DNA of 64,000 nt from Tessaracoccus antarcticus (GTDB taxonomy: Bacteria > Actinomycetota > Actinomycetes > Propionibacteriales > Propionibacteriaceae). Location: the NCBI RefSeq assembly GCF_003688855.1, contig NZ_REFW01000001.1:806001-870000 (forward strand), given 5' to 3'. The position numbers were made by a program, and so were the translations under genes. Below are positions 1-64,000 of this stretch, piece by piece (position 1 is the first letter of the stretch; every line of letters starts with the position of its first letter). A model generated the notes under the pieces. That model did not search any database and was not told the origin of the DNA. It saw only the letters and a list, made by a program, of their open reading frames with translations.

Positions 1-1531
1 CCGACAATGATGGCCGGGTCTCGCCGATCAGGGCGCGACGGTTGCGACCCGAGGCCACCCAGCGAGCCAGGCCGCCGTGCTCGGCGAGCAGTTCGAGGCG
101 GTTCTGGGTGCGCTCCAGCAGGCCGTTGGGCACGGCCAGGACCATGTGGTCACCGGCCTTCAGGCGCATCCGGTCGTCGGGTACCAGGATCTCCTTGCCG
201 CGGATCAGCAGGGACATCACCGCACCCCGGGGCAACCGGAGGTCGGCGACGTAGAGCCCCACCAGTTTGGTGCTGGCCGGCACTTCGAACTGCAGCATGG
301 ACGCGTTCAGCCCCTCCATGGGGGAGGAGTCGAAGCGCACGGCCGCCGGGGACAGCTCATCGGTCACGCCGAAGAGCTTCGCGGCCCGCGGCAGAGTCGG
401 GCCCTGGATCAGGGTGAAGGTCACCACGAGCAGGAAAATGATGTGGAACATCTGGTCGGCCCCGGGCAGGTTCTGCGTCAACGGGATGGTGGCGAGCATG
501 ATGGGCACCGCGCCTCGCAGACCCGCCCATGAGGTGAACACCTGCTCCCGCCATGGCACCTTGAACGGCGTCATGCACAGGAACACCGACAGCGGTCGCG
601 CCACAAACGTCAGCGCCGAGCCAATCACCAGGGCCGGGATGATGGCCGCCGGCAGCATCGACGGCGACGCCAGGAGCCCCAGCATCACGAACAAGCCGAT
701 CTGCGCCAGCCACCCCAAAGCCTCGGTGAACCCCTCCGTCGCCTTGTGGTGGGGCAACACCTGATTGCCGAGGAACAGCCCCGCAGCGTAGGCAGCGAGC
801 AGGCCCGACGTACCGGCGATGCCTCCCAGCGCGAACGCCACCAGGGCGATGGCCAGGGTCGCCAGGGGGTACAGACCTGCTGAGGGCAGCGACACCCGTT
901 GCAGGATCACCTGCCCGATCCGCGCGATCACCAGGCCGATGAGCGTGCCGCCGACGAGCTGGTAGAGCCCGGTGCCGAGCATTCCCATGATGGAGCCCTG
1001 ATTCCAGGCGTCGGAGACCACCACGCTGACGATGATGATGGCGGGCGGGTCGTTGAAGCCGGACTCACCCTCCAGCGTCGTGCGTACCCGGGCTTTGATG
1101 GGGAGCCGTCGGAGCACCGAGAAAACGGCGGCGGCGTCGGTGGAGGACACCATGGCGGACAGCAGAATGGCGGTCCGCAGGTCGATGCCGAGCAGCAGCA
1201 TCGCCAGCGACGAGGTGATGGTCACCGACATCAGCACCCCCACCGTCGCCATCAACCCGGAGCGGATGGCCACGGGTCTGAGGTCAGACCAGTTGGTGGT
1301 GAAGCCGCCGTCGATCAGGAGGATGGCCAACATGATGGTGGCCACGTTGTAGGCCATCTGGCCGTCGTCGAACCGGATTCCGAGGCCGGACTCGCCGATC
1401 AGCAGACCGATGCCGAGGTAGAGCAGCAGGCCCGGCATCCCACTGCGGGAAGAGATGCGGACGGCCGCGACACCGGCCAGCAGCACGCCACACGCACTGA
1501 GGACCAACAGGTTCAGCTGCTCGAGGCTCAT
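1..1531 (-). CDS. Potassium/proton antiporter, NhaP2/CvrA type (C-terminus cut by window edge)
   Basis: Read on the minus strand from an ATG at 1531 with no stop before the window edge, giving 510 residues. About 12 hydrophobic segments fill residues 1-390 and include the CPA1-type core with the TDAAAVFSVLRR stretch (the acidic ion-binding region) and an ESGFNDPPA motif. Residues about 420-470 form an RCK_C/TrkA-C-like regulatory domain (STKLVGLYVADLRLPRG followed by DDRMRLKAGDHMVLAV). Known NhaP2-type proteins extrude K+ or Na+ in exchange for protons at the inner membrane and use the C-terminal domain for regulation. The missing end should be short. The gene faces the same way as the ABC exporter but starts about 100 bp after it ends, so it may be a separate unit. 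Confidence 0.85.
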   Translation of the reverse strand, partial: MSLEQLNLLVLSACGVLLAGVAAVRISSRSGMPGLLLYLGIGLLIGESGLGIRFDDGQMAYNVATIMLAILLIDGGFTTNWSDLRPVAIRSGLMATVGVLMSVTITSSLAMLLLGIDLRTAILLSAMVSSTDAAAVFSVLRRLPIKARVRTTLEGESGFNDPPAIIIVSVVVSDAWNQGSIMGMLGTGLYQLVGGTLIGLVIARIGQVILQRVSLPSAGLYPLATLAIALVAFALGGIAGTSGLLAAYAAGLFLGNQVLPHHKATEGFTEALGWLAQIGLFVMLGLLASPSMLPAAIIPALVIGSALTFVARPLSVFLCMTPFKVPWREQVFTSWAGLRGAVPIMLATIPLTQNLPGADQMFHIIFLLVVTFTLIQGPTLPRAAKLFGVTDELSPAAVRFDSSPMEGLNASMLQFEVPASTKLVGLYVADLRLPRGAVMSLLIRGKEILVPDDRMRLKAGDHMVLAVPNGLLERTQNRLELLAEHGGLARWVASGRNRRALIGETRPSLS

Positions 1532-1631
1532 GGGTTGTACACCCATCCGCAACCGGGGGGAGGCAGTGACGCCACCGCCCCGTGCGCCGCGGCCGCGGCC
1601 GATTGCGTGGGGCGGGGGGTCATGCAGCCCA

Positions 1632-3602
1632 TTATGTCGTCACTGCAGCACTGAACTGCGACTGGTAGAGGTCGTGGTAGGCGCCCCCGGCCGCCAACAG
1701 TTCGTCGTGCGTGCCCTGCTCCACGATGGCTCCCTGCTCCATGACGAGGATCAGGTCGGCGTCGCGGATGGTGGAGAGGCGGTGGGCGATGACGAACGAC
1801 GTCCTCCCGTGGCGCAGTGCCGACATGGCCTGCTGCACGAGCAGTTCGGTGCGGGTGTCCACCGAGCTGGTGGCCTCGTCGAGGATGAGCAGCGCGGGGT
1901 CCGCCAGGAACGCGCGAGCGATGGTGACAAGCTGCTTCTCGCCCGCCGAGATGTTGGAACCCTCCTCGTCGATGACGGTGTCGTACCCCTCGGGCAGGGA
2001 GTGGACGAAGCGGTCGACGAACGTGGCCGTGGCGGCCCTGATGATGTCCTCCTCGGACGCCCCGGGGCGGCCGTAGGCAATGTTGTCCCGGATGGTGCCG
2101 CCGAACAGCCACGTGTCCTGCAGGACCATGCCGATGTTGCGCCGCACGTCCGCGCGGGGCACCGTCGCAATGTCGACGCCGTCCATGGTGATGGCCCCGC
2201 CGTCGAGGTCGTAGAACCGCATGAGCAGGTTCACCAGCGTCGTCTTGCCTGCCCCTGTGGGACCAACGATGGCCACGGTCTGCCCGGGAAGGGCTTCCAG
2301 GTCCAGGTCGTTGATGAGCGGCTTGTCGGGAGAGTAGGAGAAGTCGACGTCGGAGAACGTGACGTGCCCCCTCACCTCAGGCAGCGAACCGCCCGGCTCC
2401 GGCGTCATCTCGTCGGCGTCCATCAACTCGAAGACACGCTCTGCCGATGCCACACCGGACTGCATCAGGTTGGCCATCGACGCCACCTGCGTCAACGGTT
2501 GGGTGAACTGCCGCGAGTACTGGATGAACGCCTGCACGTCGCCGATGGTCATGGTGCCGGAGGCCACGCGGAGCCCGCCGATGACGGCGATGACCACGTA
2601 GTTGAGGTTCCCGACCAGCATCATGATGGGCATCATGAGTCCGGAGATGAACTGCGAGCCGAACGCGGCCGTGTACAGCTCCTGGTTGCGCTTTTCGAAC
2701 TGGGCCGCCACCTCCTTCTGGCGTCCGAACACCTTGACCAATGAGTGGCCGGTGTAGGCCTCCTCGATGTGGGCGTTCAGGTCGCCCGTGGACTTCCAGT
2801 TTGCCTTGAAGAGCACCTGTGAGCGCTTGCCGATGATGGAGACCATCACCATGGCGACGGGGACGCTGACGAGCGCCACCAGGGCCAGGGTGGGGGAGAT
2901 CCAGAACATCATGGCCAACACGCCCACCACCATCAACAGGGAGTTCAGCAGTTGCGACAGCGTCTGCTGCAGCGTCTGCGACACGTTGTCGATGTCGTTG
3001 GTGACGCGGCTCAGGAGTTCACCGCGGGGCTGGTTGTCGAAGTAGGACAGCGGCAACCGGTCGATCTTGGCGGAGACCTTCTGGCGCATCGTGAGGATGC
3101 TCTGCTGCACGGCGTCGTTGAGGACGTAGGCCTGCACGTAGGACGCGACCCCGGAGATGAGGTACAGCACCAGGACGGTGAGCAGGATCATGCCGATGGC
3201 ATTGAAGTCGACGCCCTGGCCGGGCACGAAGTCCATGCTGCGCAGGAGGTCGGCCAAGTCGCCGTTCCCCTGACTCTGGACCGCCTCGATGACCTGCTCC
3301 CGCGTCATGTTCGGGGAGAACTGCTTGCCCAGGAACCCGGCCAGCAGCATGGTGGTCGCCTGGCCGAGGATCTTGGGTCCCACCACGGACAGGGTCACTC
3401 CCGCGACACCGAACATGATGGCGATGATGATGCGAACGCGTTGGGGTCGCAGTTCGTGGAGGAGCCGCTTCAGTGAGGTGCGGAAGTTGGCAGCCTTCTC
3501 ACCGGGGGCGACCATGGGGCCGTGGCCGGGGCCGCCGCTCCGCTGTGGGGCATCCTCGGGTCGTTTGTTGGCCTTGATGGGGGCCTGGTCCTTCTGGCTC
3601 AT
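1632..3602 (-). CDS. Heterodimeric ABC exporter, subunit with consensus catalytic Glu
   Basis: A 656-residue half-transporter: a charged 40-residue lead, six membrane helices (about 60-360) and a C-terminal ATPase. The ATPase has Walker A GPTGAGKTT, a deviant signature SAGEKQ in place of SGGQ, Walker B LLILDEATSS with the catalytic glutamate, and the H-loop histidine in IAHRLST. Its ATG overlaps the stop of the upstream partner gene (ATGA), so the two are translationally coupled. With the partner it fits the known asymmetric exporters of the BmrCD/TM287-288/MdlAB kind, with one working and one degenerate ATP site. The substrate is unknown; the adjacent TetR gene suggests drug or lipid export. 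Confidence 0.9.
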   Translation of the reverse strand: MSQKDQAPIKANKRPEDAPQRSGGPGHGPMVAPGEKAANFRTSLKRLLHELRPQRVRIIIAIMFGVAGVTLSVVGPKILGQATTMLLAGFLGKQFSPNMTREQVIEAVQSQGNGDLADLLRSMDFVPGQGVDFNAIGMILLTVLVLYLISGVASYVQAYVLNDAVQQSILTMRQKVSAKIDRLPLSYFDNQPRGELLSRVTNDIDNVSQTLQQTLSQLLNSLLMVVGVLAMMFWISPTLALVALVSVPVAMVMVSIIGKRSQVLFKANWKSTGDLNAHIEEAYTGHSLVKVFGRQKEVAAQFEKRNQELYTAAFGSQFISGLMMPIMMLVGNLNYVVIAVIGGLRVASGTMTIGDVQAFIQYSRQFTQPLTQVASMANLMQSGVASAERVFELMDADEMTPEPGGSLPEVRGHVTFSDVDFSYSPDKPLINDLDLEALPGQTVAIVGPTGAGKTTLVNLLMRFYDLDGGAITMDGVDIATVPRADVRRNIGMVLQDTWLFGGTIRDNIAYGRPGASEEDIIRAATATFVDRFVHSLPEGYDTVIDEEGSNISAGEKQLVTIARAFLADPALLILDEATSSVDTRTELLVQQAMSALRHGRTSFVIAHRLSTIRDADLILVMEQGAIVEQGTHDELLAAGGAYHDLYQSQFSAAVTT

Positions 3603-5344
3603 GCTGCTGCCTCCTCTGCGCTCAGCTGGGACTCGACGATTTCCTGGTAGGTCTCGCAGTTCTCAAGCAGTTCGTCATGGGTGCCCCGCCCCACGATCTC
3701 GCCATGCTCCAGCACGAGGATTTCGTCGGCGTTGCGGATGGTGGTGACGCGCTGGGCCACCACGAAGACCGCCTTGTCCGCGACGCGCGGGGCCAGTGCT
3801 GCGCGCAGACGGGCGTCCGTGGTCACGTCGAGGGCGGAGAAGGAGTCGTCGAAGATGAACACCTCCGCGTCCGTGCTCAACGCCCGGGCGATCGCCAGGC
3901 GTTGCCTCTGGCCGCCCGAGACGTTGGTGCCGCCCTGGGAGATGGACGATTCAAGGGCACCCTCGCGTTCCCGAACGAAGCCGTCGGCCTGCGCGATGCG
4001 CAGCGATTCCCACAGGTCCGCGTCGTCGGCATTCGGCTTGCCGTAGCGCAGGTTGCTGCCGACCGTGCCCGAGAAGAGGTACGGCTTCTGCGGGACGATG
4101 GCCACACGGCTCCACAGCACGTCCGGGTCCATGTCGCGCACGTCGACGCCGTCGAGCAGCACCCGGCCGCCCGTGACGTCGAAGAGGCGGGGCAGGAGGC
4201 TGACGAGCGTGGTCTTTCCGGAGCCGGTGGACCCGATCACGGCAGTGGTGCGGCCGGGGCGCAGTTCAAAGCTGACACCCCTGAGCACGGGCTCCTCGGC
4301 GCCGGGGTAGGAGAAGCTGACGTCGTCGAAGACGACGACACCCTCCGCGTTCTGCGGCTTCACCGGCTTGCGAGGGGGGGCCACGGAGGACTCGGTGTCC
4401 AGCACCTCAAGGATGCGTTCGGCGCAGACGGCCGCGCGGGGGGCCATCACCAGCAGCATCGTGGTCATCATGACGGAGATGAGGATCTGCATGAGGTAGG
4501 CGAGGAAGGCCGTCAACTGGCCGATCTGGATTTCACCCGCGTCGACGCGTTGCGCGCCGAACCACATGACGCCCACCGTCGAGACGTTCAGCACCAGTCC
4601 CACGAAGGGGAACAGCACGGCCATGAGCCGGCCGACGGTCGTGGCAGTGTCCACCAGTTCCGTGTTGGCGCCCCGGAAACGACGGGACTCCTGGTCCTCA
4701 CGGACGAAGGCCCGGACCACGCGGATGCCGGTGATCTGCTCGCGCAGCACGCGGTTGAGGTTGTCGATGCGCTTCTGCATGACGGCGTAGAGGGGACCCA
4801 TCCTGGAGATGAGCACCACGATGCCGGCGCCGAGCACGAAGACGGCCGCCAGGATGGTCCAGCTCAGGCCGGCGTCCTCCCGGAGCGCCATGATGACGCC
4901 ACCCACCATGGTGATGGGGGCGCCCACGAGCATGATGCAGGTCATCAGCACCAGCATCTGCACCTGCTGGACGTCGTTGGTGGTCCTGGTGATGAGGGAC
5001 GGGGCGCCGAAGTGGTTCATCTCGCGGCTGGAGAACGCCAGCGTGCGGTCGAAGAGTGCGGCGCGGACGTCGCGCCCGAACAGCATGGCGGCGCGGGCGC
5101 CGAAGTACACGGACCCCACCTGTCCAAGGCCCTGGACGAGGGCGAGCAGCAGCATGACGCCGCCCGTGCTCCAGATGTAGTCGGTATCACCCTTCACGAC
5201 GCCCTGGTCGATGATCCGGGCGTTCAGGGTGGGCAGGTACAGCGACATGATCGTCGCTACCACCTGGAGCGCCACCACGAGGACCAGCAGGCCCCAGTAC
5301 TGGGCGATGTAGCGGTTGATCAGCCGCGTCAACTTGCGTATCAC
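3599..5344 (-). CDS. Heterodimeric ABC exporter, subunit with degenerate Walker B
   Basis: The start is taken at GTG 5344, where GTGA overlaps the TetR stop and an AAGGAC sequence lies upstream; this gives 581 residues. Six membrane helices are followed by an ATPase with Walker A GSTGSGKTT, a normal signature SGGQRQ, and Walker B VFIFDDSFSALD, in which Asp replaces the catalytic Glu. That replacement is the hallmark of the non-hydrolysing site in heterodimeric exporters, and it pairs with the deviant SAGEKQ signature of the downstream subunit, which makes the two gene products a convincing pair. The longer reading frame to 5563 runs inside the TetR gene and is not believed. Confidence 0.88.
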   Translation of the reverse strand: MIRKLTRLINRYIAQYWGLLVLVVALQVVATIMSLYLPTLNARIIDQGVVKGDTDYIWSTGGVMLLLALVQGLGQVGSVYFGARAAMLFGRDVRAALFDRTLAFSSREMNHFGAPSLITRTTNDVQQVQMLVLMTCIMLVGAPITMVGGVIMALREDAGLSWTILAAVFVLGAGIVVLISRMGPLYAVMQKRIDNLNRVLREQITGIRVVRAFVREDQESRRFRGANTELVDTATTVGRLMAVLFPFVGLVLNVSTVGVMWFGAQRVDAGEIQIGQLTAFLAYLMQILISVMMTTMLLVMAPRAAVCAERILEVLDTESSVAPPRKPVKPQNAEGVVVFDDVSFSYPGAEEPVLRGVSFELRPGRTTAVIGSTGSGKTTLVSLLPRLFDVTGGRVLLDGVDVRDMDPDVLWSRVAIVPQKPYLFSGTVGSNLRYGKPNADDADLWESLRIAQADGFVREREGALESSISQGGTNVSGGQRQRLAIARALSTDAEVFIFDDSFSALDVTTDARLRAALAPRVADKAVFVVAQRVTTIRNADEILVLEHGEIVGRGTHDELLENCETYQEIVESQLSAEEAAA

Positions 5345-5922
5345 GGGAGGTCCTTCCGTCGTGCTCCGTCGAGGGCGAAACGTGTGATGTCTTCGGGGGT
5401 CAGCCCACCCGGCCTTGCCATGGCCATTCCCATGGCAAGCGCCTTGAGGAAGTGGGAGTAGTTCTCCGGGCTGATGGTGAGCTCGTCCGTGTGGGGGGAG
5501 ATGGTGGCGACCACCCAGTCGCGGAGGTCGGCGAAGCGCTCCTTGTGCGCATCGCGGACGCACGCCGCGTTGGGGGAGGGGGCGCTCTCGTGCTTGGGGG
5601 GCGGGAGCACCGAGTGGATGTGGGAGAAGTAGTCCACGATGCCGCGTACGCAGCCGAGCGTCTTGGACTCCAACGTGTCGCCGAGCTCGACGGCCTCAAG
5701 GCTGACCATCAGGCGTTCCCGGGAGAGGAACTCTGAATACGTGGCGCCCAGCAGGTCGGGCAGCGTGGGGAACACGCGGAAGATGGTGCCCTCCGCGACG
5801 CCTGCCGCCTCTGCCACCATGCGGGTGGTCAGCTCGGGTCCGTTCGCTTCCATCAGGTCGAGTGCGGCGTCGACGATGGCAGCTCGTCGCTGTTCAGGTG
5901 GCATGGGTGCGGCTCGGGTCAC
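5341..5922 (-). CDS. TetR-family repressor of the ABC exporter operon
   Basis: About 193 residues. An N-terminal TetR helix-turn-helix (RRAAIVDAALDLMEANG, then TTRMVAEAAGVAEGTIFRVFP) is followed by a helical ligand domain. The start is uncertain: GTG 5922 lies just where a transcript from the promoter at 5929-5957 should begin, so it may be leaderless; ATG 5904 (MPPEQRR) is the alternative. A GTG at 5946 falls inside the operator and is unlikely. First gene of an overlapping operon with the two exporter subunits, so it probably represses itself and them until a ligand binds. Confidence 0.85.
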   Translation of the reverse strand: MTRAAPMPPEQRRAAIVDAALDLMEANGPELTTRMVAEAAGVAEGTIFRVFPTLPDLLGATYSEFLSRERLMVSLEAVELGDTLESKTLGCVRGIVDYFSHIHSVLPPPKHESAPSPNAACVRDAHKERFADLRDWVVATISPHTDELTISPENYSHFLKALAMGMAMARPGGLTPEDITRFALDGARRKDLP

Positions 5923-5928
5923 CGGGTA

Positions 5929-5957
5929 AGTGTAGTGAGTGAGCACTCACTCAACAA
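5929..5957 (-). promoter_or_regulatory. Promoter of the TetR-ABC operon with operator in the spacer
   Basis: On the minus strand, -35 TTGTTG (5957-5952), a 17-bp spacer and -10 TACACT (5934-5929). The spacer is almost entirely an 8-bp inverted repeat, TGAGTGAG-CA-CTCACTCA (5936-5953), of the form used by TetR-family repressors. Binding there would block RNA polymerase directly. The predicted transcript start is near 5922, at the GTG start codon. Confidence 0.7.
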
Positions 5958-6167
5958 GCGGATTGGTGGACGAAACTGCGCTGTTCTCGGAAACTGCGCT
6001 GCTCCACATGCATGGTCCTGTCAGGACGGGGATCCGTGCAGGCGGCGATCTGACGCGACCTTCGGGGTCGCTTCCCGGCACCCTTGCTGGTGCAATCCCG
6101 GCTTCGCGAGCATGAACTGGCGGAGCCGCTAATGACATAGGCGTGCAGGGCCGGGCCGCACGCTTGG
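5958..6167. other. Intergenic region without a recognised gene
   Basis: About 210 bases between the TetR promoter and the end of the LacI gene. It holds a short palindrome (GTCCTG-T-CAGGAC near 6014-6026) that could be part of a weak terminator. A 63-codon frame on the minus strand has no family resemblance and no ribosome site. Confidence 0.4.
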
Positions 6168-7208
6168 TCAGAGGGATTCGCGCTGGACCAGTTCAGTGGG
6201 CAGCACGATGGTTCGCGGGGGCTCGCCGTCGATCATTCCCAGCGCCAGTTCTGCCGCCGTCCGGCCCTGCTCGAGCAGGGGTTGACGAATCGTCGTGAGC
6301 GGCGGGACGGCGCGGGTGGCCAGGGCGTGGTCGTCGAAGCCAATCACGGACACGTCGTGGGGGATGGACCGGCCCGACGCGGCCAGAGCCGCCATGGCTC
6401 CGATCGCGATGCGGTCGGAGGCTGCCAGCAGGCCATCGACGGTGGGGTGCGCCTTCAGGAGACGTCGAGCCGCATCGAAGCCGGAAGCCTCGTCCCAGCC
6501 CGTGAACTCCACACGGGAGTCGTCGAGGTGCTCGCCGAAGATTCTCCGGTACCCCTCCAGCCGGTCGGTGGCCGCCGGGTTGTCCTGGGGGCCCAGGATG
6601 GTGATCACGTCGCGGCGTCCACGACGCAGCATGACATCGGCCGCCATGGCAGCGCCCTCCACGTCGTCGGCGAAGACGACGGAAAAGATCCCCTCGTAGG
6701 GCTGGCCCGGGAGTTGGCCGCACAGCACTACGGGCAGCGTCTGTTTGCTGAGGGCCTCCAGCATGACGCCCCCGACGTACGGGGTGATGTCGATGACCGC
6801 GTCGACGGAGCGGTGCTGGAAGTGACGGATCGCGCGCTCGTGCTCCACCTTCGTGGAGGCCTGCAGCAGCATGGGCAGCACAGGGGTGCTGGAGAGTCGC
6901 TCGCTGATGCCCCGCAGCAGGACGCTGTAGGTGGGGTCGACGAACAACTCGTCGAAGGGCTCGGCCACCAGTACCGCGATGGACTGGGCTCGACCCATGG
7001 CCAGCGCCCGTCCCTGGGCGTTCATGACGAACCCGGTCTCGAGAACCGCGGCGGCCACTTTGGCCTTCGTCTCGGCCGTGACGGCGGGGGAGTCGTTCAG
7101 GGCGCGTGATGCGGTGGCGCGGGAGACCCCGGCGACGCTGGCCACGTCAGTGATGGTGACGGACCCCCTCTTGGCGGCGCGAGCTGGCCTCTGCGTATTG
7201 GTGTCCAC
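6168..7208 (-). CDS. LacI-family transcriptional regulator of the ebg/sugar island
   Basis: The start is GTG 7208, preceded by GGGGGGAGGG, giving 346 residues, the usual LacI length. The N-terminal helix-turn-helix reads VTITDVASVAGVSRATASRALN, followed by a hinge helix region and a periplasmic-binding-protein-like sugar domain (ending FDDHALATRAVPPLTTIRQP...GRTAAELAL, typical of the family). It is divergent from the ebgA-type gene, and a LacI-type palindrome lies between them; the same site recurs at 19.1 kb. By position it corresponds to EbgR of Escherichia coli. The inducing sugar is unknown. Confidence 0.9.
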   Translation of the reverse strand: MDTNTQRPARAAKRGSVTITDVASVAGVSRATASRALNDSPAVTAETKAKVAAAVLETGFVMNAQGRALAMGRAQSIAVLVAEPFDELFVDPTYSVLLRGISERLSSTPVLPMLLQASTKVEHERAIRHFQHRSVDAVIDITPYVGGVMLEALSKQTLPVVLCGQLPGQPYEGIFSVVFADDVEGAAMAADVMLRRGRRDVITILGPQDNPAATDRLEGYRRIFGEHLDDSRVEFTGWDEASGFDAARRLLKAHPTVDGLLAASDRIAIGAMAALAASGRSIPHDVSVIGFDDHALATRAVPPLTTIRQPLLEQGRTAAELALGMIDGEPPRTIVLPTELVQRESL

Positions 7209-7251
7209 CGACCCTCCCCCCGTGCTCGTGCAACTCGACTGACTGCTGCTC

Positions 7252-7280
7252 TTCCAGATCGGACACGAATGTACTACAGT
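7252..7280 (+). promoter_or_regulatory. Putative promoter of the ebg operon
   Basis: A weak -35 TTCCAG (7252-7257), a 17-bp spacer and -10 TACAGT (7275-7280), ending 2 bp before the LacI-type operator. The layout matches that of the better promoter at 19.15 kb, where the operator also overlaps the predicted transcript start. The -35 is poor, so this is tentative. Confidence 0.45.
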
Positions 7281-7282
7281 CA

Positions 7283-10362
<3,080 letters not shown>

Positions 10363-10363
10363 C

Positions 10364-12344
<1,981 letters not shown>

Positions 12345-12366
12345 CCCCGGCCCACCGATCGCGACC

Positions 12367-12399
12367 GGACCCGTGCACCCTCGAAGGGTGTGCGGGTCC
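12367..12399 (+). terminator. Hairpin terminator after the ebg operon
   Basis: GGACCCG..CACCCT pairs with AGGGTG..CGGGTCC around a CGA loop: 15 positions with two internal mismatches. No strong T-run follows, which is common in high-GC actinobacteria. It lies 22 bp after the permease stop. Confidence 0.6.
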
Positions 12400-12484
12400 T
12401 CGTCGTCAACTCTGTTGCCCCCACTACACTCATCCCCGTCGGCACCCCCCCACGGGCCCATCACGTGTCGAGCAAGGAGCGTTC

Positions 12485-13198
12485 GTGACCGACGTCGCAC
12501 TCATCGGCTTCCTGCAGTACCTGGACCTCATCGGCGTGCTCTTCAACGCCATAGTTGGCGCGGTCATCGCACGCAACGCCCGCCTCGATCCCTTGGGGCT
12601 CGGTGTGCTGGCCATGATGTCGGGGCTGGGTGGCGGCCTGATCCGCGACACGATCCTCCAGGCCGGCCCGCCTCTGGCGCTCATCGACTGGCGCTACTTC
12701 ACCACCGCCATCGCGGGCGCCTTCATCGTCACCCTCGTCCACATCGAGGGTCGCTGGTGGGAGCGCATCTACATCCCCATCGACGCCCTCGCCGTGGGCT
12801 GCTGGGCCGCGGCGGGTGCCGCCAAGACCATCGGCCTCGGCCACGGCTGGCTGCCAGCGATCCTGATGGGCACCATCACCGCGGTGGGGGGCAGCTTCGT
12901 CCGCGACATGGTGCTGCGGCAGATCCCCTCAATTCTGGGCGGCAACACCCTCTACGCCACCTGGGCGATGGTGGCCGCTGCCATCACCGTTGTGGGTGCA
13001 CGACTGGGCTACACGGCCGCGGGGTCCGTGGTGGCCACCCTCGTGGGTGCGGGGCTGGTGCTCCTGTCGAGGTACAAGCACTGGGCCCTGCCCCAGGGCG
13101 ACGACGCCGTCACCGTCGGCCACGCGGTGCAGCGCATGTTGGCGAGGCGTTCAGCCCGCGCCGACGCCCACGAGGTCAAGCGCAAGGCGAAGGACTGA
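12485..13198 (+). CDS. Trimeric intracellular cation channel (TRIC) family protein, UPF0126
   Basis: 237 residues from GTG 12485, with AAGGAG 6 bp upstream. Two internally related halves each carry three membrane helices and a GGG(L/S)IRD/GGSFVRD motif (residues about 45 and 137), the signature of the prokaryotic TRIC/UPF0126 family, trimeric potassium channels in the inner membrane. The C-terminal 40 residues are basic and soluble. It sits behind a terminator, so it is probably not part of the ebg operon. Confidence 0.9.
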   Translation: MTDVALIGFLQYLDLIGVLFNAIVGAVIARNARLDPLGLGVLAMMSGLGGGLIRDTILQAGPPLALIDWRYFTTAIAGAFIVTLVHIEGRWWERIYIPIDALAVGCWAAAGAAKTIGLGHGWLPAILMGTITAVGGSFVRDMVLRQIPSILGGNTLYATWAMVAAAITVVGARLGYTAAGSVVATLVGAGLVLLSRYKHWALPQGDDAVTVGHAVQRMLARRSARADAHEVKRKAKD

Positions 13199-13224
13199 CC
13201 CTGCCGCAGAACGCCACCACCAGT

Positions 13225-13259
13225 GCAGAACGCCACCGATACATCGGTGGCGTTCTTGC
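13225..13259. terminator. Bidirectional terminator between converging sugar operons
   Basis: A near-perfect hairpin: AGAACGCCACCGAT, loop AC, ATCGGTGGCGTTCT. It lies between the TRIC gene (+) and the glycosidase gene (-). The element GCAGAACGCCACC is also repeated just upstream at 13206-13218, giving the hairpin an alternative pairing partner. Confidence 0.75.
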
Positions 13260-13302
13260 TGTGGGGGTGGCGTTTCGGTGGTGGTTGTAGCGACGGGCCG
13301 CG

Positions 13303-15003
13303 TCAGTCAGCGCTGGACAGCCGGACCGCCATGTCCACCAGTAGGGCCGATGACCAGCCGAAGCACGTGGTGGAGCGGGGCGGCTTACTGGCGTCCATGG
13401 GGTTGAAGTACTCGTGCGGGCCTCCGCTGAGGGTGGCCATCTCGAGGGTCTCGCGCTCCAGGGCGTCGGCCGCAGCGGCGAACCCCTGCTGACGCATGCC
13501 GCGGGCCACCAGCCAGTTGATGTTCACCCAGACCGGTCCGCGCCACATCCGCTCCGGCGAGAAGGAGGGGTCGTCCGCCGCGACGGTCGGGAGGCGATGC
13601 GGCGTGCCGTAGCGATGTGGGTCCGTCGAGGCAGCCAGGAGTGCGGCGGCCATCTCGGAGGGGAGGTCCTCCACCAGCAGCGGGAGCAGCCCGACGACGG
13701 CGTCGGTGGAAAGCGGCTGACCGGAGTCCCCGATGCTCGGGAAGAAACCCCGGTGGGGCTCCCACTGCGCAGCCAGCGCTACCAGCGCCCCATCCGCCCG
13801 GAGGGTGCAACGGTCGGCGTCCTGTGCACGGCCCCGCTCCCGCAGCCAACCGGCCAGGATGCGGTCCTGCAGGATCAGGTAGGCCGCCAGATCGGGCGAG
13901 GAGACCATGGCGTCGTGGTCGAAGATGGGGGAGTCGTCAAGCCCCGAGGAATACGGATGGAGGTAGGCAGGTGTGCCTGTGCCGCGGGGGTCCGACTCGG
14001 CGTACCACCAGTCCTGTGAGGCCACAATGGCGTCGATGAACTCGTCGACGATGTCGCTGGAGGACTGCTCGGCCACCAGCGCCACTGCCAGGGCTGTCAG
14101 GGGTGGCTTCGTCAACGGGATCCGGGAGTGGGCCAGGCTGGGAGAGGCCATTGCCCGCAACGTCTCGAGGTCGCCGGGGGGCAGGTCGTCGCTGGATGCC
14201 AGGACCCCGTCCTCGTGGACCACGTCCGGCAACTGGCCGGAGGGCTGCGGGTGGGACAGCGCGACGCGGAGTTGCTCGACAGCCAGTTCGGGGTCGCCGT
14301 GGCGCAGGCCGATGGCGATGAAGTAGGCGTCCCACTGCCACAACCCCACGTAGCCCAGTTTGGACGGGACGACGGCGCGGCCCAGCGCTGCACCGCCCAA
14401 CTCGAGGGTGTTGACTCCCAGCACCCACCAGCAGAGAGTCACCAGGCTCTGCCACTGATGCTCGACCGTGGGGCAGCGTGCCAGCCACGCACGGACGTTG
14501 GTCGAGGTCACTGCCAGGACCTGCTCATGGGATACGGGTTCCGGGAGGGGGCCGGCGCACGCGATGAGGATGTCCCCACCAGTCGGGGTTCCCACCCGTG
14601 TGAGGACCTCGGTCACCGACGCCGTGGCGTCCGTGGGAAGGACGAGCCGGTCCGGGGTCAGCCCTGCTTCCATCCGGGGCAGGCTGAGGTCCATCTCCAG
14701 GGATGTTCCCGGCGGGAGGGTGCCGATGTGGACGGTGTCCCGGGGGGTCACCACCAGCGTGGTCCCGTCGGCGAACTCGATCCCGAGCGGTGTGGCGCGG
14801 AGCACGGCCACCACGCCACCCGTGGTGTCCCGCAGCCGGAGGGAGCCGACGACGATGCTCTCAGCCAGGGACCGCTCGTAGGCGGCGCGGTACACGGTGA
14901 GTGCGTCGCCGTCGGCCCGCACGAACAGGCGGGAGTACCCGACGGTGTAGGGGATCTCGTCGAGGTCCAGGACGGGCAGGTCGCCGGTGGGTACGGGAGG
15001 CAT
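13303..15003 (-). CDS. Glycoside hydrolase with (alpha/alpha)6 barrel, GH63/MGH-like
   Basis: Read from ATG 15003, whose first base is shared with the stop of the upstream permease gene (TGATG); 566 residues. Residues 1 to about 190 are a beta-rich N-terminal domain. The catalytic barrel then shows LWQWDAYFIAIGLRHGD (the aromatic-Asp pattern of the likely acid), WWYAESDPRG, MWRGPVWVNINWL and the end motif EYFNPMDASKP..FGWSSALLVD, all as in GH63 and mannosylglycerate-hydrolase-like enzymes. It has no signal peptide, so it acts in the cytoplasm on what the ABC importer brings in. Likely an alpha-glycosidase; substrate not determinable. Confidence 0.8.
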   Translation of the reverse strand: MPPVPTGDLPVLDLDEIPYTVGYSRLFVRADGDALTVYRAAYERSLAESIVVGSLRLRDTTGGVVAVLRATPLGIEFADGTTLVVTPRDTVHIGTLPPGTSLEMDLSLPRMEAGLTPDRLVLPTDATASVTEVLTRVGTPTGGDILIACAGPLPEPVSHEQVLAVTSTNVRAWLARCPTVEHQWQSLVTLCWWVLGVNTLELGGAALGRAVVPSKLGYVGLWQWDAYFIAIGLRHGDPELAVEQLRVALSHPQPSGQLPDVVHEDGVLASSDDLPPGDLETLRAMASPSLAHSRIPLTKPPLTALAVALVAEQSSSDIVDEFIDAIVASQDWWYAESDPRGTGTPAYLHPYSSGLDDSPIFDHDAMVSSPDLAAYLILQDRILAGWLRERGRAQDADRCTLRADGALVALAAQWEPHRGFFPSIGDSGQPLSTDAVVGLLPLLVEDLPSEMAAALLAASTDPHRYGTPHRLPTVAADDPSFSPERMWRGPVWVNINWLVARGMRQQGFAAAADALERETLEMATLSGGPHEYFNPMDASKPPRSTTCFGWSSALLVDMAVRLSSAD

Positions 15004-15890
15004 CAGCGGCCACCGAGCCCGGAGGTTGCCAGCGAGTTGATGATCTGACGCTGTCCCACCAGGAAGGCGATGAGCATGGGCACGACGGACACGGCGGTTG
15101 CCGCCATGACCAGGCCATAGTTCATGCCCCCGTACTGGCCCTGGAACTGGGACAGCAGCAGCGGCACCGTGAACAGGTCCGTGGAGTTCAGCAGGATCAG
15201 CGGCAGCAGGAAGCTGTTCCAGGCATCCAGTGCCGTGATGATGGCCAGCGCGCCCATCCCCGGACGGATGGTGGGGAGGATGACCTGCCAGTAGATCCGC
15301 CAGCGGGACGCGCCGTCGATCATGGCGGCCTCCTCCAGCTCGATGGGCACGGACATGATGAACTGTCGGGCCAGGAACACCCCGAACGGGTTCACCATGA
15401 CGGCGGGCACGATGAGGGCCAGGTGCGAGTCGATCCAGCCGATCTTGGCCATCAGGAAGTAGAACGGCACCAGGGTGACCTGCTTGGGCACCATCTGCAT
15501 GGCCAGGAAGACCACGAACAGTGCCCTGGACCCCTTGAACGGGATGCGGGCGAAGCCGTAGGCCGCCATCGTGGTGGTCAGCAGGGTGCCGGCCACGATG
15601 AGGACCGTGATGTAGATGCTGTTGAAGTAGGCCCGGGCGAACGGCAGCGCGTTCCATGCATCGGCGAAGTTCGTGAACACCCACGGCTTGGGCAGGAGGC
15701 TGAGCGGATCCTGCAGGAGCTGTGGGAGGCCCTTGAACGACGTCAGCAGCATCCAGATGAAGGGCGCCACCATGATGAGGCCGGCAACGAGAATGACAAG
15801 GTGTTTGGCGCCGATCCCGAGGATCTTGCGGCCGCTTGTCTTGGTGGTCTTGGGTGGTGAATCAACTGTGGTCGTGGTCATGTCGCTCAT
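15003..15890 (-). CDS. Carbohydrate ABC transporter permease, second subunit (MalG-type)
   Basis: 295 residues from ATG 15890, overlapping the stop of the previous permease gene (ATGA). Six membrane helices; the coupling EAA loop reads EEAAMIDGASRWRIYWQVILPTIRPG, followed by ALDAWNSFLLPLIL. This is the MalG/CUT1 type. Together with the 15887-16819 product it forms the membrane channel for the solute-binding protein encoded upstream. No ATPase gene is nearby; such importers usually share an MsiK-type ATPase encoded elsewhere. Confidence 0.92.
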   Translation of the reverse strand: MSDMTTTTVDSPPKTTKTSGRKILGIGAKHLVILVAGLIMVAPFIWMLLTSFKGLPQLLQDPLSLLPKPWVFTNFADAWNALPFARAYFNSIYITVLIVAGTLLTTTMAAYGFARIPFKGSRALFVVFLAMQMVPKQVTLVPFYFLMAKIGWIDSHLALIVPAVMVNPFGVFLARQFIMSVPIELEEAAMIDGASRWRIYWQVILPTIRPGMGALAIITALDAWNSFLLPLILLNSTDLFTVPLLLSQFQGQYGGMNYGLVMAATAVSVVPMLIAFLVGQRQIINSLATSGLGGR

Positions 15891-16819
15891 CCCTCGTAGT
15901 GGACGAATCGCTTCTGAGCCGCGAATTGCAACGCCGTGATGAGGAGCGTGAGCAGCAACAGAATGATGGAGGCGGCGCTGGAGATGCCGAACTGTGACTT
16001 CGCGAAGCCGAGGTCGTAGATGTGGTAGACGATCGTGCGGGTCGCGTTGTCGGGGCCGGCGTTCTTCACGAGGATGAACACGAGGTCGAAGGTCTGCAGA
16101 GAGCTGATGAACGCCACAACGGACTGGTAGAAGATGATGGGCGACAGCAGCGGCAGGATCACCTTGAAGAATCGGCTGACAGGACCGGCGCCGTCGATGG
16201 CGGCGGCCTCCAGCACCGACGGTGACACGTTCTGCAGGCCCGCCATGAAGATCACGATGTTGAGCCCCATGCTGGACCAGATCGTGACGGCACACACGGC
16301 CAGCAGCGCCAGGCGCGGATCACCCAACCAGTCGATCTGGGGTATCCCCAGGGTGCGGCTCATGAAGTCCGAGAGCACGCCGTCGGGCCGCAGGATCTGC
16401 TGCCAGATGAGGGCGATGGCCACCGTGCTGGTGACCACCGGCGTGAAGAACAGCACCATGTAGAACGGCCGGCCCTTGATTTTGTTCAGGGCGGTGGCCA
16501 CCAGGATCGCCAGGAACAGCCCGATGGGCACGGTGATGACCGCGATGATCAGGGTGTTGATGATGGATCGACCCAGCAGGGGGCTGGTCAGCTGGTCGCG
16601 GAAGTTGTCGAAGCCGATGTAGCGGGGCAGGCCGAAGCCGTTCCATTCCGTGAACGCCAGGACGAAGGCGAACACGAACGGGATGAGGGTGAACAGCAGC
16701 ATGCCGATCGCCTGCGGTGCGACGAACAGCATGCCCCAGCGCCGGTCCCCGGCCCGCCAGCTCTTGCGAGCTGGCGGGGCGGCCGTCGGAGGCGCTGGCC
16801 GGATGGCCGCGGCGCTCAT
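15887..16819 (-). CDS. Carbohydrate ABC transporter permease, first subunit (MalF-type)
   Basis: 310 residues with a 25-residue Pro/Ala-rich cytoplasmic lead, six membrane helices and the EAA loop LEAAAIDGAGPVSRFFKVILPLLSP. CUT1 family. The start ATG shares a base with the stop of the solute-binding-protein gene (TGATG), and its own stop overlaps the next permease start, so the three are tightly coupled. Confidence 0.92.
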   Translation of the reverse strand: MSAAAIRPAPPTAAPPARKSWRAGDRRWGMLFVAPQAIGMLLFTLIPFVFAFVLAFTEWNGFGLPRYIGFDNFRDQLTSPLLGRSIINTLIIAVITVPIGLFLAILVATALNKIKGRPFYMVLFFTPVVTSTVAIALIWQQILRPDGVLSDFMSRTLGIPQIDWLGDPRLALLAVCAVTIWSSMGLNIVIFMAGLQNVSPSVLEAAAIDGAGPVSRFFKVILPLLSPIIFYQSVVAFISSLQTFDLVFILVKNAGPDNATRTIVYHIYDLGFAKSQFGISSAASIILLLLTLLITALQFAAQKRFVHYEG

Positions 16820-18111
16820 CAGGCTGTCTTTTCCTCGACGAGTTTCGCGACTGCCTCGAGGGTGGTCTTGGCGTCGGACTTGCCCTCGTACAGCGGCTGC
16901 ATGAGCTCCACCGAGATCTGGTTGGACAGGTCCGGCACGGCGGCCTCGGTGGCGAAGTTGGAGTAGCCGATGTCGCGCATGTCCAGCATCGTCTGGGCGT
17001 GGGCGGGGTAGTTCTCGGAGAGGACGATGTCGTCGGCACCCTTGATGGAGGGCACCGCGTTTCCGGCCCCGGACAGGCGCAGCTTCTGGCCGTCGGCGTC
17101 GAGGAAGGAGGAGAAGAACTTCAGCGCTGCGTCAGTGTCGGCCGTCTTGGCGTTCACGGCCAGGTAGGACGCGGCCACCCCCGTGGGCTTGGCCGTGCCG
17201 TCGATGCTCGGCCAGCGCACGATGTCGTAGAGGGCCTCGTCCACCCCGGCTCCACGGATGGAGCCGATGGTGTAGCGGCCGGCTGCAAGGAACCCCAGCT
17301 TGTGCGTCACCAGGAGCGTGTCCGAGCCCGCGCCCTCGGGGAGCAGGTCGGCCAGCTTCATCTCGCCGGACTGGAATCGCTGGGCGTACTCCTCCATGGC
17401 GGTGACGCTCGCCTGGTCCTGGTGGGCCACGTACTTGCCCTGGTCGTCGTAGACCTTCCCGCCCTGGGCCGTCATGAAGCCGTCGTGGGTGGCCCAGTAG
17501 TTCCAGTAGACGGCGCCGGTGAGGCCTGCGGCCTTCAACTTGGCCGTCATCTCGAAGAAGACCTCGGTGGTCCACTTGTCATCGGCCGCGAGCTGGGCGG
17601 GGTCGTCGGTGATGCCGGCTGCCTTGAGCGCTTCCTTGTCGTACCAGAGGGTGTCGGGGTTGACGTCGTTGGGCAGCGCGTAGAGCTTGCCCTCCCAGCG
17701 GCCGATGTCGAGCACGTTGGCCGCGAAGTCACCCTCGCTGATGGAGGTGCCGGACAGCTTGTCGCCGATGGGCATGAGGACGTTGTTGCGGATCACGGAG
17801 GCGACCCGGTCGTCGCCGATGTAGAACACATCGGGGGCAGTGCCGGAGGAGAGCTGCGTCAGGAGCTTCGAGTGGTATTCGGAGTACGACGGCGTGGGCT
17901 GGAAGACCAGGTCAATGTCGGGGTTGGACTTCTTGAATGCCTCCTGGAACGTGTCGAAGCTCTTGAGGTCCTCGGGGGAGCCCCATGTGGACCACACGAC
18001 CTTGCCCTTGCCGGATCCGGAGCCGCTGCCGCTGCAGGCGGCCAGGCTTGAGGCGGCTACGGCGGCCCCGGCGAAGAATCCGAACTGGCGTCGGGAGATG
18101 GTGATTGCCAT
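16819..18111 (-). CDS. Sugar-binding lipoprotein of ABC importer (Tat-type signal)
   Basis: 430 residues. The N-terminus ISRRQFGFFAGAAVAASSLAAC has a twin-arginine motif followed by a lipobox, so the protein is probably exported folded and lipid-anchored at the Cys. Then follow a Gly/Ser linker and a family 1 extracellular binding fold (VVWSTWGSPEDLKSFDTFQEAFKK, GTAPDVFYIGDDRV, LYALPNDVNPDTLWYDKEAL). The ribosome site is only a purine run (AAAAGAGA). The EamA-type gene lies 50 bp upstream in the same direction with no clear terminator between, so they may be one operon. Confidence 0.92.
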   Translation of the reverse strand: MAITISRRQFGFFAGAAVAASSLAACSGSGSGSGKGKVVWSTWGSPEDLKSFDTFQEAFKKSNPDIDLVFQPTPSYSEYHSKLLTQLSSGTAPDVFYIGDDRVASVIRNNVLMPIGDKLSGTSISEGDFAANVLDIGRWEGKLYALPNDVNPDTLWYDKEALKAAGITDDPAQLAADDKWTTEVFFEMTAKLKAAGLTGAVYWNYWATHDGFMTAQGGKVYDDQGKYVAHQDQASVTAMEEYAQRFQSGEMKLADLLPEGAGSDTLLVTHKLGFLAAGRYTIGSIRGAGVDEALYDIVRWPSIDGTAKPTGVAASYLAVNAKTADTDAALKFFSSFLDADGQKLRLSGAGNAVPSIKGADDIVLSENYPAHAQTMLDMRDIGYSNFATEAAVPDLSNQISVELMQPLYEGKSDAKTTLEAVAKLVEEKTA

Positions 18112-18161
18112 AATTTTTCTCTTTTCGGTCGATCATCGTTGATGACTGGGGGAGGTGGTGT

Positions 18162-19106
18162 TCAGTTGGTCGGCGCCGCGTGGGCTGTCTCCGGCGACTC
18201 GTTGCCAAGGGGACTCCGATGATCATCTGGATCATCGGTGACGTGTGGGGGATGGGCGGCGTCGCCGGTGAGGACACCGATCACCGTCGCAGCAAGGATC
18301 AGGGCGCCACCCGCCAGCAATCGTCCCGTGAGTGTCTCGCCTCCCAGGGCGACGGCGAATGCGGTGGCGAAGACCGGCTCCAGGGTCATGACGACCGCCA
18401 CCTTGGTGGGGGAGAGGTGGCCCTGCGCCCAGGTCTGGAGCAGCATCGTGAGGGCGCCAGCTATCACCGCGGTGTAGAGGATGGCTCCCCACGCTGACAT
18501 GTCCGGGAGCGTTCCCGTGCTGCCGGGCAGTGCGATGGCGGTGCACGTTGCGGCCACCCCGATCAGCTGCACGGCTGTGAGTGACAGGGCGTCCATACGG
18601 CCGGCAGACCGGTCGAGGAACACGATGTGCAGTGCATACAGTGCAGCTCCCAGCAGGGTGAGCAGTTCGCCGACCCCGCCTCCCGACATGCCCGTGATGC
18701 TGAGCACCGCGAGGCCGGCGACGGCCAACCCCACGGACAGCCAGGTGCGTGACGCCACCCGACGTCGGAAGATGACCCACAACAACAAAGGTGTGATCAC
18801 CACGTATGTTCCCGTGATGAAACCGGAGACCGACGCGTCGGTGTGCCGCAGGCCGATGGTCTGCACCACCTGCCCGACACCGTAGATGGCGCCGAGCCCC
18901 AGCCCGGTCCCCCATTGCTGCCAGGTGAGGCGCAGCAGCCGGCGCCACGAGACGGCCACGAGCAGGATGGCGGCGATGGTGAATCGCGCTGCCAGGAAAT
19001 CGGCGGGATCCACGATGCTGATGGCGTCCTTGATGATGAAGAACGTGGAACCCCAGGCCATTGTCACGATGACGAGTGCCCCCACCGACAGCAATGGTTT
19101 GTTCAC
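18162..19106 (-). CDS. EamA/DMT-family membrane transporter
   Basis: The start is taken at GTG 19106, with GGAAGGGGG just upstream; 314 residues. Ten membrane helices in two EamA repeats (MAWGSTFFIIKDAI...; ...LQTWAQGHLSPTKVAVVMTLEPVFATAFA, the typical second-repeat end). Proteins of this family export metabolites or amino acids. Its promoter carries the same operator as the ebg operon, so it is probably the first gene of a LacI-controlled run with the sugar ABC importer and glycosidase. An ATG at 19121 is the alternative start. Confidence 0.85.
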   Translation of the reverse strand: MNKPLLSVGALVIVTMAWGSTFFIIKDAISIVDPADFLAARFTIAAILLVAVSWRRLLRLTWQQWGTGLGLGAIYGVGQVVQTIGLRHTDASVSGFITGTYVVITPLLLWVIFRRRVASRTWLSVGLAVAGLAVLSITGMSGGGVGELLTLLGAALYALHIVFLDRSAGRMDALSLTAVQLIGVAATCTAIALPGSTGTLPDMSAWGAILYTAVIAGALTMLLQTWAQGHLSPTKVAVVMTLEPVFATAFAVALGGETLTGRLLAGGALILAATVIGVLTGDAAHPPHVTDDPDDHRSPLGNESPETAHAAPTN

Positions 19107-19123
19107 AGGGCCCCCTTCCATCA

Positions 19124-19143
19124 CAAATGTAACCGGTTTCATC
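19124..19143 (-). promoter_or_regulatory. LacI-type operator, copy 2
   Basis: The core TGTAACCGGTTTCA; all 20 bases are the reverse complement of the site at 7283-7302. It lies between the predicted transcript start and the first gene of the leftward operon, so a bound repressor would block elongation or initiation. Confidence 0.82.
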
Positions 19144-19148
19144 ACGAT

Positions 19149-19176
19149 GGTATAGGACGGGGTGCTTCGTTGACAA
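19149..19176 (-). promoter_or_regulatory. Promoter of the EamA-ABC-glycosidase operon
   Basis: On the minus strand, -35 TTGTCA (19176-19171), a 16-bp spacer and -10 TATACC (19154-19149). The predicted start is near 19142, at the edge of operator copy 2. Confidence 0.65.
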
Positions 19177-19314
19177 CACCATCCCGCCCACCGGAAGTCA
19201 CCAATGATCCAACCCGTGCGACGCAGATCCGTGACGTGTGACGGGCGCGAGGAACGTCCCGACCGCGGGTTGGCGTTGTCGACTCCGGCGGGGGACCCGG
19301 AGCAGCCGGGTTGC

Positions 19315-20823
19315 TCAGCCCTGGGGCCGCAACAACGGGAAGAGGATGGTCTCGCGGATACCGACGCCGGTGAGCAGCATGACGAGGCGGTCCATGCCCA
19401 GCCCGAGTCCGCCCAGTGGGGGCACACCGTGCTCCAGCGCTTCCACGAAGTCCTGGTCGAACTGCATGGCCTCGTGGTCACCGGCGGCGGCCTTGACGGA
19501 CTGGGACATCAGGACGTCGCGCTGAATCACCGGGTCGACGAGCTCGGTGTAGCCCGTGCCCCGTTCCACCCCTCCAATGATCAGGTCCCAGGCCTCTACC
19601 TTGCCCTCGTCCGTGCGGTGACGGCGGGCCAGTGGCTGGGCGATGGCGGGGTAGTCGTAGACGAACGTCGGCTGGAGGAGCGTCGGCTCCACCAACTCGC
19701 CGAACAATTCCATGATCATCTTGTCGGCGGCCCACTTCGCGTCGTACTCCACCTCGCGGGCGTCGGCGATGCCGTGGAGCACCTCCACGGGCGTGTGGAC
19801 CGTCAATTCCTGTCCGACCTCGGCTGACAACGCGGGGAACACCGACAGCCATGGCCACTCGCCGTCCAGGTCGATGGTGCCCGCAGGGGTCTCGATCTGC
19901 CGCGAGCCCACGGCGTCGGCGGCGGCCACGACGAGGTCCTGCGTCAGCCGCGCGACGGTGCGCTGGTCGCCCCAGCTCTGGTAGGCCTCGAGCATGGTGA
20001 ACTCGGCGGAGTGTGTGGAGTCGATGCCCTCGTTGCGGAACACGCGCCCAATCTCGAACACCCGGTCGGCCCCACCGACCATGGTCCGCTTCAGGTGCAG
20101 CTCCAGGGCGATGCGCAACGTCATGTCCAAGTCGAAAGCGTTGAGGTGCGTCTGGAACGGGCGCGCCGCAGCCCCGCCGTGGATCAGTTGCAGGGTGGGT
20201 GTCTCCACCTCCAGGTAGCCCTGGTCGTAGAGGGTGTCCCGCACCGCCCGGGTGATGGCGGACCGGGTGCGCACCATGGTGCGGGCGTCGTCGCGGGCGA
20301 TGAGGTCCACGTAGCGGCGACGGACGCGGGACTCGTCGGACAGGTCCTTGTGCAGTGCGGGCAGGGGACGCAAGGCCTTGGAGGCCATGCGCCATTGCGC
20401 CGCCATGACCGACAGTTCGCCACGCTTCGAGCAGATGACGCGGCCACGGACCCAGACGTGGTCTCCGAGGTCCACGTCGGCCTTCCAACGCGCCAGGGCA
20501 TCCTCGCCCACCTCGGCCAGCGACAGCATGACCTGCAGGCGTTCGCCGTTGTCGTCGGGAGTGAAGCCGTCCTGCAGTGTGGCGAAGCACAGCTTTCCGG
20601 TGTTGCGGATGAACACGACACGGCCACCGATCGTGACCTCCTCGTCGGTTTCCTCGCCGGCCTCCAGTTGGCCCCACCCTGCACGGACCTCACGGAGCGC
20701 GTGGGAGCGGGTGAGGTCGGCGGGATACGCCTCCAGTCCTGAGTCCAGGATGCGTGCGCGCTTCTCCTTGCGGATGGCGGTCTGCTCGGAGTCGCTGATC
20801 GGGGATGCAGTCTGGTCAGTCAC
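19315..20823 (-). CDS. lysS: Lysyl-tRNA synthetase, class II
   Basis: About 502 residues from GTG 20823. An N-terminal OB-fold anticodon-binding domain (VTIGGRVVFIRNTGKLCFATLQDG) is followed by the class II catalytic core: motif 2 FEIGRVFRNEGIDSTHSAEFTMLEAY and motif 3 GLGLGMDRLVMLLTG. It charges tRNA-Lys with lysine. No Shine-Dalgarno is seen; a TAGTCT -10-like box ends 8 bp before the GTG, so the mRNA may be leaderless. A TTG at 20832 would add three residues. Confidence 0.95.
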   Translation of the reverse strand: MTDQTASPISDSEQTAIRKEKRARILDSGLEAYPADLTRSHALREVRAGWGQLEAGEETDEEVTIGGRVVFIRNTGKLCFATLQDGFTPDDNGERLQVMLSLAEVGEDALARWKADVDLGDHVWVRGRVICSKRGELSVMAAQWRMASKALRPLPALHKDLSDESRVRRRYVDLIARDDARTMVRTRSAITRAVRDTLYDQGYLEVETPTLQLIHGGAAARPFQTHLNAFDLDMTLRIALELHLKRTMVGGADRVFEIGRVFRNEGIDSTHSAEFTMLEAYQSWGDQRTVARLTQDLVVAAADAVGSRQIETPAGTIDLDGEWPWLSVFPALSAEVGQELTVHTPVEVLHGIADAREVEYDAKWAADKMIMELFGELVEPTLLQPTFVYDYPAIAQPLARRHRTDEGKVEAWDLIIGGVERGTGYTELVDPVIQRDVLMSQSVKAAAGDHEAMQFDQDFVEALEHGVPPLGGLGLGMDRLVMLLTGVGIRETILFPLLRPQG

Positions 20824-20844
20824 GACACGCAAGACTACCGTCCC

Positions 20845-20874
20845 CCGCCTGCTCGTCGACTTCCGAGCAGGCGG
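20845..20874 (-). terminator. Hairpin after the transaldolase gene
   Basis: CCGCCTGCTC pairs perfectly with GAGCAGGCGG across a 10-base loop, 10 bp past the tal stop codon and just before lysS. No T-run. Confidence 0.65.
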
Positions 20875-20884
20875 GGCGCGTGGC

Positions 20885-21988
20885 TCAGAGCTTGTCGAGC
20901 TGGTCCTGGAGGGTCGTCATGAGCTCTTCCCATGCGTCGATGAACTTGGTCACGCCTTCGCGCTCCAGTACTGCGAAGACATCCACCATGTCCACGCCGG
21001 CAGCCTCGACGGCGTCGAGGATTTCCCGTGACGTGTCGTAGGTGCCCCTGACCGTGTCGCCTCGGACCTCACCGTGGTCGGCGAACGCCTGCATGGTCTT
21101 CTCCGGCATCGTGTTGACGGTGCCGTGGGTGACGAGTTCCTCGATGTAGAGGGTGTCGCGGTAGCCGGGGTCCTTTGTGCCTGTGGATGCCCACAGCGGG
21201 CGCTGCGGGCGTGCGCCATAGCCGGCGAGGGTCTGCCAACGCTCCGAGGCGATGGCGTTCTCGAATGCCTCGTTGCACAGCCGTGCCACCGCCAGGGCAG
21301 CCTTGCCTTTCAGCTGGCGCGCCTCCTGGCTCTGCAGGGCGTCAAGGCGCTTGTCCACCTCGACGTCGGTTCGCGACACGAACACCGATGCCACCGAGTG
21401 GAGGTCCGTGAGGTCGATGCCCTTGTCGTGGGCCTGTTCCAGCCCATCCATCCAGGCGTTCAGTACCTCCGTGTAGCGCTCGACGGAGAAGATGAGTGTG
21501 ACGTTGATGCTGATCCCGGCAGCCAGTGCGCCCGTGATGGCCGGCAGGCCCTCCCTCGTGGCGGGGATCTTCACGTAGGCGTTGGGTCGGTCGACGAGGT
21601 CGCGCAGTAGGTGGGCCTGCTCGATGCTGGGCTGCGTGTCGTGCGCGAGGCGCGGATCCACTTCGATGGAGACGCGCCCGTCGGAGCCTTCCGTGGCGAG
21701 GTAGATGGGGGTGAACAGGTCACAGGCAGCGCGCACGTCGTCGGTGGTCAGCGTCGTGACGATGTCGGCGAGTTCGGCGCCGGTGGCTTTCAGCTCCCGC
21801 AACTGCTCCGTGTAGGCGTCGCCGGAGGACATCGCCTTGCCGAAGATGCTCGGGTTGGTGGTCACCCCCACCACGTGGGAGGTGTCGATGAGCTCCTGCA
21901 AACTGCCCGAGTCCAGACGCTCCCGCGAGAAGTCGTCCAGCCAGATGGACACCCCTGCGGCACTGAGTTCTCCGAGGCGGTCAGTCAT
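20885..21988 (-). CDS. tal: Transaldolase
   Basis: 367 residues from ATG 21988 with AAAGGAG upstream; the length is that of the actinobacterial transaldolases. VVGVTTNPSIFGKA near the start and PNAYVKIPATREGLPA, with the Schiff-base lysine in YVKIP, identify the family. It transfers a dihydroxyacetone unit between sedoheptulose 7-phosphate and glyceraldehyde 3-phosphate in the pentose phosphate pathway. It stands alone between hairpins rather than in a tkt-tal-zwf cluster. Confidence 0.96.
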   Translation of the reverse strand: MTDRLGELSAAGVSIWLDDFSRERLDSGSLQELIDTSHVVGVTTNPSIFGKAMSSGDAYTEQLRELKATGAELADIVTTLTTDDVRAACDLFTPIYLATEGSDGRVSIEVDPRLAHDTQPSIEQAHLLRDLVDRPNAYVKIPATREGLPAITGALAAGISINVTLIFSVERYTEVLNAWMDGLEQAHDKGIDLTDLHSVASVFVSRTDVEVDKRLDALQSQEARQLKGKAALAVARLCNEAFENAIASERWQTLAGYGARPQRPLWASTGTKDPGYRDTLYIEELVTHGTVNTMPEKTMQAFADHGEVRGDTVRGTYDTSREILDAVEAAGVDMVDVFAVLEREGVTKFIDAWEELMTTLQDQLDKL

Positions 21989-22019
21989 TGTGCACTCCTT
22001 TGTTGACGTGTTACCGAGC

Positions 22020-22868
22020 TTAGTCGCGGCCCGTTCCAGGGGGGACGTACTTCACGAGCGCCCGGTTCGCTTTGATGAACTCCTTGTCCACACGGTTGCC
22101 TGTGCGGCGGTCGATGACGTCCCGCCAGATCTCGTTGTGGCGGAACCAGTGCTCGCCCACCTGGTCGAAGCCCTCGTCGACGGCGTACACCGAGTACGAG
22201 TGCGGGACTGGATCCGCGGTGCGGATCTCGCCCTCCAGGTATTTCTCGCCCACCGTCACGCGCAGCTGGAACGTGGTGTCCGTGTCGTTGCGGAAGCGCA
22301 GGTCAACATAGTTGTAGTAGATGGCACAGCCGACCCCCCACGGCAGCACGCGGCCGTTGTCGGGGAATGGGTCGAAGGAGTGCTCGGACCGCTGCGTCAC
22401 CACCAGCGGCGTGTGCAGGACCATCCAGTGCAGCAGGTTGGCAAGCTGGCAGATGCCGCCGCCGATGCCGGCAACAGCCTCGCCATTCTCGAGCAGCATG
22501 CCGTCGACGTAGCCCTTTCGTGCGCTGGTGCGCCCCACGAGCCGGCAGAAGGAGAACTCCTCGCCGGGGGCGATCAGCAGGCCATCGATGTGGCGGGCGG
22601 CCAGTTTCAGGTTGACGACCTTGCCGTGCTGCAGCGCCATGTCGCTGTTGCCGAGGCTGCGCAGCAGCAGGGACTGGTGCCGGATCAGGCGGACGGGCAG
22701 GTCGTCGCCCTGCAGCCGATGTGCCAGGGGTGTGGTGGAGCGCCACCACTGCCAGCGTCGTCGCAACCGATGGATTTCGACTGCCAGGGGAAAGATGACG
22801 GGGAAGCGTTCGGTGAGGCGTTTGCGGGTCTTGGTGTCCGTTTCAACAGTGGATGTCGCGTCGGTCAT
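22020..22868 (-). CDS. VanW-family protein
   Basis: 282 residues. The VanW core spans the middle: LIAPGEEFSFCRLVGRTSARKGYVDGML, then GIGGGICQLANLLHWMVLHTPL, ERSEH-like QRSEHSFDPFPD and YYNYVDLRFRNDT. Function in the family is unproven; VanW genes were first seen in vancomycin-resistance clusters but are widespread without resistance genes, and none are near here. There is no signal peptide and no membrane segment. Ends 32 bp before the tal start region and faces the same way. Confidence 0.88.
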   Translation of the reverse strand: MTDATSTVETDTKTRKRLTERFPVIFPLAVEIHRLRRRWQWWRSTTPLAHRLQGDDLPVRLIRHQSLLLRSLGNSDMALQHGKVVNLKLAARHIDGLLIAPGEEFSFCRLVGRTSARKGYVDGMLLENGEAVAGIGGGICQLANLLHWMVLHTPLVVTQRSEHSFDPFPDNGRVLPWGVGCAIYYNYVDLRFRNDTDTTFQLRVTVGEKYLEGEIRTADPVPHSYSVYAVDEGFDQVGEHWFRHNEIWRDVIDRRTGNRVDKEFIKANRALVKYVPPGTGRD

Positions 22869-23115
22869 GCCGGTCCTCCCCCGGACGCGGAGTCACAGTC
22901 ATCGACGAGTGGTGGCCGCAGCGTCCCTGCTGTATGAGTCTAATCCCGGCCGTGCCTCGTGGCCGTTGTGACGCAATGTCCGGCTTCCCGGCCACGGACT
23001 GCTGGACCACTTCCCCTCCTCTAGTGGTGGGGTTCACGTTTCTGGAGAGTCGAGGTCGGGTCTCCTGATGAGCGACCAGTGTCCGCACTCTGGGAGGATG
23101 CTTGCAGGGGGGACG
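22869..23115. other. Divergent intergenic region before the DUF6361-PLD-helicase operon
   Basis: About 250 bases that must hold the promoters of both the VanW gene and the three-gene operon. Base composition falls here (for example 23012-23050) relative to the flanking genes. No convincing -35/-10 pair or operator was found by eye, and no repeat marking an integration site. Confidence 0.4.
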
Positions 23116-24330
23116 ATGCCGTCGACTATTGCTTGGCTGGATACTTCGTCAGAGGAACAACTCCGGACGCGTGAGCTGATCGCGCTGTTCACGGAGAAAG
23201 ACACCTTGGACGAGCTCGGAATTGGCCAGATCCGTGATGTCTTCAGCAACGTCCTCTTCCCCGGCACTTCGGTCATCCAAACCCGTGCCCGCTATCTCCT
23301 TCTGGTGCCGTGGGCGTACCTCGACGCAGCACAGAAACGATCGAACGGAACCGTCCGGGAGAAGGCGCAGGCCAACCAGCGCCAGACCATCGAGGCACTC
23401 CTGCAACTTGGTCGGGAAGGTCACCCACAGGAAGGAATTGTGGGAGCCAGGGCCGGTGCTGGAGTGAAGACTCTTCCCTCGGACATCTACTGGAACGCAC
23501 TGCGGACCTATGGAATTCTTCAACGCGAACTCTCCGCTGACGACCTCGGGAGGCGTCCAAGCGCGGACACCGAGTCGGACGAATTGGCAGGACGCCCCGT
23601 GACTGAGTGGCATCCCGCCATCCGAGTACCGAAGGGGTTCCCGGCCCTCATTCCGGGTGGACTCGAACTCACGTACGAGGAAGCTGCCTTCCTCCGCGAA
23701 CGCATCCTTCAGGGCGTGCCGGGGTCCTTACTTGCCCACCTGATCGGATCGGACGAACCGCCGGATCCTGACAGCCGTCAGCCGTGGGATGACTCCGTGG
23801 CAGCGCGGGTCGACGGCGCTCTGGCCGAGGCCATGACCCATGCGAGGTTGTTCTCGCACTCAATCCACGGAGCCTCGCTGCTGTACGCGGTACTGGTGGC
23901 GGAGGCTTACCGCGACGCCGGTTACAACGCTGTCGGCGATCAACGCGAGATGACGCGAGATGCGCTGCGCCAGTGGTGGGAGGCGACGGAGCCGCTCACA
24001 GGCCGGTTGTCTGCCTGGGATCTGGATGAGTTCTGGGCCTTCGTGATTGAGCGGAACCCGCGGATCTCCATACTCACCCGACGCTTTGTCACAGAATGGC
24101 TAGCGGCAGTCAAGGACGGCACGGCGCAGTTTGCGGCCGACGATGATCGGCTCCGTCGGCTCATCCGTGATCGGGAACGCGAGATGAAACGCTCCCAGGC
24201 GCGGCTGTCCAACCGCAAGCTTCTAGGCCTCTGGGGCGGCTTCACGGGTGGCAGTGGGCTCAGCTACCGGTGGAGCACAGTAAAGACGATCGTCAGCGAC
24301 ATCCATCGCGGCCTTGAACGAAAGGGTTAG
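23116..24330 (+). CDS. DUF6361-family protein, first gene of candidate defence operon
   Basis: The start is ATG 23116 behind AGGGGGGACG; 404 residues. It has the look of the uncharacterised DUF6361 family: a conserved opening (STIAWLDTSSEEQLRTRELIALFTEKDTLDELGIGQIRDVFSNVLFPGTSVIQTRARYLL is spread over residues 3-62), a central region with GFPALIPGGLELTYEEAAFLRERI, and a basic C-terminus RLSNRKLLGLWGG. No membrane helix, no signal and no enzyme motif that I recognise. It lies 3 bp before the PLD gene, in one operon with it and the helicase. A role as sensor or adaptor is only a guess. Confidence 0.75.
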   Translation: MPSTIAWLDTSSEEQLRTRELIALFTEKDTLDELGIGQIRDVFSNVLFPGTSVIQTRARYLLLVPWAYLDAAQKRSNGTVREKAQANQRQTIEALLQLGREGHPQEGIVGARAGAGVKTLPSDIYWNALRTYGILQRELSADDLGRRPSADTESDELAGRPVTEWHPAIRVPKGFPALIPGGLELTYEEAAFLRERILQGVPGSLLAHLIGSDEPPDPDSRQPWDDSVAARVDGALAEAMTHARLFSHSIHGASLLYAVLVAEAYRDAGYNAVGDQREMTRDALRQWWEATEPLTGRLSAWDLDEFWAFVIERNPRISILTRRFVTEWLAAVKDGTAQFAADDDRLRRLIRDREREMKRSQARLSNRKLLGLWGGFTGGSGLSYRWSTVKTIVSDIHRGLERKG

Positions 24331-24333
24331 GCG

Positions 24334-26190
24334 ATGCTCGCGCCAGACAGCCGGGTGGTGCTACTGGAACAGCTTCGACCCCCGGTCGGATACCAGCTGG
24401 AGGCAGCGGTCGCCACCACGTTCACCCTGCAACTCGGTGCTGCCCTGGTTCCGCCCTTGGCCTTCGCGTCGCACGAGATCAGGGGCGGGACCGATCCGCT
24501 CAGCGTGCTGGAGTCGGTCCGCTCGGCCTCGGACCGGATTGACATCTATTGCCAGGCCGGACAAATCGCAGTGCCCAAGCGTGCCTCGGACCTCATGGCG
24601 TTCCTGGAGCCGATGGTCCATCCTGTTCGGCCGCCGAAGGCGGGGTTCCTGTTCCACCCCAAAATCTGGTTCGTCCACTACACGGCCAAGGCCCAACCCG
24701 ACCGCTACCGGCTGCTCTGCCTCACCCGGAACCTTGTCGACAGTCAGGCATGGGATGCGGCTGTTGTGCTGGACGGAGTCGACGGCGTCGATGCAACGGA
24801 GGCGAATCTTCCCCTTGCAGCTTTCCTGAGGAACCTACCCGAGTTGGCCGTGAATCGTTCTGAGCGGCGAGCGAGGCGTGCGCGGGACCTGGCTGAACGG
24901 GCCACCCGGGTTCGGTGGAGCAATCCGGACGGTGTGCAGGGCCTCAGGTTCCACGCCATGGGGGTACCGGGGGTCGCCGACACTACGGACTTCACCGGCC
25001 TGCGACACCTCGTCATCTCGCCGTTCTGCGACGCAGCGGGGGTGGCGCATGTGACGGGCGGAGGGCGTGACGCCATCGTCGTCTCCAGGGCGGAAGCAAT
25101 GGATTCGCTGGACCCCGGATGGTTGTCGCGGCTGCGTCTGGGAGGGAAGGACGGGTCGGTGTTTGTGCTCGACCCCTTGGCGGTCCCGCCTGGTGAACAG
25201 GCGGCTGCCCTTGGGGGGGCCGCGGACCCTGCGGCAGGTACGTCAGGCGAGGCCGCTCGAGAGCTTGGCGAGCTCACCGGTCTCCATGCGAAGGTGATCG
25301 TGATCGAGAAGAATTGGAAGGCGCACCTTTTCATCGGGTCCGCGAACGCGACCTCAGCTGCGTTCAACGGCAACGTCGAGTTCATGGTCGAGATGTGGGG
25401 CCGGGCGCTGGACCTTGGTTACCGCACGATGATGGATCCGGGACTGAAGAAGGGACAACGCAACTTCCGCGACCTGCTCCAGCCCTACGTCACCGGCGAG
25501 ACACGAGTGTCGGAGGAAGACGTGGAACTCAGGCGCCTGCGGAACCTCCTCAGGCGGCTGGCAGCCGTGCCCTACCGGATGACTGTGCAGGATGGTCGCT
25601 CGCACTACGATCTCCAGCTCACCAGCGAGGGCGCCGTCGTGCTGCCCGAAGAACACGCGCTGGCATTCGGGCTGCTGACGCGGCCGGGAGTCGCGCACAC
25701 ACACGCGGCGGAGACGCGTGTCGACGCGGTCTTCGACGAGGTCCCCCTTGCCGACATCACCCCGTTCGTTGTGCTTCGGCTCACGGGGCCGGATGGAACC
25801 GTCGCGGACACGGTCGTCCACGCTCCGCTGGTCAACGATCCGGAGGACCGACTCGACGCAGTCCTCGCCCGCCAGGTGGACACGCGCGAGAAGTTCCTGA
25901 GGTTCCTGGCGCTGGTCCTGGGCCTCGCCGACTCCTCGGCCCTCGCTGCGATGGCGGGAGACATTGCCACCTCAGGCGCGGGTTGGGAGGCCGGCGGCGG
26001 TGGACACGCGGGAATCTTCGAAATCGTCGTCGAAGCGATGGCTGACCGGCCCGAGTCGATCCGCGAGCTGGACAGGCTCGTGAAACGGCTCGGGCAGACG
26101 GCGGAAGGTCGTGAACTGTTTCCCGAGGGTTTCGAAGAGTTGTGGACCAACGTGGAGCTCGCTCTGGGACAGGTGCGCAGGCAGCCATGA
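24334..26190 (+). CDS. Phospholipase D-like protein with two HKD-type motifs
   Basis: 618 residues. The second catalytic half is canonical: GLHAKVIVI (His317, Lys319), then FIGSANATSAAF and a Glu in NVEFMVE. The first half is shortened and altered: FHPKIWFVHY (His107, Lys109) followed by LLCLTRNLVDSQAWD in place of GSxN. This arrangement is seen in PLD-superfamily nucleases linked to helicases (such as DrmC of DISARM and BfiI-type nucleases), not in lipases, and there is no signal peptide. Residues 400-618 form an unassigned C-terminal domain. It probably cuts DNA with or for the helicase, whose ATG overlaps its stop. Confidence 0.8.
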   Translation: MLAPDSRVVLLEQLRPPVGYQLEAAVATTFTLQLGAALVPPLAFASHEIRGGTDPLSVLESVRSASDRIDIYCQAGQIAVPKRASDLMAFLEPMVHPVRPPKAGFLFHPKIWFVHYTAKAQPDRYRLLCLTRNLVDSQAWDAAVVLDGVDGVDATEANLPLAAFLRNLPELAVNRSERRARRARDLAERATRVRWSNPDGVQGLRFHAMGVPGVADTTDFTGLRHLVISPFCDAAGVAHVTGGGRDAIVVSRAEAMDSLDPGWLSRLRLGGKDGSVFVLDPLAVPPGEQAAALGGAADPAAGTSGEAARELGELTGLHAKVIVIEKNWKAHLFIGSANATSAAFNGNVEFMVEMWGRALDLGYRTMMDPGLKKGQRNFRDLLQPYVTGETRVSEEDVELRRLRNLLRRLAAVPYRMTVQDGRSHYDLQLTSEGAVVLPEEHALAFGLLTRPGVAHTHAAETRVDAVFDEVPLADITPFVVLRLTGPDGTVADTVVHAPLVNDPEDRLDAVLARQVDTREKFLRFLALVLGLADSSALAAMAGDIATSGAGWEAGGGGHAGIFEIVVEAMADRPESIRELDRLVKRLGQTAEGRELFPEGFEELWTNVELALGQVRRQP

Positions 26191-29100
26191 CAACCCGGAA
26201 GCCGTTCAGTGCCGGCAAAGTGATGGACCAACTGACAGATTTCCAGCGCAACACAGCCGAGTACGTCGTGGACCGGTTCTACGGCGATAATCCCACGGAC
26301 CGGTTCCTTGTCGCCGACGAGACCGGTTTGGGCAAGACAATCGTTGCCCGCGGAGTTATCGCCCGCACCATTGAGAAGCTGCAAAACAACGACGCCGTTG
26401 ACCGCATCGACATCGTGTACGTCTGCTCGAACCAGGACCTGGCGCACCAGAATCTCCGGAAGCTCAACGTGACTGGCGACGATCACCACGGCATTGCCAG
26501 CCGCCTGACGCTGCTGTCGAAGCACGCGCACAGTTTCGCGCCGAGCGTCGGTGGCGGGTCGATCAAGCCAGTCAACTTGGTGTCCTTCACTCCGGGCACG
26601 TCGTTCTCCACCGGCTGGCAATCGGGAACGGCCGACGAGCGAGCCCTTCTGTTCAAGATCCTGGATGATGGCCTCACGCTTGACGGGTCGCGGGCGGAGA
26701 ACTGCTACGAGGTGCTTCGGGGGTCCTTGCAATCAAAGGAGGGGTTGCGCAGGCCTGTGAGGGAGCTGAACAAGAGCCTTCATCAGGGGCCTGACAGGGA
26801 GCTCACAGTGCGATTCCTCGCGGCCATCGCTGTGGAGTCACTTTCGCTGCCTGGTGCAGAGTCGGAACAGACGATACGAGACGAGCTCGACGACCTCCTC
26901 GACCACTTCACTCCCAGCCCCGAGCACCGACACCGTGCTTGGGGCCTGGTCGGTCGCCTCCGCGCCGTGCTGGCACGGGAGAGCATTCAACTCCTCACCC
27001 CCGACCTGGTGATTCTCGATGAGTTCCAGCGCTTCCGTGAGCTGCTGGATGACAAGACAGAAGCCGGTGGCCTGGCAGGACACCTGTTCGGGTACCGGGA
27101 CGAGGCCACCGGGCATCGCGCGAAGTCGCTGTTGCTGTCCGCAACACCATTCAAGGCCTTCACCTTCGCGGAGGAGGCCCTGCTCGGCGACGACCACCAC
27201 GAGGATTTCCTCCAACTTGTCAGATTTCTCAATAACGGTGACGCCAACGGACAGGTGGCGCGGATCCGCGATTCGCTTCGCGAGTACCGCGATGAGATTG
27301 TGACCGGGCGCATGACTGCCGGCGCTGTAGAGCGGGCCAGGAATGAGTTGCTTCGACTCATGGTGCGGACAGAGCGGCCGCGTGACGTGGTCAAGACGAT
27401 GACAGACGAACGGGTCACGCTCCTCGGAGCTCCGAGCGTGGAGGACCTCCTCGGATTCATCGCGATGAAGGACTTGGCGCGGGAGGTGGGGGCGCCCTTC
27501 AGGCTCGAATACTGGAAGTCGGCGCCGTACTTCGTCAACTTCATGGATGGCTACAAGTTGGGTGGGCTGGTACGTGAAGCACTGAGTGATCCTCAGCGCC
27601 AAGACCGTATCCGGTTGCTGCTTGCGAGTACCCAACAGCTGAATGCAGCGGCGCTGGATGGCTCGGACCAGGTTGACCTCGGGAATCCGCGGATGCGGGC
27701 GCTGGCGGCCGCAACGGTCAACCGGGGGTGGTGGAGGCTGTTGTGGGTGCCACCATCGCTCCCGTACTTTGAGGCGTCGGGCCCGTATGCGGACCCGGAC
27801 GCTCAGGAGATGTCCAAGCTGTTGGTGTTCTCGTCCTGGGCGGCGACTCCGGCCGCGGTCGCGTCGCTGCTCAGCCATCAGGCTGACCATTTGGCGGCGG
27901 GTTCTGAAGGACGCAGTCTCGCCGAGGACCAGAGGGCCAGGCTCAGGAATCGTCTTGCGTACCGGTTGGAGAGCGACGAGGACGAGCGGCCGTCGTCGAT
28001 GTCGACCCTGGCGCTGTTCTGGCCCATGCCCGGCCTGGCCAGGCTTGCGGATCCGCTCCAGGCAGCACGGCACTCCGACGGGCTCCCTGTCCTGCCGGAC
28101 GTGTGGCGCGAGCAAGTTGTGGCTCGTCTCGAAACGGACCACCGCACGGATGTGACGAGCAGTGGGACTGTGGCGTCGCACTGGTACGAAGCCATGCGGC
28201 GTCAGGATTCGCTACCGGAGCACTTCGATCTGCGGAAGGTTCTGGCTGCGTTCGACCTCCAGGATGATCAGGGTGATGATCCGCAATCGACGACGGAGGC
28301 GCCGCTGAGGAGGTCACGGCAGCAGCGTCACGTCGAACTCGCCCTTCAAGTTCGAGGCAAGAGGCAGGACCGTCGGTTGTCACCGGAAGGGCTGACGGCC
28401 CTCGCAGAGGTCGCCATTCATAGTCCGGCGAACATTGCTTACCGTGCGCTGTCCCGGATCGCCGATGGTGGCTCCCGCGTGAGCGACGGCGGTCGGTGGG
28501 TGGCCGCCGTCCGACTCGCGGGTGCCCTGCGGAGCCTCTTCTCCAGGCCCGAGGCCATCCTGCTTCTCGACCAGCTCTTGCCGGGCAGCGAACCCTACTG
28601 GCGCAGGATCCTCACATATTGCGCATGGGGCAACCTGCAGGCCACGCTCGACGAGTACGCGCACCACCTGCACGTCAGCCTCGGTTCACCCGAGGTCGAC
28701 GACGAACTGCTGCTCGAGATCGCCCGCATGGCGTCGGTGGCGCTGGAGATGCGCTCGTCCACCGTCGAGATCTTCGACCCGGCCGCGGCGGAGGCGGGCT
28801 TCAAGAGGCGCCTCGCCACACGCTTCGCGCTGCGCTTCGGAGGCCGGCGCGAAAAGGAGGAAAGTGCCCGCCAGCCAGTGGTGAGGCAAGCGTTCAACAG
28901 CCCGTTCCAGCCGTTCGTGTTAGCCACGACGTCTATAGGCCAGGAGGGGGTGGACTTCCACTGGTGGAGCAGAAGCGTCTTCCACTGGAATGCGCCGCCG
29001 AACCCCATCGATTTCGAGCAGCGCGAGGGGCGTGTCGACCGTTATGACGGGCTGGCCGTGCGTCGGAACCTCGCAGCTCGCCACGGCGACGAAGCACGGA

Positions 29101-29429
29101 AGAGCGTCGGACCCAACCCGTGGGCTGCGCTCTACGCACTGGCAGACAGGGATGACTCCGGTCTCGGGTCCTTCGCCCCCCATTGGGTCTACCCCGGCGA
29201 TCATCGGATCGAGCGACATGTGGCCCCGTACGCGCTGAGCACGGACGAACGACAGTTGGAGAACGTCAAGCGTGATGTGGCGTTGTACCGGCTGACCTTC
29301 GGGCAACCGAGGCAGGAGGACATGCTTGCGCTCATGAAGTCGCAGTTCCCGGATGGCGACGCCGAGGCGGTGGAACTGCATCGCATAGACCTCGCCGCTC
29401 CTGCTTGGCGCAGCGAAGGGGAAAGCTGA
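26187..29429 (+). CDS. SF2/SNF2-like helicase, about 1080 residues, DEFQ box
   Basis: The start is ATG 26187, overlapping the PLD stop (ATGA). Helicase motifs in order: I ADETGLGKT (Lys50), Ia VYVCSNQDLAHQN, II LDEFQRF (278-281, Gln where most SNF2 proteins have His), III LLSATPFK (318), V ATTSIGQEGVDFHWW, and VI FEQREGRVDRY (945-953) with both arginine fingers. About 550 residues lie between motifs III and V, far more than in a minimal helicase, and probably include the nuclease- or substrate-contact domains. It is likely to be the DNA-translocating motor of the system. It ends 4 bp from the convergent uracil-DNA glycosylase gene. Confidence 0.85.
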   Translation: MTTRKPFSAGKVMDQLTDFQRNTAEYVVDRFYGDNPTDRFLVADETGLGKTIVARGVIARTIEKLQNNDAVDRIDIVYVCSNQDLAHQNLRKLNVTGDDHHGIASRLTLLSKHAHSFAPSVGGGSIKPVNLVSFTPGTSFSTGWQSGTADERALLFKILDDGLTLDGSRAENCYEVLRGSLQSKEGLRRPVRELNKSLHQGPDRELTVRFLAAIAVESLSLPGAESEQTIRDELDDLLDHFTPSPEHRHRAWGLVGRLRAVLARESIQLLTPDLVILDEFQRFRELLDDKTEAGGLAGHLFGYRDEATGHRAKSLLLSATPFKAFTFAEEALLGDDHHEDFLQLVRFLNNGDANGQVARIRDSLREYRDEIVTGRMTAGAVERARNELLRLMVRTERPRDVVKTMTDERVTLLGAPSVEDLLGFIAMKDLAREVGAPFRLEYWKSAPYFVNFMDGYKLGGLVREALSDPQRQDRIRLLLASTQQLNAAALDGSDQVDLGNPRMRALAAATVNRGWWRLLWVPPSLPYFEASGPYADPDAQEMSKLLVFSSWAATPAAVASLLSHQADHLAAGSEGRSLAEDQRARLRNRLAYRLESDEDERPSSMSTLALFWPMPGLARLADPLQAARHSDGLPVLPDVWREQVVARLETDHRTDVTSSGTVASHWYEAMRRQDSLPEHFDLRKVLAAFDLQDDQGDDPQSTTEAPLRRSRQQRHVELALQVRGKRQDRRLSPEGLTALAEVAIHSPANIAYRALSRIADGGSRVSDGGRWVAAVRLAGALRSLFSRPEAILLLDQLLPGSEPYWRRILTYCAWGNLQATLDEYAHHLHVSLGSPEVDDELLLEIARMASVALEMRSSTVEIFDPAAAEAGFKRRLATRFALRFGGRREKEESARQPVVRQAFNSPFQPFVLATTSIGQEGVDFHWWSRSVFHWNAPPNPIDFEQREGRVDRYDGLAVRRNLAARHGDEARKSVGPNPWAALYALADRDDSGLGSFAPHWVYPGDHRIERHVAPYALSTDERQLENVKRDVALYRLTFGQPRQEDMLALMKSQFPDGDAEAVELHRIDLAAPAWRSEGES

Positions 29430-29433
29430 ACCG

Positions 29434-30267
29434 TCACAGCCGTGACAGGACCTCGTCGAACATGGCTTCTGTCAGCTTGCCGGTGAACGTGTTCTGCTGG
29501 CTGACGTGGTAGCTCCCCACCAAGCGGATCGAGCGACCGTCGGGCGTGGTCAGCGCCGCCTCGGCGCCATGGGTGAACTTGGGTTTGGGGGACGGAACAC
29601 CCCAGCCCCGACGTCGGGCGGCCCTGATGACCGCGTCCCAGCCGATCAGTCCCAGCGCCAGGATCGAGCGCAGCCGGGGCTCGGTGAGTTCGAGTTCCCG
29701 GTCGAGCCACGGTGCACACGTCGACTTCTCGAGGGTGGTGGGCTTGTTGCCGGGTGGTGCGCACCTGACGGGAGCAGTGATCCGGACGCCGGCGAGTTCG
29801 AGGCCGTCGCCAGCAGCGAACGCCGTGGGCTGCGATGCATAGCCTGCGCGGAACAGGCCGGCGAACAGCCAGTCGCCCGAGCGGTCACCGGTGAACATGC
29901 GGCCGGTGCGGTTGGCGCCGTTCGCCGCGGGAGCCAGGCCGACGATCAACACCTCGGCGGCCGGGTCCCCGAATGAGGCCACGGGGCGACCCCAATACGG
30001 CTGGTCGGCAAACGAGGCCCTACGTCCCGTGGTGGCCACGGATTCCCTCCACTCGACCAGTCGCGGACAGGCCCGACAGACAGTGATGCAGGCGTTCAGG
30101 TCATCAAGGGTGCGGGGGGAGGCTGCGAGCAAGGTGACGTCGGCGGCGGAATGGGCCACCGGTGTATCGGTGGTGGCCGGGTCGCCCGGCCAGCCGGTCT
30201 CTGGCTCCACGGGGGAGCCGAAGAGTCTTCCGGTCAGCGGGTGGGCGTCGCGTCGTGCCTCAGACAT
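29434..30267 (-). CDS. Uracil-DNA glycosylase, family 5 (UdgB-like)
   Basis: 277 residues. Motif 1 is VGLAPAANGANRTGRMFTGDRSGDW, the family 5 form, in which the active-site water is held without the Asp of other families. The second motif is VGSYHVSQQNTFTGKLT. The Cys pattern CITVCRACPRLVEW..C..PVRCAPPGNKPT fits the four cysteines of the [4Fe-4S] cluster. It removes uracil and some other deaminated bases from DNA. This is a common actinobacterial repair gene, so its position next to the helicase operon is probably not meaningful. Confidence 0.92.
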   Translation of the reverse strand: MSEARRDAHPLTGRLFGSPVEPETGWPGDPATTDTPVAHSAADVTLLAASPRTLDDLNACITVCRACPRLVEWRESVATTGRRASFADQPYWGRPVASFGDPAAEVLIVGLAPAANGANRTGRMFTGDRSGDWLFAGLFRAGYASQPTAFAAGDGLELAGVRITAPVRCAPPGNKPTTLEKSTCAPWLDRELELTEPRLRSILALGLIGWDAVIRAARRRGWGVPSPKPKFTHGAEAALTTPDGRSIRLVGSYHVSQQNTFTGKLTEAMFDEVLSRL

Positions 30268-30522
30268 GGATGCGAGTCTGCCATCCCCGAAAGGGGAGGT
30301 GGCGGAAAGGGCTCCCGCGAGTTCGAGGGGATCCGCGCCGCGTGTGACTCAGCCCGGGGCGCTGCGCGCTGGATCCTCTTCCGCGGTACGCGGCTCGGAG
30401 GGCGGTACGTGCGGTAATTTGGTCAGCACACCGGCCACTGTGGGAACAACGCTCACCGGCGTTGCCTCGCCCGTTCGCGAGCGCGACGGGTCCCCCCCCA
30501 CTCAAGCCTGGCGAGGAGGACT
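30268..30522. other. Intergenic region with divergent promoters expected
   Basis: About 255 bases between two divergent genes. No clear promoter or operator could be picked out; an AT-richer stretch at 30414-30445 (GGTAATTTGGTCAG) is the likeliest promoter area. Confidence 0.35.
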
Positions 30523-30993
30523 GTGACGGACCGCGACATTCGGGTGAGTGACGTTGAACGCGACCAGGCAGTCTCGTTGCTCGCCGAGCACTTCGCGGAA
30601 GGGCGACTCACCCCCTCCGAGTTTGACCAGAGGACCACGGAGGCGCTGTCCGCTCGTACGCGGGGAGAGTTGGATCACGTCATGGTCGACCTTCCCGCCG
30701 TGCCGGCGGGCGTTCCCGCCCCACCAGCGATGGACGCGACACCGGGCAGCGTCGATCGTCAAGGTTCGAGGATGGCCCATTGGCGCCGATCATCGCTGGC
30801 GCCTTGGGCGATCTTCGCTGTCTTCTTCGTCGTTGTGTGGGTCGCCACGGGCGGCGGTTATTTTTGGCCCGTGTGGCCGATCATGGGCTGGGGTCTGGGG
30901 GTCGCGATCAACGGGGTGAAGGCCCTCACCGAAGTCGGGTCCCCTCCGACGGAGCACCCCCGGCAGCTCCCCGGGCCACCTCCGTCGCGGTAG
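30523..30993 (+). CDS. DUF1707 SHOCT-like domain protein with membrane hairpin
   Basis: 156 residues from GTG 30523, after GAGGAGGA. Residues 1-55 are a DUF1707 domain (RVSDVERDQAVSLLAEHFAEGRLTPSEFDQRTTEALSARTRGEL), common in Actinobacteria, followed by a Pro-rich linker and two membrane helices (WAIFAVFFVVVWVATGG and WPVWPIMGWGLGVAINGV), then a Pro-rich tail. The function is unknown; the N-terminal domain usually binds partner proteins at the membrane face. Confidence 0.88.
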   Translation: MTDRDIRVSDVERDQAVSLLAEHFAEGRLTPSEFDQRTTEALSARTRGELDHVMVDLPAVPAGVPAPPAMDATPGSVDRQGSRMAHWRRSSLAPWAIFAVFFVVVWVATGGGYFWPVWPIMGWGLGVAINGVKALTEVGSPPTEHPRQLPGPPPSR

Positions 30994-31185
30994 GCGGCGA
31001 CCAGATGCACGCAAGGGGCTCGGCATTGGCGATCTGGGTCGGTGCTGCGGGAAGGGTGGTTGAGGGGGCTGATCGCGTGGGCGACGTGCTCGCGCACGCT
31101 GGGTGAGGGATCGGGCGCTGGGAGACGGAAGCAGGAATTGATCCTCTGTTCTATTTCTGTCAGTGGTGGCTGGGAGAATTTACTC

Positions 31186-32559
31186 ATGGGTGACACCACG
31201 GATTCGGGCTCGGAAGGGCTGGAGAATGTCCTGGATGTCGTCGGCTTGCTGGCCGCAGGAGCGCGTGGGAATGCCGCTGGGCTGTTGGACCTGATTGCCC
31301 GGATTGACGGCATCTGTGACCGGCTCGCGGCCGTCCGGATGGGGCTGTTGCATGGTGCGGATCTGGTGCGTGAGCCGGGTTTGTCGGTTGCTGAGCGGTT
31401 GCATGCCACCAATCGGGTTTCGCGCAGGACGGCCCGCTGTGATGCGCGGCTGGCCAGGGATTTGGCGGACCGGTTCCCGGTGGTGGCTGAGGCGTGGCTT
31501 GAGGGGAGGGTGTCGGCGGAGCAGGCGCGCGGGATTGTCGCTGGCCTGAAGCGTCTGCCGTTGTCGTTGTCGCCTACGCAGTTGGAGAGGTGCCAGGCCG
31601 ATGTTGTTGGTTTTGCGGATCGGTTCGATCCTGATGAGCTCCGCACGGTGGCGGAGCGGATGGTCGAGGTGATTGATCCGGAGCGTGCTGAGGCGTTGGA
31701 GGCGGATCGGGTGGAGCGGGACGCACGGGTCGCGTTCATGCGCCGATCCATGGTGGTGGTGCCGGATCATCACGGCTCCATGATCGTGCGCGGGCAGCTT
31801 CCGCTTGCTGATGGGCAGCTGTTCCTGGCGCAGTTGCAGGCGCTGATGCCCTCTGCCGTTTCTTATGGACTGGCGGGTGAGGTGCCGGATCGTGCGGCGC
31901 GGCGTGCGGATGCGCTGGTGCGGTGGTGTGCGATGCAGGCTGGCTCGGGGAGGCTGCCGGCGGTGGGTGGGGATCGTCCGCAGGTGGTGCTCACCCTCAG
32001 CCTGCGGACCCTGACCGAGGGGCTCGCTGCGGCTGCTGTCCTGGGCAGTGGGGAGTTGCTTCCGGCGGGTGAGGCCCGGCGGTTGGCGTGTGATGCGCAG
32101 CTGGTCCCGGCGGTGTTGGGTGGGGCCTCGGAGGTGCTGGATGTTGGCCGGGCCCGCCGTTTCTTCACCGGGGGGATCAGGGCTGGTTTGGTGCTGCGGG
32201 ATCGGGGATGTGCGTTTCCGGGGTGCGATGCGCCGCCGGGGGCGTGTGAGGCGCACCACAATCGGCCGTGGTGGGCCGGTGGGGCCACGTGCCTGTCGAA
32301 TGGGGTGCTGCTGTGTCCGTATCACCACCGCCTGGTGGAGCCGGATCCCGGTGTGTCGGAGCGGGTGCAGTGGCAGATCCTCATGGATCCGGACACGGGC
32401 CTGCCCTGGTTCACGCCGCCGCGCCAGGTCGACCCGGAGCGCAGGCCACGGTTGCATCACCGGTTTGTGCTGGGGGGGACGAGCCCGCCGACACCGACCC
32501 GGGTCAGGGAGTGCGCTACACCGGCTGATCTGCAGCCGTCACCAAGCTGGCACGGCTGA
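31186..32559 (+). CDS. DUF222 domain protein with C-terminal HNH endonuclease motif
   Basis: The start is ATG 31186 with GGGAG upstream; 457 residues. A helical DUF222/13E12-type region fills residues 1-330. The C-terminal HNH reads CAFPGCDAPPGACEAHHNRPW...LSNGVLLCPYHHRLVE, with four metal-ligand Cys and the catalytic His pair. Such genes occur in many copies in actinobacterial genomes and are thought to be mobile or repeat-associated (REP13E12 of Mycobacterium). Codon use here is richer in G/T-ending codons (GGT, GAT, TTG) than in the neighbours, and the 45 bases before it are AT-rich, which suggests a separate origin. Confidence 0.88.
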   Translation: MGDTTDSGSEGLENVLDVVGLLAAGARGNAAGLLDLIARIDGICDRLAAVRMGLLHGADLVREPGLSVAERLHATNRVSRRTARCDARLARDLADRFPVVAEAWLEGRVSAEQARGIVAGLKRLPLSLSPTQLERCQADVVGFADRFDPDELRTVAERMVEVIDPERAEALEADRVERDARVAFMRRSMVVVPDHHGSMIVRGQLPLADGQLFLAQLQALMPSAVSYGLAGEVPDRAARRADALVRWCAMQAGSGRLPAVGGDRPQVVLTLSLRTLTEGLAAAAVLGSGELLPAGEARRLACDAQLVPAVLGGASEVLDVGRARRFFTGGIRAGLVLRDRGCAFPGCDAPPGACEAHHNRPWWAGGATCLSNGVLLCPYHHRLVEPDPGVSERVQWQILMDPDTGLPWFTPPRQVDPERRPRLHHRFVLGGTSPPTPTRVRECATPADLQPSPSWHG

Positions 32560-32626
32560 ACGGGGTCTCACACCCATTCTCGAAGAGTGGCAAAGAACGC
32601 GGGGCGCGCGCTGGCGCGGGGGCGGT

Positions 32627-34294
32627 CTAGTGGCGGCCGCGCAGTTCCTTGACCACCTCGTCGCCCGCGTGGCCGATGGCATTGAGGTCGCCCACCACGA
32701 TGAGGCGGTCGGTGGCGCGGGACAGTCCCACGTAGATTCGCTCGCGGAAGCGTTCCCGGGTGCCGTCCTCGTTGACGCACAGCACCACCGCGCGGCGCTC
32801 CAGGCCCTTGAACCCCAGGACGTGGCCGTAGAAGACCAGCTCGTCATCCCAGTACGTGTCCCAGTAGCCGTCCTGGCCCTCCAGGTCCTGCCGTGCCACC
32901 TGTTCGGGGTGGCGGCGGCCTGTTGTGAGGAGCGCTATGTGTTCGGGCAGCCAGCCCTCGTCCAGCAGTGCCTCCACCTGATCGTCGGCGACGTCGACGG
33001 CCTCCTCCGGGGCTGCCGGCACGTGGAGCACCTCCGGTCCGTCGCCGCCCTCAAGGCGCATGCGCAGCGGGGCGAGGGGGCGAAACACCTCGGCTATCTG
33101 CCTGGTGTTGCGAAGGTTGTGGTCGAGGACGAGCGGTACCAGCGGCACGGAGGGCCGCCCGAAGCGGTGGAAGAGGCGCTGGTTCTCGTCGGAGTAGAGG
33201 AACAGGCCACCCTCCTGCTCGTCCCGCAGTGCGGCGATGAGCGGGAGCCACCACGATTCGGCGAAGTCCTGGGCCTCGTCGACGACGAAGGAATCGAAGC
33301 GCTGGCCGGGCGGCAACCCCGCGGCCTTCTCGGCCATCTGCCGTGGCAGCCTGACCTCCCAGAAATCGTGATCGTCACGTGAGCCGGACGCGATGCCCCA
33401 CTGGTTGGCGAGGGCCTCGAAGGTGCCGACGTAGGCGGGGCGCTGCTTGCGGTTCCATGTGGCGACCTCCCGCCTGAAGTAGTTCGCCAACCCCATGGAG
33501 TAGCACAGTAGGGCCACCCGCTCGGGCTTTCGATCGCCCCGTCCTGAGGTCAGTTGCTTGGCCTGGGTGAGCGCCAGGACCGTCTTCCCGCTGCCGGCAC
33601 CCCCGCGGATCTCCACCCTGCGCAGCAGGCGGGTTACTTCCAGGATCAGCCCCTGCTCCTGTGTGAGCCTGTCGGCGCGGGATTGGCGTTCGTCGGAATC
33701 GTCGACGACGCTCGGGGCGGCCCGGATCCCGCGGCCCGACATGATGTCGACGAAGACCTCGCAGTCCTCGACGGTTGGCGGTCGCCGATGGGTCTCGAAC
33801 CCCACTGGGACGTCGGCCAACCGCGCGGCCAGCTCGTGGAGGTCGTTCTTGTCGTGCAGCATCCACCGGGGGCAGTCGGGCAGGTCGGAAGTTGTCCCGA
33901 GGTGACTGAACGGTGTGACGACGGCGTGGGTGAAGCGGATGCGGCCGCGGGAACTGTCGGCCCATCGATGGTCGGACTCAATGAAGGTGCGCAGGGCGTA
34001 ACGGGCGTCGCGGGCCTGGGCGACAGGGTCGACGAGCATCCGGTGCCCGTCCCGCGGCATCGTCCACTTTCCATCCTCCAGGCCGATGCCGGTGCCCTTC
34101 ACCTCCACGACCACAACAGCCACGCCGGGCATCACCACGATGAGGTCGGCCTCATGGTCCTTCCTGTCGTCCGTCAGGCGGACGTTGGCCATGAGCGTGT
34201 CCTGCGGCCGCAGGGACTCACGCAGCATCGACCAGACGGCGCGCTCGGACTCCGTGGTGAAGCGTGGGTCAGCGGGGATGAGCTGGGGAGGCAT
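32627..34294 (-). CDS. NERD nuclease-SF1 helicase fusion
   Basis: 555 residues. The N-terminal nuclease-related domain (about 12-130) has TESERAVW, then D...HEADLIVVM and VVVVEVKGTG, which give the E-D-E-K set of a PD-(D/E)XK-like fold. It is followed by a UvrD-like helicase: Walker A RGGAGSGKT (about 230), DEAQDF (about 340), DHNLRNTRQI and the end motif YVGLSRATDRLIVVGD. Probably processes DNA ends. Similar fusions are found both in repair and in mobile or defence islands. It is convergent with the HNH gene and separated from it by 67 bp. Confidence 0.88.
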   Translation of the reverse strand: MPPQLIPADPRFTTESERAVWSMLRESLRPQDTLMANVRLTDDRKDHEADLIVVMPGVAVVVVEVKGTGIGLEDGKWTMPRDGHRMLVDPVAQARDARYALRTFIESDHRWADSSRGRIRFTHAVVTPFSHLGTTSDLPDCPRWMLHDKNDLHELAARLADVPVGFETHRRPPTVEDCEVFVDIMSGRGIRAAPSVVDDSDERQSRADRLTQEQGLILEVTRLLRRVEIRGGAGSGKTVLALTQAKQLTSGRGDRKPERVALLCYSMGLANYFRREVATWNRKQRPAYVGTFEALANQWGIASGSRDDHDFWEVRLPRQMAEKAAGLPPGQRFDSFVVDEAQDFAESWWLPLIAALRDEQEGGLFLYSDENQRLFHRFGRPSVPLVPLVLDHNLRNTRQIAEVFRPLAPLRMRLEGGDGPEVLHVPAAPEEAVDVADDQVEALLDEGWLPEHIALLTTGRRHPEQVARQDLEGQDGYWDTYWDDELVFYGHVLGFKGLERRAVVLCVNEDGTRERFRERIYVGLSRATDRLIVVGDLNAIGHAGDEVVKELRGRH

Positions 34295-34314
34295 GGCATC
34301 ACGCTAGCGGCGAA

Positions 34315-34349
34315 GCCGCATCCATCAGGACAAGCAGGAAGGATGCGGC
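34315..34349 (-). terminator. Terminator of the polyol PTS operon
   Basis: GCCGCATCC and GGATGCGGC pair perfectly around a 17-base loop, about 20 bp beyond the enzyme I stop codon on the minus strand. Confidence 0.6.
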
Positions 34350-34367
34350 GCTCGATCCTGAGTGAAC

Positions 34368-36032
34368 TCAGAGGAGGTCCGTGAGCTCCGTCGAGGCGGT
34401 CGATCGCACCGCTTCAAGTGCGGCCTCCGCGGAGTCGGCGGACCGGGCCGCGACGGCAAGCTGCACGCACTCCTGTGCCGTGTGCTGGGAGAGAGCCCAC
34501 CGCACCATCGGTACGCGCTGCACAGACATTGACAGGCTGTTGACGCCGAGTCCCGTGAGGACGAGCGCCATGAGCGGGTCGCCGGCGGACTCGCCGCACA
34601 CGCCGACGGCTTTGCCGGTGGCGCTGCCGCCTTCGCAGGCTGCGGCCACCATGTCGAGAACCGCGGGCTGCCACGGATCCAGCAGAGCGGAGAGCTCTCC
34701 GACCATCCGGTCCGCCGCCATCGTGTACTGAGCCAGGTCGTTGGTGCCGAGGCTGGCGAAGTCGGTCACCCGCAGCACATGGTGGGCCCGGAGCGCGGCG
34801 GCTGGCACCTCGATCATGACCCCGGCCACCGGCAGGCCAGCGGCGTGGGCGCGACGGGTGAACCAGTCAGCCTCCCTGGCCGTGGACACCATGGGTGCCA
34901 TCACCTTCACGAGTGCCCCCGTCTCGGCGGCGGCCCTGGCCAGGGCGGTCAGCTGGTCGTCGAGGAGGTCCTCGCGCTCCACCATGAGGCGCAGCCCGCG
35001 CCGTCCGAGAGCCGGGTTGGGTTCCGGGCCGAGGTCGGCGAACGCCAGCGGCTTGTCCGCGCCCGCATCGAGCGTCCGCACGGTCACGGGGCGGTCCCCG
35101 AAGGGGGTCAGGACGCGGACGTACTCGGCTGCCTGCTCCTCGACGGTGGGGGCCTGTGTAGCCGACAGGTGCAGGAACTCGGTGCGGAACAGGCCCACAC
35201 CCTCGACGTCGGCTGCCCCGGCCAGTTCCGCGTCCGCAGCATTGCCGATGTTGGCCAGTAGCAGGACGTGATGACCATCCGACGTGGCGCCGGGACCGGA
35301 GCATTGGCTGATGCGCGCCCGGGCCAACTGCTTCTCCTCCCGGGCGGTGGACCATGCCTCGTCAGGATCGAGAACCAGTTCACCGGTGTCGCCGTCGATG
35401 CCCACGCGGACGCCGTCGGGGATGTCGAGGGCGCCCTTGGCCTGCACGATGGCGGGGATGCCGCGCTGCGAGGCAATGATGGCGGTGTGGCTGGTGCGGC
35501 CCCCCGCCTCGGTCACGATCCCCACCACGAAGGCGGGGTCCATGACGGCGGTGTCGGCGGGGGCCAGATCGTGGGCGATCACGACGCTGGGCCCGTGCAG
35601 CTCGGGGACCCCCGGCATGGGGCGGCCCAGTAGCAGTGCCTCGGCGCGGGCACCCACATCCAGCAGATCGGTGACGCGTTCCGCGAAGTAGCCGCCCAGC
35701 TCGGTGAATTCCTCTGCGTAGCCACCCACGGCTGCGTGGAGCGCGTGCGCGGGGCCCATGGTGCTCAGATGTGTACCCACGGCTTCCAGCAGTCCGGGGT
35801 CGCGGGCGATGGCGGCGGCCGCGGCCACCATGTCGGCGGCGTCGCCGTCGAGGAGTGACGCGGTGGCATCCAGCCGGGTCGCGACCGTCTCCAGTGCGGA
35901 GGCCACGCGGGACAGGTCCGCGGTGGGGTCGCTGGAGGGTTGTTCGTCCGGGAGGGGCTGTGGCGGTGCCACGAGCGCCACGACGCCGATGGCGGTGCCA
36001 CCACTGACCCCGAGTCCGGTGAGTGTGCGCAT
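34368..36032 (-). CDS. ptsI: PTS enzyme I (phosphoenolpyruvate-protein phosphotransferase)
   Basis: 554 residues from ATG 36032, with AGGAG 6 bp upstream, 2 bp after the HPr stop. An N-terminal HPr-binding helical domain is followed by the phosphohistidine swivel (TEAGGRTSHTAIIASQRGIPA, His active site) and the PEP-binding barrel (EGVGLFRTEFLHLS, GLRLMVEREDLL, FASLGTNDLAQYTMAADR, VGVCGESAGDP). It passes phosphate from PEP to HPr. Finding the general PTS enzymes inside a polyol operon suggests that PTS sugars matter little outside this operon, or that these are the only copies. Confidence 0.95.
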   Translation of the reverse strand: MRTLTGLGVSGGTAIGVVALVAPPQPLPDEQPSSDPTADLSRVASALETVATRLDATASLLDGDAADMVAAAAAIARDPGLLEAVGTHLSTMGPAHALHAAVGGYAEEFTELGGYFAERVTDLLDVGARAEALLLGRPMPGVPELHGPSVVIAHDLAPADTAVMDPAFVVGIVTEAGGRTSHTAIIASQRGIPAIVQAKGALDIPDGVRVGIDGDTGELVLDPDEAWSTAREEKQLARARISQCSGPGATSDGHHVLLLANIGNAADAELAGAADVEGVGLFRTEFLHLSATQAPTVEEQAAEYVRVLTPFGDRPVTVRTLDAGADKPLAFADLGPEPNPALGRRGLRLMVEREDLLDDQLTALARAAAETGALVKVMAPMVSTAREADWFTRRAHAAGLPVAGVMIEVPAAALRAHHVLRVTDFASLGTNDLAQYTMAADRMVGELSALLDPWQPAVLDMVAAACEGGSATGKAVGVCGESAGDPLMALVLTGLGVNSLSMSVQRVPMVRWALSQHTAQECVQLAVAARSADSAEAALEAVRSTASTELTDLL

Positions 36033-36034
36033 GC

Positions 36035-36307
36035 TCACTCCTGGGCGTCGTGGTCGGTCTCCAGGAACGAGACCAACTCGTCGAGGATCTCGTCTGCGTT
36101 CGCACCGTCGGCGGTCAGGAGCACCTGGTCGCCGCACTTGGCGCCGAGCGCCATGACGGCCAGCATCGAGGCGGCATTGACGGTCTTGCCGTCGGCGCGT
36201 CCCACGGTGATGGGGATCCCGGCTGCCGCCACGCGCTTGGTGAACAGGGTGGCTGGGCGGGCATGGAGCCCGACGGAGGAGGCGATGGTGGCGGTGCGTG
36301 AGCTCAT
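36035..36307 (-). CDS. ptsH: HPr, possible internal translation product
   Basis: From the internal ATG 36307, with GAAGGG about 9 bases upstream, this frame gives a 90-residue HPr of normal length. His15 lies in SSVGLHARPATLF at exactly the usual distance from the Met, and the regulatory serine is in NAASMLAVMALG (Ser47). It carries phosphate from enzyme I, encoded next, to the EIIA of the same operon. Whether the cell makes this short form, the fusion, or both is not decided by the sequence. Confidence 0.7.
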   Translation of the reverse strand: MSSRTATIASSVGLHARPATLFTKRVAAAGIPITVGRADGKTVNAASMLAVMALGAKCGDQVLLTADGANADEILDELVSFLETDHDAQE

Positions 36308-37273
36308 GGTGGAGGCCCTTCGTGTCGGCTGTGACGGGTTGGGGGTCAGGAGGGTGGTCAGGGGTGGGAGGCGCGTGGAGACGGTGACGCCGGCGATGTC
36401 CGCCGGTGAGGGGACCTGGCTGCCGGGCAGGGTGACGGCGGCGGATCCCCAGGCGACACCCTCGGCGAGTGCGTCCTGGGGTGACTTCCCCATCTGAAGG
36501 GCCTGGAGGAGTCCTGCCAGAAGGCAGTCGCCAGCCCCGACGGTGGACAGGGGGGCTGTGACGAGGGCGGAGGCGAACCAGTGTCCCTCCACGGTGACGG
36601 CGAGAGCTCCGGCGGAGCCGAGGCTGACCACCACCATGCCCACGCCACGTTCCACCACGGTGCGGGCGGCGTTCAGGACGTCACCCAGGGTGGACAGACC
36701 GCGCCCCACGAGTTCCTCGAGTTCCTCGAGGTTCGGCTTGATGAGGTCCGGGCCGGCGGCCACGGCATGCCTGAAGGCGGCGCCGGAGGCATCGATGGCC
36801 ACCCGGGCAGGATGGGCGTCGATGATGTCTGCGAACCAGGACTCGGGAGCTCCGGGCGGCAGACTGCCGCACAGTGCGAGCCATTCACCTCCGGCTGCGG
36901 AGGCCAGCACTGCGGCGCGCAGCGACGACAACTCCTGCGTGGTGAGGACGGGGCCCTGTTCGTTGATCTTGGTTGTCGTGCCGCTGGGGTCCACCACGGC
37001 CACGTTCGTCCGTGTGATTCCGGACAGGTGCACCACTGTGAACTCGACGTTGGCCTCTTCCAGCAGCGACTCCAGAAGCCGGCCGTCGGGTCCTCCCAGC
37101 GGAACGAGCGCCAGTGTGGGGCAGCCGTTGGCCGAGAGCGCCCGGGACACGTTCACTCCCTTGCCCCCGGGATCCAGCCGGGAGGAGATGGCCCGGTTGA
37201 TGCCACCCACCTCCAGCTGTTCCACGGTGACGGTGCGGTCGATGCTGGGGTTGGGTGTGACGGTGACGATCAT
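36035..37273 (-). CDS. fruK: 1-Phosphofructokinase (PfkB family) fused in frame to HPr
   Basis: A single open frame of 412 residues with no stop between two domains. Residues 1 to about 315 are a PfkB-type 1-phosphofructokinase/tagatose-6-phosphate kinase: MIVTVTPNPSIDRTV, DPGGKGVNVSRAL and the ATP-site motif STVGAGDCLLAGLL with the catalytic Asp. After a 15-residue linker (TPNPSQPTRRAST) comes a complete HPr. A Met codon with a ribosome site lies at the junction, so free HPr may also be made. The kinase would phosphorylate fructose 1-phosphate or tagatose 6-phosphate to the bisphosphate. Its start overlaps the DeoR stop (ATGA). Confidence 0.85.
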   Translation of the reverse strand: MIVTVTPNPSIDRTVTVEQLEVGGINRAISSRLDPGGKGVNVSRALSANGCPTLALVPLGGPDGRLLESLLEEANVEFTVVHLSGITRTNVAVVDPSGTTTKINEQGPVLTTQELSSLRAAVLASAAGGEWLALCGSLPPGAPESWFADIIDAHPARVAIDASGAAFRHAVAAGPDLIKPNLEELEELVGRGLSTLGDVLNAARTVVERGVGMVVVSLGSAGALAVTVEGHWFASALVTAPLSTVGAGDCLLAGLLQALQMGKSPQDALAEGVAWGSAAVTLPGSQVPSPADIAGVTVSTRLPPLTTLLTPNPSQPTRRASTMSSRTATIASSVGLHARPATLFTKRVAAAGIPITVGRADGKTVNAASMLAVMALGAKCGDQVLLTADGANADEILDELVSFLETDHDAQE

Positions 37274-38064
37274 GCCCGGACCACTTCCATGCTCGCGGCG
37301 GCCAGTTCGGCGGCTGCCTCGTCGTCCAGTTCGTCATCGGTGATGAGGAGCGCGATGTCGTCGATGGTGGCAAATCGGTGAAGCCGCTCCTGGTACGCCT
37401 TCGACGAGTCGGCCACGACGATGGGGCGTCGGGAGCTCGCGACCATGGCCTGCTTGACGGCGGCCTCGGCCTCGTCGGGGGTTGTCATGCCCCGCGACGG
37501 GCTGAACCCGTTGGCACCGATGAACGCCACGTCAATGCACAACCGCTCCAGGGCGTCGGTGGCCCAGTGCCCGACGCAGGCGCCGGTGCGCTGCCGGATG
37601 GCGCCGCCCACCATGTGCACCGCCAGCCCGGGATGATCCGTCAGGACGGCGGCGATGGCCACCGAGTTGGTCACCACCTCCAGTTCCACCTCAGGTGGCA
37701 TGGCCCGGGCGATGGCGAGCGTGGTGGTCCCGGAGTCCAACAGGACGGTGCCCTGCGGTGGCAACTCCAGGATCGCGCGCGCCGCGATCCTCTCCTTGGC
37801 GTCGGAGTGCAGACCGAGCCGGTCGAGCAGTGAGGGCTCGGGCTCGGTCTGCGCCATGGGCAGCGCTCCGCCGTGGACCCGCCGGATCTTCCCCAGACGC
37901 TCCAGCGCCGCGAGGTCGCGGCGGATGGTCTCAGGAGTCACGTTCAGCTGGTCGGCGAGTCCGTTGACCTCCACCCGTCCCGCCCGGCGCGCTGCGGCGA
38001 CGATTTCCTCGTGGCGTTGAGGCGCGTACAGGGTGCGGCTGGCGTGGACTGCATTGCTGCTCAT
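37270..38064 (-). CDS. DeoR-family transcriptional regulator
   Basis: 264 residues. The N-terminal DeoR helix-turn-helix (RHEEIVAAARRAGRVEVNGLADQLNVTPETIRRDLAALERLGKIRRVHGGA, over residues 17-67) is followed by the sugar-phosphate isomerase-like sensor domain (LLDSGTTTLAIARAM, ATDALERLCIDVAFIGANGFS, KQAMVASSRRPIVVADSSK). It probably senses a phosphosugar intermediate and represses the operon it sits in; the mtlA promoter region has inverted and direct repeats that could be its sites. Confidence 0.92.
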   Translation of the reverse strand: MSSNAVHASRTLYAPQRHEEIVAAARRAGRVEVNGLADQLNVTPETIRRDLAALERLGKIRRVHGGALPMAQTEPEPSLLDRLGLHSDAKERIAARAILELPPQGTVLLDSGTTTLAIARAMPPEVELEVVTNSVAIAAVLTDHPGLAVHMVGGAIRQRTGACVGHWATDALERLCIDVAFIGANGFSPSRGMTTPDEAEAAVKQAMVASSRRPIVVADSSKAYQERLHRFATIDDIALLITDDELDDEAAAELAAASMEVVRA

Positions 38065-38078
38065 GGGTTGATCCTGCC

Positions 38079-39128
38079 TCAGTTCGTCTCGACGGTGACC
38101 TTGATGGCCTCCCCGCGTTCAACAATGCCGAACGCATCCAACACGTCCGCCAACGGGATCCGGCGGGTGATGAGGTCAGCCACCGGCACCTCCCCGGAGG
38201 CGATGTAGGCGAGCGCCCGCTTGTTGTGCTCCGGGGCGGAACCGTTGGCGCCATGGATGTGCAGCTGGCGGTAGTGCACCACGTTGGAGTCGCACGTGAT
38301 GGTCGGGTTGGTCTTGGGCAGGCCTCCGAAGAAGCTGATGCGTCCGTTGCGGGCCGCCATGGCGATGGCCTGCTCCTGGGTGATGTTGGCGGGGGTGGCC
38401 GTGATGATGACGTCGGCGCCACGACCGTCGGTGAGTTCCATCACCTTCGCCACGACGTCGACCTCGGCGGCGTTGATGACCACGTCTGGATGGACTGCGT
38501 CGGCCGACATCTGCAGACGTTGCGCGTTGACGTCGACGAGGATGATGCGGCCGGCCTTGTGGACGCCGCGTGCGATCCGCGCGTGCATGCAGCCGATGGG
38601 GCCGGCGCCGAAGATGACCACGTCGTCGCCCTCCTCGATGCCGAGCTGCTCCTGGGCGTTGATGGCGCAGGCAAACGGCTCAGCCGCGGAGGCCTCGTCG
38701 AAGCCGACGCCCTCGGGGATGCGGTTGAGGCCGTCCACCTTCAGCACCTGGGCGGGCACGATCATGTACTCCGCGAAACCGCCGTCGTACTGGTAGCCGA
38801 TCGAGGTCTGGTTCTGGCACACCGCCATCCAGCCCTTCCGGCACTCGTGGCAGTCACCGCACGGGACGGCGGCGATCACCTGCACCCGGTCGCCGGGTTC
38901 CCAGTTGCCTGTCACGTCCGCACCCACCTCGACGACCTCGCCCGCCACCTCGTGGCCGATGATGCGGGGAGGGGTCAGGTTCTGGTGGCCATTGTTGCGA
39001 ATCTTGACGTCGGTGCCGCAGGTGGAGCAGTTCCTGACGCGGATCTTGACCTCGTCGGGACCGCAGACGGGTTCCGGGACGTCCTCGAGCCGTAGGTCTC
39101 CGGGGGCGTAGAAGCGCAGTGCGAGCAT
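38079..39128 (-). CDS. Zinc-dependent medium-chain alcohol dehydrogenase (polyol phosphate type)
   Basis: 349 residues. The catalytic zinc ligands lie in CSTCGTDVKI and IIGHEVAGEV; the structural zinc site is CGDCHECRKGWMAVC (four Cys). The Rossmann motif VVIFGAGPIGCMHARIA is followed by an Asp (VDVNAQR), indicating NAD rather than NADP. Similar to sorbitol and galactitol-1-phosphate dehydrogenases. In this operon it probably oxidises the hexitol phosphate delivered by the PTS, in place of the usual short MtlD enzyme, which is absent. The start ATG shares a base with the EIIA stop (TAATG). Confidence 0.88.
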   Translation of the reverse strand: MLALRFYAPGDLRLEDVPEPVCGPDEVKIRVRNCSTCGTDVKIRNNGHQNLTPPRIIGHEVAGEVVEVGADVTGNWEPGDRVQVIAAVPCGDCHECRKGWMAVCQNQTSIGYQYDGGFAEYMIVPAQVLKVDGLNRIPEGVGFDEASAAEPFACAINAQEQLGIEEGDDVVIFGAGPIGCMHARIARGVHKAGRIILVDVNAQRLQMSADAVHPDVVINAAEVDVVAKVMELTDGRGADVIITATPANITQEQAIAMAARNGRISFFGGLPKTNPTITCDSNVVHYRQLHIHGANGSAPEHNKRALAYIASGEVPVADLITRRIPLADVLDAFGIVERGEAIKVTVETN

Positions 39129-39571
39129 TATTCCTCTTCTCCAATGGCGGACAGCAGGGCGATGACCTCGTCCACGCTGGTGGTGGTGCGCAACTTCTCG
39201 GCGGACTCGGGTTCCATGAGGACCTCGGCGAGCGCGCCCAGAATCCCGATGTGTTCGTCGGAGTTGCTGGCGATGGGGATGCAGACGTAGACGGTGTCGC
39301 CGTCCCAGTCCACCCCCTCGGGGAACTGCAGGAAGCCGAGTGCGGCCCTGTTGATGAACTGTCGGGACTCGTTGGTGCCGTGGGGGATGGCGAAACCCTC
39401 ACCGAGGTAGGTGGACACCTCTCGCTCCCTGTCGAACATGGCGTCCGCGTACGGGGGCGCAATGGCGCCCGCCTCCAGCAGGGCCGCACCGCACATGCGG
39501 ATGGCTTCGTCCTTGTCGGTGGCGCTCAACCCGAGGCGGATGGAGTCGCGTGTCAACACGTCGTCACTCAA
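39128..39571 (-). CDS. mtlF: PTS polyol EIIA component (mannitol/fructose type)
   Basis: 147 residues from a TTG start at 39571, preceded by GGGAG; the start overlaps the EIICB stop by 8 bp. The phosphorylated His is in GFAIPHGTNESRQF, the EIIA-Mtl/Fru pattern, and the C-terminal part LRTTTSVDEVIALLS is typical. It receives phosphate from HPr and gives it to the EIIB Cys. Confidence 0.9.
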   Translation of the reverse strand: MSDDVLTRDSIRLGLSATDKDEAIRMCGAALLEAGAIAPPYADAMFDREREVSTYLGEGFAIPHGTNESRQFINRAALGFLQFPEGVDWDGDTVYVCIPIASNSDEHIGILGALAEVLMEPESAEKLRTTTSVDEVIALLSAIGEEE

Positions 39572-41015
39572 TGGTCTCTCCCAATCTGATGGCGGCCTCG
39601 ATGCGCGCGAAGGCGGGGTCTCCCACGAACCGTTCGAAGGTGACGATGACGGCGTGGGGTGCGACCGAGCGCACCCGCTGTGCCAGTCCCGACTGGGACA
39701 TGATGAGCGTCGCGTCGGCGGGGACCTCGTTCACCGGGGAGTGGGTGACGGTGACGCCGTAGGGTGCCAGCTTCTTCCTCATGGCGCCGGCCACCATGAC
39801 GCTGGAGCCCATGCCTGCGTCGCAGGCGATGATGAGCGTCCTGACGTCCTTGCCGGCGATGGAGCGGGTGGCAGTCATGACCGGTGCTGTGGCGGAGCTG
39901 CCGGATTCCTGCATCACCTCGTCGTGGGCCGTTTCCGTGGTCACTTCGTCAGCGACGTCCTTGCCGCGGCCGAAGCCGAACAGTACGGCCGCCACGAAGA
40001 AGGACACCACCGTGGCTGCCAGGACCGAGCCGTACACCGGGAGAAGGCCCCCACGGGGTGCGACCAGCGTGTAGGCGATGATGCTGCCCGGCGAGGCAGG
40101 GGCCACGAGGCCCGCGCCCAGCACGAGAGCGGTGGCAACCCCCGTCATACCGCCAGCGATGGTGGCCAGGATCATGCGGGGCTTCATGAGGATGTAGGGG
40201 AAGTAGATCTCGTGGATGCCGCCGAAGAAGTGGATGATGACGGAGCCCCACGTGGCCCCCCGCAGCTTGGTGGGGCCGAAGAAGACGAAGGCGAGCAGCA
40301 GGCCGAGGCCAGGGCCGGGGTTGGACTCCAGCATGAACAGGACGGACTTGCCGAGCTCCTGTGACTCCGCAGCACCCAGTGGGGAGAGCACGCCGTGGTT
40401 GATGGCGTTGTTGAGGAACAGGACCTTGGCTGGCTCGATGAAGATGGATGCCAGCGGGAGCAGGGAATGGCCCACGAGCCACCCGACTCCGGATCCGAGC
40501 CAGTCGACGAGCACGCCGACAACGGGCCCAATGCCGACCTTGCCCAGGACGGCCATCACCGCTCCGATGATGCCCAGGGAGAAGTTGTCGACGAGCATCT
40601 CGAATCCGCTGGGGACTTTGCCGTCGATGGCCCTGTCGAACTTCTTCAGCACGTAGGCGGCCAGAGGGCCCATGACCATGGCGCCGAGGAACATCGGGAT
40701 GTCCGCGGCGGCAATGGCGCCCATCGTCGCGAGGGCGCCGATGACGGCGCCGCGCTGGCCGTGGACCATGCGTCCACCGGTGTAGCCGATGAGGATGGGC
40801 AGGAGGAAGGTGATGGTGGGGCCGACGAGTGAGGCCAGCGATTCGTTGGGCAGCCATCCCGTCGGGATGAAGAGGGCAGTGATGAGGCCCCAGGCGATGA
40901 AGGCACCAATGTTCGGCATGATCATGCCGGCGAGGTAGCCGCCGAACCGCTGCACCCGGGCCCGTGCGCCCGTGCCTTCCAGGTTCTTGTTCAGTGTGGC
41001 GTCCGGTAGGGACAT
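39564..41015 (-). CDS. mtlA: PTS mannitol-type EIICB permease
   Basis: 483 residues. The EIIC domain (residues about 20-345) opens with RFGGYLAGMIMPNIGAFIAWGLITALF and has NHGVLSPLGA and GGIHEIYFPYILMKP, characteristic of MtlA. A Ser/Ala linker leads to EIIB (about 385-483) with the phosphorylated Cys in TLIIACDAGMGSSVMVAG. It imports and phosphorylates a hexitol, best guess mannitol. ATG 41015 has AAAGGTGG at the right spacing, so this is the first gene of the operon. Confidence 0.93.
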   Translation of the reverse strand: MSLPDATLNKNLEGTGARARVQRFGGYLAGMIMPNIGAFIAWGLITALFIPTGWLPNESLASLVGPTITFLLPILIGYTGGRMVHGQRGAVIGALATMGAIAAADIPMFLGAMVMGPLAAYVLKKFDRAIDGKVPSGFEMLVDNFSLGIIGAVMAVLGKVGIGPVVGVLVDWLGSGVGWLVGHSLLPLASIFIEPAKVLFLNNAINHGVLSPLGAAESQELGKSVLFMLESNPGPGLGLLLAFVFFGPTKLRGATWGSVIIHFFGGIHEIYFPYILMKPRMILATIAGGMTGVATALVLGAGLVAPASPGSIIAYTLVAPRGGLLPVYGSVLAATVVSFFVAAVLFGFGRGKDVADEVTTETAHDEVMQESGSSATAPVMTATRSIAGKDVRTLIIACDAGMGSSVMVAGAMRKKLAPYGVTVTHSPVNEVPADATLIMSQSGLAQRVRSVAPHAVIVTFERFVGDPAFARIEAAIRLGETIE

Positions 41016-41076
41016 CTCACACCACCTTTCGTTGACGTCCTTGTCAGTGATGCCGCTGTTGCGGACTCATACGGAC

Positions 41077-41105
41077 ATCTTGCTCCCCGTTTGAGTCCAT
41101 GTCAA
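41077..41105 (-). promoter_or_regulatory. Promoter of the polyol PTS operon
   Basis: On the minus strand, a consensus -35 TTGACA (41105-41100), a 17-bp spacer and -10 CAAGAT (41082-41077). An 8-bp inverted repeat CCCGTTTG/CAAACGGG (41086-41093 and 41120-41127) encloses the -35, and GTTTC-TGTTTC direct repeats lie just upstream (41111-41123). These are candidate DeoR sites. Confidence 0.7.
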
Positions 41106-41201
41106 CCATGAAACAGAAACAAACGGGCATGAGTTCCGTGATGGCGAAGGAAATCCGGATCTGAACGGCAGGCGGACAGGCGCAAGCCGTGGGACACGTG
41201 A

Positions 41202-41876
41202 TCAGGCAGTGCGGAGGCGCAGGGAGATCTGTCCGTTGGTCTCCACCTGCCACTCGACCTGGGAGAGGTCGCCCACCACGGCGTCGGCTGCGAGCTCGTC
41301 GTGGCGTTTCGTGGAGGCAATGCCCAGCACGGGGCAGCCGGCGGCGCGGGCGGCAGCGATGCCTGCGGGTGCGTCCTCCACGACCAGCGCACGGGCGGGA
41401 TGAACCCCCAGAAGTTTGGCGGCCAGAAGGAAGCTGTCCGGGGCGGGCTTGCCATCTGCCACGTGGTCGCGGGTCACGATGACATCGGGGAACGGCAGGT
41501 CCGCGGCACTCAGCCGGGCCCGCATCAGGTCGGTGGTGCAGGAGGTGGCGATGGCCACCCCTGTGCGAGGCAGGGTCGTGAATGCCTCACGCGCACCCGG
41601 CAACGCGACGACGCCCTCGGTGTCGGTGACCTCGAGTACTTCGATCCGCTCCGTGGCGGCAACCACGTGTTCCGGGGGCAGCAGCGCCTCGGAGACGGCG
41701 GCGCTTGGCATACCCAACAGGTGGGGGAGACGGTCCAGACGGATGCCGAACTCTTCCGCCCACCGCTCGTAGGAGCGCACCATCGCCACGTGGGAGTCGA
41801 TGAGGGTGCCGTCGAGGTCGAAGATGACCGCGTCGAACGATGCCCCCACGAGGGGATTGTGGGGCTGGGGTGTCAC
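41202..41876 (-). CDS. HAD-family sugar phosphatase / beta-phosphoglucomutase-like
   Basis: 224 residues from GTG 41876, overlapping the crgA stop (GTGA). HAD motifs: I DAVIFDLDGTLIDSH, II IATSCTT, III/IV DGKPAPDSFLLAAKLLG..ALVVEDAPAGIAAARAAG. The cap domain and KPAPD match the YcjU/GPP/sugar-phosphatase group. It may remove phosphate from sugar phosphates that build up from the neighbouring polyol PTS, but it is transcribed with crgA rather than with that operon. Confidence 0.88.
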   Translation of the reverse strand: MTPQPHNPLVGASFDAVIFDLDGTLIDSHVAMVRSYERWAEEFGIRLDRLPHLLGMPSAAVSEALLPPEHVVAATERIEVLEVTDTEGVVALPGAREAFTTLPRTGVAIATSCTTDLMRARLSAADLPFPDVIVTRDHVADGKPAPDSFLLAAKLLGVHPARALVVEDAPAGIAAARAAGCPVLGIASTKRHDELAADAVVGDLSQVEWQVETNGQISLRLRTA

Positions 41877-42157
41877 TTCCAGAGCGTCATGAGGGAGAAG
41901 CTGGCGACGATCAGCCCGAGGCCGATGGCGACGTTCCAGTCACCCAGCGACTGCATGAAGCCGATTGAGTTGCCGGCGAGGTTGTAGACAACCATCCACA
42001 GCACTCCCAGGAGGCCGACGGGGATGAACACCCACGGAACCCAGTTTCGTTGGGCGCCGGAAAGGCGCTGTCGCTCGCTGCGTAGCTCGGCGTCCTCGAC
42101 AGAGCTTGTGTGCTGCTGCTTCGACTTGGCCTGCTTGCGTACCTTGGACTCGGGCAC
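41873..42157 (-). CDS. crgA: Cell division protein CrgA
   Basis: 94 residues from GTG 42157, with GGAGGA directly upstream. A charged N-terminus (PESKVRKQAK...) is followed by two membrane helices (WVPWVFIPVGLLGVLWMVVYNL and WNVAIGLGLIVASFSLMTLW) with the short extracellular loop AGNSIGFMQSLG, the CrgA pattern. In Mycobacterium it links FtsZ-ring proteins to PBPs. Its place at the end of the pknB cluster is as in Mycobacterium. Confidence 0.95.
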   Translation of the reverse strand: MPESKVRKQAKSKQQHTSSVEDAELRSERQRLSGAQRNWVPWVFIPVGLLGVLWMVVYNLAGNSIGFMQSLGDWNVAIGLGLIVASFSLMTLWK

Positions 42158-42246
42158 TGGTCCTCCTTCATTGGCACTCAGAAGGGTAATCCAGCAAAGC
42201 CGAAACCCCAGCATCGGGGTTCTCCGGCGCGGGCTAGTCTGGGCAG

Positions 42247-43020
42247 ATGGGCAACTCTCTGGCTCGGTTCACCGCGCACGCATCGCGGGCGTCGTCGCGC
42301 GCCGGCGGCCGCCCGCGGTCGCTGCGGGGTCGCCTCGTGACGGTGAGTGTCTGCCTCCTGGCCGGATTCATGATCACCGTCAGCGCGTTGAATGCGCGGG
42401 GGACCGATCTGCGCTCGGACCGTACCGCCAGCATGCGCGAACTGGTGGCCGCCCAGGCGGGACGCAACGAGGAGCTCCGCCAGAGTGCGGATGAGTTGCG
42501 CGCCGAGGTGGAGGACCTGACCGCACGGATGGACGGCGGCAAGGACCTCACCGATGCGCTGCGTCTGGCAGGCCTGGAGGCCTCCACGGAGCCGGTCGCC
42601 GGTCCCGGGGTGCGTGTGACCCTTGACGATGCACCGCTGGAGGTCAAGCCTGCGGGCGTGGACGACGATGCGCTCGTGGTCCACCAGCAGGACATTCAGG
42701 CCGTCGTCAACGCCCTGTGGGCGGGGGGTGCGGAGGCCATGACCATCCAGGGGCAGCGGGTGGTGGCCACCACGGGTATCAAGTGCGTCGGCAACTCCGT
42801 CGTCCTGCACGGTGTGCCCTACGCCCCGCCCTACGTCATCGAGGCCATCGGTGACGCGGACTCCATGGAACGCTCCCTGGATGACTCCGATGCGGTGCGG
42901 ATCTACCAGCAGTACGTGGTGGCCTACGGCCTCGGGTATTCCTTCGAGGTGGACGAGTCATTGGAGGCGCCCGCGTTCAGCGGCGCCATCGGCGTGCGCC
43001 AGGCCCAGCGCACCCGCTGA
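42247..43020 (+). CDS. DUF881-family membrane-anchored protein
   Basis: 257 residues. A basic N-terminus and one membrane helix (LVTVSVCLLAGFMITVSAL) are followed by a short coiled coil (RNEELRQSADELRAEVEDLTARM) and the DUF881 domain (GPGVRVTLDDAP, VHQQDIQAVVNALWAGGAEAMTIQGQRV, CVGNSVVLHGVPYAPPYVIEAIGD). Probably outside the membrane. Homologous to the gene between crgA and trpG in Mycobacterium (Rv0012). Role in division is suspected but not known. Confidence 0.92.
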   Translation: MGNSLARFTAHASRASSRAGGRPRSLRGRLVTVSVCLLAGFMITVSALNARGTDLRSDRTASMRELVAAQAGRNEELRQSADELRAEVEDLTARMDGGKDLTDALRLAGLEASTEPVAGPGVRVTLDDAPLEVKPAGVDDDALVVHQQDIQAVVNALWAGGAEAMTIQGQRVVATTGIKCVGNSVVLHGVPYAPPYVIEAIGDADSMERSLDDSDAVRIYQQYVVAYGLGYSFEVDESLEAPAFSGAIGVRQAQRTR

Positions 43021-43116
43021 ACACCCGCTGGCGATCGCGCTGCCCGGGATGTGACCGCGGCCTTTGGTGAGGTGGGCGCTCCGGTGGCCCGGAGAACTTG
43101 GTGCGACAATTGCGGC

Positions 43117-43755
43117 GTGCCCCGCATCCTCGTCATCGACAACTACGACTCGTTCGTCCACAACATCGTCTCCTACCTGCGGCAGCTCGGCGCCGAGGTG
43201 GACGTCTGGCGCAACGACGATGAGCGCTTCGATGCCATCACCTGGCGCGACGGTTGGGACGGGGTGCTGATCTCCCCCGGTCCCGGAACCCCTGAGAAGG
43301 CGGGTGTCTGCGTCGAGGTGGTGCATCAGTTGGGCGGGGTCATCCCCCTGTTCGGGGTGTGTCTGGGTCTGCAGGTCATGGGGGTCGCGCTCGGCGGTGT
43401 CGTCGACCGCGCCCCGGAGTTGTTGCACGGCAAGGTCTCCGACGTCTTCCACGACGGGGTGGGCGTCTTTTCTGGACTGCCGTCGCCGGTGAGTGCCACC
43501 CGGTACCACTCGCTGGCCATCACGCCGGACTCACTGCCCGATGACCTCGTGGTCACGGCGCGAACCGCCTCGGGCGTCATCATGGCTGTGCGGCACCGGA
43601 CCTGGCCCATGGAGGCCGTGCAGTTCCACCCTGAGTCGGTGCTGACGCAGGGCGGCTACCAGATGCTGGCCAACTGGCTGGCCGAGTGCGGCGACGCCGA
43701 CGCCCCGCGCAGGGCCGTCGGCATGTCGCCGCTGGTGTCGACCAGCCTCAGCTGA
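43117..43755 (+). CDS. Glutamine amidotransferase, anthranilate/aminodeoxychorismate synthase component II
   Basis: 212 residues from GTG 43117. Class I amidotransferase with ILVIDNYDSFVHNIVSYL, oxyanion region SPGPGTPEKAG, nucleophile Cys in PLFGVCLGLQVMG and the His-Glu pair in AVQFHPESVLTQGG. It supplies ammonia to the chorismate-converting partner, which is not in the window, so trpG and pabA cannot be told apart; the position is that of Rv0013 (trpG/pabA). A GACAAT box 6 bp before the GTG and the lack of a ribosome site suggest a leaderless mRNA. Confidence 0.93.
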   Translation: MPRILVIDNYDSFVHNIVSYLRQLGAEVDVWRNDDERFDAITWRDGWDGVLISPGPGTPEKAGVCVEVVHQLGGVIPLFGVCLGLQVMGVALGGVVDRAPELLHGKVSDVFHDGVGVFSGLPSPVSATRYHSLAITPDSLPDDLVVTARTASGVIMAVRHRTWPMEAVQFHPESVLTQGGYQMLANWLAECGDADAPRRAVGMSPLVSTSLS

Positions 43756-43758
43756 GAC

Positions 43759-45660
43759 TCAGCCGTTTCCGCCGTCGGCCGTTGCGGTGGGAGTCGGGGT
43801 CGGCTCGGGTGTCTCCGCGGGGGTGGGCTCCGGCGTGGTCTCCGTGGGGGTGGGCTCCGGGGTGGTCTCCGTGGGGGTGGGCTCGGGTGTGGTCTCCGGT
43901 GGCGGGGGAGGGGTGACCACGGCTGGCGCCACGGCGATTCTCACCTCGATGGTGTCTGCGCGATCCAAAGCACTGCCGGAGCGTGGGAACTGGTCGAAGA
44001 CCTTGCCGGGTGGCTGCTCGTCTGTCTCCACCTCTTTGACGTCGAGCACCTTCGTGAAGCCCGACTGCTTGGCAAGATCGGCGGCCTCGTCCTCCGAGAA
44101 GCCGATCAGCTGCGGCACGATGGACTTCCCGGTGGCAATGGTGAGCTTCACCACGGTCTCGGGTGCCACGGCAGCTCCGGGCTGCGGGTCGGAGGCGACG
44201 ACGTCACCCTGCTTGGCGGTGGGGTCCTCCGTCGCGGGATCGGCATCGGTTGTTGACACGTTGTCGAATCCTGCATCCTGCAGCGCGCGTCTGGCGTCCG
44301 CCTCCGTCATGCCCACCAGATCCGCGGGAATGACCTTGGTGTCAGGTCCGGTGCTGACTTTGAGTGTCACCACACTGTCCTTGACCGCCTGCTGGCCACC
44401 CTCGGGTGTCTGCTCCACCACCTTGCCCTTGTTCTCCTCCGTGCCCATCACCTCGACCACCTCGGAACGGAGATCCCCGTTCTTGATGGTGTTCTGGGCG
44501 CTGATCTGGTCCTGTCCCACGACGGTGGGGACCTGCACCATGACCGGCGCAGGGGGAGTGGGGTTCATGATGGTGTTGACGGCGTAAGCCATCCCCGCCA
44601 GCAACAGCACGGCGAGGACGATCAGCACGATCAACCCCTTGCGGGACTTCTTCTCCGGCTCGTCCTCCTCCACCTCGACGGGGGAGGGGGAGGTGGCCAC
44701 GGCGACGGGCGCGGCCGGTACGGCGGCGCGACGTGCTGTGGCGGTCGGGTCGTTGGCCATCACGGCGGTGGCGTCCTCGGCGCCCGCAGCCGTCATCAGG
44801 GCATGCACGGGCTCGTGGTTCATGGCGCGCAGCACGTCGGCGCGCATTTCGCGGGCGTCCTGGTAGCGATCGTCGGCGCTCTTGGCCAGGGCCTTCAGGG
44901 TCACGGCGTCCATGCCGGGGGTGACCTCGGGGTCCCGCTGGCTGGGTGGCACCGGGGCCTCGCGCACGTGCTGGTAGGCCACGCTGACGGGGGAGTCGCC
45001 CTTGAACGGCGGCTCGGAGACCAGCAGTTCGTAGAGGAGGCAGCCGACGGAGTACAAGTCGGAACGCTGGTCCACCTTCTCACCGCGGGCCTGCTCGGGA
45101 GAGAGGTACTGGGCGGTGCCGATGACGGCCGCCGTCTGCGTCATCGTGGCGGAGGTGTCTGCCACGGCGCGCGCGATGCCGAAGTCCATGACCTTCACGG
45201 AACCCGTCGGGGTCAGCATGACGTTGGCGGGCTTGATGTCGCGGTGGATGATGCCGGCGCGGTGGCTGTAGTCGAGGCCATCGAGCACAGCGGCCGTGAA
45301 CTCCAGAGCGCGCTCAGGCAGAATCTTGCGGCCGTCGCGGAGGACGTCGCGCAGGGTGACGCCCTCGACGAGTTCCATGACGATGTAGGGCACTGATACC
45401 TGCGACGACGGGTCAAGTTCCTCGCCCGTGTCGTAGACGGCCACGATGTTGGGATGGTTCAGGCCGGCCGCGGACTGCGCCTCGCGACGGAAACGGGCCT
45501 GGAATGTCGGGTCACTGGCCAGGTCGATGCGGAGCCGTTTGACGGCAACGTCGCGCTCCAGTCGGGTGTCGCGCGCACGCCACACCTCGGCCATGCCGCC
45601 GCGTCCGATGATCTGGTCGAGCTCGTAGCGTCCTCCGAGCAGCGTTCCACGCTGAGTCAT
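43759..45660 (-). CDS. pknB: Ser/Thr protein kinase PknB with three PASTA domains
   Basis: 633 residues from ATG 45660 (AAAGGA upstream). The kinase domain (1 to about 275) has the Gly loop IIGRGGMAEVW, catalytic HRDIKPANVM, DFG in VMDFGIARA and an activation loop with Thr residues. Then come a linker, one membrane helix (GLIVLIVLAVLLLAGMAYAV), three extracellular PASTA domains that would sense muropeptides or lipid II, and a Pro/Thr/Glu-rich repeat tail. PknB controls cell wall growth and division; its phosphatase is encoded in the same cluster. The separate pknA of Mycobacterium is missing here. Confidence 0.95.
   Translation of the reverse strand: MTQRGTLLGGRYELDQIIGRGGMAEVWRARDTRLERDVAVKRLRIDLASDPTFQARFRREAQSAAGLNHPNIVAVYDTGEELDPSSQVSVPYIVMELVEGVTLRDVLRDGRKILPERALEFTAAVLDGLDYSHRAGIIHRDIKPANVMLTPTGSVKVMDFGIARAVADTSATMTQTAAVIGTAQYLSPEQARGEKVDQRSDLYSVGCLLYELLVSEPPFKGDSPVSVAYQHVREAPVPPSQRDPEVTPGMDAVTLKALAKSADDRYQDAREMRADVLRAMNHEPVHALMTAAGAEDATAVMANDPTATARRAAVPAAPVAVATSPSPVEVEEDEPEKKSRKGLIVLIVLAVLLLAGMAYAVNTIMNPTPPAPVMVQVPTVVGQDQISAQNTIKNGDLRSEVVEVMGTEENKGKVVEQTPEGGQQAVKDSVVTLKVSTGPDTKVIPADLVGMTEADARRALQDAGFDNVSTTDADPATEDPTAKQGDVVASDPQPGAAVAPETVVKLTIATGKSIVPQLIGFSEDEAADLAKQSGFTKVLDVKEVETDEQPPGKVFDQFPRSGSALDRADTIEVRIAVAPAVVTPPPPPETTPEPTPTETTPEPTPTETTPEPTPAETPEPTPTPTATADGGNG
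43819..43899 (-). repeat. 27-bp tandem repeats in the 3' end of pknB
   Basis: Three close copies of a 27-bp unit (core GTGGGGGTGGGCTCCG on the plus strand) encoding the 9-residue repeat PTETTPEPT, probably a cell-wall-spanning spacer. Prone to change in copy number. Confidence 0.8.
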
Positions 45661-45727
45661 CGAATGGGTCCTTTCGGTCGAACAGAGCCCATTGTGGAGC
45701 AAGAGGCTGTGCGTCGGGCAACCAATG

Positions 45728-47155
45728 TCATCGGAGGGCCTCCAGTATGGCCTTGAAGATCGGGGCGGCAACCCTGCCCCCGGAAATGTCGTCACGTTCG
45801 ACGTCCGCGCTCTGCACGAAAGCCACCACGGCCACCTTGGGGTCCTTGGCGTACCCGATGAACCAGGCGTAGGGCGGTCGGTCGGGATCGGACTGGGCGG
45901 TGCCGGTCTTTCCCCCGATCGTCATGCCGTCGATGCGGGCGGGACGGCCGGTTCCGTCGGCGACCACCGACTCCATCATCTGCTGCATGAGCTGCGCGTT
46001 GGATTCGCTCAGCGGCTGCGACAACTCGTGGGGCTCCATGGAGCGCACCACCTTCAGGTCGGCTCCGGTGACGGTGCGCACCACGTGGGGCTGCATCATG
46101 TGGCCGTCGTTGGCGATGGCTGCCACCACCTGCAGCATCTGCAGGGGGGAGGCGGCGACGTCGAACTGGCCGATGGCCGACAGCGCGGTCTGCGCCTCAT
46201 CGATCTCGGCGGGGAACCGGCTCGCCGCGGCGGGCAGGTCGATGGTGGGCTCGGCGTTGAACCCGAAGGCCTCCGCCGCGGCCCGGAGCTTTTCACTGCC
46301 CAACTCCATGCCCAGGTTGCCGAACGCCGTGTTGCAGGAGGTGACCAGCGCCTGCTCCAGCGTGACGGTGGTGCCGCCGCAGTTGGTGGAGTTGCCCATG
46401 GAACGGTTGGAGTTGGGCAGCGGGAGTGACTGCGGCGACTGCAGCTCGGAGGACGGAAGCATCCCGTTCTCGAGCGCGGCGGCGGCCGTGACCAGCTTGA
46501 ACGTGGATCCCGGTGGGAACACCTCGCGAACCGCCCGGTTCTTCAACGGTTCGTCCTTGGCGTTCAACAGCTCATCCCAGGCGACGCGCTCTTGTGTGAG
46601 GTCCAGCGTGGACAGACGGTTGGGGTCGTAGGTGGGGGCGGAGACGAGTGCGAGGATCTCGCCGGTCTCCCAGTCCATGGCGATGGCCGCGCCCTGCTTG
46701 TCGCCGAGCGCATCCACGGCGGCCTGCTGGGCCGCGGGGTTCAGCGTGGTCGACAGGTTGGCGCCCTGGCGCTGGCGGCCGACGAGGAGGTCGATGATGC
46801 GGCTCACCGCCTGGCTGGACCCGGTGCCGGACAGCTCCTCGTTGTACTGCTTCTCCAGCTCGCTGCGCGCGTAGTCGTAGGAGTACCAGCCCGTCACCGA
46901 CGACCACGTGTCGCCCTTGGGGTAGCTGCGTGCGTAGGGGAACCGGCCCTCGGAGGGGTTGGTGATGGCGATGGGGGTGTTGCCCACGAGAATGGCGCCG
47001 CGGTCGCTGGCGAACTCGGCGTCGCGCACCCGGCGGTTCCGGGGGTCGGCGTTCAGTTCGTTGGTGCGCACCACGGAGATCCAGGTGATGTTCAGCAGCA
47101 GCGCCGCCATCATGAGCGAGATGAAGATGCTCACCTTGCGCAGGGGACCGTTCAT
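45728..47155 (-). CDS. pbpA: Class B penicillin-binding protein PbpA
   Basis: 475 residues. One N-terminal membrane helix, a non-catalytic linker domain, then the transpeptidase with SxxK in PPGSTFKLVTA, SxN in TSCNTAFG and KTG in GGKTGTAQ. It cross-links peptidoglycan, probably paired with the RodA glycosyltransferase encoded just before it; the ATG overlaps the rodA stop by 4 bp. Confidence 0.95.
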   Translation of the reverse strand: MNGPLRKVSIFISLMMAALLLNITWISVVRTNELNADPRNRRVRDAEFASDRGAILVGNTPIAITNPSEGRFPYARSYPKGDTWSSVTGWYSYDYARSELEKQYNEELSGTGSSQAVSRIIDLLVGRQRQGANLSTTLNPAAQQAAVDALGDKQGAAIAMDWETGEILALVSAPTYDPNRLSTLDLTQERVAWDELLNAKDEPLKNRAVREVFPPGSTFKLVTAAAALENGMLPSSELQSPQSLPLPNSNRSMGNSTNCGGTTVTLEQALVTSCNTAFGNLGMELGSEKLRAAAEAFGFNAEPTIDLPAAASRFPAEIDEAQTALSAIGQFDVAASPLQMLQVVAAIANDGHMMQPHVVRTVTGADLKVVRSMEPHELSQPLSESNAQLMQQMMESVVADGTGRPARIDGMTIGGKTGTAQSDPDRPPYAWFIGYAKDPKVAVVAFVQSADVERDDISGGRVAAPIFKAILEALR

Positions 47156-48546
47156 CGGGTGATCACCGCCGTGGCGTCGTCAGGTGTGAGGAGTTCCTGC
47201 GGGGTCGCGGTGGCTATCTGTGGCATGCGCGCCCGGTGCGAGATCACCATGAGTATCCCGATGATCATCCAGTTGGCCACCAGCGACGATCCACCCTGGG
47301 ACATGAAGGGTGTGGTGAGACCGGTCAGCGGCAGCAGCCGGGTGATGCCGCCGACGATGGCGAACACCTGCAGGGAGAACACGAACGCCAGGCCACCGGC
47401 CAGAAGTTTCCCGAAGCCGTCGGGGCACAGCAGTGCAGCCTTCATGCCGCGGGCGGAGATGAGGGCGTAGACCATGACGACCGCCATGAGACCCAGGATG
47501 CCGAGCTCCTCGCCGAGGGCACCGGCGATGAAGTCGCTCTTGGCCAGTGGTGTCAGTCCGGGGCGGCCCATGCCCCAGCCCCGTCCGAACAACCCGCCCC
47601 ACGCGTACCCGAACTGGGCGCTGATGATCTGCAGGTTGGCGTCGTAATTGCTGAAGGGGTCGAGCCAGGCGTTGACGCGGCGGGGCACATGGTTGGTGAA
47701 GTTGTAGGCCAGGAACCCTGCGACGATGAACATCACGCCCGCCAGCAGTGGCCACGCCGGGCGCTGCGTCGCGATGTAGATCATCACGGTGAACAGGCCG
47801 AAGAACAGCAGTGCGGTGCCGAGGTCGTTCTGGAACACCATGATGCCGAGGGCGGCGATCCACATGAGGGCGATCGGTCCCAGGTCTCGTGCGCGCGGGA
47901 AGTCGAGCCCCATGAAGCGCTTGCCCGCGAGCGCCAGTACGTCGCGCTTCTCGTAGAAGTAGGCGGCGAAGGCCACAGCCAGCAGGATCTTGGCCACCTC
48001 AGCCGGCTGGAAGCTGTACCCGAAGACCCGGATCCAGATCTGGGCGCCACCGAGCGCGATGCCGAGTCCCGGGATGAGTGGCAGCAGCAACAGCGCGACG
48101 CCGGCGATGAACAGGAGGTACGGGTAGCGCTGGAGGCGGCGATGGTCCCGGACCAGGATCAGTACCCCGATGAACAACACGATTCCCAGGGACGTCCACA
48201 GCAGCTGTGACGCGACGTCATTCCTGGGCGGGTCCGGGATCTGGTCGATCCGGGCAATCATCGCCAGCCCCAGCCCGTTGAGGAGAAACACGCACGGCAG
48301 GATCACAGGATCCGCCCACGGTGTCAGGAATCGGACGAACAGGTGGGCCACGAGTCCCAAGCCGTACCAGAGACCCGCCACGAGAGGGAGGTTCGGCGGC
48401 AGGGAGTTGTACAGGGCCAGGTGTGTCATGATCCAGCCGGCCAGCCCGAAGGAACAGGCAAGCAGGATGAGCAGCAGTTCAACGTTGCGGCGCTGGAGGT
48501 GGACCACCACCTCGCCGGTGGCAGCCGGTTGCCTGGGAACAGACAT
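47152..48546 (-). CDS. rodA: RodA/FtsW/SpoVE peptidoglycan glycosyltransferase
   Basis: 464 residues with about 12 membrane helices. SEDS-family marks include GAQIWIRVFGYSFQPAEVAKI, MVFQNDLGTALLFFG, the catalytic Asp region in the long loop (RVNAWLDPFSNYDANLQIISAQFGYAWGG) and the end TGLTTPFMSQGGSSLVANW. It polymerises lipid II strands together with PbpA. The ATG shares a base with the pstP stop (TGATG). Confidence 0.95.
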   Translation of the reverse strand: MSVPRQPAATGEVVVHLQRRNVELLLILLACSFGLAGWIMTHLALYNSLPPNLPLVAGLWYGLGLVAHLFVRFLTPWADPVILPCVFLLNGLGLAMIARIDQIPDPPRNDVASQLLWTSLGIVLFIGVLILVRDHRRLQRYPYLLFIAGVALLLLPLIPGLGIALGGAQIWIRVFGYSFQPAEVAKILLAVAFAAYFYEKRDVLALAGKRFMGLDFPRARDLGPIALMWIAALGIMVFQNDLGTALLFFGLFTVMIYIATQRPAWPLLAGVMFIVAGFLAYNFTNHVPRRVNAWLDPFSNYDANLQIISAQFGYAWGGLFGRGWGMGRPGLTPLAKSDFIAGALGEELGILGLMAVVMVYALISARGMKAALLCPDGFGKLLAGGLAFVFSLQVFAIVGGITRLLPLTGLTTPFMSQGGSSLVANWMIIGILMVISHRARMPQIATATPQELLTPDDATAVITR

Positions 48547-49898
48547 CAGCAGGCCTCCGGATCAGATTCCGTGGAGGCGGTGGGGGTGATGGGCGCAAGG
48601 TACGTGGGGTAGTTCGGCTGCCCTGTGGACAGGCCCGAGGGCGACGCGGTGGGGGTCGGGGTGCTGACGCCGGGCTGGTTGAGCCGCTCCTGGCGCACCG
48701 CCACGCACCGGTCGGCCTTCCACCGCAGCTCCTCCACCGACTCCTGTGCACTCACCAGGTCAGAAGTGGCAATGGTGTTGGAGACGGCCCGCTGGTAGAA
48801 GCGGGGCAGGTCAGAGACGGCGATATCGGATCGTTCAGCCAGGACATTGAGCTCGTAGCCCAGCAACGAGCCGGGGAGACCGTTGTAGATGGCGACGTTC
48901 CCGTCGGCCTCGGAGATGTAGTAGCGCGACGTGCTGTAGGCCACCACACCCCACGTGGCACCGCCCAGCACCAGCAGGATCGCCAGCGTGCCGGCTATCA
49001 CCCCGGGCCACCGCCGGGATGTGGGCTCGGGGGCGTAGCGCGCCACCTCGTCGCCCGTGTGCTCAGGAGTCAGTTCCTGCGGGGGCGGTGGAGGGGAGGC
49101 TGGCTCTTCCTCGACGTCGGGAATCTCGCGCTCAGTGGCCGAGCCGACCAGTTGGGGTCGGGCCGCGTCCAGCGCGTCGTCCTGTTCCACCACATCGGCG
49201 AGCACCACGGTGATGTTGTCGTGCCCACCGGCCTCGTTGGCGGCCTGCGTGAGGTCGTCGATGGCCAGGTCGAGATCGTCCTCGGTGAGGAATTCCCGGA
49301 TCTGGTCGTCGCTGATGAGGCCGGAGAGACCGTCAGAGCAGAAGAGGAGACGGTCGCCCAGCTGCACCTCGACGAGCTCCAGGTCGGGGCTGGTGTTGTT
49401 CTGCCCGTTCAGCACCCGCAGGATCAGCGATCGGTGCGGGTGGGTGGCGGCCTGCTCGGGGGTGAGGCGGCCCTCGTCCATGAGTTGCTGCACCCACGAG
49501 TGGTCGTGGGTGAGCTGGCTCAGGGCGCCGTCGCGGAGGAGGTAGCAGCGTGAGTCGCCGATGTGGGTCAGCGCCAGTTGCTCCCCATCAAACATGGCGC
49601 CACAGAAGGTTGTCCCCATCCCGTCGAGGGTCAGGTCCTGCGACACCAGTTCCGCCAGCCGGCTGTTGGCGGTGGCGAGGATGCCCTGCATGTGATCCAG
49701 CATCTCGGCGCCGGCCACATGGGCGTCGGCGTCCCGGGCGATGGTGGTGGCGACGGCCGACGCCAGATCACCCGCGGCGGCGCCTCCCATACCGTCGGCC
49801 ACCAGCAGCATCGTGGGGGATGCGTAGCCGGAATCCTGGTTGTTCTTGCGGATGCGACCCACTTCGGAGTGCGCCTCGAAACGCAGGGAGAACACCAT
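48546..49898 (-). CDS. pstP: PP2C-family Ser/Thr phosphatase PstP
   Basis: 450 residues. The PP2C domain (1 to about 240) carries the metal-binding motifs RKNNQDSGYA, LVADGMGGAAAGD, THIGDSRCYLLRDG, LFCSDGLSGL and GGHDNITVVLADV. A Pro/Glu-rich linker, one membrane helix (WPGVIAGTLAILLVLGGATWGVV) and an extracellular tail of 120 residues with a Pro/Thr-rich end follow. It reverses PknB phosphorylation of division and wall proteins. Confidence 0.95.
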   Translation of the reverse strand: MVFSLRFEAHSEVGRIRKNNQDSGYASPTMLLVADGMGGAAAGDLASAVATTIARDADAHVAGAEMLDHMQGILATANSRLAELVSQDLTLDGMGTTFCGAMFDGEQLALTHIGDSRCYLLRDGALSQLTHDHSWVQQLMDEGRLTPEQAATHPHRSLILRVLNGQNNTSPDLELVEVQLGDRLLFCSDGLSGLISDDQIREFLTEDDLDLAIDDLTQAANEAGGHDNITVVLADVVEQDDALDAARPQLVGSATEREIPDVEEEPASPPPPPQELTPEHTGDEVARYAPEPTSRRWPGVIAGTLAILLVLGGATWGVVAYSTSRYYISEADGNVAIYNGLPGSLLGYELNVLAERSDIAVSDLPRFYQRAVSNTIATSDLVSAQESVEELRWKADRCVAVRQERLNQPGVSTPTPTASPSGLSTGQPNYPTYLAPITPTASTESDPEAC

Positions 49899-49901
49899 GC
49901 G

Positions 49902-50360
49902 TCACGGCTCCAGACGCATGAGGGTCTTGCCGATGCGGATCACGTCACCCAGCGTGATGGAGACAGGTCCGGTGAGTCGTTTGCCGTTGACGTAGGTGCC
50001 GTTGGTGGAGTTGAGGTCTCTCACGGTCCAGGTCCGGGGGTCCGCCTGGGTCAGCTGGGCATGCCGGGCGGAGGCATAGTCATCGTCGAGAAGGAACGTG
50101 CTGTCGGCGGCTCTGCCGAGGTTGATGGTGGGCTCCAACGGGACGGACAGCCCCTGTTGGGCGCCCTGGGTCACCGCGAAGCGGGTCGGGAGCACTTCTT
50201 TGCCACGTTTTCGACGGGAGACGTCCGCCGTGGGGAGGCTGGAGGCCGTGACCTTCCGGCCGAACATGTCCTTGCGAATGACGTCGGCCACGAGTGCTAT
50301 GAAGATCCACAGCAGCGCCAGGAAGACGATCTTGATCGCCGCGACTATGAGTTCTGTCAC
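49902..50360 (-). CDS. fhaB: FHA-domain protein FhaB (FipA)
   Basis: 152 residues from GTG 50360, overlapping the fhaA stop by 4 bp. One N-terminal membrane helix (IVAAIKIVFLALLWIFIALVADVI) and a C-terminal FHA domain with INLGRAADSTFLLDD, ARHAQL and LNSTNGTYVNGKRL. It binds phosphothreonine peptides, in Mycobacterium linking PknA/B signalling to FtsZ and FtsQ. Confidence 0.94.
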   Translation of the reverse strand: MTELIVAAIKIVFLALLWIFIALVADVIRKDMFGRKVTASSLPTADVSRRKRGKEVLPTRFAVTQGAQQGLSVPLEPTINLGRAADSTFLLDDDYASARHAQLTQADPRTWTVRDLNSTNGTYVNGKRLTGPVSITLGDVIRIGKTLMRLEP

Positions 50361-51070
50361 GTGACCGCAGAGGAGGGAGAGTGCACCAGCATCCTCGTGT
50401 TCCCGATTTCGATGCGGGAGCCGTCAGTGAGCCTGGCCTGCTGCACACGAGACCCGTTGACGATGATCCCATTGGTGGAGCCGAGGTCCTCGATGCTGAC
50501 CTGGGGTGCGTCCTGAGTGCCTGAGACGGTGATCAGTGCATGGCGCCTGGACACGCCCGGGTCGTTGAGCCGCAGGTCGGCCTCGGATCCCCGACCCACC
50601 ACGAGGCCGGGCGGTACGAGTGGGTGCCGCACACCGCTGACCTCGATGACCAGGGGTCTGCTGGTGCGACGGATGGTGGGCGTGGGCGTATCGGCATCGC
50701 GGGACACGGCTTCGCTGGCCACTTTGAACTGGCCGGTGGGCAGGGTCTCGTCGCAGTCATAGGTGATGGCGATGGGACCGTTGAAGACGTAGCTGCGTTC
50801 GCGGGCGTGGTCCCTCAGGTCCGGGATGATCTCGGTGTTCAGAGTCTTGGAGTAGGGGAACAGGCGTGCGTGGTCATGGGGGGAGAGAAAGACGGTGAAC
50901 TCGTTGGGGACGAGTCGCTTGTCGCGGCTGAGAAGCTTCGCCTCCGCGTCCAGCTCACGCTGGATGCCGGCAGCGATCTCGACGGGCTGTACGTCGCCCT
51001 TGAAGGCGCGCGCGAAGACCTTGTCCACGGCGGCGCCTATCCGCTTTTCTGCACGATCGAAGACTCCCAT
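50357..51070 (-). CDS. fhaA: FHA-domain protein FhaA with DUF3662 domain
   Basis: 237 residues from ATG 51070, behind a near-perfect AGGAGGT. The DUF3662 domain (1 to about 120, MGVFDRAEKRIGAAVDKVFARAFKGDVQPVEIAAGI opening) is followed directly by an FHA domain (LVVGRGSEADLRLNDPGVSRRHALI, LGSTNGIIVNG). The mycobacterial FhaA has a long disordered linker of some 200 residues here, which is nearly absent in this protein. First gene of the fhaA-fhaB-pstP-rodA-pbpA-pknB operon; the genes overlap by 1 to 4 bp until pbpA. Confidence 0.94.
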   Translation of the reverse strand: MGVFDRAEKRIGAAVDKVFARAFKGDVQPVEIAAGIQRELDAEAKLLSRDKRLVPNEFTVFLSPHDHARLFPYSKTLNTEIIPDLRDHARERSYVFNGPIAITYDCDETLPTGQFKVASEAVSRDADTPTPTIRRTSRPLVIEVSGVRHPLVPPGLVVGRGSEADLRLNDPGVSRRHALITVSGTQDAPQVSIEDLGSTNGIIVNGSRVQQARLTDGSRIEIGNTRMLVHSPSSAVT

Positions 51071-51164
51071 CGCACCTCCTCTCCCTGTCAAGGACTGGGC
51101 TCAGCTTACCGAGCGGGGCACCACCTGCCACTTCTGCGGCCTCTTTGGCGGGCCCGCCGCGACG

Positions 51165-52208
51165 TCAAGCCTTGTCAGCGTCCAATGGGTCGCGGGGTGG
51201 TGCGGCCCACGCAAGTGTGGGGACGGCGGCGGCATAGGCGGCGAGGATCTCTGCAGAGCCCTCCAGGGCACTGATGGCCTCGGCAGCCACCCGTGCCTCA
51301 ACGTCCGCGGCAACGCGACGCACGCCGGGTGCCGTGCGCAGGGATTCGAGCACCTCTTCCCGCACCATGTTCCACAACCAGTCGCGCTGCTGGGCCAGGC
51401 GGCGGGTCACGAGGTCCCCATCGGCCTCCAGCGCTGCCCGGTGCTTCGTCACGGTCTCCCACACCTCTTCCAGGCCCGCTCCGGTGTAGGAGGAGCAGGT
51501 GAGGACTGGGGCGCGGCGCTTGTCGGGCTCGCCGGAAATGAGCTTCATGGCAATGGTCAACTCGCGGGCGGCGACCCGTGCGGCTGATTCGTTGTCGCCA
51601 TCGGCCTTGGTGATGGCGATGACGTCGGCCAATTCCAGGATGCCGCGTTTGATGCCCTGGAGTTGATCGCCCGTGCGGGCCACCTGCAGCATGAGAAAGG
51701 TGTCCACCATGCCCGATACCGCCACCTCGGACTGCCCGACGCCGACGGTCTCCACGATGATGACGTCGTAGCCTGCGGCTTCCAGTACCAGCATGGACTC
51801 GCGGGTGGCGCGCGCCACCCCGCCGAGATGCCCCGAGGACGGCGAGGGGCGTACGAAGGCGCCTTCGCGGTTCGACAGGTCGGCCATGCGGGTGCGGTCG
51901 CCGAGGATGGAGCCGCCGGTGCGGCTGGAGCTGGGGTCGACTGCCAGCACCGCCACCTTGTGGTGGTGTTCGGCGATCAGTTTGACGCCGATGGCGTCGA
52001 TGAACGTGGACTTGCCTGCGCCCGGGACCCCGGAGATCCCCACCCGGAACGCGTTGCCGGTGTGTGGCGCCAAACGCTGCAACAGCTCGTGGGCCTGCAG
52101 TCTGTGGGAGGGCTTCGTGGACTCCACCAGGGTGATGGCTCGCGCGACATGGCCCCGCGAGTTCTCCAGGACCTTCTCCGCCAGTTGCTCCATCGTCAGA
52201 TTGCGCAC
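51165..52208 (-). CDS. meaB: Methylmalonyl-CoA mutase-associated GTPase MeaB
   Basis: 347 residues from GTG 52208. G3E-family GTPase: P-loop GISGVPGAGKSTFID, AVDPSSSRTGGSILGDRTRM, EVTGV-like VETVGVGQSEVAV and specificity motif ITKADGDN. MeaB protects the mutase and gates delivery of adenosylcobalamin. The mutase genes lie 3.4 kb upstream in the same direction, separated by accessory genes. A TAGGGT box 7 bp before the GTG suggests a leaderless start. Confidence 0.93.
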   Translation of the reverse strand: MRNLTMEQLAEKVLENSRGHVARAITLVESTKPSHRLQAHELLQRLAPHTGNAFRVGISGVPGAGKSTFIDAIGVKLIAEHHHKVAVLAVDPSSSRTGGSILGDRTRMADLSNREGAFVRPSPSSGHLGGVARATRESMLVLEAAGYDVIIVETVGVGQSEVAVSGMVDTFLMLQVARTGDQLQGIKRGILELADVIAITKADGDNESAARVAARELTIAMKLISGEPDKRRAPVLTCSSYTGAGLEEVWETVTKHRAALEADGDLVTRRLAQQRDWLWNMVREEVLESLRTAPGVRRVAADVEARVAAEAISALEGSAEILAAYAAAVPTLAWAAPPRDPLDADKA

Positions 52209-52330
52209 GAATCCCACCCTAGCCACGCCGTCGGGTGGCGTGTGGCCGACCCCTCCGGTTGTCCACTCCCGGGTGTCGCGGATGCATAGACTTTCCGCGT
52301 CGCCGTCCGCCAAGGCAAAGGAGCCGCACC

Positions 52331-53008
52331 ATGCCCCGCATCCTGATCCTCAGCGGTGCCGGACACTACGCCGACCCGTGGCACCCGTTCGCCGAGACCT
52401 CGGGGATCGTCGCCGGCCTGCTGCGGGAGGTTGGTCACGATGTTGTGGTGCGCGACAGCGCACCGGGATCGTTGCAGGACCTGCCACAGTTCGACCTTCT
52501 GGTGGTCAACTCCGGCGGCCGCCTCGGTGAACCGGACCCGGCGGTCACGGCATCCTGGGCGGTGGATCACCGGGCACTGGCAGCGTTCCACATCGACGGT
52601 GGTCCGATTCTGGGTCTGCACACTGCCGTCGCCACGTTCCCGGACTGGCCTGCATGGGCCGCGATCATCGGCGGCCGATGGGGTGAGGAGGCCTTCCATC
52701 CGGAGATCGACACCGCCACGTTCCTGCCCTCCCCGCAGTCGTCTTCTCACCCGGTGTGGGACTCCCTGGAGTCCGTGGTCGCCTTCGATGAGCGGTACTC
52801 CCGTCTCGAACTGCTTGCCGGTTCGGAGCCGCTGGTCCAGCACGAGACCGACGGCACGGTGCACACCATGGGCTGGTTGGCATCCGTTCGTGTGGTCTAT
52901 GACGGCCTCGGCCACGACGCCCGCTCGTACGAGTCCGCTGGCCGCCGATGCCTGCTGCTGAACGAGGTGCAGTGGTTGCTGACCCCTCCGCCGGGTGCGG
53001 GGCACTAG
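52331..53008 (+). CDS. ThuA-like domain protein (trehalose utilisation family)
   Basis: 225 residues. A class I amidotransferase-like fold with RILILSGAGHYADPWHPFAETSGIVAGLL, FDLLVVNSGG, GGPILGLHTAVATFPDWPAWAAIIGGRW and HETDGTVHTMGW..GRRCLLLNEVQWLL. ThuA takes part in trehalose/sucrose oxidation in rhizobia; most homologues are uncharacterised. Divergent from meaB; 9 bp before the DUF5302 gene. Confidence 0.85.
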   Translation: MPRILILSGAGHYADPWHPFAETSGIVAGLLREVGHDVVVRDSAPGSLQDLPQFDLLVVNSGGRLGEPDPAVTASWAVDHRALAAFHIDGGPILGLHTAVATFPDWPAWAAIIGGRWGEEAFHPEIDTATFLPSPQSSSHPVWDSLESVVAFDERYSRLELLAGSEPLVQHETDGTVHTMGWLASVRVVYDGLGHDARSYESAGRRCLLLNEVQWLLTPPPGAGH

Positions 53009-53017
53009 AGTCGACGC

Positions 53018-53242
53018 ATGACCGAGCCCGAGAAGACCGACGCAGCGCTGGACCCCTCCGACTCCGAGCACACCGATGCACCTCTGGATCCCAAGGAAGC
53101 CATGCGGCTCGCGCTGGAGCGCAAGAAGCACAACGAACACCAGTCCGCGGCCCACGGGATCAACTCCGACAGGAACCAGGGCGGTCGCGCCAACAGCCAG
53201 ATGGGTGGCAAGCGCGAGTTCCGCCGTAAGTCAGGCGGCTGA
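53018..53242 (+). CDS. DUF5302-family small protein
   Basis: 74 residues, highly charged and without hydrophobic core: an acidic first half and a basic C-terminus NSDRNQGGRANSQMGGKREFRRKSGG. This pattern is typical of the small actinobacterial DUF5302 proteins, of unknown function and probably disordered or nucleic-acid binding. Confidence 0.8.
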   Translation: MTEPEKTDAALDPSDSEHTDAPLDPKEAMRLALERKKHNEHQSAAHGINSDRNQGGRANSQMGGKREFRRKSGG

Positions 53243-53352
53243 TCCTCTCTGCTCTGCCACCTGAGGGGGGCCACCTCTGATTCTGGGATGAGCGATGAGG
53301 ACACCACAGCGCGGCCAGTGACGGCGCCGGTTTTCATTCGCTGGGGGCGGAT

Positions 53353-53718
53353 TCATCCGCCGTCGTTGACGCCGTTCAGTACGCCCTGCAGCACGAGGAA
53401 GAGCACTCCCAGCACTACCTGCACCCCCAGCACGAGCCACGCGTTCCGGGCTGCGGCTGTGCCCTCGCGTCGCTGGAGGACCACGAGGGTGGCGACGGCG
53501 ACGACGAGCCAGATGCCGGTGAGCGAGAAACTCACCACCAGCAATGTCCGCAGGTAGGCAAGTGGGACTGTCACGTCGATGTCGTCGGGGTTGGTGCTTT
53601 TGAGGATCAGTTCGGCAACCTTGCCCAGGGCGACGGGCAGTAGGAACACGCTGGCGGCCATGATGGTCGCCGCAGTCTGCAAGCGGGAAGGCCTTGCCGC
53701 AGTCAGTGGATCATTCAT
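53353..53718 (-). CDS. Uncharacterised membrane protein with three to four helices
   Basis: 121 residues, not recognised. Hydrophobic segments at about 15-40 (TIMAASVFLLPVALGKVAELIL), 58-82 (LLVVSFSLTGIWLVVAVATLVVL) and 93-115 (WLVLGVQVVLGVLFLVLQGVL). No conserved polar motif. An AGGAG-like site (AAGGAGTTC) precedes the ATG. Confidence 0.65.
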   Translation of the reverse strand: MNDPLTAARPSRLQTAATIMAASVFLLPVALGKVAELILKSTNPDDIDVTVPLAYLRTLLVVSFSLTGIWLVVAVATLVVLQRREGTAAARNAWLVLGVQVVLGVLFLVLQGVLNGVNDGG

Positions 53719-53802
53719 CGGTGAACTCCTTCAACGGGTGAGTGCCAAACCAGCGGGCTTCCGGTTCCCGCCCCCTCCTGCGGCATGGCTGGATGGCGGC
53801 CA

Positions 53803-54123
53803 TCACAGGGTGAAGAAGCCCACGGCCAACAGCAGCAGGGGCGCGACGCACATCGTGACGACGAACAACGATTTCTTCTGACGAACGAGGAACAGCACTG
53901 CCGGCAGGGCGACGGCGCACGCGAGGATCCCGAGGATCGGCCCCACGATCAGTCCGAGCGCCGCGAGGGCATCGTCCCCGAATCCCTGGATGAAATAGGC
54001 GACGCCGAAGAAGAGCGCCCATGCTGCCGGCACCAGTGCGATCCACGCTAGAACCTTGGCCCACGTGGGCCCCCAGCACAAAGAGGTCTGGGCTGGGATG
54101 GGGTGCTGAAGGGGTGCCGTCAT
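53803..54123 (-). CDS. Uncharacterised small membrane protein
   Basis: 106 residues, not recognised. Three hydrophobic segments (VLAWIALVPAAWALFFGVAYFI, AALGLIVGPILGILACAVALPAVLFLV, LFVVTMCVAPLLLLAVGFFTL). It may be co-transcribed with the membrane-protein gene 84 bp downstream. Confidence 0.65.
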   Translation of the reverse strand: MTAPLQHPIPAQTSLCWGPTWAKVLAWIALVPAAWALFFGVAYFIQGFGDDALAALGLIVGPILGILACAVALPAVLFLVRQKKSLFVVTMCVAPLLLLAVGFFTL

Positions 54124-54211
54124 GTCAACGAGGATGGCACGTGGAGAGCTCGCACGCGGCGTCGTGGACCGGACAACGAGGACCAGTCCCGGGAGGGGCT
54201 ATCGAGGCTCG

Positions 54212-54648
54212 TCACACCTTTCGGCGTGGGACGGAATCCGGGACGGTGCCTGTGCGGTAGTACTCCTCGAAGAGGGGTGCCGCCTCGTGGGCAGTGAACA
54301 CCTCTTCGGCGTGGACCTCGGTGGAGAAGTCCTCATCCCACGAGATGGTGTGATTGGGTTCACCGGTGATCGGGGCTGTGGCCAGAACCCAGTGCTCGTG
54401 GTCACCAGAGGCTTTTGCGCGCAGTTCGACGGTGAGCGCCCCCGCAGAGCCTGCGCACTGGAGGTACTCCTCCGAGGCGGCGTCGACGTCGACGTCGTCG
54501 AACGGGACCCCTCCGGGTACCGCCACAGTGAATAGGCGAACAACCCCGAACCGTCCATCCTTCCGAGCACGTGGGCGAAGCCCAACTCCGCCTCCGATTC
54601 GGCAGGGCCGTCCATCTGAGTGTTGATGGTGGATCCAGTGGGGCTCAC
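54212..54648 (-). pseudogene. Frameshifted small soluble protein, last gene of ESX-like cassette
   Basis: From GTG 54648, with a strong AAGGAGG site, a frame codes about 46 residues (MSPTGSTINTQMDG ... GLFAYSLWRYPEG); coding sense then continues in the -1 frame (VPFDDVDVDAASEEYLQCAG ... EEYYRTGTVPDSVPRRKV) to 54212. The switch falls at the run CCCC at 54508-54511. Joined, it would be about 146 residues, acidic and soluble. This is either a sequencing error in the run, a true mutation, or -1 slippage; no classic slippery heptamer is seen. Position suggests an immunity or chaperone-type partner of the cassette, but this is a guess. Confidence 0.6.
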
Positions 54649-54755
54649 GGGGCCTCCTTGACCTTTTTGAGTTTCGAGGAGTCCCCCACCTTGATGAGAT
54701 CGGCGACTTTCTTCGAGATGATGTCGCTTTTCCCTGCGAACGGCCTTCTCGCCAT
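54645..54755 (-). CDS. 36-residue basic peptide in ESX-like cassette
   Basis: ATG 54755 follows the upstream stop by 1 base, and its TGA overlaps the next GTG (GTGA). The product, MARRPFAGKSDIISKKVADL then IKVGDSSKLKKVKEAP, is lysine-rich and probably helical. The tight overlap on both sides is the main support for translation; the codon third positions are not conclusive at this length. Confidence 0.5.
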   Translation of the reverse strand: MARRPFAGKSDIISKKVADLIKVGDSSKLKKVKEAP

Positions 54756-54756
54756 C

Positions 54757-55206
54757 TCAGCCCCCGACCAGTTCCATGACGGCCTGGTCAATGAGAATGC
54801 TGATCAGCGCGCCGGCGCCCTGTTTTGCGAGGAAGGACACACCGGCCGCCATTCCCCCGGAGACGATCGCAATTCCCAGAGCAATGGCGTCAAGGCGAAT
54901 TGCGCCAATGACGGCCAGTTTCAGGGCGACCACCACCTTGGCGGCGGCTGAGTACCCGGTGGCGATCAGGGGAGCTGCAGCCGCCAGGCTCGCCACGGAC
55001 TGGAGGAAACTGTCGTCGCTGTCCATGTGCGCCTGGAACGCCAGGGCGGTGGGTCCTTGGTTGTTGCTCGGCCAGGCGTCGAGGGTCGACGTCTGCGTCG
55101 TTGGCCACTCGTAGCCCAAGTGGTTGAGGAGTTCAATCGCCTTGCCCTTGGCGAAGCTCCCGAAGTCAATGTCGGGAAGGTCGATGAAGGGAATGTCGAA
55201 TCCCAT
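54757..55206 (-). CDS. Hydrophobic helical protein of ESX-like cassette
   Basis: 149 residues from ATG 55206, 2 bp after the upstream stop. A soluble N-terminal third (residues 1-55, GFDIPFIDLPDIDFG; LLNHLGYEWPTTQ) is followed by long Ala/Gly/Ile-rich helices (VVVALKLAVIGAIRLDAIALGIAIVSGGMAAGVSFLAKQGAGALISILIDQAVMEL over residues 90-146) that could insert in a membrane. No family recognised. Such proteins next to WXG100-like genes are often secreted as partners. Confidence 0.6.
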   Translation of the reverse strand: MGFDIPFIDLPDIDFGSFAKGKAIELLNHLGYEWPTTQTSTLDAWPSNNQGPTALAFQAHMDSDDSFLQSVASLAAAAPLIATGYSAAAKVVVALKLAVIGAIRLDAIALGIAIVSGGMAAGVSFLAKQGAGALISILIDQAVMELVGG

Positions 55207-55208
55207 TC

Positions 55209-55541
55209 TCACCACCCCGTTGTGATGCTGTTCGCTGCTGCCACGCTGTCGTCCTCGAGCGCCGCGTAGTCCTGGCCGGTGTTGATCATGGCGAGTGCCT
55301 CGGCCAACAGGCCAGCCGCCACGTCCGACTGGACTCCGGCCATCACGTCGGCCAGTGTGCCGAGAAGAATGGTGATCGCCCCGTCGACAGTGGCCATACC
55401 GTTCGCGGCGCCACAGGCAGCCGGGTTGGTGGTGCCGGAGATGAGTGATCCCAGAGTGGAATCAACATCGGGGGCGACATCCTCGTAGCCGTGACCGGTC
55501 CGCTGCCAGGAGGAGGGATTGAATTCGACCGTCACGTTCAC
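55209..55541 (-). CDS. WXG100-like small helical protein (putative type VII substrate)
   Basis: 110 residues from GTG 55541, with GGGGGAT upstream. The size, the Ala/Gly-rich helices with a break in the middle, and a C-terminal YxxxE element (DYAALEDD) resemble ESX/type VII substrates; the exact WxG turn is not present. No ESX secretion machinery is in the window. First gene of a four-gene run with gaps or overlaps of at most 4 bp. Confidence 0.6.
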   Translation of the reverse strand: MNVTVEFNPSSWQRTGHGYEDVAPDVDSTLGSLISGTTNPAACGAANGMATVDGAITILLGTLADVMAGVQSDVAAGLLAEALAMINTGQDYAALEDDSVAAANSITTGW

Positions 55542-55604
55542 ATCCCCCGAATCTCGCCGAGGGCGCGGCTGTAGCCGCTGTGCAGTTCCCGGCGTGCGGA
55601 CGGT

Positions 55605-55634
55605 GAAGGCCCGCCCCCGAGGGGACGGGCCTTC
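55605..55634 (-). terminator. Terminator after mutB
   Basis: GAAGGCCCG and CGGGCCTTC pair with a further inner CCCC/GGGG, about 12 bp past the mutB stop on the minus strand; no T-run. It separates mutAB from the ESX-like cassette. Confidence 0.7.
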
Positions 55635-55646
55635 AGCGATGTGGGG

Positions 55647-57848
55647 TCAGGCGGGCTGCTCGCTACCGTGGAGGCGCTTGTCGAGGATCTCGAGGAGGTC
55701 GATGGCGGCCTCCGGGATGATCGTGCCGGGCGGGTAGATGGCGTCGGCACCATTGGCCCTCAGTTCGGCGAAGTCCTGGCTGGGGATGACACCGCCGACG
55801 ACGATCATGAGGTCCTCGCGGCCGAGCTTGTCCAGCTCTTCACGGAGCGCTGGCACCAGCGTGAGGTGTCCGGCCGCGAGCGAGGAGACACCCACGACGT
55901 GCACGTCGGACTCGACGGCCTGACGGGCCACCTCCTCGGGTGTCTGGAACAGCGGGCCCACGTCAACGTCCATGCCGAGGTCGGCGTAGGCGGTGGAGAT
56001 GACCTTCTGGCCACGGTCGTGACCGTCCTGGCCCATCTTCGCCACGAGGATGCGAGGACGTCGCCCCTCCTTGGCCTCGAACGCCTCAACGAGCGCGCGG
56101 GCCTTGCTGACGGACTCGCTCGATCCGGTCTCCTTGTTGTACACACCTGAGATCGTACGGATCTGGGCGGTGTAGCGTCCGAATTCCTTCTCGAGTGCGT
56201 CGGAGATCTCGCCCAGTGACGCCTTCTCGCGGGCCGCGTCGATGGCCAGCTTGAGCAGGTTGCGCTCCGGGTCGGTGGCATCCGGGTTGCCGGCGGCCCA
56301 CGTGAGCTTCTCGAGGGCGGCCTGCGTCGACTCCTCGTTGCGCTCGGCGCGCAGCTGCTTCAGCTTGGCGATCTGGCCCTCACGCACCGACTTGTTGTTG
56401 ATCTTGAGGACGTCCAGCTCGTCGGGGATGTCCAGGAGGTACTTGTTGACACCGAGCACGGGCTGACGGCCGGAGTCGATGCGCGCCTGCGTGCGGGCCG
56501 CGGCCTCTTCGATGCGCATCTTCGGGATGCCCTGCTCGATGGCCTTGGCCATGCCCCCGGCCTGCTCGACCTCCTGAATGCGCTCCCATGCCTTGCGGGC
56601 CAGTTCCTCGGTGAGCTTCTCGACGTAGGCGGAACCTGCCCACGGGTCGACCGTCTTGGTGGTGCCCGACTCCTGCTGCAGGAACAGCTGGGTGTTGCGG
56701 GCGATCCGGGCGGAGAAGTCCGTCGGCAGGGCGATGGCCTCGTCGAGGGCGTTGGTGTGCAGCGACTGGGTGTGGCCCTGCGTGGCAGCCATGGCCTCGA
56801 TGCAGGTGCGCCCGATGTTGTTGTAGACGTCCTGGGCGGTCAGGGACCAGCCGGAGGTCTGCGAGTGCGTGCGCAGCGACATCGACTTGGGGTTCTTGGG
56901 TCCGAACTCGCGGACGAGGCGCGCCCACAACAGGCGGGCCGCGCGCATCTTGGCGACCTCCATGTAGAAGTTCATGCCGGTGGCCCAGAAGAACGACAGG
57001 CGGGGCGCGAAGGCGTCCACGTTCAGGCCCACCGACTCACCGGCCCGGATGTACTCGAGGCCGTCGGCCAGGGTGTAGGCCATCTCGATGTCGGCCGTCG
57101 CACCGGCCTCCTGCATGTGGTAGCCGGAGATGGAGATCGAGTTGAACCGCGGCATGTGGGCGCTGGTGAACGCGAAGATGTCGGCGATGATCCGCATCGA
57201 TGGCAGCGGCGGGTAGATGTAGGTGTTGCGGACCATGAACTCTTTGAGAATGTCGTTCTGGATGGTCCCGGCCAACTGGTCGTAGCTGACGCCCTGCTCC
57301 TCGGCGGCGACGACGTACATCGCGAGGATCGGCAACACGGCGCCGTTCATCGTCATGGACACCGACATCTGGTCCAGGGGGATGCCGTCGAACAGCTGAC
57401 GCATGTCGAGGATGGAGTCGACGGCCACACCGGCCATGCCGACGTCCCCGGCCACGCGGGGGTGGTCGGAGTCGTAGCCGCGGTGCGTGGCCAGGTCAAA
57501 GGCGATCGACAGGCCCTTCTGGCCGGCGGCCAGGTTGCGGCGGTAGAACGCGTTCGACTCCTCGGCTGTGGAGAAGCCGGCGTACTGCCGGACGGTCCAC
57601 GGCTGGTTCACGTACATGGTGGCGTAGGGGCCACGCAGGAACGGTGCGATGCCGGGGCGGGTGGACGTGAAGTCCAGCCCTTCCAGGTCCTCGTCGCCGA
57701 ACAGCGGCGGCACCAGGATGTGCTCAGGCGTCTGCCAGCCGGCGGTGTGGCCGACCTCGTGGTTGATGCTTTCGAACTGTTCGCGGGCGTCGGCCGGGAT
57801 GCCGGCTCCGTCCAGCGGGACCGATCCGAAACGGGGAATGGTGGTCAC
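55647..57848 (-). CDS. mutB: Methylmalonyl-CoA mutase large (catalytic) subunit
   Basis: 733 residues from GTG 57848, 5 bp after the mutA stop. Very close to the Propionibacterium enzyme: substrate barrel with [40 protein letters not shown] and the C-terminal B12 domain with [12 protein letters not shown], where the cobalt ligand is His610, the same number as in P. shermanii. It interconverts succinyl-CoA and (R)-methylmalonyl-CoA in the propionate pathway. Confidence 0.97.
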
Positions 57849-57853
57849 GATTC

Positions 57854-59728
57854 TCAGGCCTCCAGCTTGTCGAGGGTTGTGGTCAACAGGTCGACCACGT
57901 CCATGCCGTCGTAGACGTTGCCGGCGATGAGGCCGTCGGTGTCCTCGGAGCCCAATTCCTTGAGCTGACCGGCGAGGCGCACTTCCTGTGCGCCGGCGTC
58001 CCGCAGTGCCTTCGCCACGGCGAAGCCCTGGGAGGCGTACTTCTTGGCCGAGGAACACAGCACCGCGATGCTGGTGCCGCTCTCGGTCAGTTGACGTGCG
58101 AAGTCCTCGGGCGTGGTGCCCTCGGCCAGAACGGTCTCGATGCCGCCCACGTGGTACAGGTTCGAGGTGAAGCCCTCGCGGCCACCGAAGTCGCGCCGGG
58201 CGCCGAGACAGGCGAGCAGCACCTTGGGTGGATTGCCGGCCTCGCGAGCGGCATCGGACCGGTCACGCAGAGCCTCGAAGATGGAGGAGTCGCGCACGGG
58301 CACGAGGCCGTGCAGTTCAGGTGCCTCGGGGCGTGGCTCGCGCTGCGGCAACTCCTCGGAGGGGTTGGGGAACATGGACACGCCGGTGATGGGGAGCTTG
58401 CGGGTGGAGAGGAGTCTGCGACGGGCCTCGTTGAGTTCGTCGAGCTGGGCCTTGACGGTGCCGTCTGCGACGGCGGCGGCGAAACCGGCTTCGTCGAGGG
58501 TGCCGAAGAGCTTCCATGCCTGCTCGCTGAGCTGCCGGGTCATGGATTCGACGTACCAGGAGCCGCCGGCCGGGTCGTTGACCCGCCCCACGTTGGATTC
58601 CTCCGCCAGGAGGATCTGCACGTTGCGCGCGATGCGGCGGCTCAGCTCGTTGGGCAGCCCGATGGCCGAGTCGAGAGGGAGCGTGGTCTGCGTCTCGGCG
58701 CCACCGGCGGACGCGCCGAAGGCTGCGATGGTGGCGCGCAGGACGTTGACGTAGGCGTCGTCGCGTGTGATCTCGCGCAGCGACGTGACGGCATGTTGCA
58801 CGGCGCCGCGCTTGGCGGGTGTGACCTCCAGGACTTCGCCGATGCGCGACCAGAGGAGGCGCAGGGCGCGGAGCCGGGCGATGGTCAGGAACTGGTCCGT
58901 GGTGGCAGACACGCGGAAGAGGATGGAGTCGAACGCCTCATCGACGCTCACGCCGGCGTCGACGAGCGCACGGACGTACTCGACGCCCGTCGCGATCGCG
59001 TACGCAAGCTCGGCGATGTCTCCTGCGCCCGCATTGTGGTAGAGCCCGGCGTCCACGACGATCGGTCGGATGCCGGGGAACGGCTTGGCGATCTTCACGG
59101 CCTCCGCGAGGACGCTGAGGTCAGGAGTGGTGCCGTGGAGGGCCGCGAACCCGATGGGGTCGATGCCGAGGCTGCCGCCCATGGTGGAGTTGTCGGCGTC
59201 GTCCTTGTCGAGTACCTCCAGCACTGCTGTGGCGGCGGCCAATTGATCGGTGCGGCTCGAGACGTGGATGGGGGCGAGATCCAGGAGAACCCCGGTGAGG
59301 ACCGTGGGGACATCGGCCAGGGCGATGGCGTCCGGGTCGACGCGAAGCCACACGGAGGTGGCTCCTTGCTCGAGGTCGCTCAGTATCGCCCGCCGTGTGG
59401 CGTCGGCGTCAGGAGTTTCGTGCAGGGGTGCGACGTGCCAGGCATCCATCTCGCCGGTACGGACCGTGGTGCCGCGGGTGAAGGGGACGATGCCGGGGAA
59501 CCCGAGCTCATCGACGCCATCCTCGGCGGTGTACAGGGGCTTGATGGTGATGCCGTCGACCGTGTGGCTCGTGAGGCGCTTGTACGCCTGCTCGATGGTG
59601 AGTTCTTTGCCCTCTGGCCGCTTGCGGTTGAGGACCTTCAACACCTCCTTTTCCCAGTCGGCTTGCGTGGGGGTGGTGAAGTCTGCAGCCAAAGTGATCT
59701 CGGCCGCACTGGTCGCTTCTGCGCTCAT
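57854..59728 (-). CDS. mutA: Methylmalonyl-CoA mutase small subunit
   Basis: 624 residues from ATG 59728. Homologous to MutB over the barrel ([77 protein letters not shown]) but the C-terminal domain lacks the DxHxxG cobalamin motif, as expected for the structural subunit of the heterodimer. Upstream frame extension to 59764 is less likely. Confidence 0.96.
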
Positions 59729-59820
59729 CGGTCTCCGTCCAGAAATTGATGTCAACCCGCTCACAAACCCTAGCCCAGCGGTCTGGGCTGATGAGGGGAG
59801 GGGTCGATTCCCGGTGAGCG

Positions 59821-60255
59821 TCAGGTCAGGGGGTCGATGGACGGCGCCTTCCCTGTCTGCTCCGTCAGTTCGGTCAACCGCCTGTTGACTTCCTCCAGCA
59901 CCGTGGCTGTTTCAGCGTTGAGCGCGGCCATGGCCTTCTTGCGGGTCTTCCCCTCGTTGGCGTTCCACGCCAGTTCTCCGCGCACGCGCAAGGCCGTGGC
60001 CTTGCGTCGCCATTCGTCGGGCTCGGTGAGCTCGGGGAAGTTCTCGGCCACCGCGTCCGCGCACGTCTCGATGGCCTTGATACGACCGTCGAACCTCAGC
60101 TTCGGGTTGTCCGAATTGGTGGCCGATTTGATCTTGTCGATGGTGGAGTTGAGGCCATCGGAGAGTTGAGGGTTGTCCTTCAGCACCGTGAGGAGGGTTG
60201 CCGTGGCGGCAACTATGCCGCCGGCGGCCTTGACGATTGTTCCTACCTTGCCCAT
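59821..60255 (-). CDS. Uncharacterised helical protein
   Basis: 144 residues, not recognised. A hydrophobic N-terminal helix (VGTIVKAAGGIVAATATLLTVL) is followed by charged helices, ending in a likely coiled coil (NAETATVLEEVNRRLTELTEQTG). There is no ribosome site; TACCAT 7 bp before ATG 60255 suggests a leaderless start. ATG 60264 is the alternative. Confidence 0.65.
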   Translation of the reverse strand: MGKVGTIVKAAGGIVAATATLLTVLKDNPQLSDGLNSTIDKIKSATNSDNPKLRFDGRIKAIETCADAVAENFPELTEPDEWRRKATALRVRGELAWNANEGKTRKKAMAALNAETATVLEEVNRRLTELTEQTGKAPSIDPLT

Positions 60256-60307
60256 GTGGACCATGGTAGGCGGCCGCCGGGTCCCTTCCCCCCGAAAGGG
60301 TGGCAGC

Positions 60308-60649
60308 TCAGTGGGGAAGGTCGGCGATCGCCCGTTCCCACCGCACACCCAGTTCCAGCAGGTCGGCCCGGTGGCGCTCGATCCGGCAGCCTCGTCCGTT
60401 GGTCTTCAGCGACACCCCCTCGGCCTCCCAGTGGGGGAGGGCTTCCGGGAGCAGGGGAGCAGGGAGTTCTCCCTGGCTGTTGGTCACGCGCCACCAGGCG
60501 ACTCCGGATCCCCAGCGCCCCAGAACGTTCCCGACGTGGCGTGGACCCACACCGACGAGACCGGCGATGTCGCCGTACGACACGATCCGGCCCTGCGGCA
60601 CCTGCTCCACGGCGCGCAGGATCCGCTCGACCAGCGCATCGTCCGCCAC
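60308..60649 (-). CDS. Alkyltransferase-like (ATL) DNA-binding protein
   Basis: About 113 residues from GTG 60649. A MGMT-type winged-helix DNA-binding domain: QVPQGRIVSYGDIAGLVGVGPRHVGNVLGRWGSGVAWWRVTNSQGE. The acceptor Cys motif PCHR is replaced (VAWWRV), so it can recognise but not repair O6-alkylguanine; ATL proteins hand such lesions to nucleotide excision repair. It follows the phosphatase gene by 19 bp. Confidence 0.85.
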   Translation of the reverse strand: MADDALVERILRAVEQVPQGRIVSYGDIAGLVGVGPRHVGNVLGRWGSGVAWWRVTNSQGELPAPLLPEALPHWEAEGVSLKTNGRGCRIERHRADLLELGVRWERAIADLPH

Positions 60650-60668
60650 GTTGCCGGCCAGCCCCGGC

Positions 60669-61277
60669 TCAGGCGGTGTGTGTTGGGGCGGTGAGGTCCT
60701 GCTGGCCCCAACGCTCCACACGCCAGCCCCCAGCCGTCGAGCCGTTCAGGATGATCCACTCGGTGTTGTGCAGTGGCCCGGAGGTGTGGCCAGCCACGGA
60801 CGGGTCCTGTGCCAGCGCCCACACTCGCAGCGCCGCTCCGTGACTGATGACGGCGACGCGTTCGTGGCCCTGCGCCTCGATGGTGGCGATGGCCGCGTCG
60901 AAGCGGGACATGAACTCCCGGGCGCTCTCGCCGTCCTGCAGTTTTGCGTCCAGGTTCTCCGGCGACCACGACTCGAGCATCCCGACGTAGGCCCTCCAGT
61001 CAGGGCTCATTTCCTCCACACCAGCGGCAATCTCGTGCACGCCCGTGATGACGGTGGCCTCCAGGCCGCGTCGCTCCGCCAGTGGTTGTGCCGTCTGCTG
61101 GGCGCGCGTGAGCGTGGAGACGAACAGGGCGTCGATGTCCTCGTGGGCGATGGCCTCGGCCAAGTCGTGCGCCTGCCGCAGTCCGTTCTGCGTGAGGGGT
61201 GCGCCGGGGTGGGCCGTGTCCAGGAGGCGGTCGACGTTGGACTGGGTTTCGCCGTGGCGGATCAGAATCAGACGCAT
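60669..61277 (-). CDS. Histidine phosphatase (phosphoglycerate mutase-like)
   Basis: 202 residues. Branch 1 histidine phosphatase: the RHG motif LILIRHGETQSN with the phosphorylated His, the Arg in TLTRAQQTA, and the second His in VAVISHGAALRVW. Substrate unknown; members act on sugar phosphates, cobalamin precursors or other small phosphates. Divergent from the sugar ABC operon. Confidence 0.88.
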   Translation of the reverse strand: MRLILIRHGETQSNVDRLLDTAHPGAPLTQNGLRQAHDLAEAIAHEDIDALFVSTLTRAQQTAQPLAERRGLEATVITGVHEIAAGVEEMSPDWRAYVGMLESWSPENLDAKLQDGESAREFMSRFDAAIATIEAQGHERVAVISHGAALRVWALAQDPSVAGHTSGPLHNTEWIILNGSTAGGWRVERWGQQDLTAPTHTA

Positions 61278-61356
61278 GGATCCAGCCTAGCCATCCCGAT
61301 GAGGGGAATGGAACACGGCCGTGGGGGAGGCGCTGGGTAACGAATGGGCAACGATG

Positions 61357-61370
61357 AGAGAGCGCTCTCT
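61357..61370 (+). promoter_or_regulatory. LacI-type operator O1
   Basis: A perfect 14-bp palindrome AGAGAGCGCTCTCT whose last base is the first base of the -35 box. The form resembles CebR/LacI-family sites of actinobacteria (GGGAGCGCTCCC). Confidence 0.8.
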
Positions 61371-61398
61371 TGACGCTGCTATCTTTTCGGGTTACGGT
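61370..61398 (+). promoter_or_regulatory. Promoter of the second sugar ABC operon
   Basis: -35 TTGACG (61370-61375), a 17-bp spacer and -10 TACGGT (61393-61398). Operators lie directly on both sides. Confidence 0.75.
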
Positions 61399-61408
61399 CC
61401 TAACACCT

Positions 61409-61424
61409 GAGAGAGCGCTCTCTC
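61409..61424 (+). promoter_or_regulatory. LacI-type operator O2
   Basis: A perfect 16-bp palindrome GAGAGAGCGCTCTCTC just after the predicted transcript start. Its centre is 53 bp from that of O1, about five helical turns, which would suit co-operative binding or a small loop. The regulator gene is not in the window. Confidence 0.82.
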
Positions 61425-61452
61425 GCATGGACACCACCACAAGGGAGTGATT

Positions 61453-62802
61453 GTGAAAATTCGCCGAACCAGAACGGCCGCGACCATCGCCGCCGCCGCT
61501 GCATGTGCACTCGTCCTCAGCTCGTGCTCGTCCGGAGCCACGCCATCGGACACGCCCACCGGCGACACCGCCACCACGGGGGCCGCCCCCATGGAAGACG
61601 TCACGCTGACCGTGACCACGTTTGGCACCATGGGACTTGACGAGCTGTACAAGCAGTATGAGACCGACAACCCGAACATCACCATCAACGCCACCAACAT
61701 CGACACCGGTGGCAACGCGCTCATCGACTGGCAGACCAAGCAGGCCGCCGGCGCAGGCCTGCCCGACGTGCAGGCCGTCGAGGAGGGCTGGCTCAGCAAG
61801 GTGATGCAGGTCAGCGACTCGTTCACCGACCTGCGAGACCATGGCGCCAACGACATCAAGGACCGCTGGGTCCCGTGGAAGGTCGACCAGGCCACCGACG
61901 CTGACAGCCGCATCATCGGCTACGGCACCGACATCGGCCCGCAGGGCATCTGCTTCAACGGCACCCTCCTGAAGGAGGCCGGTCTGGCCGAGGACCGCGA
62001 GGGCTTCGCCGCCCTGCTCGGCGGCGAGAATGCCACGTGGGAGAAATTCTTCGAGGTGGGCCGCCAGTACAAGGAGAAGACAGGGAAGGCCTGGTATGAC
62101 CAGTCCGGCTTCCTGTGGAACTCCATGGTGAACCAGCTCCCCGAGGGCTACTACAAGGCCGACGGCACGCTCAACGTCAAGGACAACCAGGCCCTCAAGG
62201 ACAACTGGCTCCTGCTGGCTGACGCAGCCAAGGACGGCCTCTCCAGCAACCAGTCCCAGTGGGACTGGGGTGGAGGCAAGGCATTCGTTGATGGTTCCTT
62301 CGCCACGTTCGTCTGCCCGGCCTGGATGCTGGGGATCGTCAAGGGGCAGGTTGAGGCCGGAGGCGGCGACGCCACCTCGGGCTGGGACTTCGCCGACGTC
62401 TACCCGGGTGGCGCAGCCAACTGGGGTGGGACGTTCCTGACGGTGCCCACCACCTCCAAGCACCCGGAGGAAGCCGCCAAGCTCGCCGCATGGCTGTCCG
62501 ACACCCCGCAGGAGGTTGCAGCGTTCCAGGCCGCTGGCACGTTCCCGAGCGTCCTCGACGCACAATCCGATCCGGGCGTCACCGGTGCCAACGAGTTGTC
62601 GAAGTTCTTCAACGACTCCCCACTCGGCGAGATCCTCGGCAAGCGTGCCCAGGGTGTGGAGGCCCAGTACAAGGGCGTCGATGACTCCGTGATCCAGGAG
62701 CAGGTCTTCGGCCCCAGCATCCAGGAGCTCGACTCCGGCAAGGCTGATGGCCCCACGTCATGGGACAACGCCATGAAGCTGCTCGACACCGTCGTCAGCT
62801 GA
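61453..62802 (+). CDS. Sugar-binding lipoprotein of second ABC importer
   Basis: 449 residues from GTG 61453, 5 bp after AAGGGAG. A Sec-type lipoprotein signal (RRTRTAATIAAAAACALVLSSC), a Thr/Ala linker, then the family 1 binding fold (TLTVTTFGTMGLDELYKQYE, AGLPDVQAVEEGWLSKV, GIPYGTD-like IIGYGTDIGPQGICFN, SFATFVCPAWMLG). It captures a sugar outside the membrane. The palindromes resemble those of beta-glucoside regulators, so cellobiose-like sugars are a possibility. Confidence 0.92.
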   Translation: MKIRRTRTAATIAAAAACALVLSSCSSGATPSDTPTGDTATTGAAPMEDVTLTVTTFGTMGLDELYKQYETDNPNITINATNIDTGGNALIDWQTKQAAGAGLPDVQAVEEGWLSKVMQVSDSFTDLRDHGANDIKDRWVPWKVDQATDADSRIIGYGTDIGPQGICFNGTLLKEAGLAEDREGFAALLGGENATWEKFFEVGRQYKEKTGKAWYDQSGFLWNSMVNQLPEGYYKADGTLNVKDNQALKDNWLLLADAAKDGLSSNQSQWDWGGGKAFVDGSFATFVCPAWMLGIVKGQVEAGGGDATSGWDFADVYPGGAANWGGTFLTVPTTSKHPEEAAKLAAWLSDTPQEVAAFQAAGTFPSVLDAQSDPGVTGANELSKFFNDSPLGEILGKRAQGVEAQYKGVDDSVIQEQVFGPSIQELDSGKADGPTSWDNAMKLLDTVVS

Positions 62803-62826
62803 TCCCCACCTGATATCCGACCAGTG

Positions 62827-62857
62827 GCGGCGGGCCTCCAGCACAGAGGCCCGCCGC
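62827..62857 (+). ncRNA. Stem-loop between binding-protein and permease genes
   Basis: GCGGCGGGCCTC and GAGGCCCGCCGC form a perfect 12-bp stem with a 7-base loop, 25 bp after the binding-protein stop. Such hairpins in ABC operons protect the upstream mRNA or partly stop transcription, so that more binding protein than permease is made. It is an mRNA element, not a separate RNA gene. Confidence 0.65.
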
Positions 62858-62886
62858 TCCCGGTCCACCACCGAGGAAGGATCGGC

Positions 62887-63876
62887 ATGCACGTGTCCAC
62901 CGTTGAGCGGAGTCGCCCGAGGCAGCCGCTGACCCGCCGCCAGCGCCTGAGTCGCGCCGACGTGCGTTATTCGCCCTACCTGTACGTTGCCCCGTTCTTC
63001 GTGCTGTTCGCACTCGTGGGACTGTTCCCGCTGCTCTACACCTTCGTCGTCTCGCTGAACGACTGGAACCTGCTGACCGGTCCGGGTGAGTGGGTGGGCC
63101 TGGCGAACTTCCAGCGTGAACTTACCGACCCGCTGTTCTGGAACTCGATCTTCAACACCTTCAGCATCTTCCTGCTGTCCTCGATCCCGCAGTTGATCGC
63201 CGCAGTCGCGATCGCCGCCGTCCTCGACACCAACCTGCGCGCCAAATCGTTCTGGCGCCTCTCGATCATCGTCCCCTACGTCGTCACCCCCGTCGCGGTG
63301 GCACTCATCTTCAGCAACGTGTTCGGCGAGAAGTATGGCCTTGTCAACAATGCGCTCCAGTACTTCGGAGCCGACCCCATCATGTGGAAGACCGAGACAC
63401 TGCCCAGCCATCTGGCCATTGCGAGCATGGTCAACTGGCGGTGGACCGGCTACAACGCGTTGATCCTGCTCGCCGCCATGCAGGCGGTGCCGCGAGACCT
63501 CTACGAGTCGGCAGCCATCGACGGTGCGGGCGCGGTCCGCCGGTTCCGGTCCATCACCATCCCGAGCATCCGCCCCACGATGATCTTCGTGATCATCACC
63601 GCCACCATCGGTGGTTTGCAGATCTTCACCGAGCCGAAGCTGTTCAACGCCTCCAGTTCCGTCCCCGGTGGTCCACAACGGCAGTACCAGACCACCGTGC
63701 TGTACCTGTGGGACCTGGCGTTCAACCGGCAACAGTTCGGCCGCGCCGCCGCGGTCGCCTGGATCCTGTTCCTGTTGATCGTGGCCATTGGCCTCATCAA
63801 CTTCCAGATTTCCCGCACCATCTCCACGTCCGCCACGAAGAAATCGCGACAGACGAAGCGAAAGGCAGTGGCATGA
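62887..63876 (+). CDS. Sugar ABC permease, first subunit (MalF-type)
   Basis: 329 residues from ATG 62887 (AAGGA upstream). Basic N-terminus, six membrane helices starting YLYVAPFFVLFALVGLFPLLYTFVVSL, and the EAA loop YESAAIDGAGAVRRFRSITIPSIRPT. CUT1 family; a basic C-terminal tail. Overlaps the next permease gene by 4 bp. Confidence 0.93.
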   Translation: MHVSTVERSRPRQPLTRRQRLSRADVRYSPYLYVAPFFVLFALVGLFPLLYTFVVSLNDWNLLTGPGEWVGLANFQRELTDPLFWNSIFNTFSIFLLSSIPQLIAAVAIAAVLDTNLRAKSFWRLSIIVPYVVTPVAVALIFSNVFGEKYGLVNNALQYFGADPIMWKTETLPSHLAIASMVNWRWTGYNALILLAAMQAVPRDLYESAAIDGAGAVRRFRSITIPSIRPTMIFVIITATIGGLQIFTEPKLFNASSSVPGGPQRQYQTTVLYLWDLAFNRQQFGRAAAVAWILFLLIVAIGLINFQISRTISTSATKKSRQTKRKAVA

Positions 63877-64000
63877 CCGCCATCGTGGACAGCTCCACCC
63901 CCACGCGCACCGTGACCGGTCCGCGGCGCACGCGTGGCGCCGGCGTCGAGGCGCGCCCCGCGTGGTTCATCTACGCCCTGCTGGGGGCGTTGCTGGTGGG
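63873..64000 (+). CDS. Sugar ABC permease, second subunit (cut by window end)
   Basis: ATG 63873 overlaps the previous stop (ATGA). Only 42 residues are in the window: a Thr/Arg-rich cytoplasmic lead and the start of the first helix (AWFIYALLGALLV). Called a MalG-type subunit from its position. Confidence 0.8.
   Translation, partial: MTAIVDSSTPTRTVTGPRRTRGAGVEARPAWFIYALLGALLV

Follow-up and report, generated by a model that had tools for sequence, protein, structure and literature searches.

Azaca, an anti-phage system, is credited by later papers to Millman et al. 2022, and ZacA and ZacB are parts of it, which fits the names used in PADLOC. One paper lists ZacC of Azaca among the defence systems with an SF1 or SF2 helicase (PMC12278908), and another tabulates a PLD-like domain in Azaca with credit to Millman et al. 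2022 (PMC10952713). According to three further papers, Azaca is among the systems of unknown mechanism that are enriched in Actinobacteria (PMC10482375), was found in two archaea among 382 with complete genomes, with Millman et al. cited for the system (PMC13321033), and has its mechanism entered as unknown (PMC12926258). A literature text search on the names ZacABC and DUF6361 returned no paper; Azaca was found under its system name.

Two other systems that combine a nuclease and a helicase are pertinent. SauUSI is a single protein that joins a PLD nuclease to an SF2 motor and shreds the DNA along which it translocates; two protomers supply the HxK motifs of its active site, and a domain reads methylated targets (PMC7913695). 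The same paper identifies 2c1l as BfiI and cites 7clg (PMC7913695). HamAB of Hachiman is described as a sensor helicase that restrains and then releases a nuclease.

The window analysed here is a stretch of 64,000 nucleotides from Tessaracoccus antarcticus, and it contains the following operon:

23116-24330, plus strand: zacA, a DUF6361 protein of 404 aa
24334-26190, plus strand: zacB, a two-HKD predicted nuclease of the PLD family, 618 aa
26187-29429, plus strand: zacC, an SF2/SNF2-like helicase of 1080 aa

The coordinates of the open reading frames bore out the layout given in a preliminary description of this DNA (three genes on the same strand, with a 3-bp gap between zacA and zacB and a 4-bp overlap between zacB and zacC), and Pfam and motifs agreed with the protein types given there (DUF6361, a PLD-type protein with two HKD motifs, and an SF2 helicase of 1080 residues). 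An alternative in-frame ATG upstream, at position 23068, is a possible start of zacA. A promoter and terminator scan detected no promoter-like site, and terminators were at the level of shuffled sequence (4 versus a mean of 3.8). The third-position GC of the three genes (0.71, 0.79, and 0.78) was lower than that of eight other window genes measured (0.82-0.93), which fits acquisition; this is a modest sign, because two genes just downstream of the trio are equally low (0.78 for 30523-30993 and 0.76 for 31042-32559).

The assignment of the operon rests on the protein models ZacA, ZacB, and ZacC of PADLOC-DB 2.0 (2023), which matched all three proteins nearly end to end at 4e-123 or better. The features of an Azaca locus were present, namely full-length ZacA, ZacB, and ZacC, adjacency on one strand, and the HKD and helicase motifs. 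Judged from these profile matches, the operon is almost certainly a chromosomal copy of the named anti-phage system Azaca (zacA, zacB, zacC), and this copy would presumably protect its own host against phages. The trio is not a chance assembly, because the profile matches are full length and distant homologues occur in the same order.

Conserved positions were sought in 18, 18, and 17 rows for ZacA, ZacB, and ZacC, respectively; these rows include locus L023, in which ZacA was misread as 975 aa and ZacC is incomplete, and leave out L025. ZacA matched Pfam DUF6361 (PF19888, 2.7e-47) and the PADLOC ZacA model (4.1e-123, residues 1-401 on positions 1-395 of 396). An alignment of ZacA that took in all of the 18 loci except L023 and L037 showed that PG49-50, T56, R57, Y60, P65, G110, Y125, W126, and Y257 are invariant in 16 of 16 sequences, and no catalytic signature was recognised in ZacA; a second alignment covered 15 of the 18 loci (L023, L037, and L026 left out). 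The search of PDB sequences with the ZacA profile gave seven matches, all with an E value of 0.19 or worse and four of them to designed ABLE-type proteins, which were treated as chance. The AlphaFold model of ZacA, built from an alignment of two sequences, had a mean pLDDT of 34.4, too low to support a fold comparison. Scans of viral contigs with the ZacA alignments found no relatives.

ZacB matched the PADLOC ZacB model at 1.9e-163 (residues 1-613 on positions 1-583 of 586), while the Pfam match to PLDc_2 was sub-threshold (4.3e-5, 23.8 bits against a cut-off of 27) and spanned the second HKD only. The motifs HPK (108-110), N133, HAK (318-320), GSAN (335-338), and E349 were located, and all of them, the fourth as GSxN, were kept in 18 of 18 rows. 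The first HKD is without a canonical GSxN and was missed by Pfam. With two HKD half-sites, a single chain could by itself make up a composite active site. The ZacB profile gave weak local matches in the PDB to 7clg (1.3e-4), which we take to be the SauUSI structure, to 2c1l (0.0036), and to NucT (6ehi, 0.006), all of them around the second HKD.

ZacC scored 1037.5 bits with the PADLOC ZacC model (residues 8-1071 on positions 5-1016 of 1019). The Pfam match to DEAD reached 27.5 bits (cut-off 26), and those to ResIII and Helicase_C were just below their cut-offs. The motifs GLGK (47-50, Walker A), DEFQ (278-281), SAT (318-320), and QREGR (945-949) were identified; of the 17 rows, 16 kept GLGK and DEFQ, which only the frame-broken L023 lacked, all 17 kept SAT, and 16 kept QREGR, before which L026 ends. 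With the helicase motif numbering that we assume (I, II, IV, V), about 230 residues separate motifs I and II and about 365 residues separate motifs IV and V, and from these spacings both RecA-like domains of ZacC seem to carry large insertions. A phmmer search of the PDB with ZacC gave no match at 0.01, and weaker matches of ZacC in PADLOC and NCBIfam were to PDC-M27C, DpdE, and DrmD.

Comparison of the extracted loci showed that the gene order A-B-C on one strand was present in 15 of 15 complete unbroken trios, in most of which the genes overlap or nearly touch. The zac genes of L023 (genome G005) and L025 (genome G004) are broken across frames, and L026 and L036, both on contigs of about 5 kb, run to the contig ends. 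The hosts of the trio belong to the phylum of the window, Oceanobacillus, Bacteroidota, Alpha- and Gammaproteobacteria, and one haloarchaeon. The pairwise distances of ZacA, ZacB, and ZacC were correlated over the 15 loci (Mantel r of 0.927, 0.914, and 0.939, each reached by 0 of 5000 permutations), and therefore the three proteins appear to travel as a unit.

ZacC matches were obtained in 17 of 39 genomes of the genus, 12 of which were short helicase-motif matches with an E value of 2e-5 or worse; real zacC sequence was present in five of the 39 (G000, G004, G005, G013, and G029), with frame-broken zac genes in G004 and G005 and a locus reaching the contig end in G029. In G013, the trio adjoins ISL3-, Mutator- and IS110-type transposases and is on a different contig from the uracil-DNA-glycosylase-family gene that follows the trio of the window (29434-30267, convergent). 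For the VanW gene that lies upstream of the window's trio, the other 38 genomes offer nothing closer than a match of 39% identity over about 115 residues. Because of the separate contigs in G013 and the VanW gene without a close homologue elsewhere, the place of the trio is not fixed. The preliminary description had held that occurrence in this genus only, at a fixed place, would speak against a defence system; what was found is distant hosts, a patchy presence in the genus and varying placement. One congener carries a broken C-terminal zacC piece (L024:8904-10103) that shares 83% identity with the window's zacC across 290 residues, and it also has a second, more distant Azaca locus.

The wider phylum sample of 396 genomes contained ZacB in five and DUF6361 in eight, two of the latter as N-terminal pieces only. 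Among 72,556 plasmid records there were 53 ZacC and 34 ZacB matches; 19 of the 53 ZacC matches were from Cronobacter and at least 20 from rhizobia and relatives, and others were from the haloarchaeon Halomarina and the Bacteroidota member Haliscomenobacter. A scan of genome contigs with ZacB, a lower bound since it used short exact patterns, gave one locus, in Oceanobacillus. The 50,697 phage records gave one ZacA match, on an unannotated, unverified gut contig with a full trio (L046, MT835621). At L054:8345-8722 and L055:8541-8837, the ZacA match was limited to about the first 75-130 residues and zacB and zacC matches were absent from the 18 kb read around it; these pieces are either remnants or a reused N-terminal domain.

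The proteins directly beside the trio had no PADLOC match among the ten other window proteins scanned. The nearest match in this set, about 3.2 kb downstream, was a 555-aa protein with NERD and UvrD-like regions (32627-34294, minus strand; PADLOC RTasNERD-Hel 8e-28, NERD and UvrD family 8.5e-17); its match to RTasNERD-Hel is not, by itself, evidence of a system. Elsewhere in the window, two adjacent proteins of about 655 aa (1632-5563, minus strand) each matched the PADLOC mad3 family (about 2e-25). A class II aminoacyl-tRNA synthetase of the D/K/N type (19315-20832, minus strand) has transaldolase and VanW genes as its neighbours, and a gene for a sugar-type solute-binding protein is close by.

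A type I restriction-modification (R-M) gene cluster adjoins or encloses Azaca in three of 19 loci. On a Haliscomenobacter plasmid (L041:5248-18872), zacABC is located between hsdM-hsdS and hsdR of such a cluster; in L046, hsdM, hsdS, and hsdR are followed by zacA, which starts 11 bp past hsdR; and in L034, whose host is of the window's class, the trio comes just after hsdS and hsdR and is followed by an SMC-like ATPase gene. A tblastn search that took the Hsd proteins of L041, L046, and L034 as queries, and that would miss distant types, found no Hsd gene in the other 16 loci, the whole window included and L026 and L036 covered by only their contigs of about 5 kb. A single hsdS-like match (32.3 bits) occurs in the window's genome, on a different contig. 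L046 is labelled Bacteriophage sp. but may instead be an integrative element, because the few proteins scanned include no phage structural gene; it also encodes an ADP-ribosylglycohydrolase, a Y-family polymerase, and a lysozyme/CHAP protein. In two rhizobial plasmids (L042:2733-8800 and L043:2659-8711), a PD-(D/E)XK nuclease and a UvrD helicase (AddAB-like) are encoded directly upstream of Azaca. Such a pair is annotated in L042, L043, and L044, and comparison of the L042 pair with 18 loci gave 65% and 68% identity in L043, only a remote UvrD match in L044, and nothing in the remaining 15; as a general neighbour of Azaca, the pair was rejected, being clear by sequence comparison only in L042 and L043. 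The recurrence of the trio in distant genomes beside defence genes, which the preliminary description had put forward as support, was thus observed, with the same order across phyla and several copies near restriction or defence-type genes.

The preliminary description had also presented the trio as an undescribed system and knew of no published one with exactly these parts. That novelty claim fails because the named system Azaca has the same three families; PADLOC-DB has full-length models for exactly these three proteins, Azaca is in print, and an already named system with these families was the very finding that the description had set beforehand against itself. A new system resembling Azaca only superficially would account for the modest identity (20-56%) between the window proteins and their counterparts in the 14 other complete loci and for the lack of a system name for the trio from Pfam or NCBIfam, but the near full-length model matches and the identical order and motifs have already refuted this reading, and we give it next to no credence. 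The observation was correct, and the operon is one more unremarkable copy of a system already known. What the description had said of a self-contained operon of three genes, with a nuclease and a motor among the products, is supported: its defence family turns up in distant genomes, where restriction or other defence-type genes flank several of the copies, and it is distinct from DISARM. The role of sensor or adaptor that the description gave to DUF6361 is a proposal. A DISARM variant without the methylase, DrmA, and DrmB is similarly hard to credit. DISARM shares with the trio a PLD protein and an SNF2-like helicase, and weak local PADLOC matches joined ZacB to DrmC (2.4e-5) and ZacC to DrmD (1.3e-9) and DrmA (3.8e-6, over a 44-residue helicase segment). 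However, the NCBIfam scores were far under the curated cut-offs (25.6 versus 133 bits for DrmC and 42.6 versus 610 bits for DrmD), no Drm match was obtained in the ten other window proteins scanned, and no DISARM product name occurred in eight annotated loci (names only). Apart from the 44-residue ZacC segment there was no DrmA in the trio and neighbours scanned, DrmB had no match in the trio and the ten other proteins, and no methylase was found among the neighbours scanned, in agreement with the preliminary description, which had noted the absence of DISARM parts. Helicase and nuclease pairs occur in repair too, and a uracil-DNA-glycosylase-family gene follows the trio; yet the trio is patchy in the genus (5 of 39), found on plasmids and near restriction genes in some loci, and no zac gene was present in the 16-19 kb read around the glycosylase gene in five other genomes of the genus, which makes a role in DNA repair or housekeeping instead of defence highly improbable.

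Taken as a whole, the data are very probably best explained by an Azaca copy whose three products most likely form one motor-nuclease complex. A motor-nuclease mechanism with roles split among the three proteins is evenly balanced in our judgement; complex formation, DNA as the target and the division of labour are what we infer. ZacA, ZacB, and ZacC, from coupled genes, would most likely assemble into one complex, in which ZacC would be an ATP-driven double-stranded-DNA motor engaging incoming DNA, ZacB a PLD-type nuclease built from two HKD half-sites and cutting when the motor moves or stalls, and ZacA the part that either picks out the target or links the motor with the nuclease. By analogy, Azaca may be a split SauUSI-like machine with ZacC as motor, ZacB as nuclease, and ZacA for recognition or coupling. 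The main rival to this SauUSI-like mechanism is abortive infection, in which ZacC would sense phage DNA intermediates and free a non-specific ZacB that destroys the host chromosome as well, as in Hachiman. The helicase-plus-nuclease layout resembles that system and the trio is without a modification gene to mark self DNA, but the weak PDB matches of ZacB are to SauUSI, BfiI, and NucT and not to HamA, and abortive action is a real though lesser possibility. A role of Azaca as an add-on to type I R-M in some hosts is unlikely: restriction would first cut or mark unmodified DNA, and the ZacABC motor-nuclease would then load on those ends or stalled complexes and shred the DNA. The window copy is without an R-M neighbour, and so it would have to act alone or in trans.

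The present work adds to the Azaca loci a further copy whose motifs are conserved, and an argument for novelty from the absence of a named system fails against the current defence library. The question of the Azaca mechanism is general and not particular to this window, and the mapped conserved residues are targets for mutation: H108, K110, H318, and K320 of ZacB, K50 and E279 of ZacC, and PG49-50, TR56-57, and YW125-126 of ZacA.

Comparison with known systems showed several partial likenesses. Apart from its own model, the PADLOC model that ZacC matched best was the candidate PDC-M27C (1e-18), but it scored 65.1 bits versus 1037.5 for the ZacC model, and its best stretch was residues 893-956 only. 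ZacC shares helicase segments with DpdE of the Dpd system (4.9e-14), whereas the DpdE score was 51.3 bits against a cut-off of 500 and no other Dpd part was found among the proteins scanned. Hachiman (HamAB) has a similar layout of sensor helicase and effector nuclease; it has two proteins, however, while ZacB has PLD motifs. HamA belongs to another nuclease family. SauUSI resembles the trio in coupling a PLD nuclease to an SF2 ATPase, and the second-HKD region of ZacB aligns with 7clg, whereas in Azaca the proteins are separate, both HKD half-sites belong to the same chain, and DUF6361 is a further part; the trio does not have the SauUSI-like single chain of nuclease, motor and modified-base reader, the genes being separate and no such reader occurring among the Pfam matches. 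Azaca itself is alike in all three families, in order, in strand and in motifs, and no difference of the window operon from it was found apart from ordinary sequence divergence.
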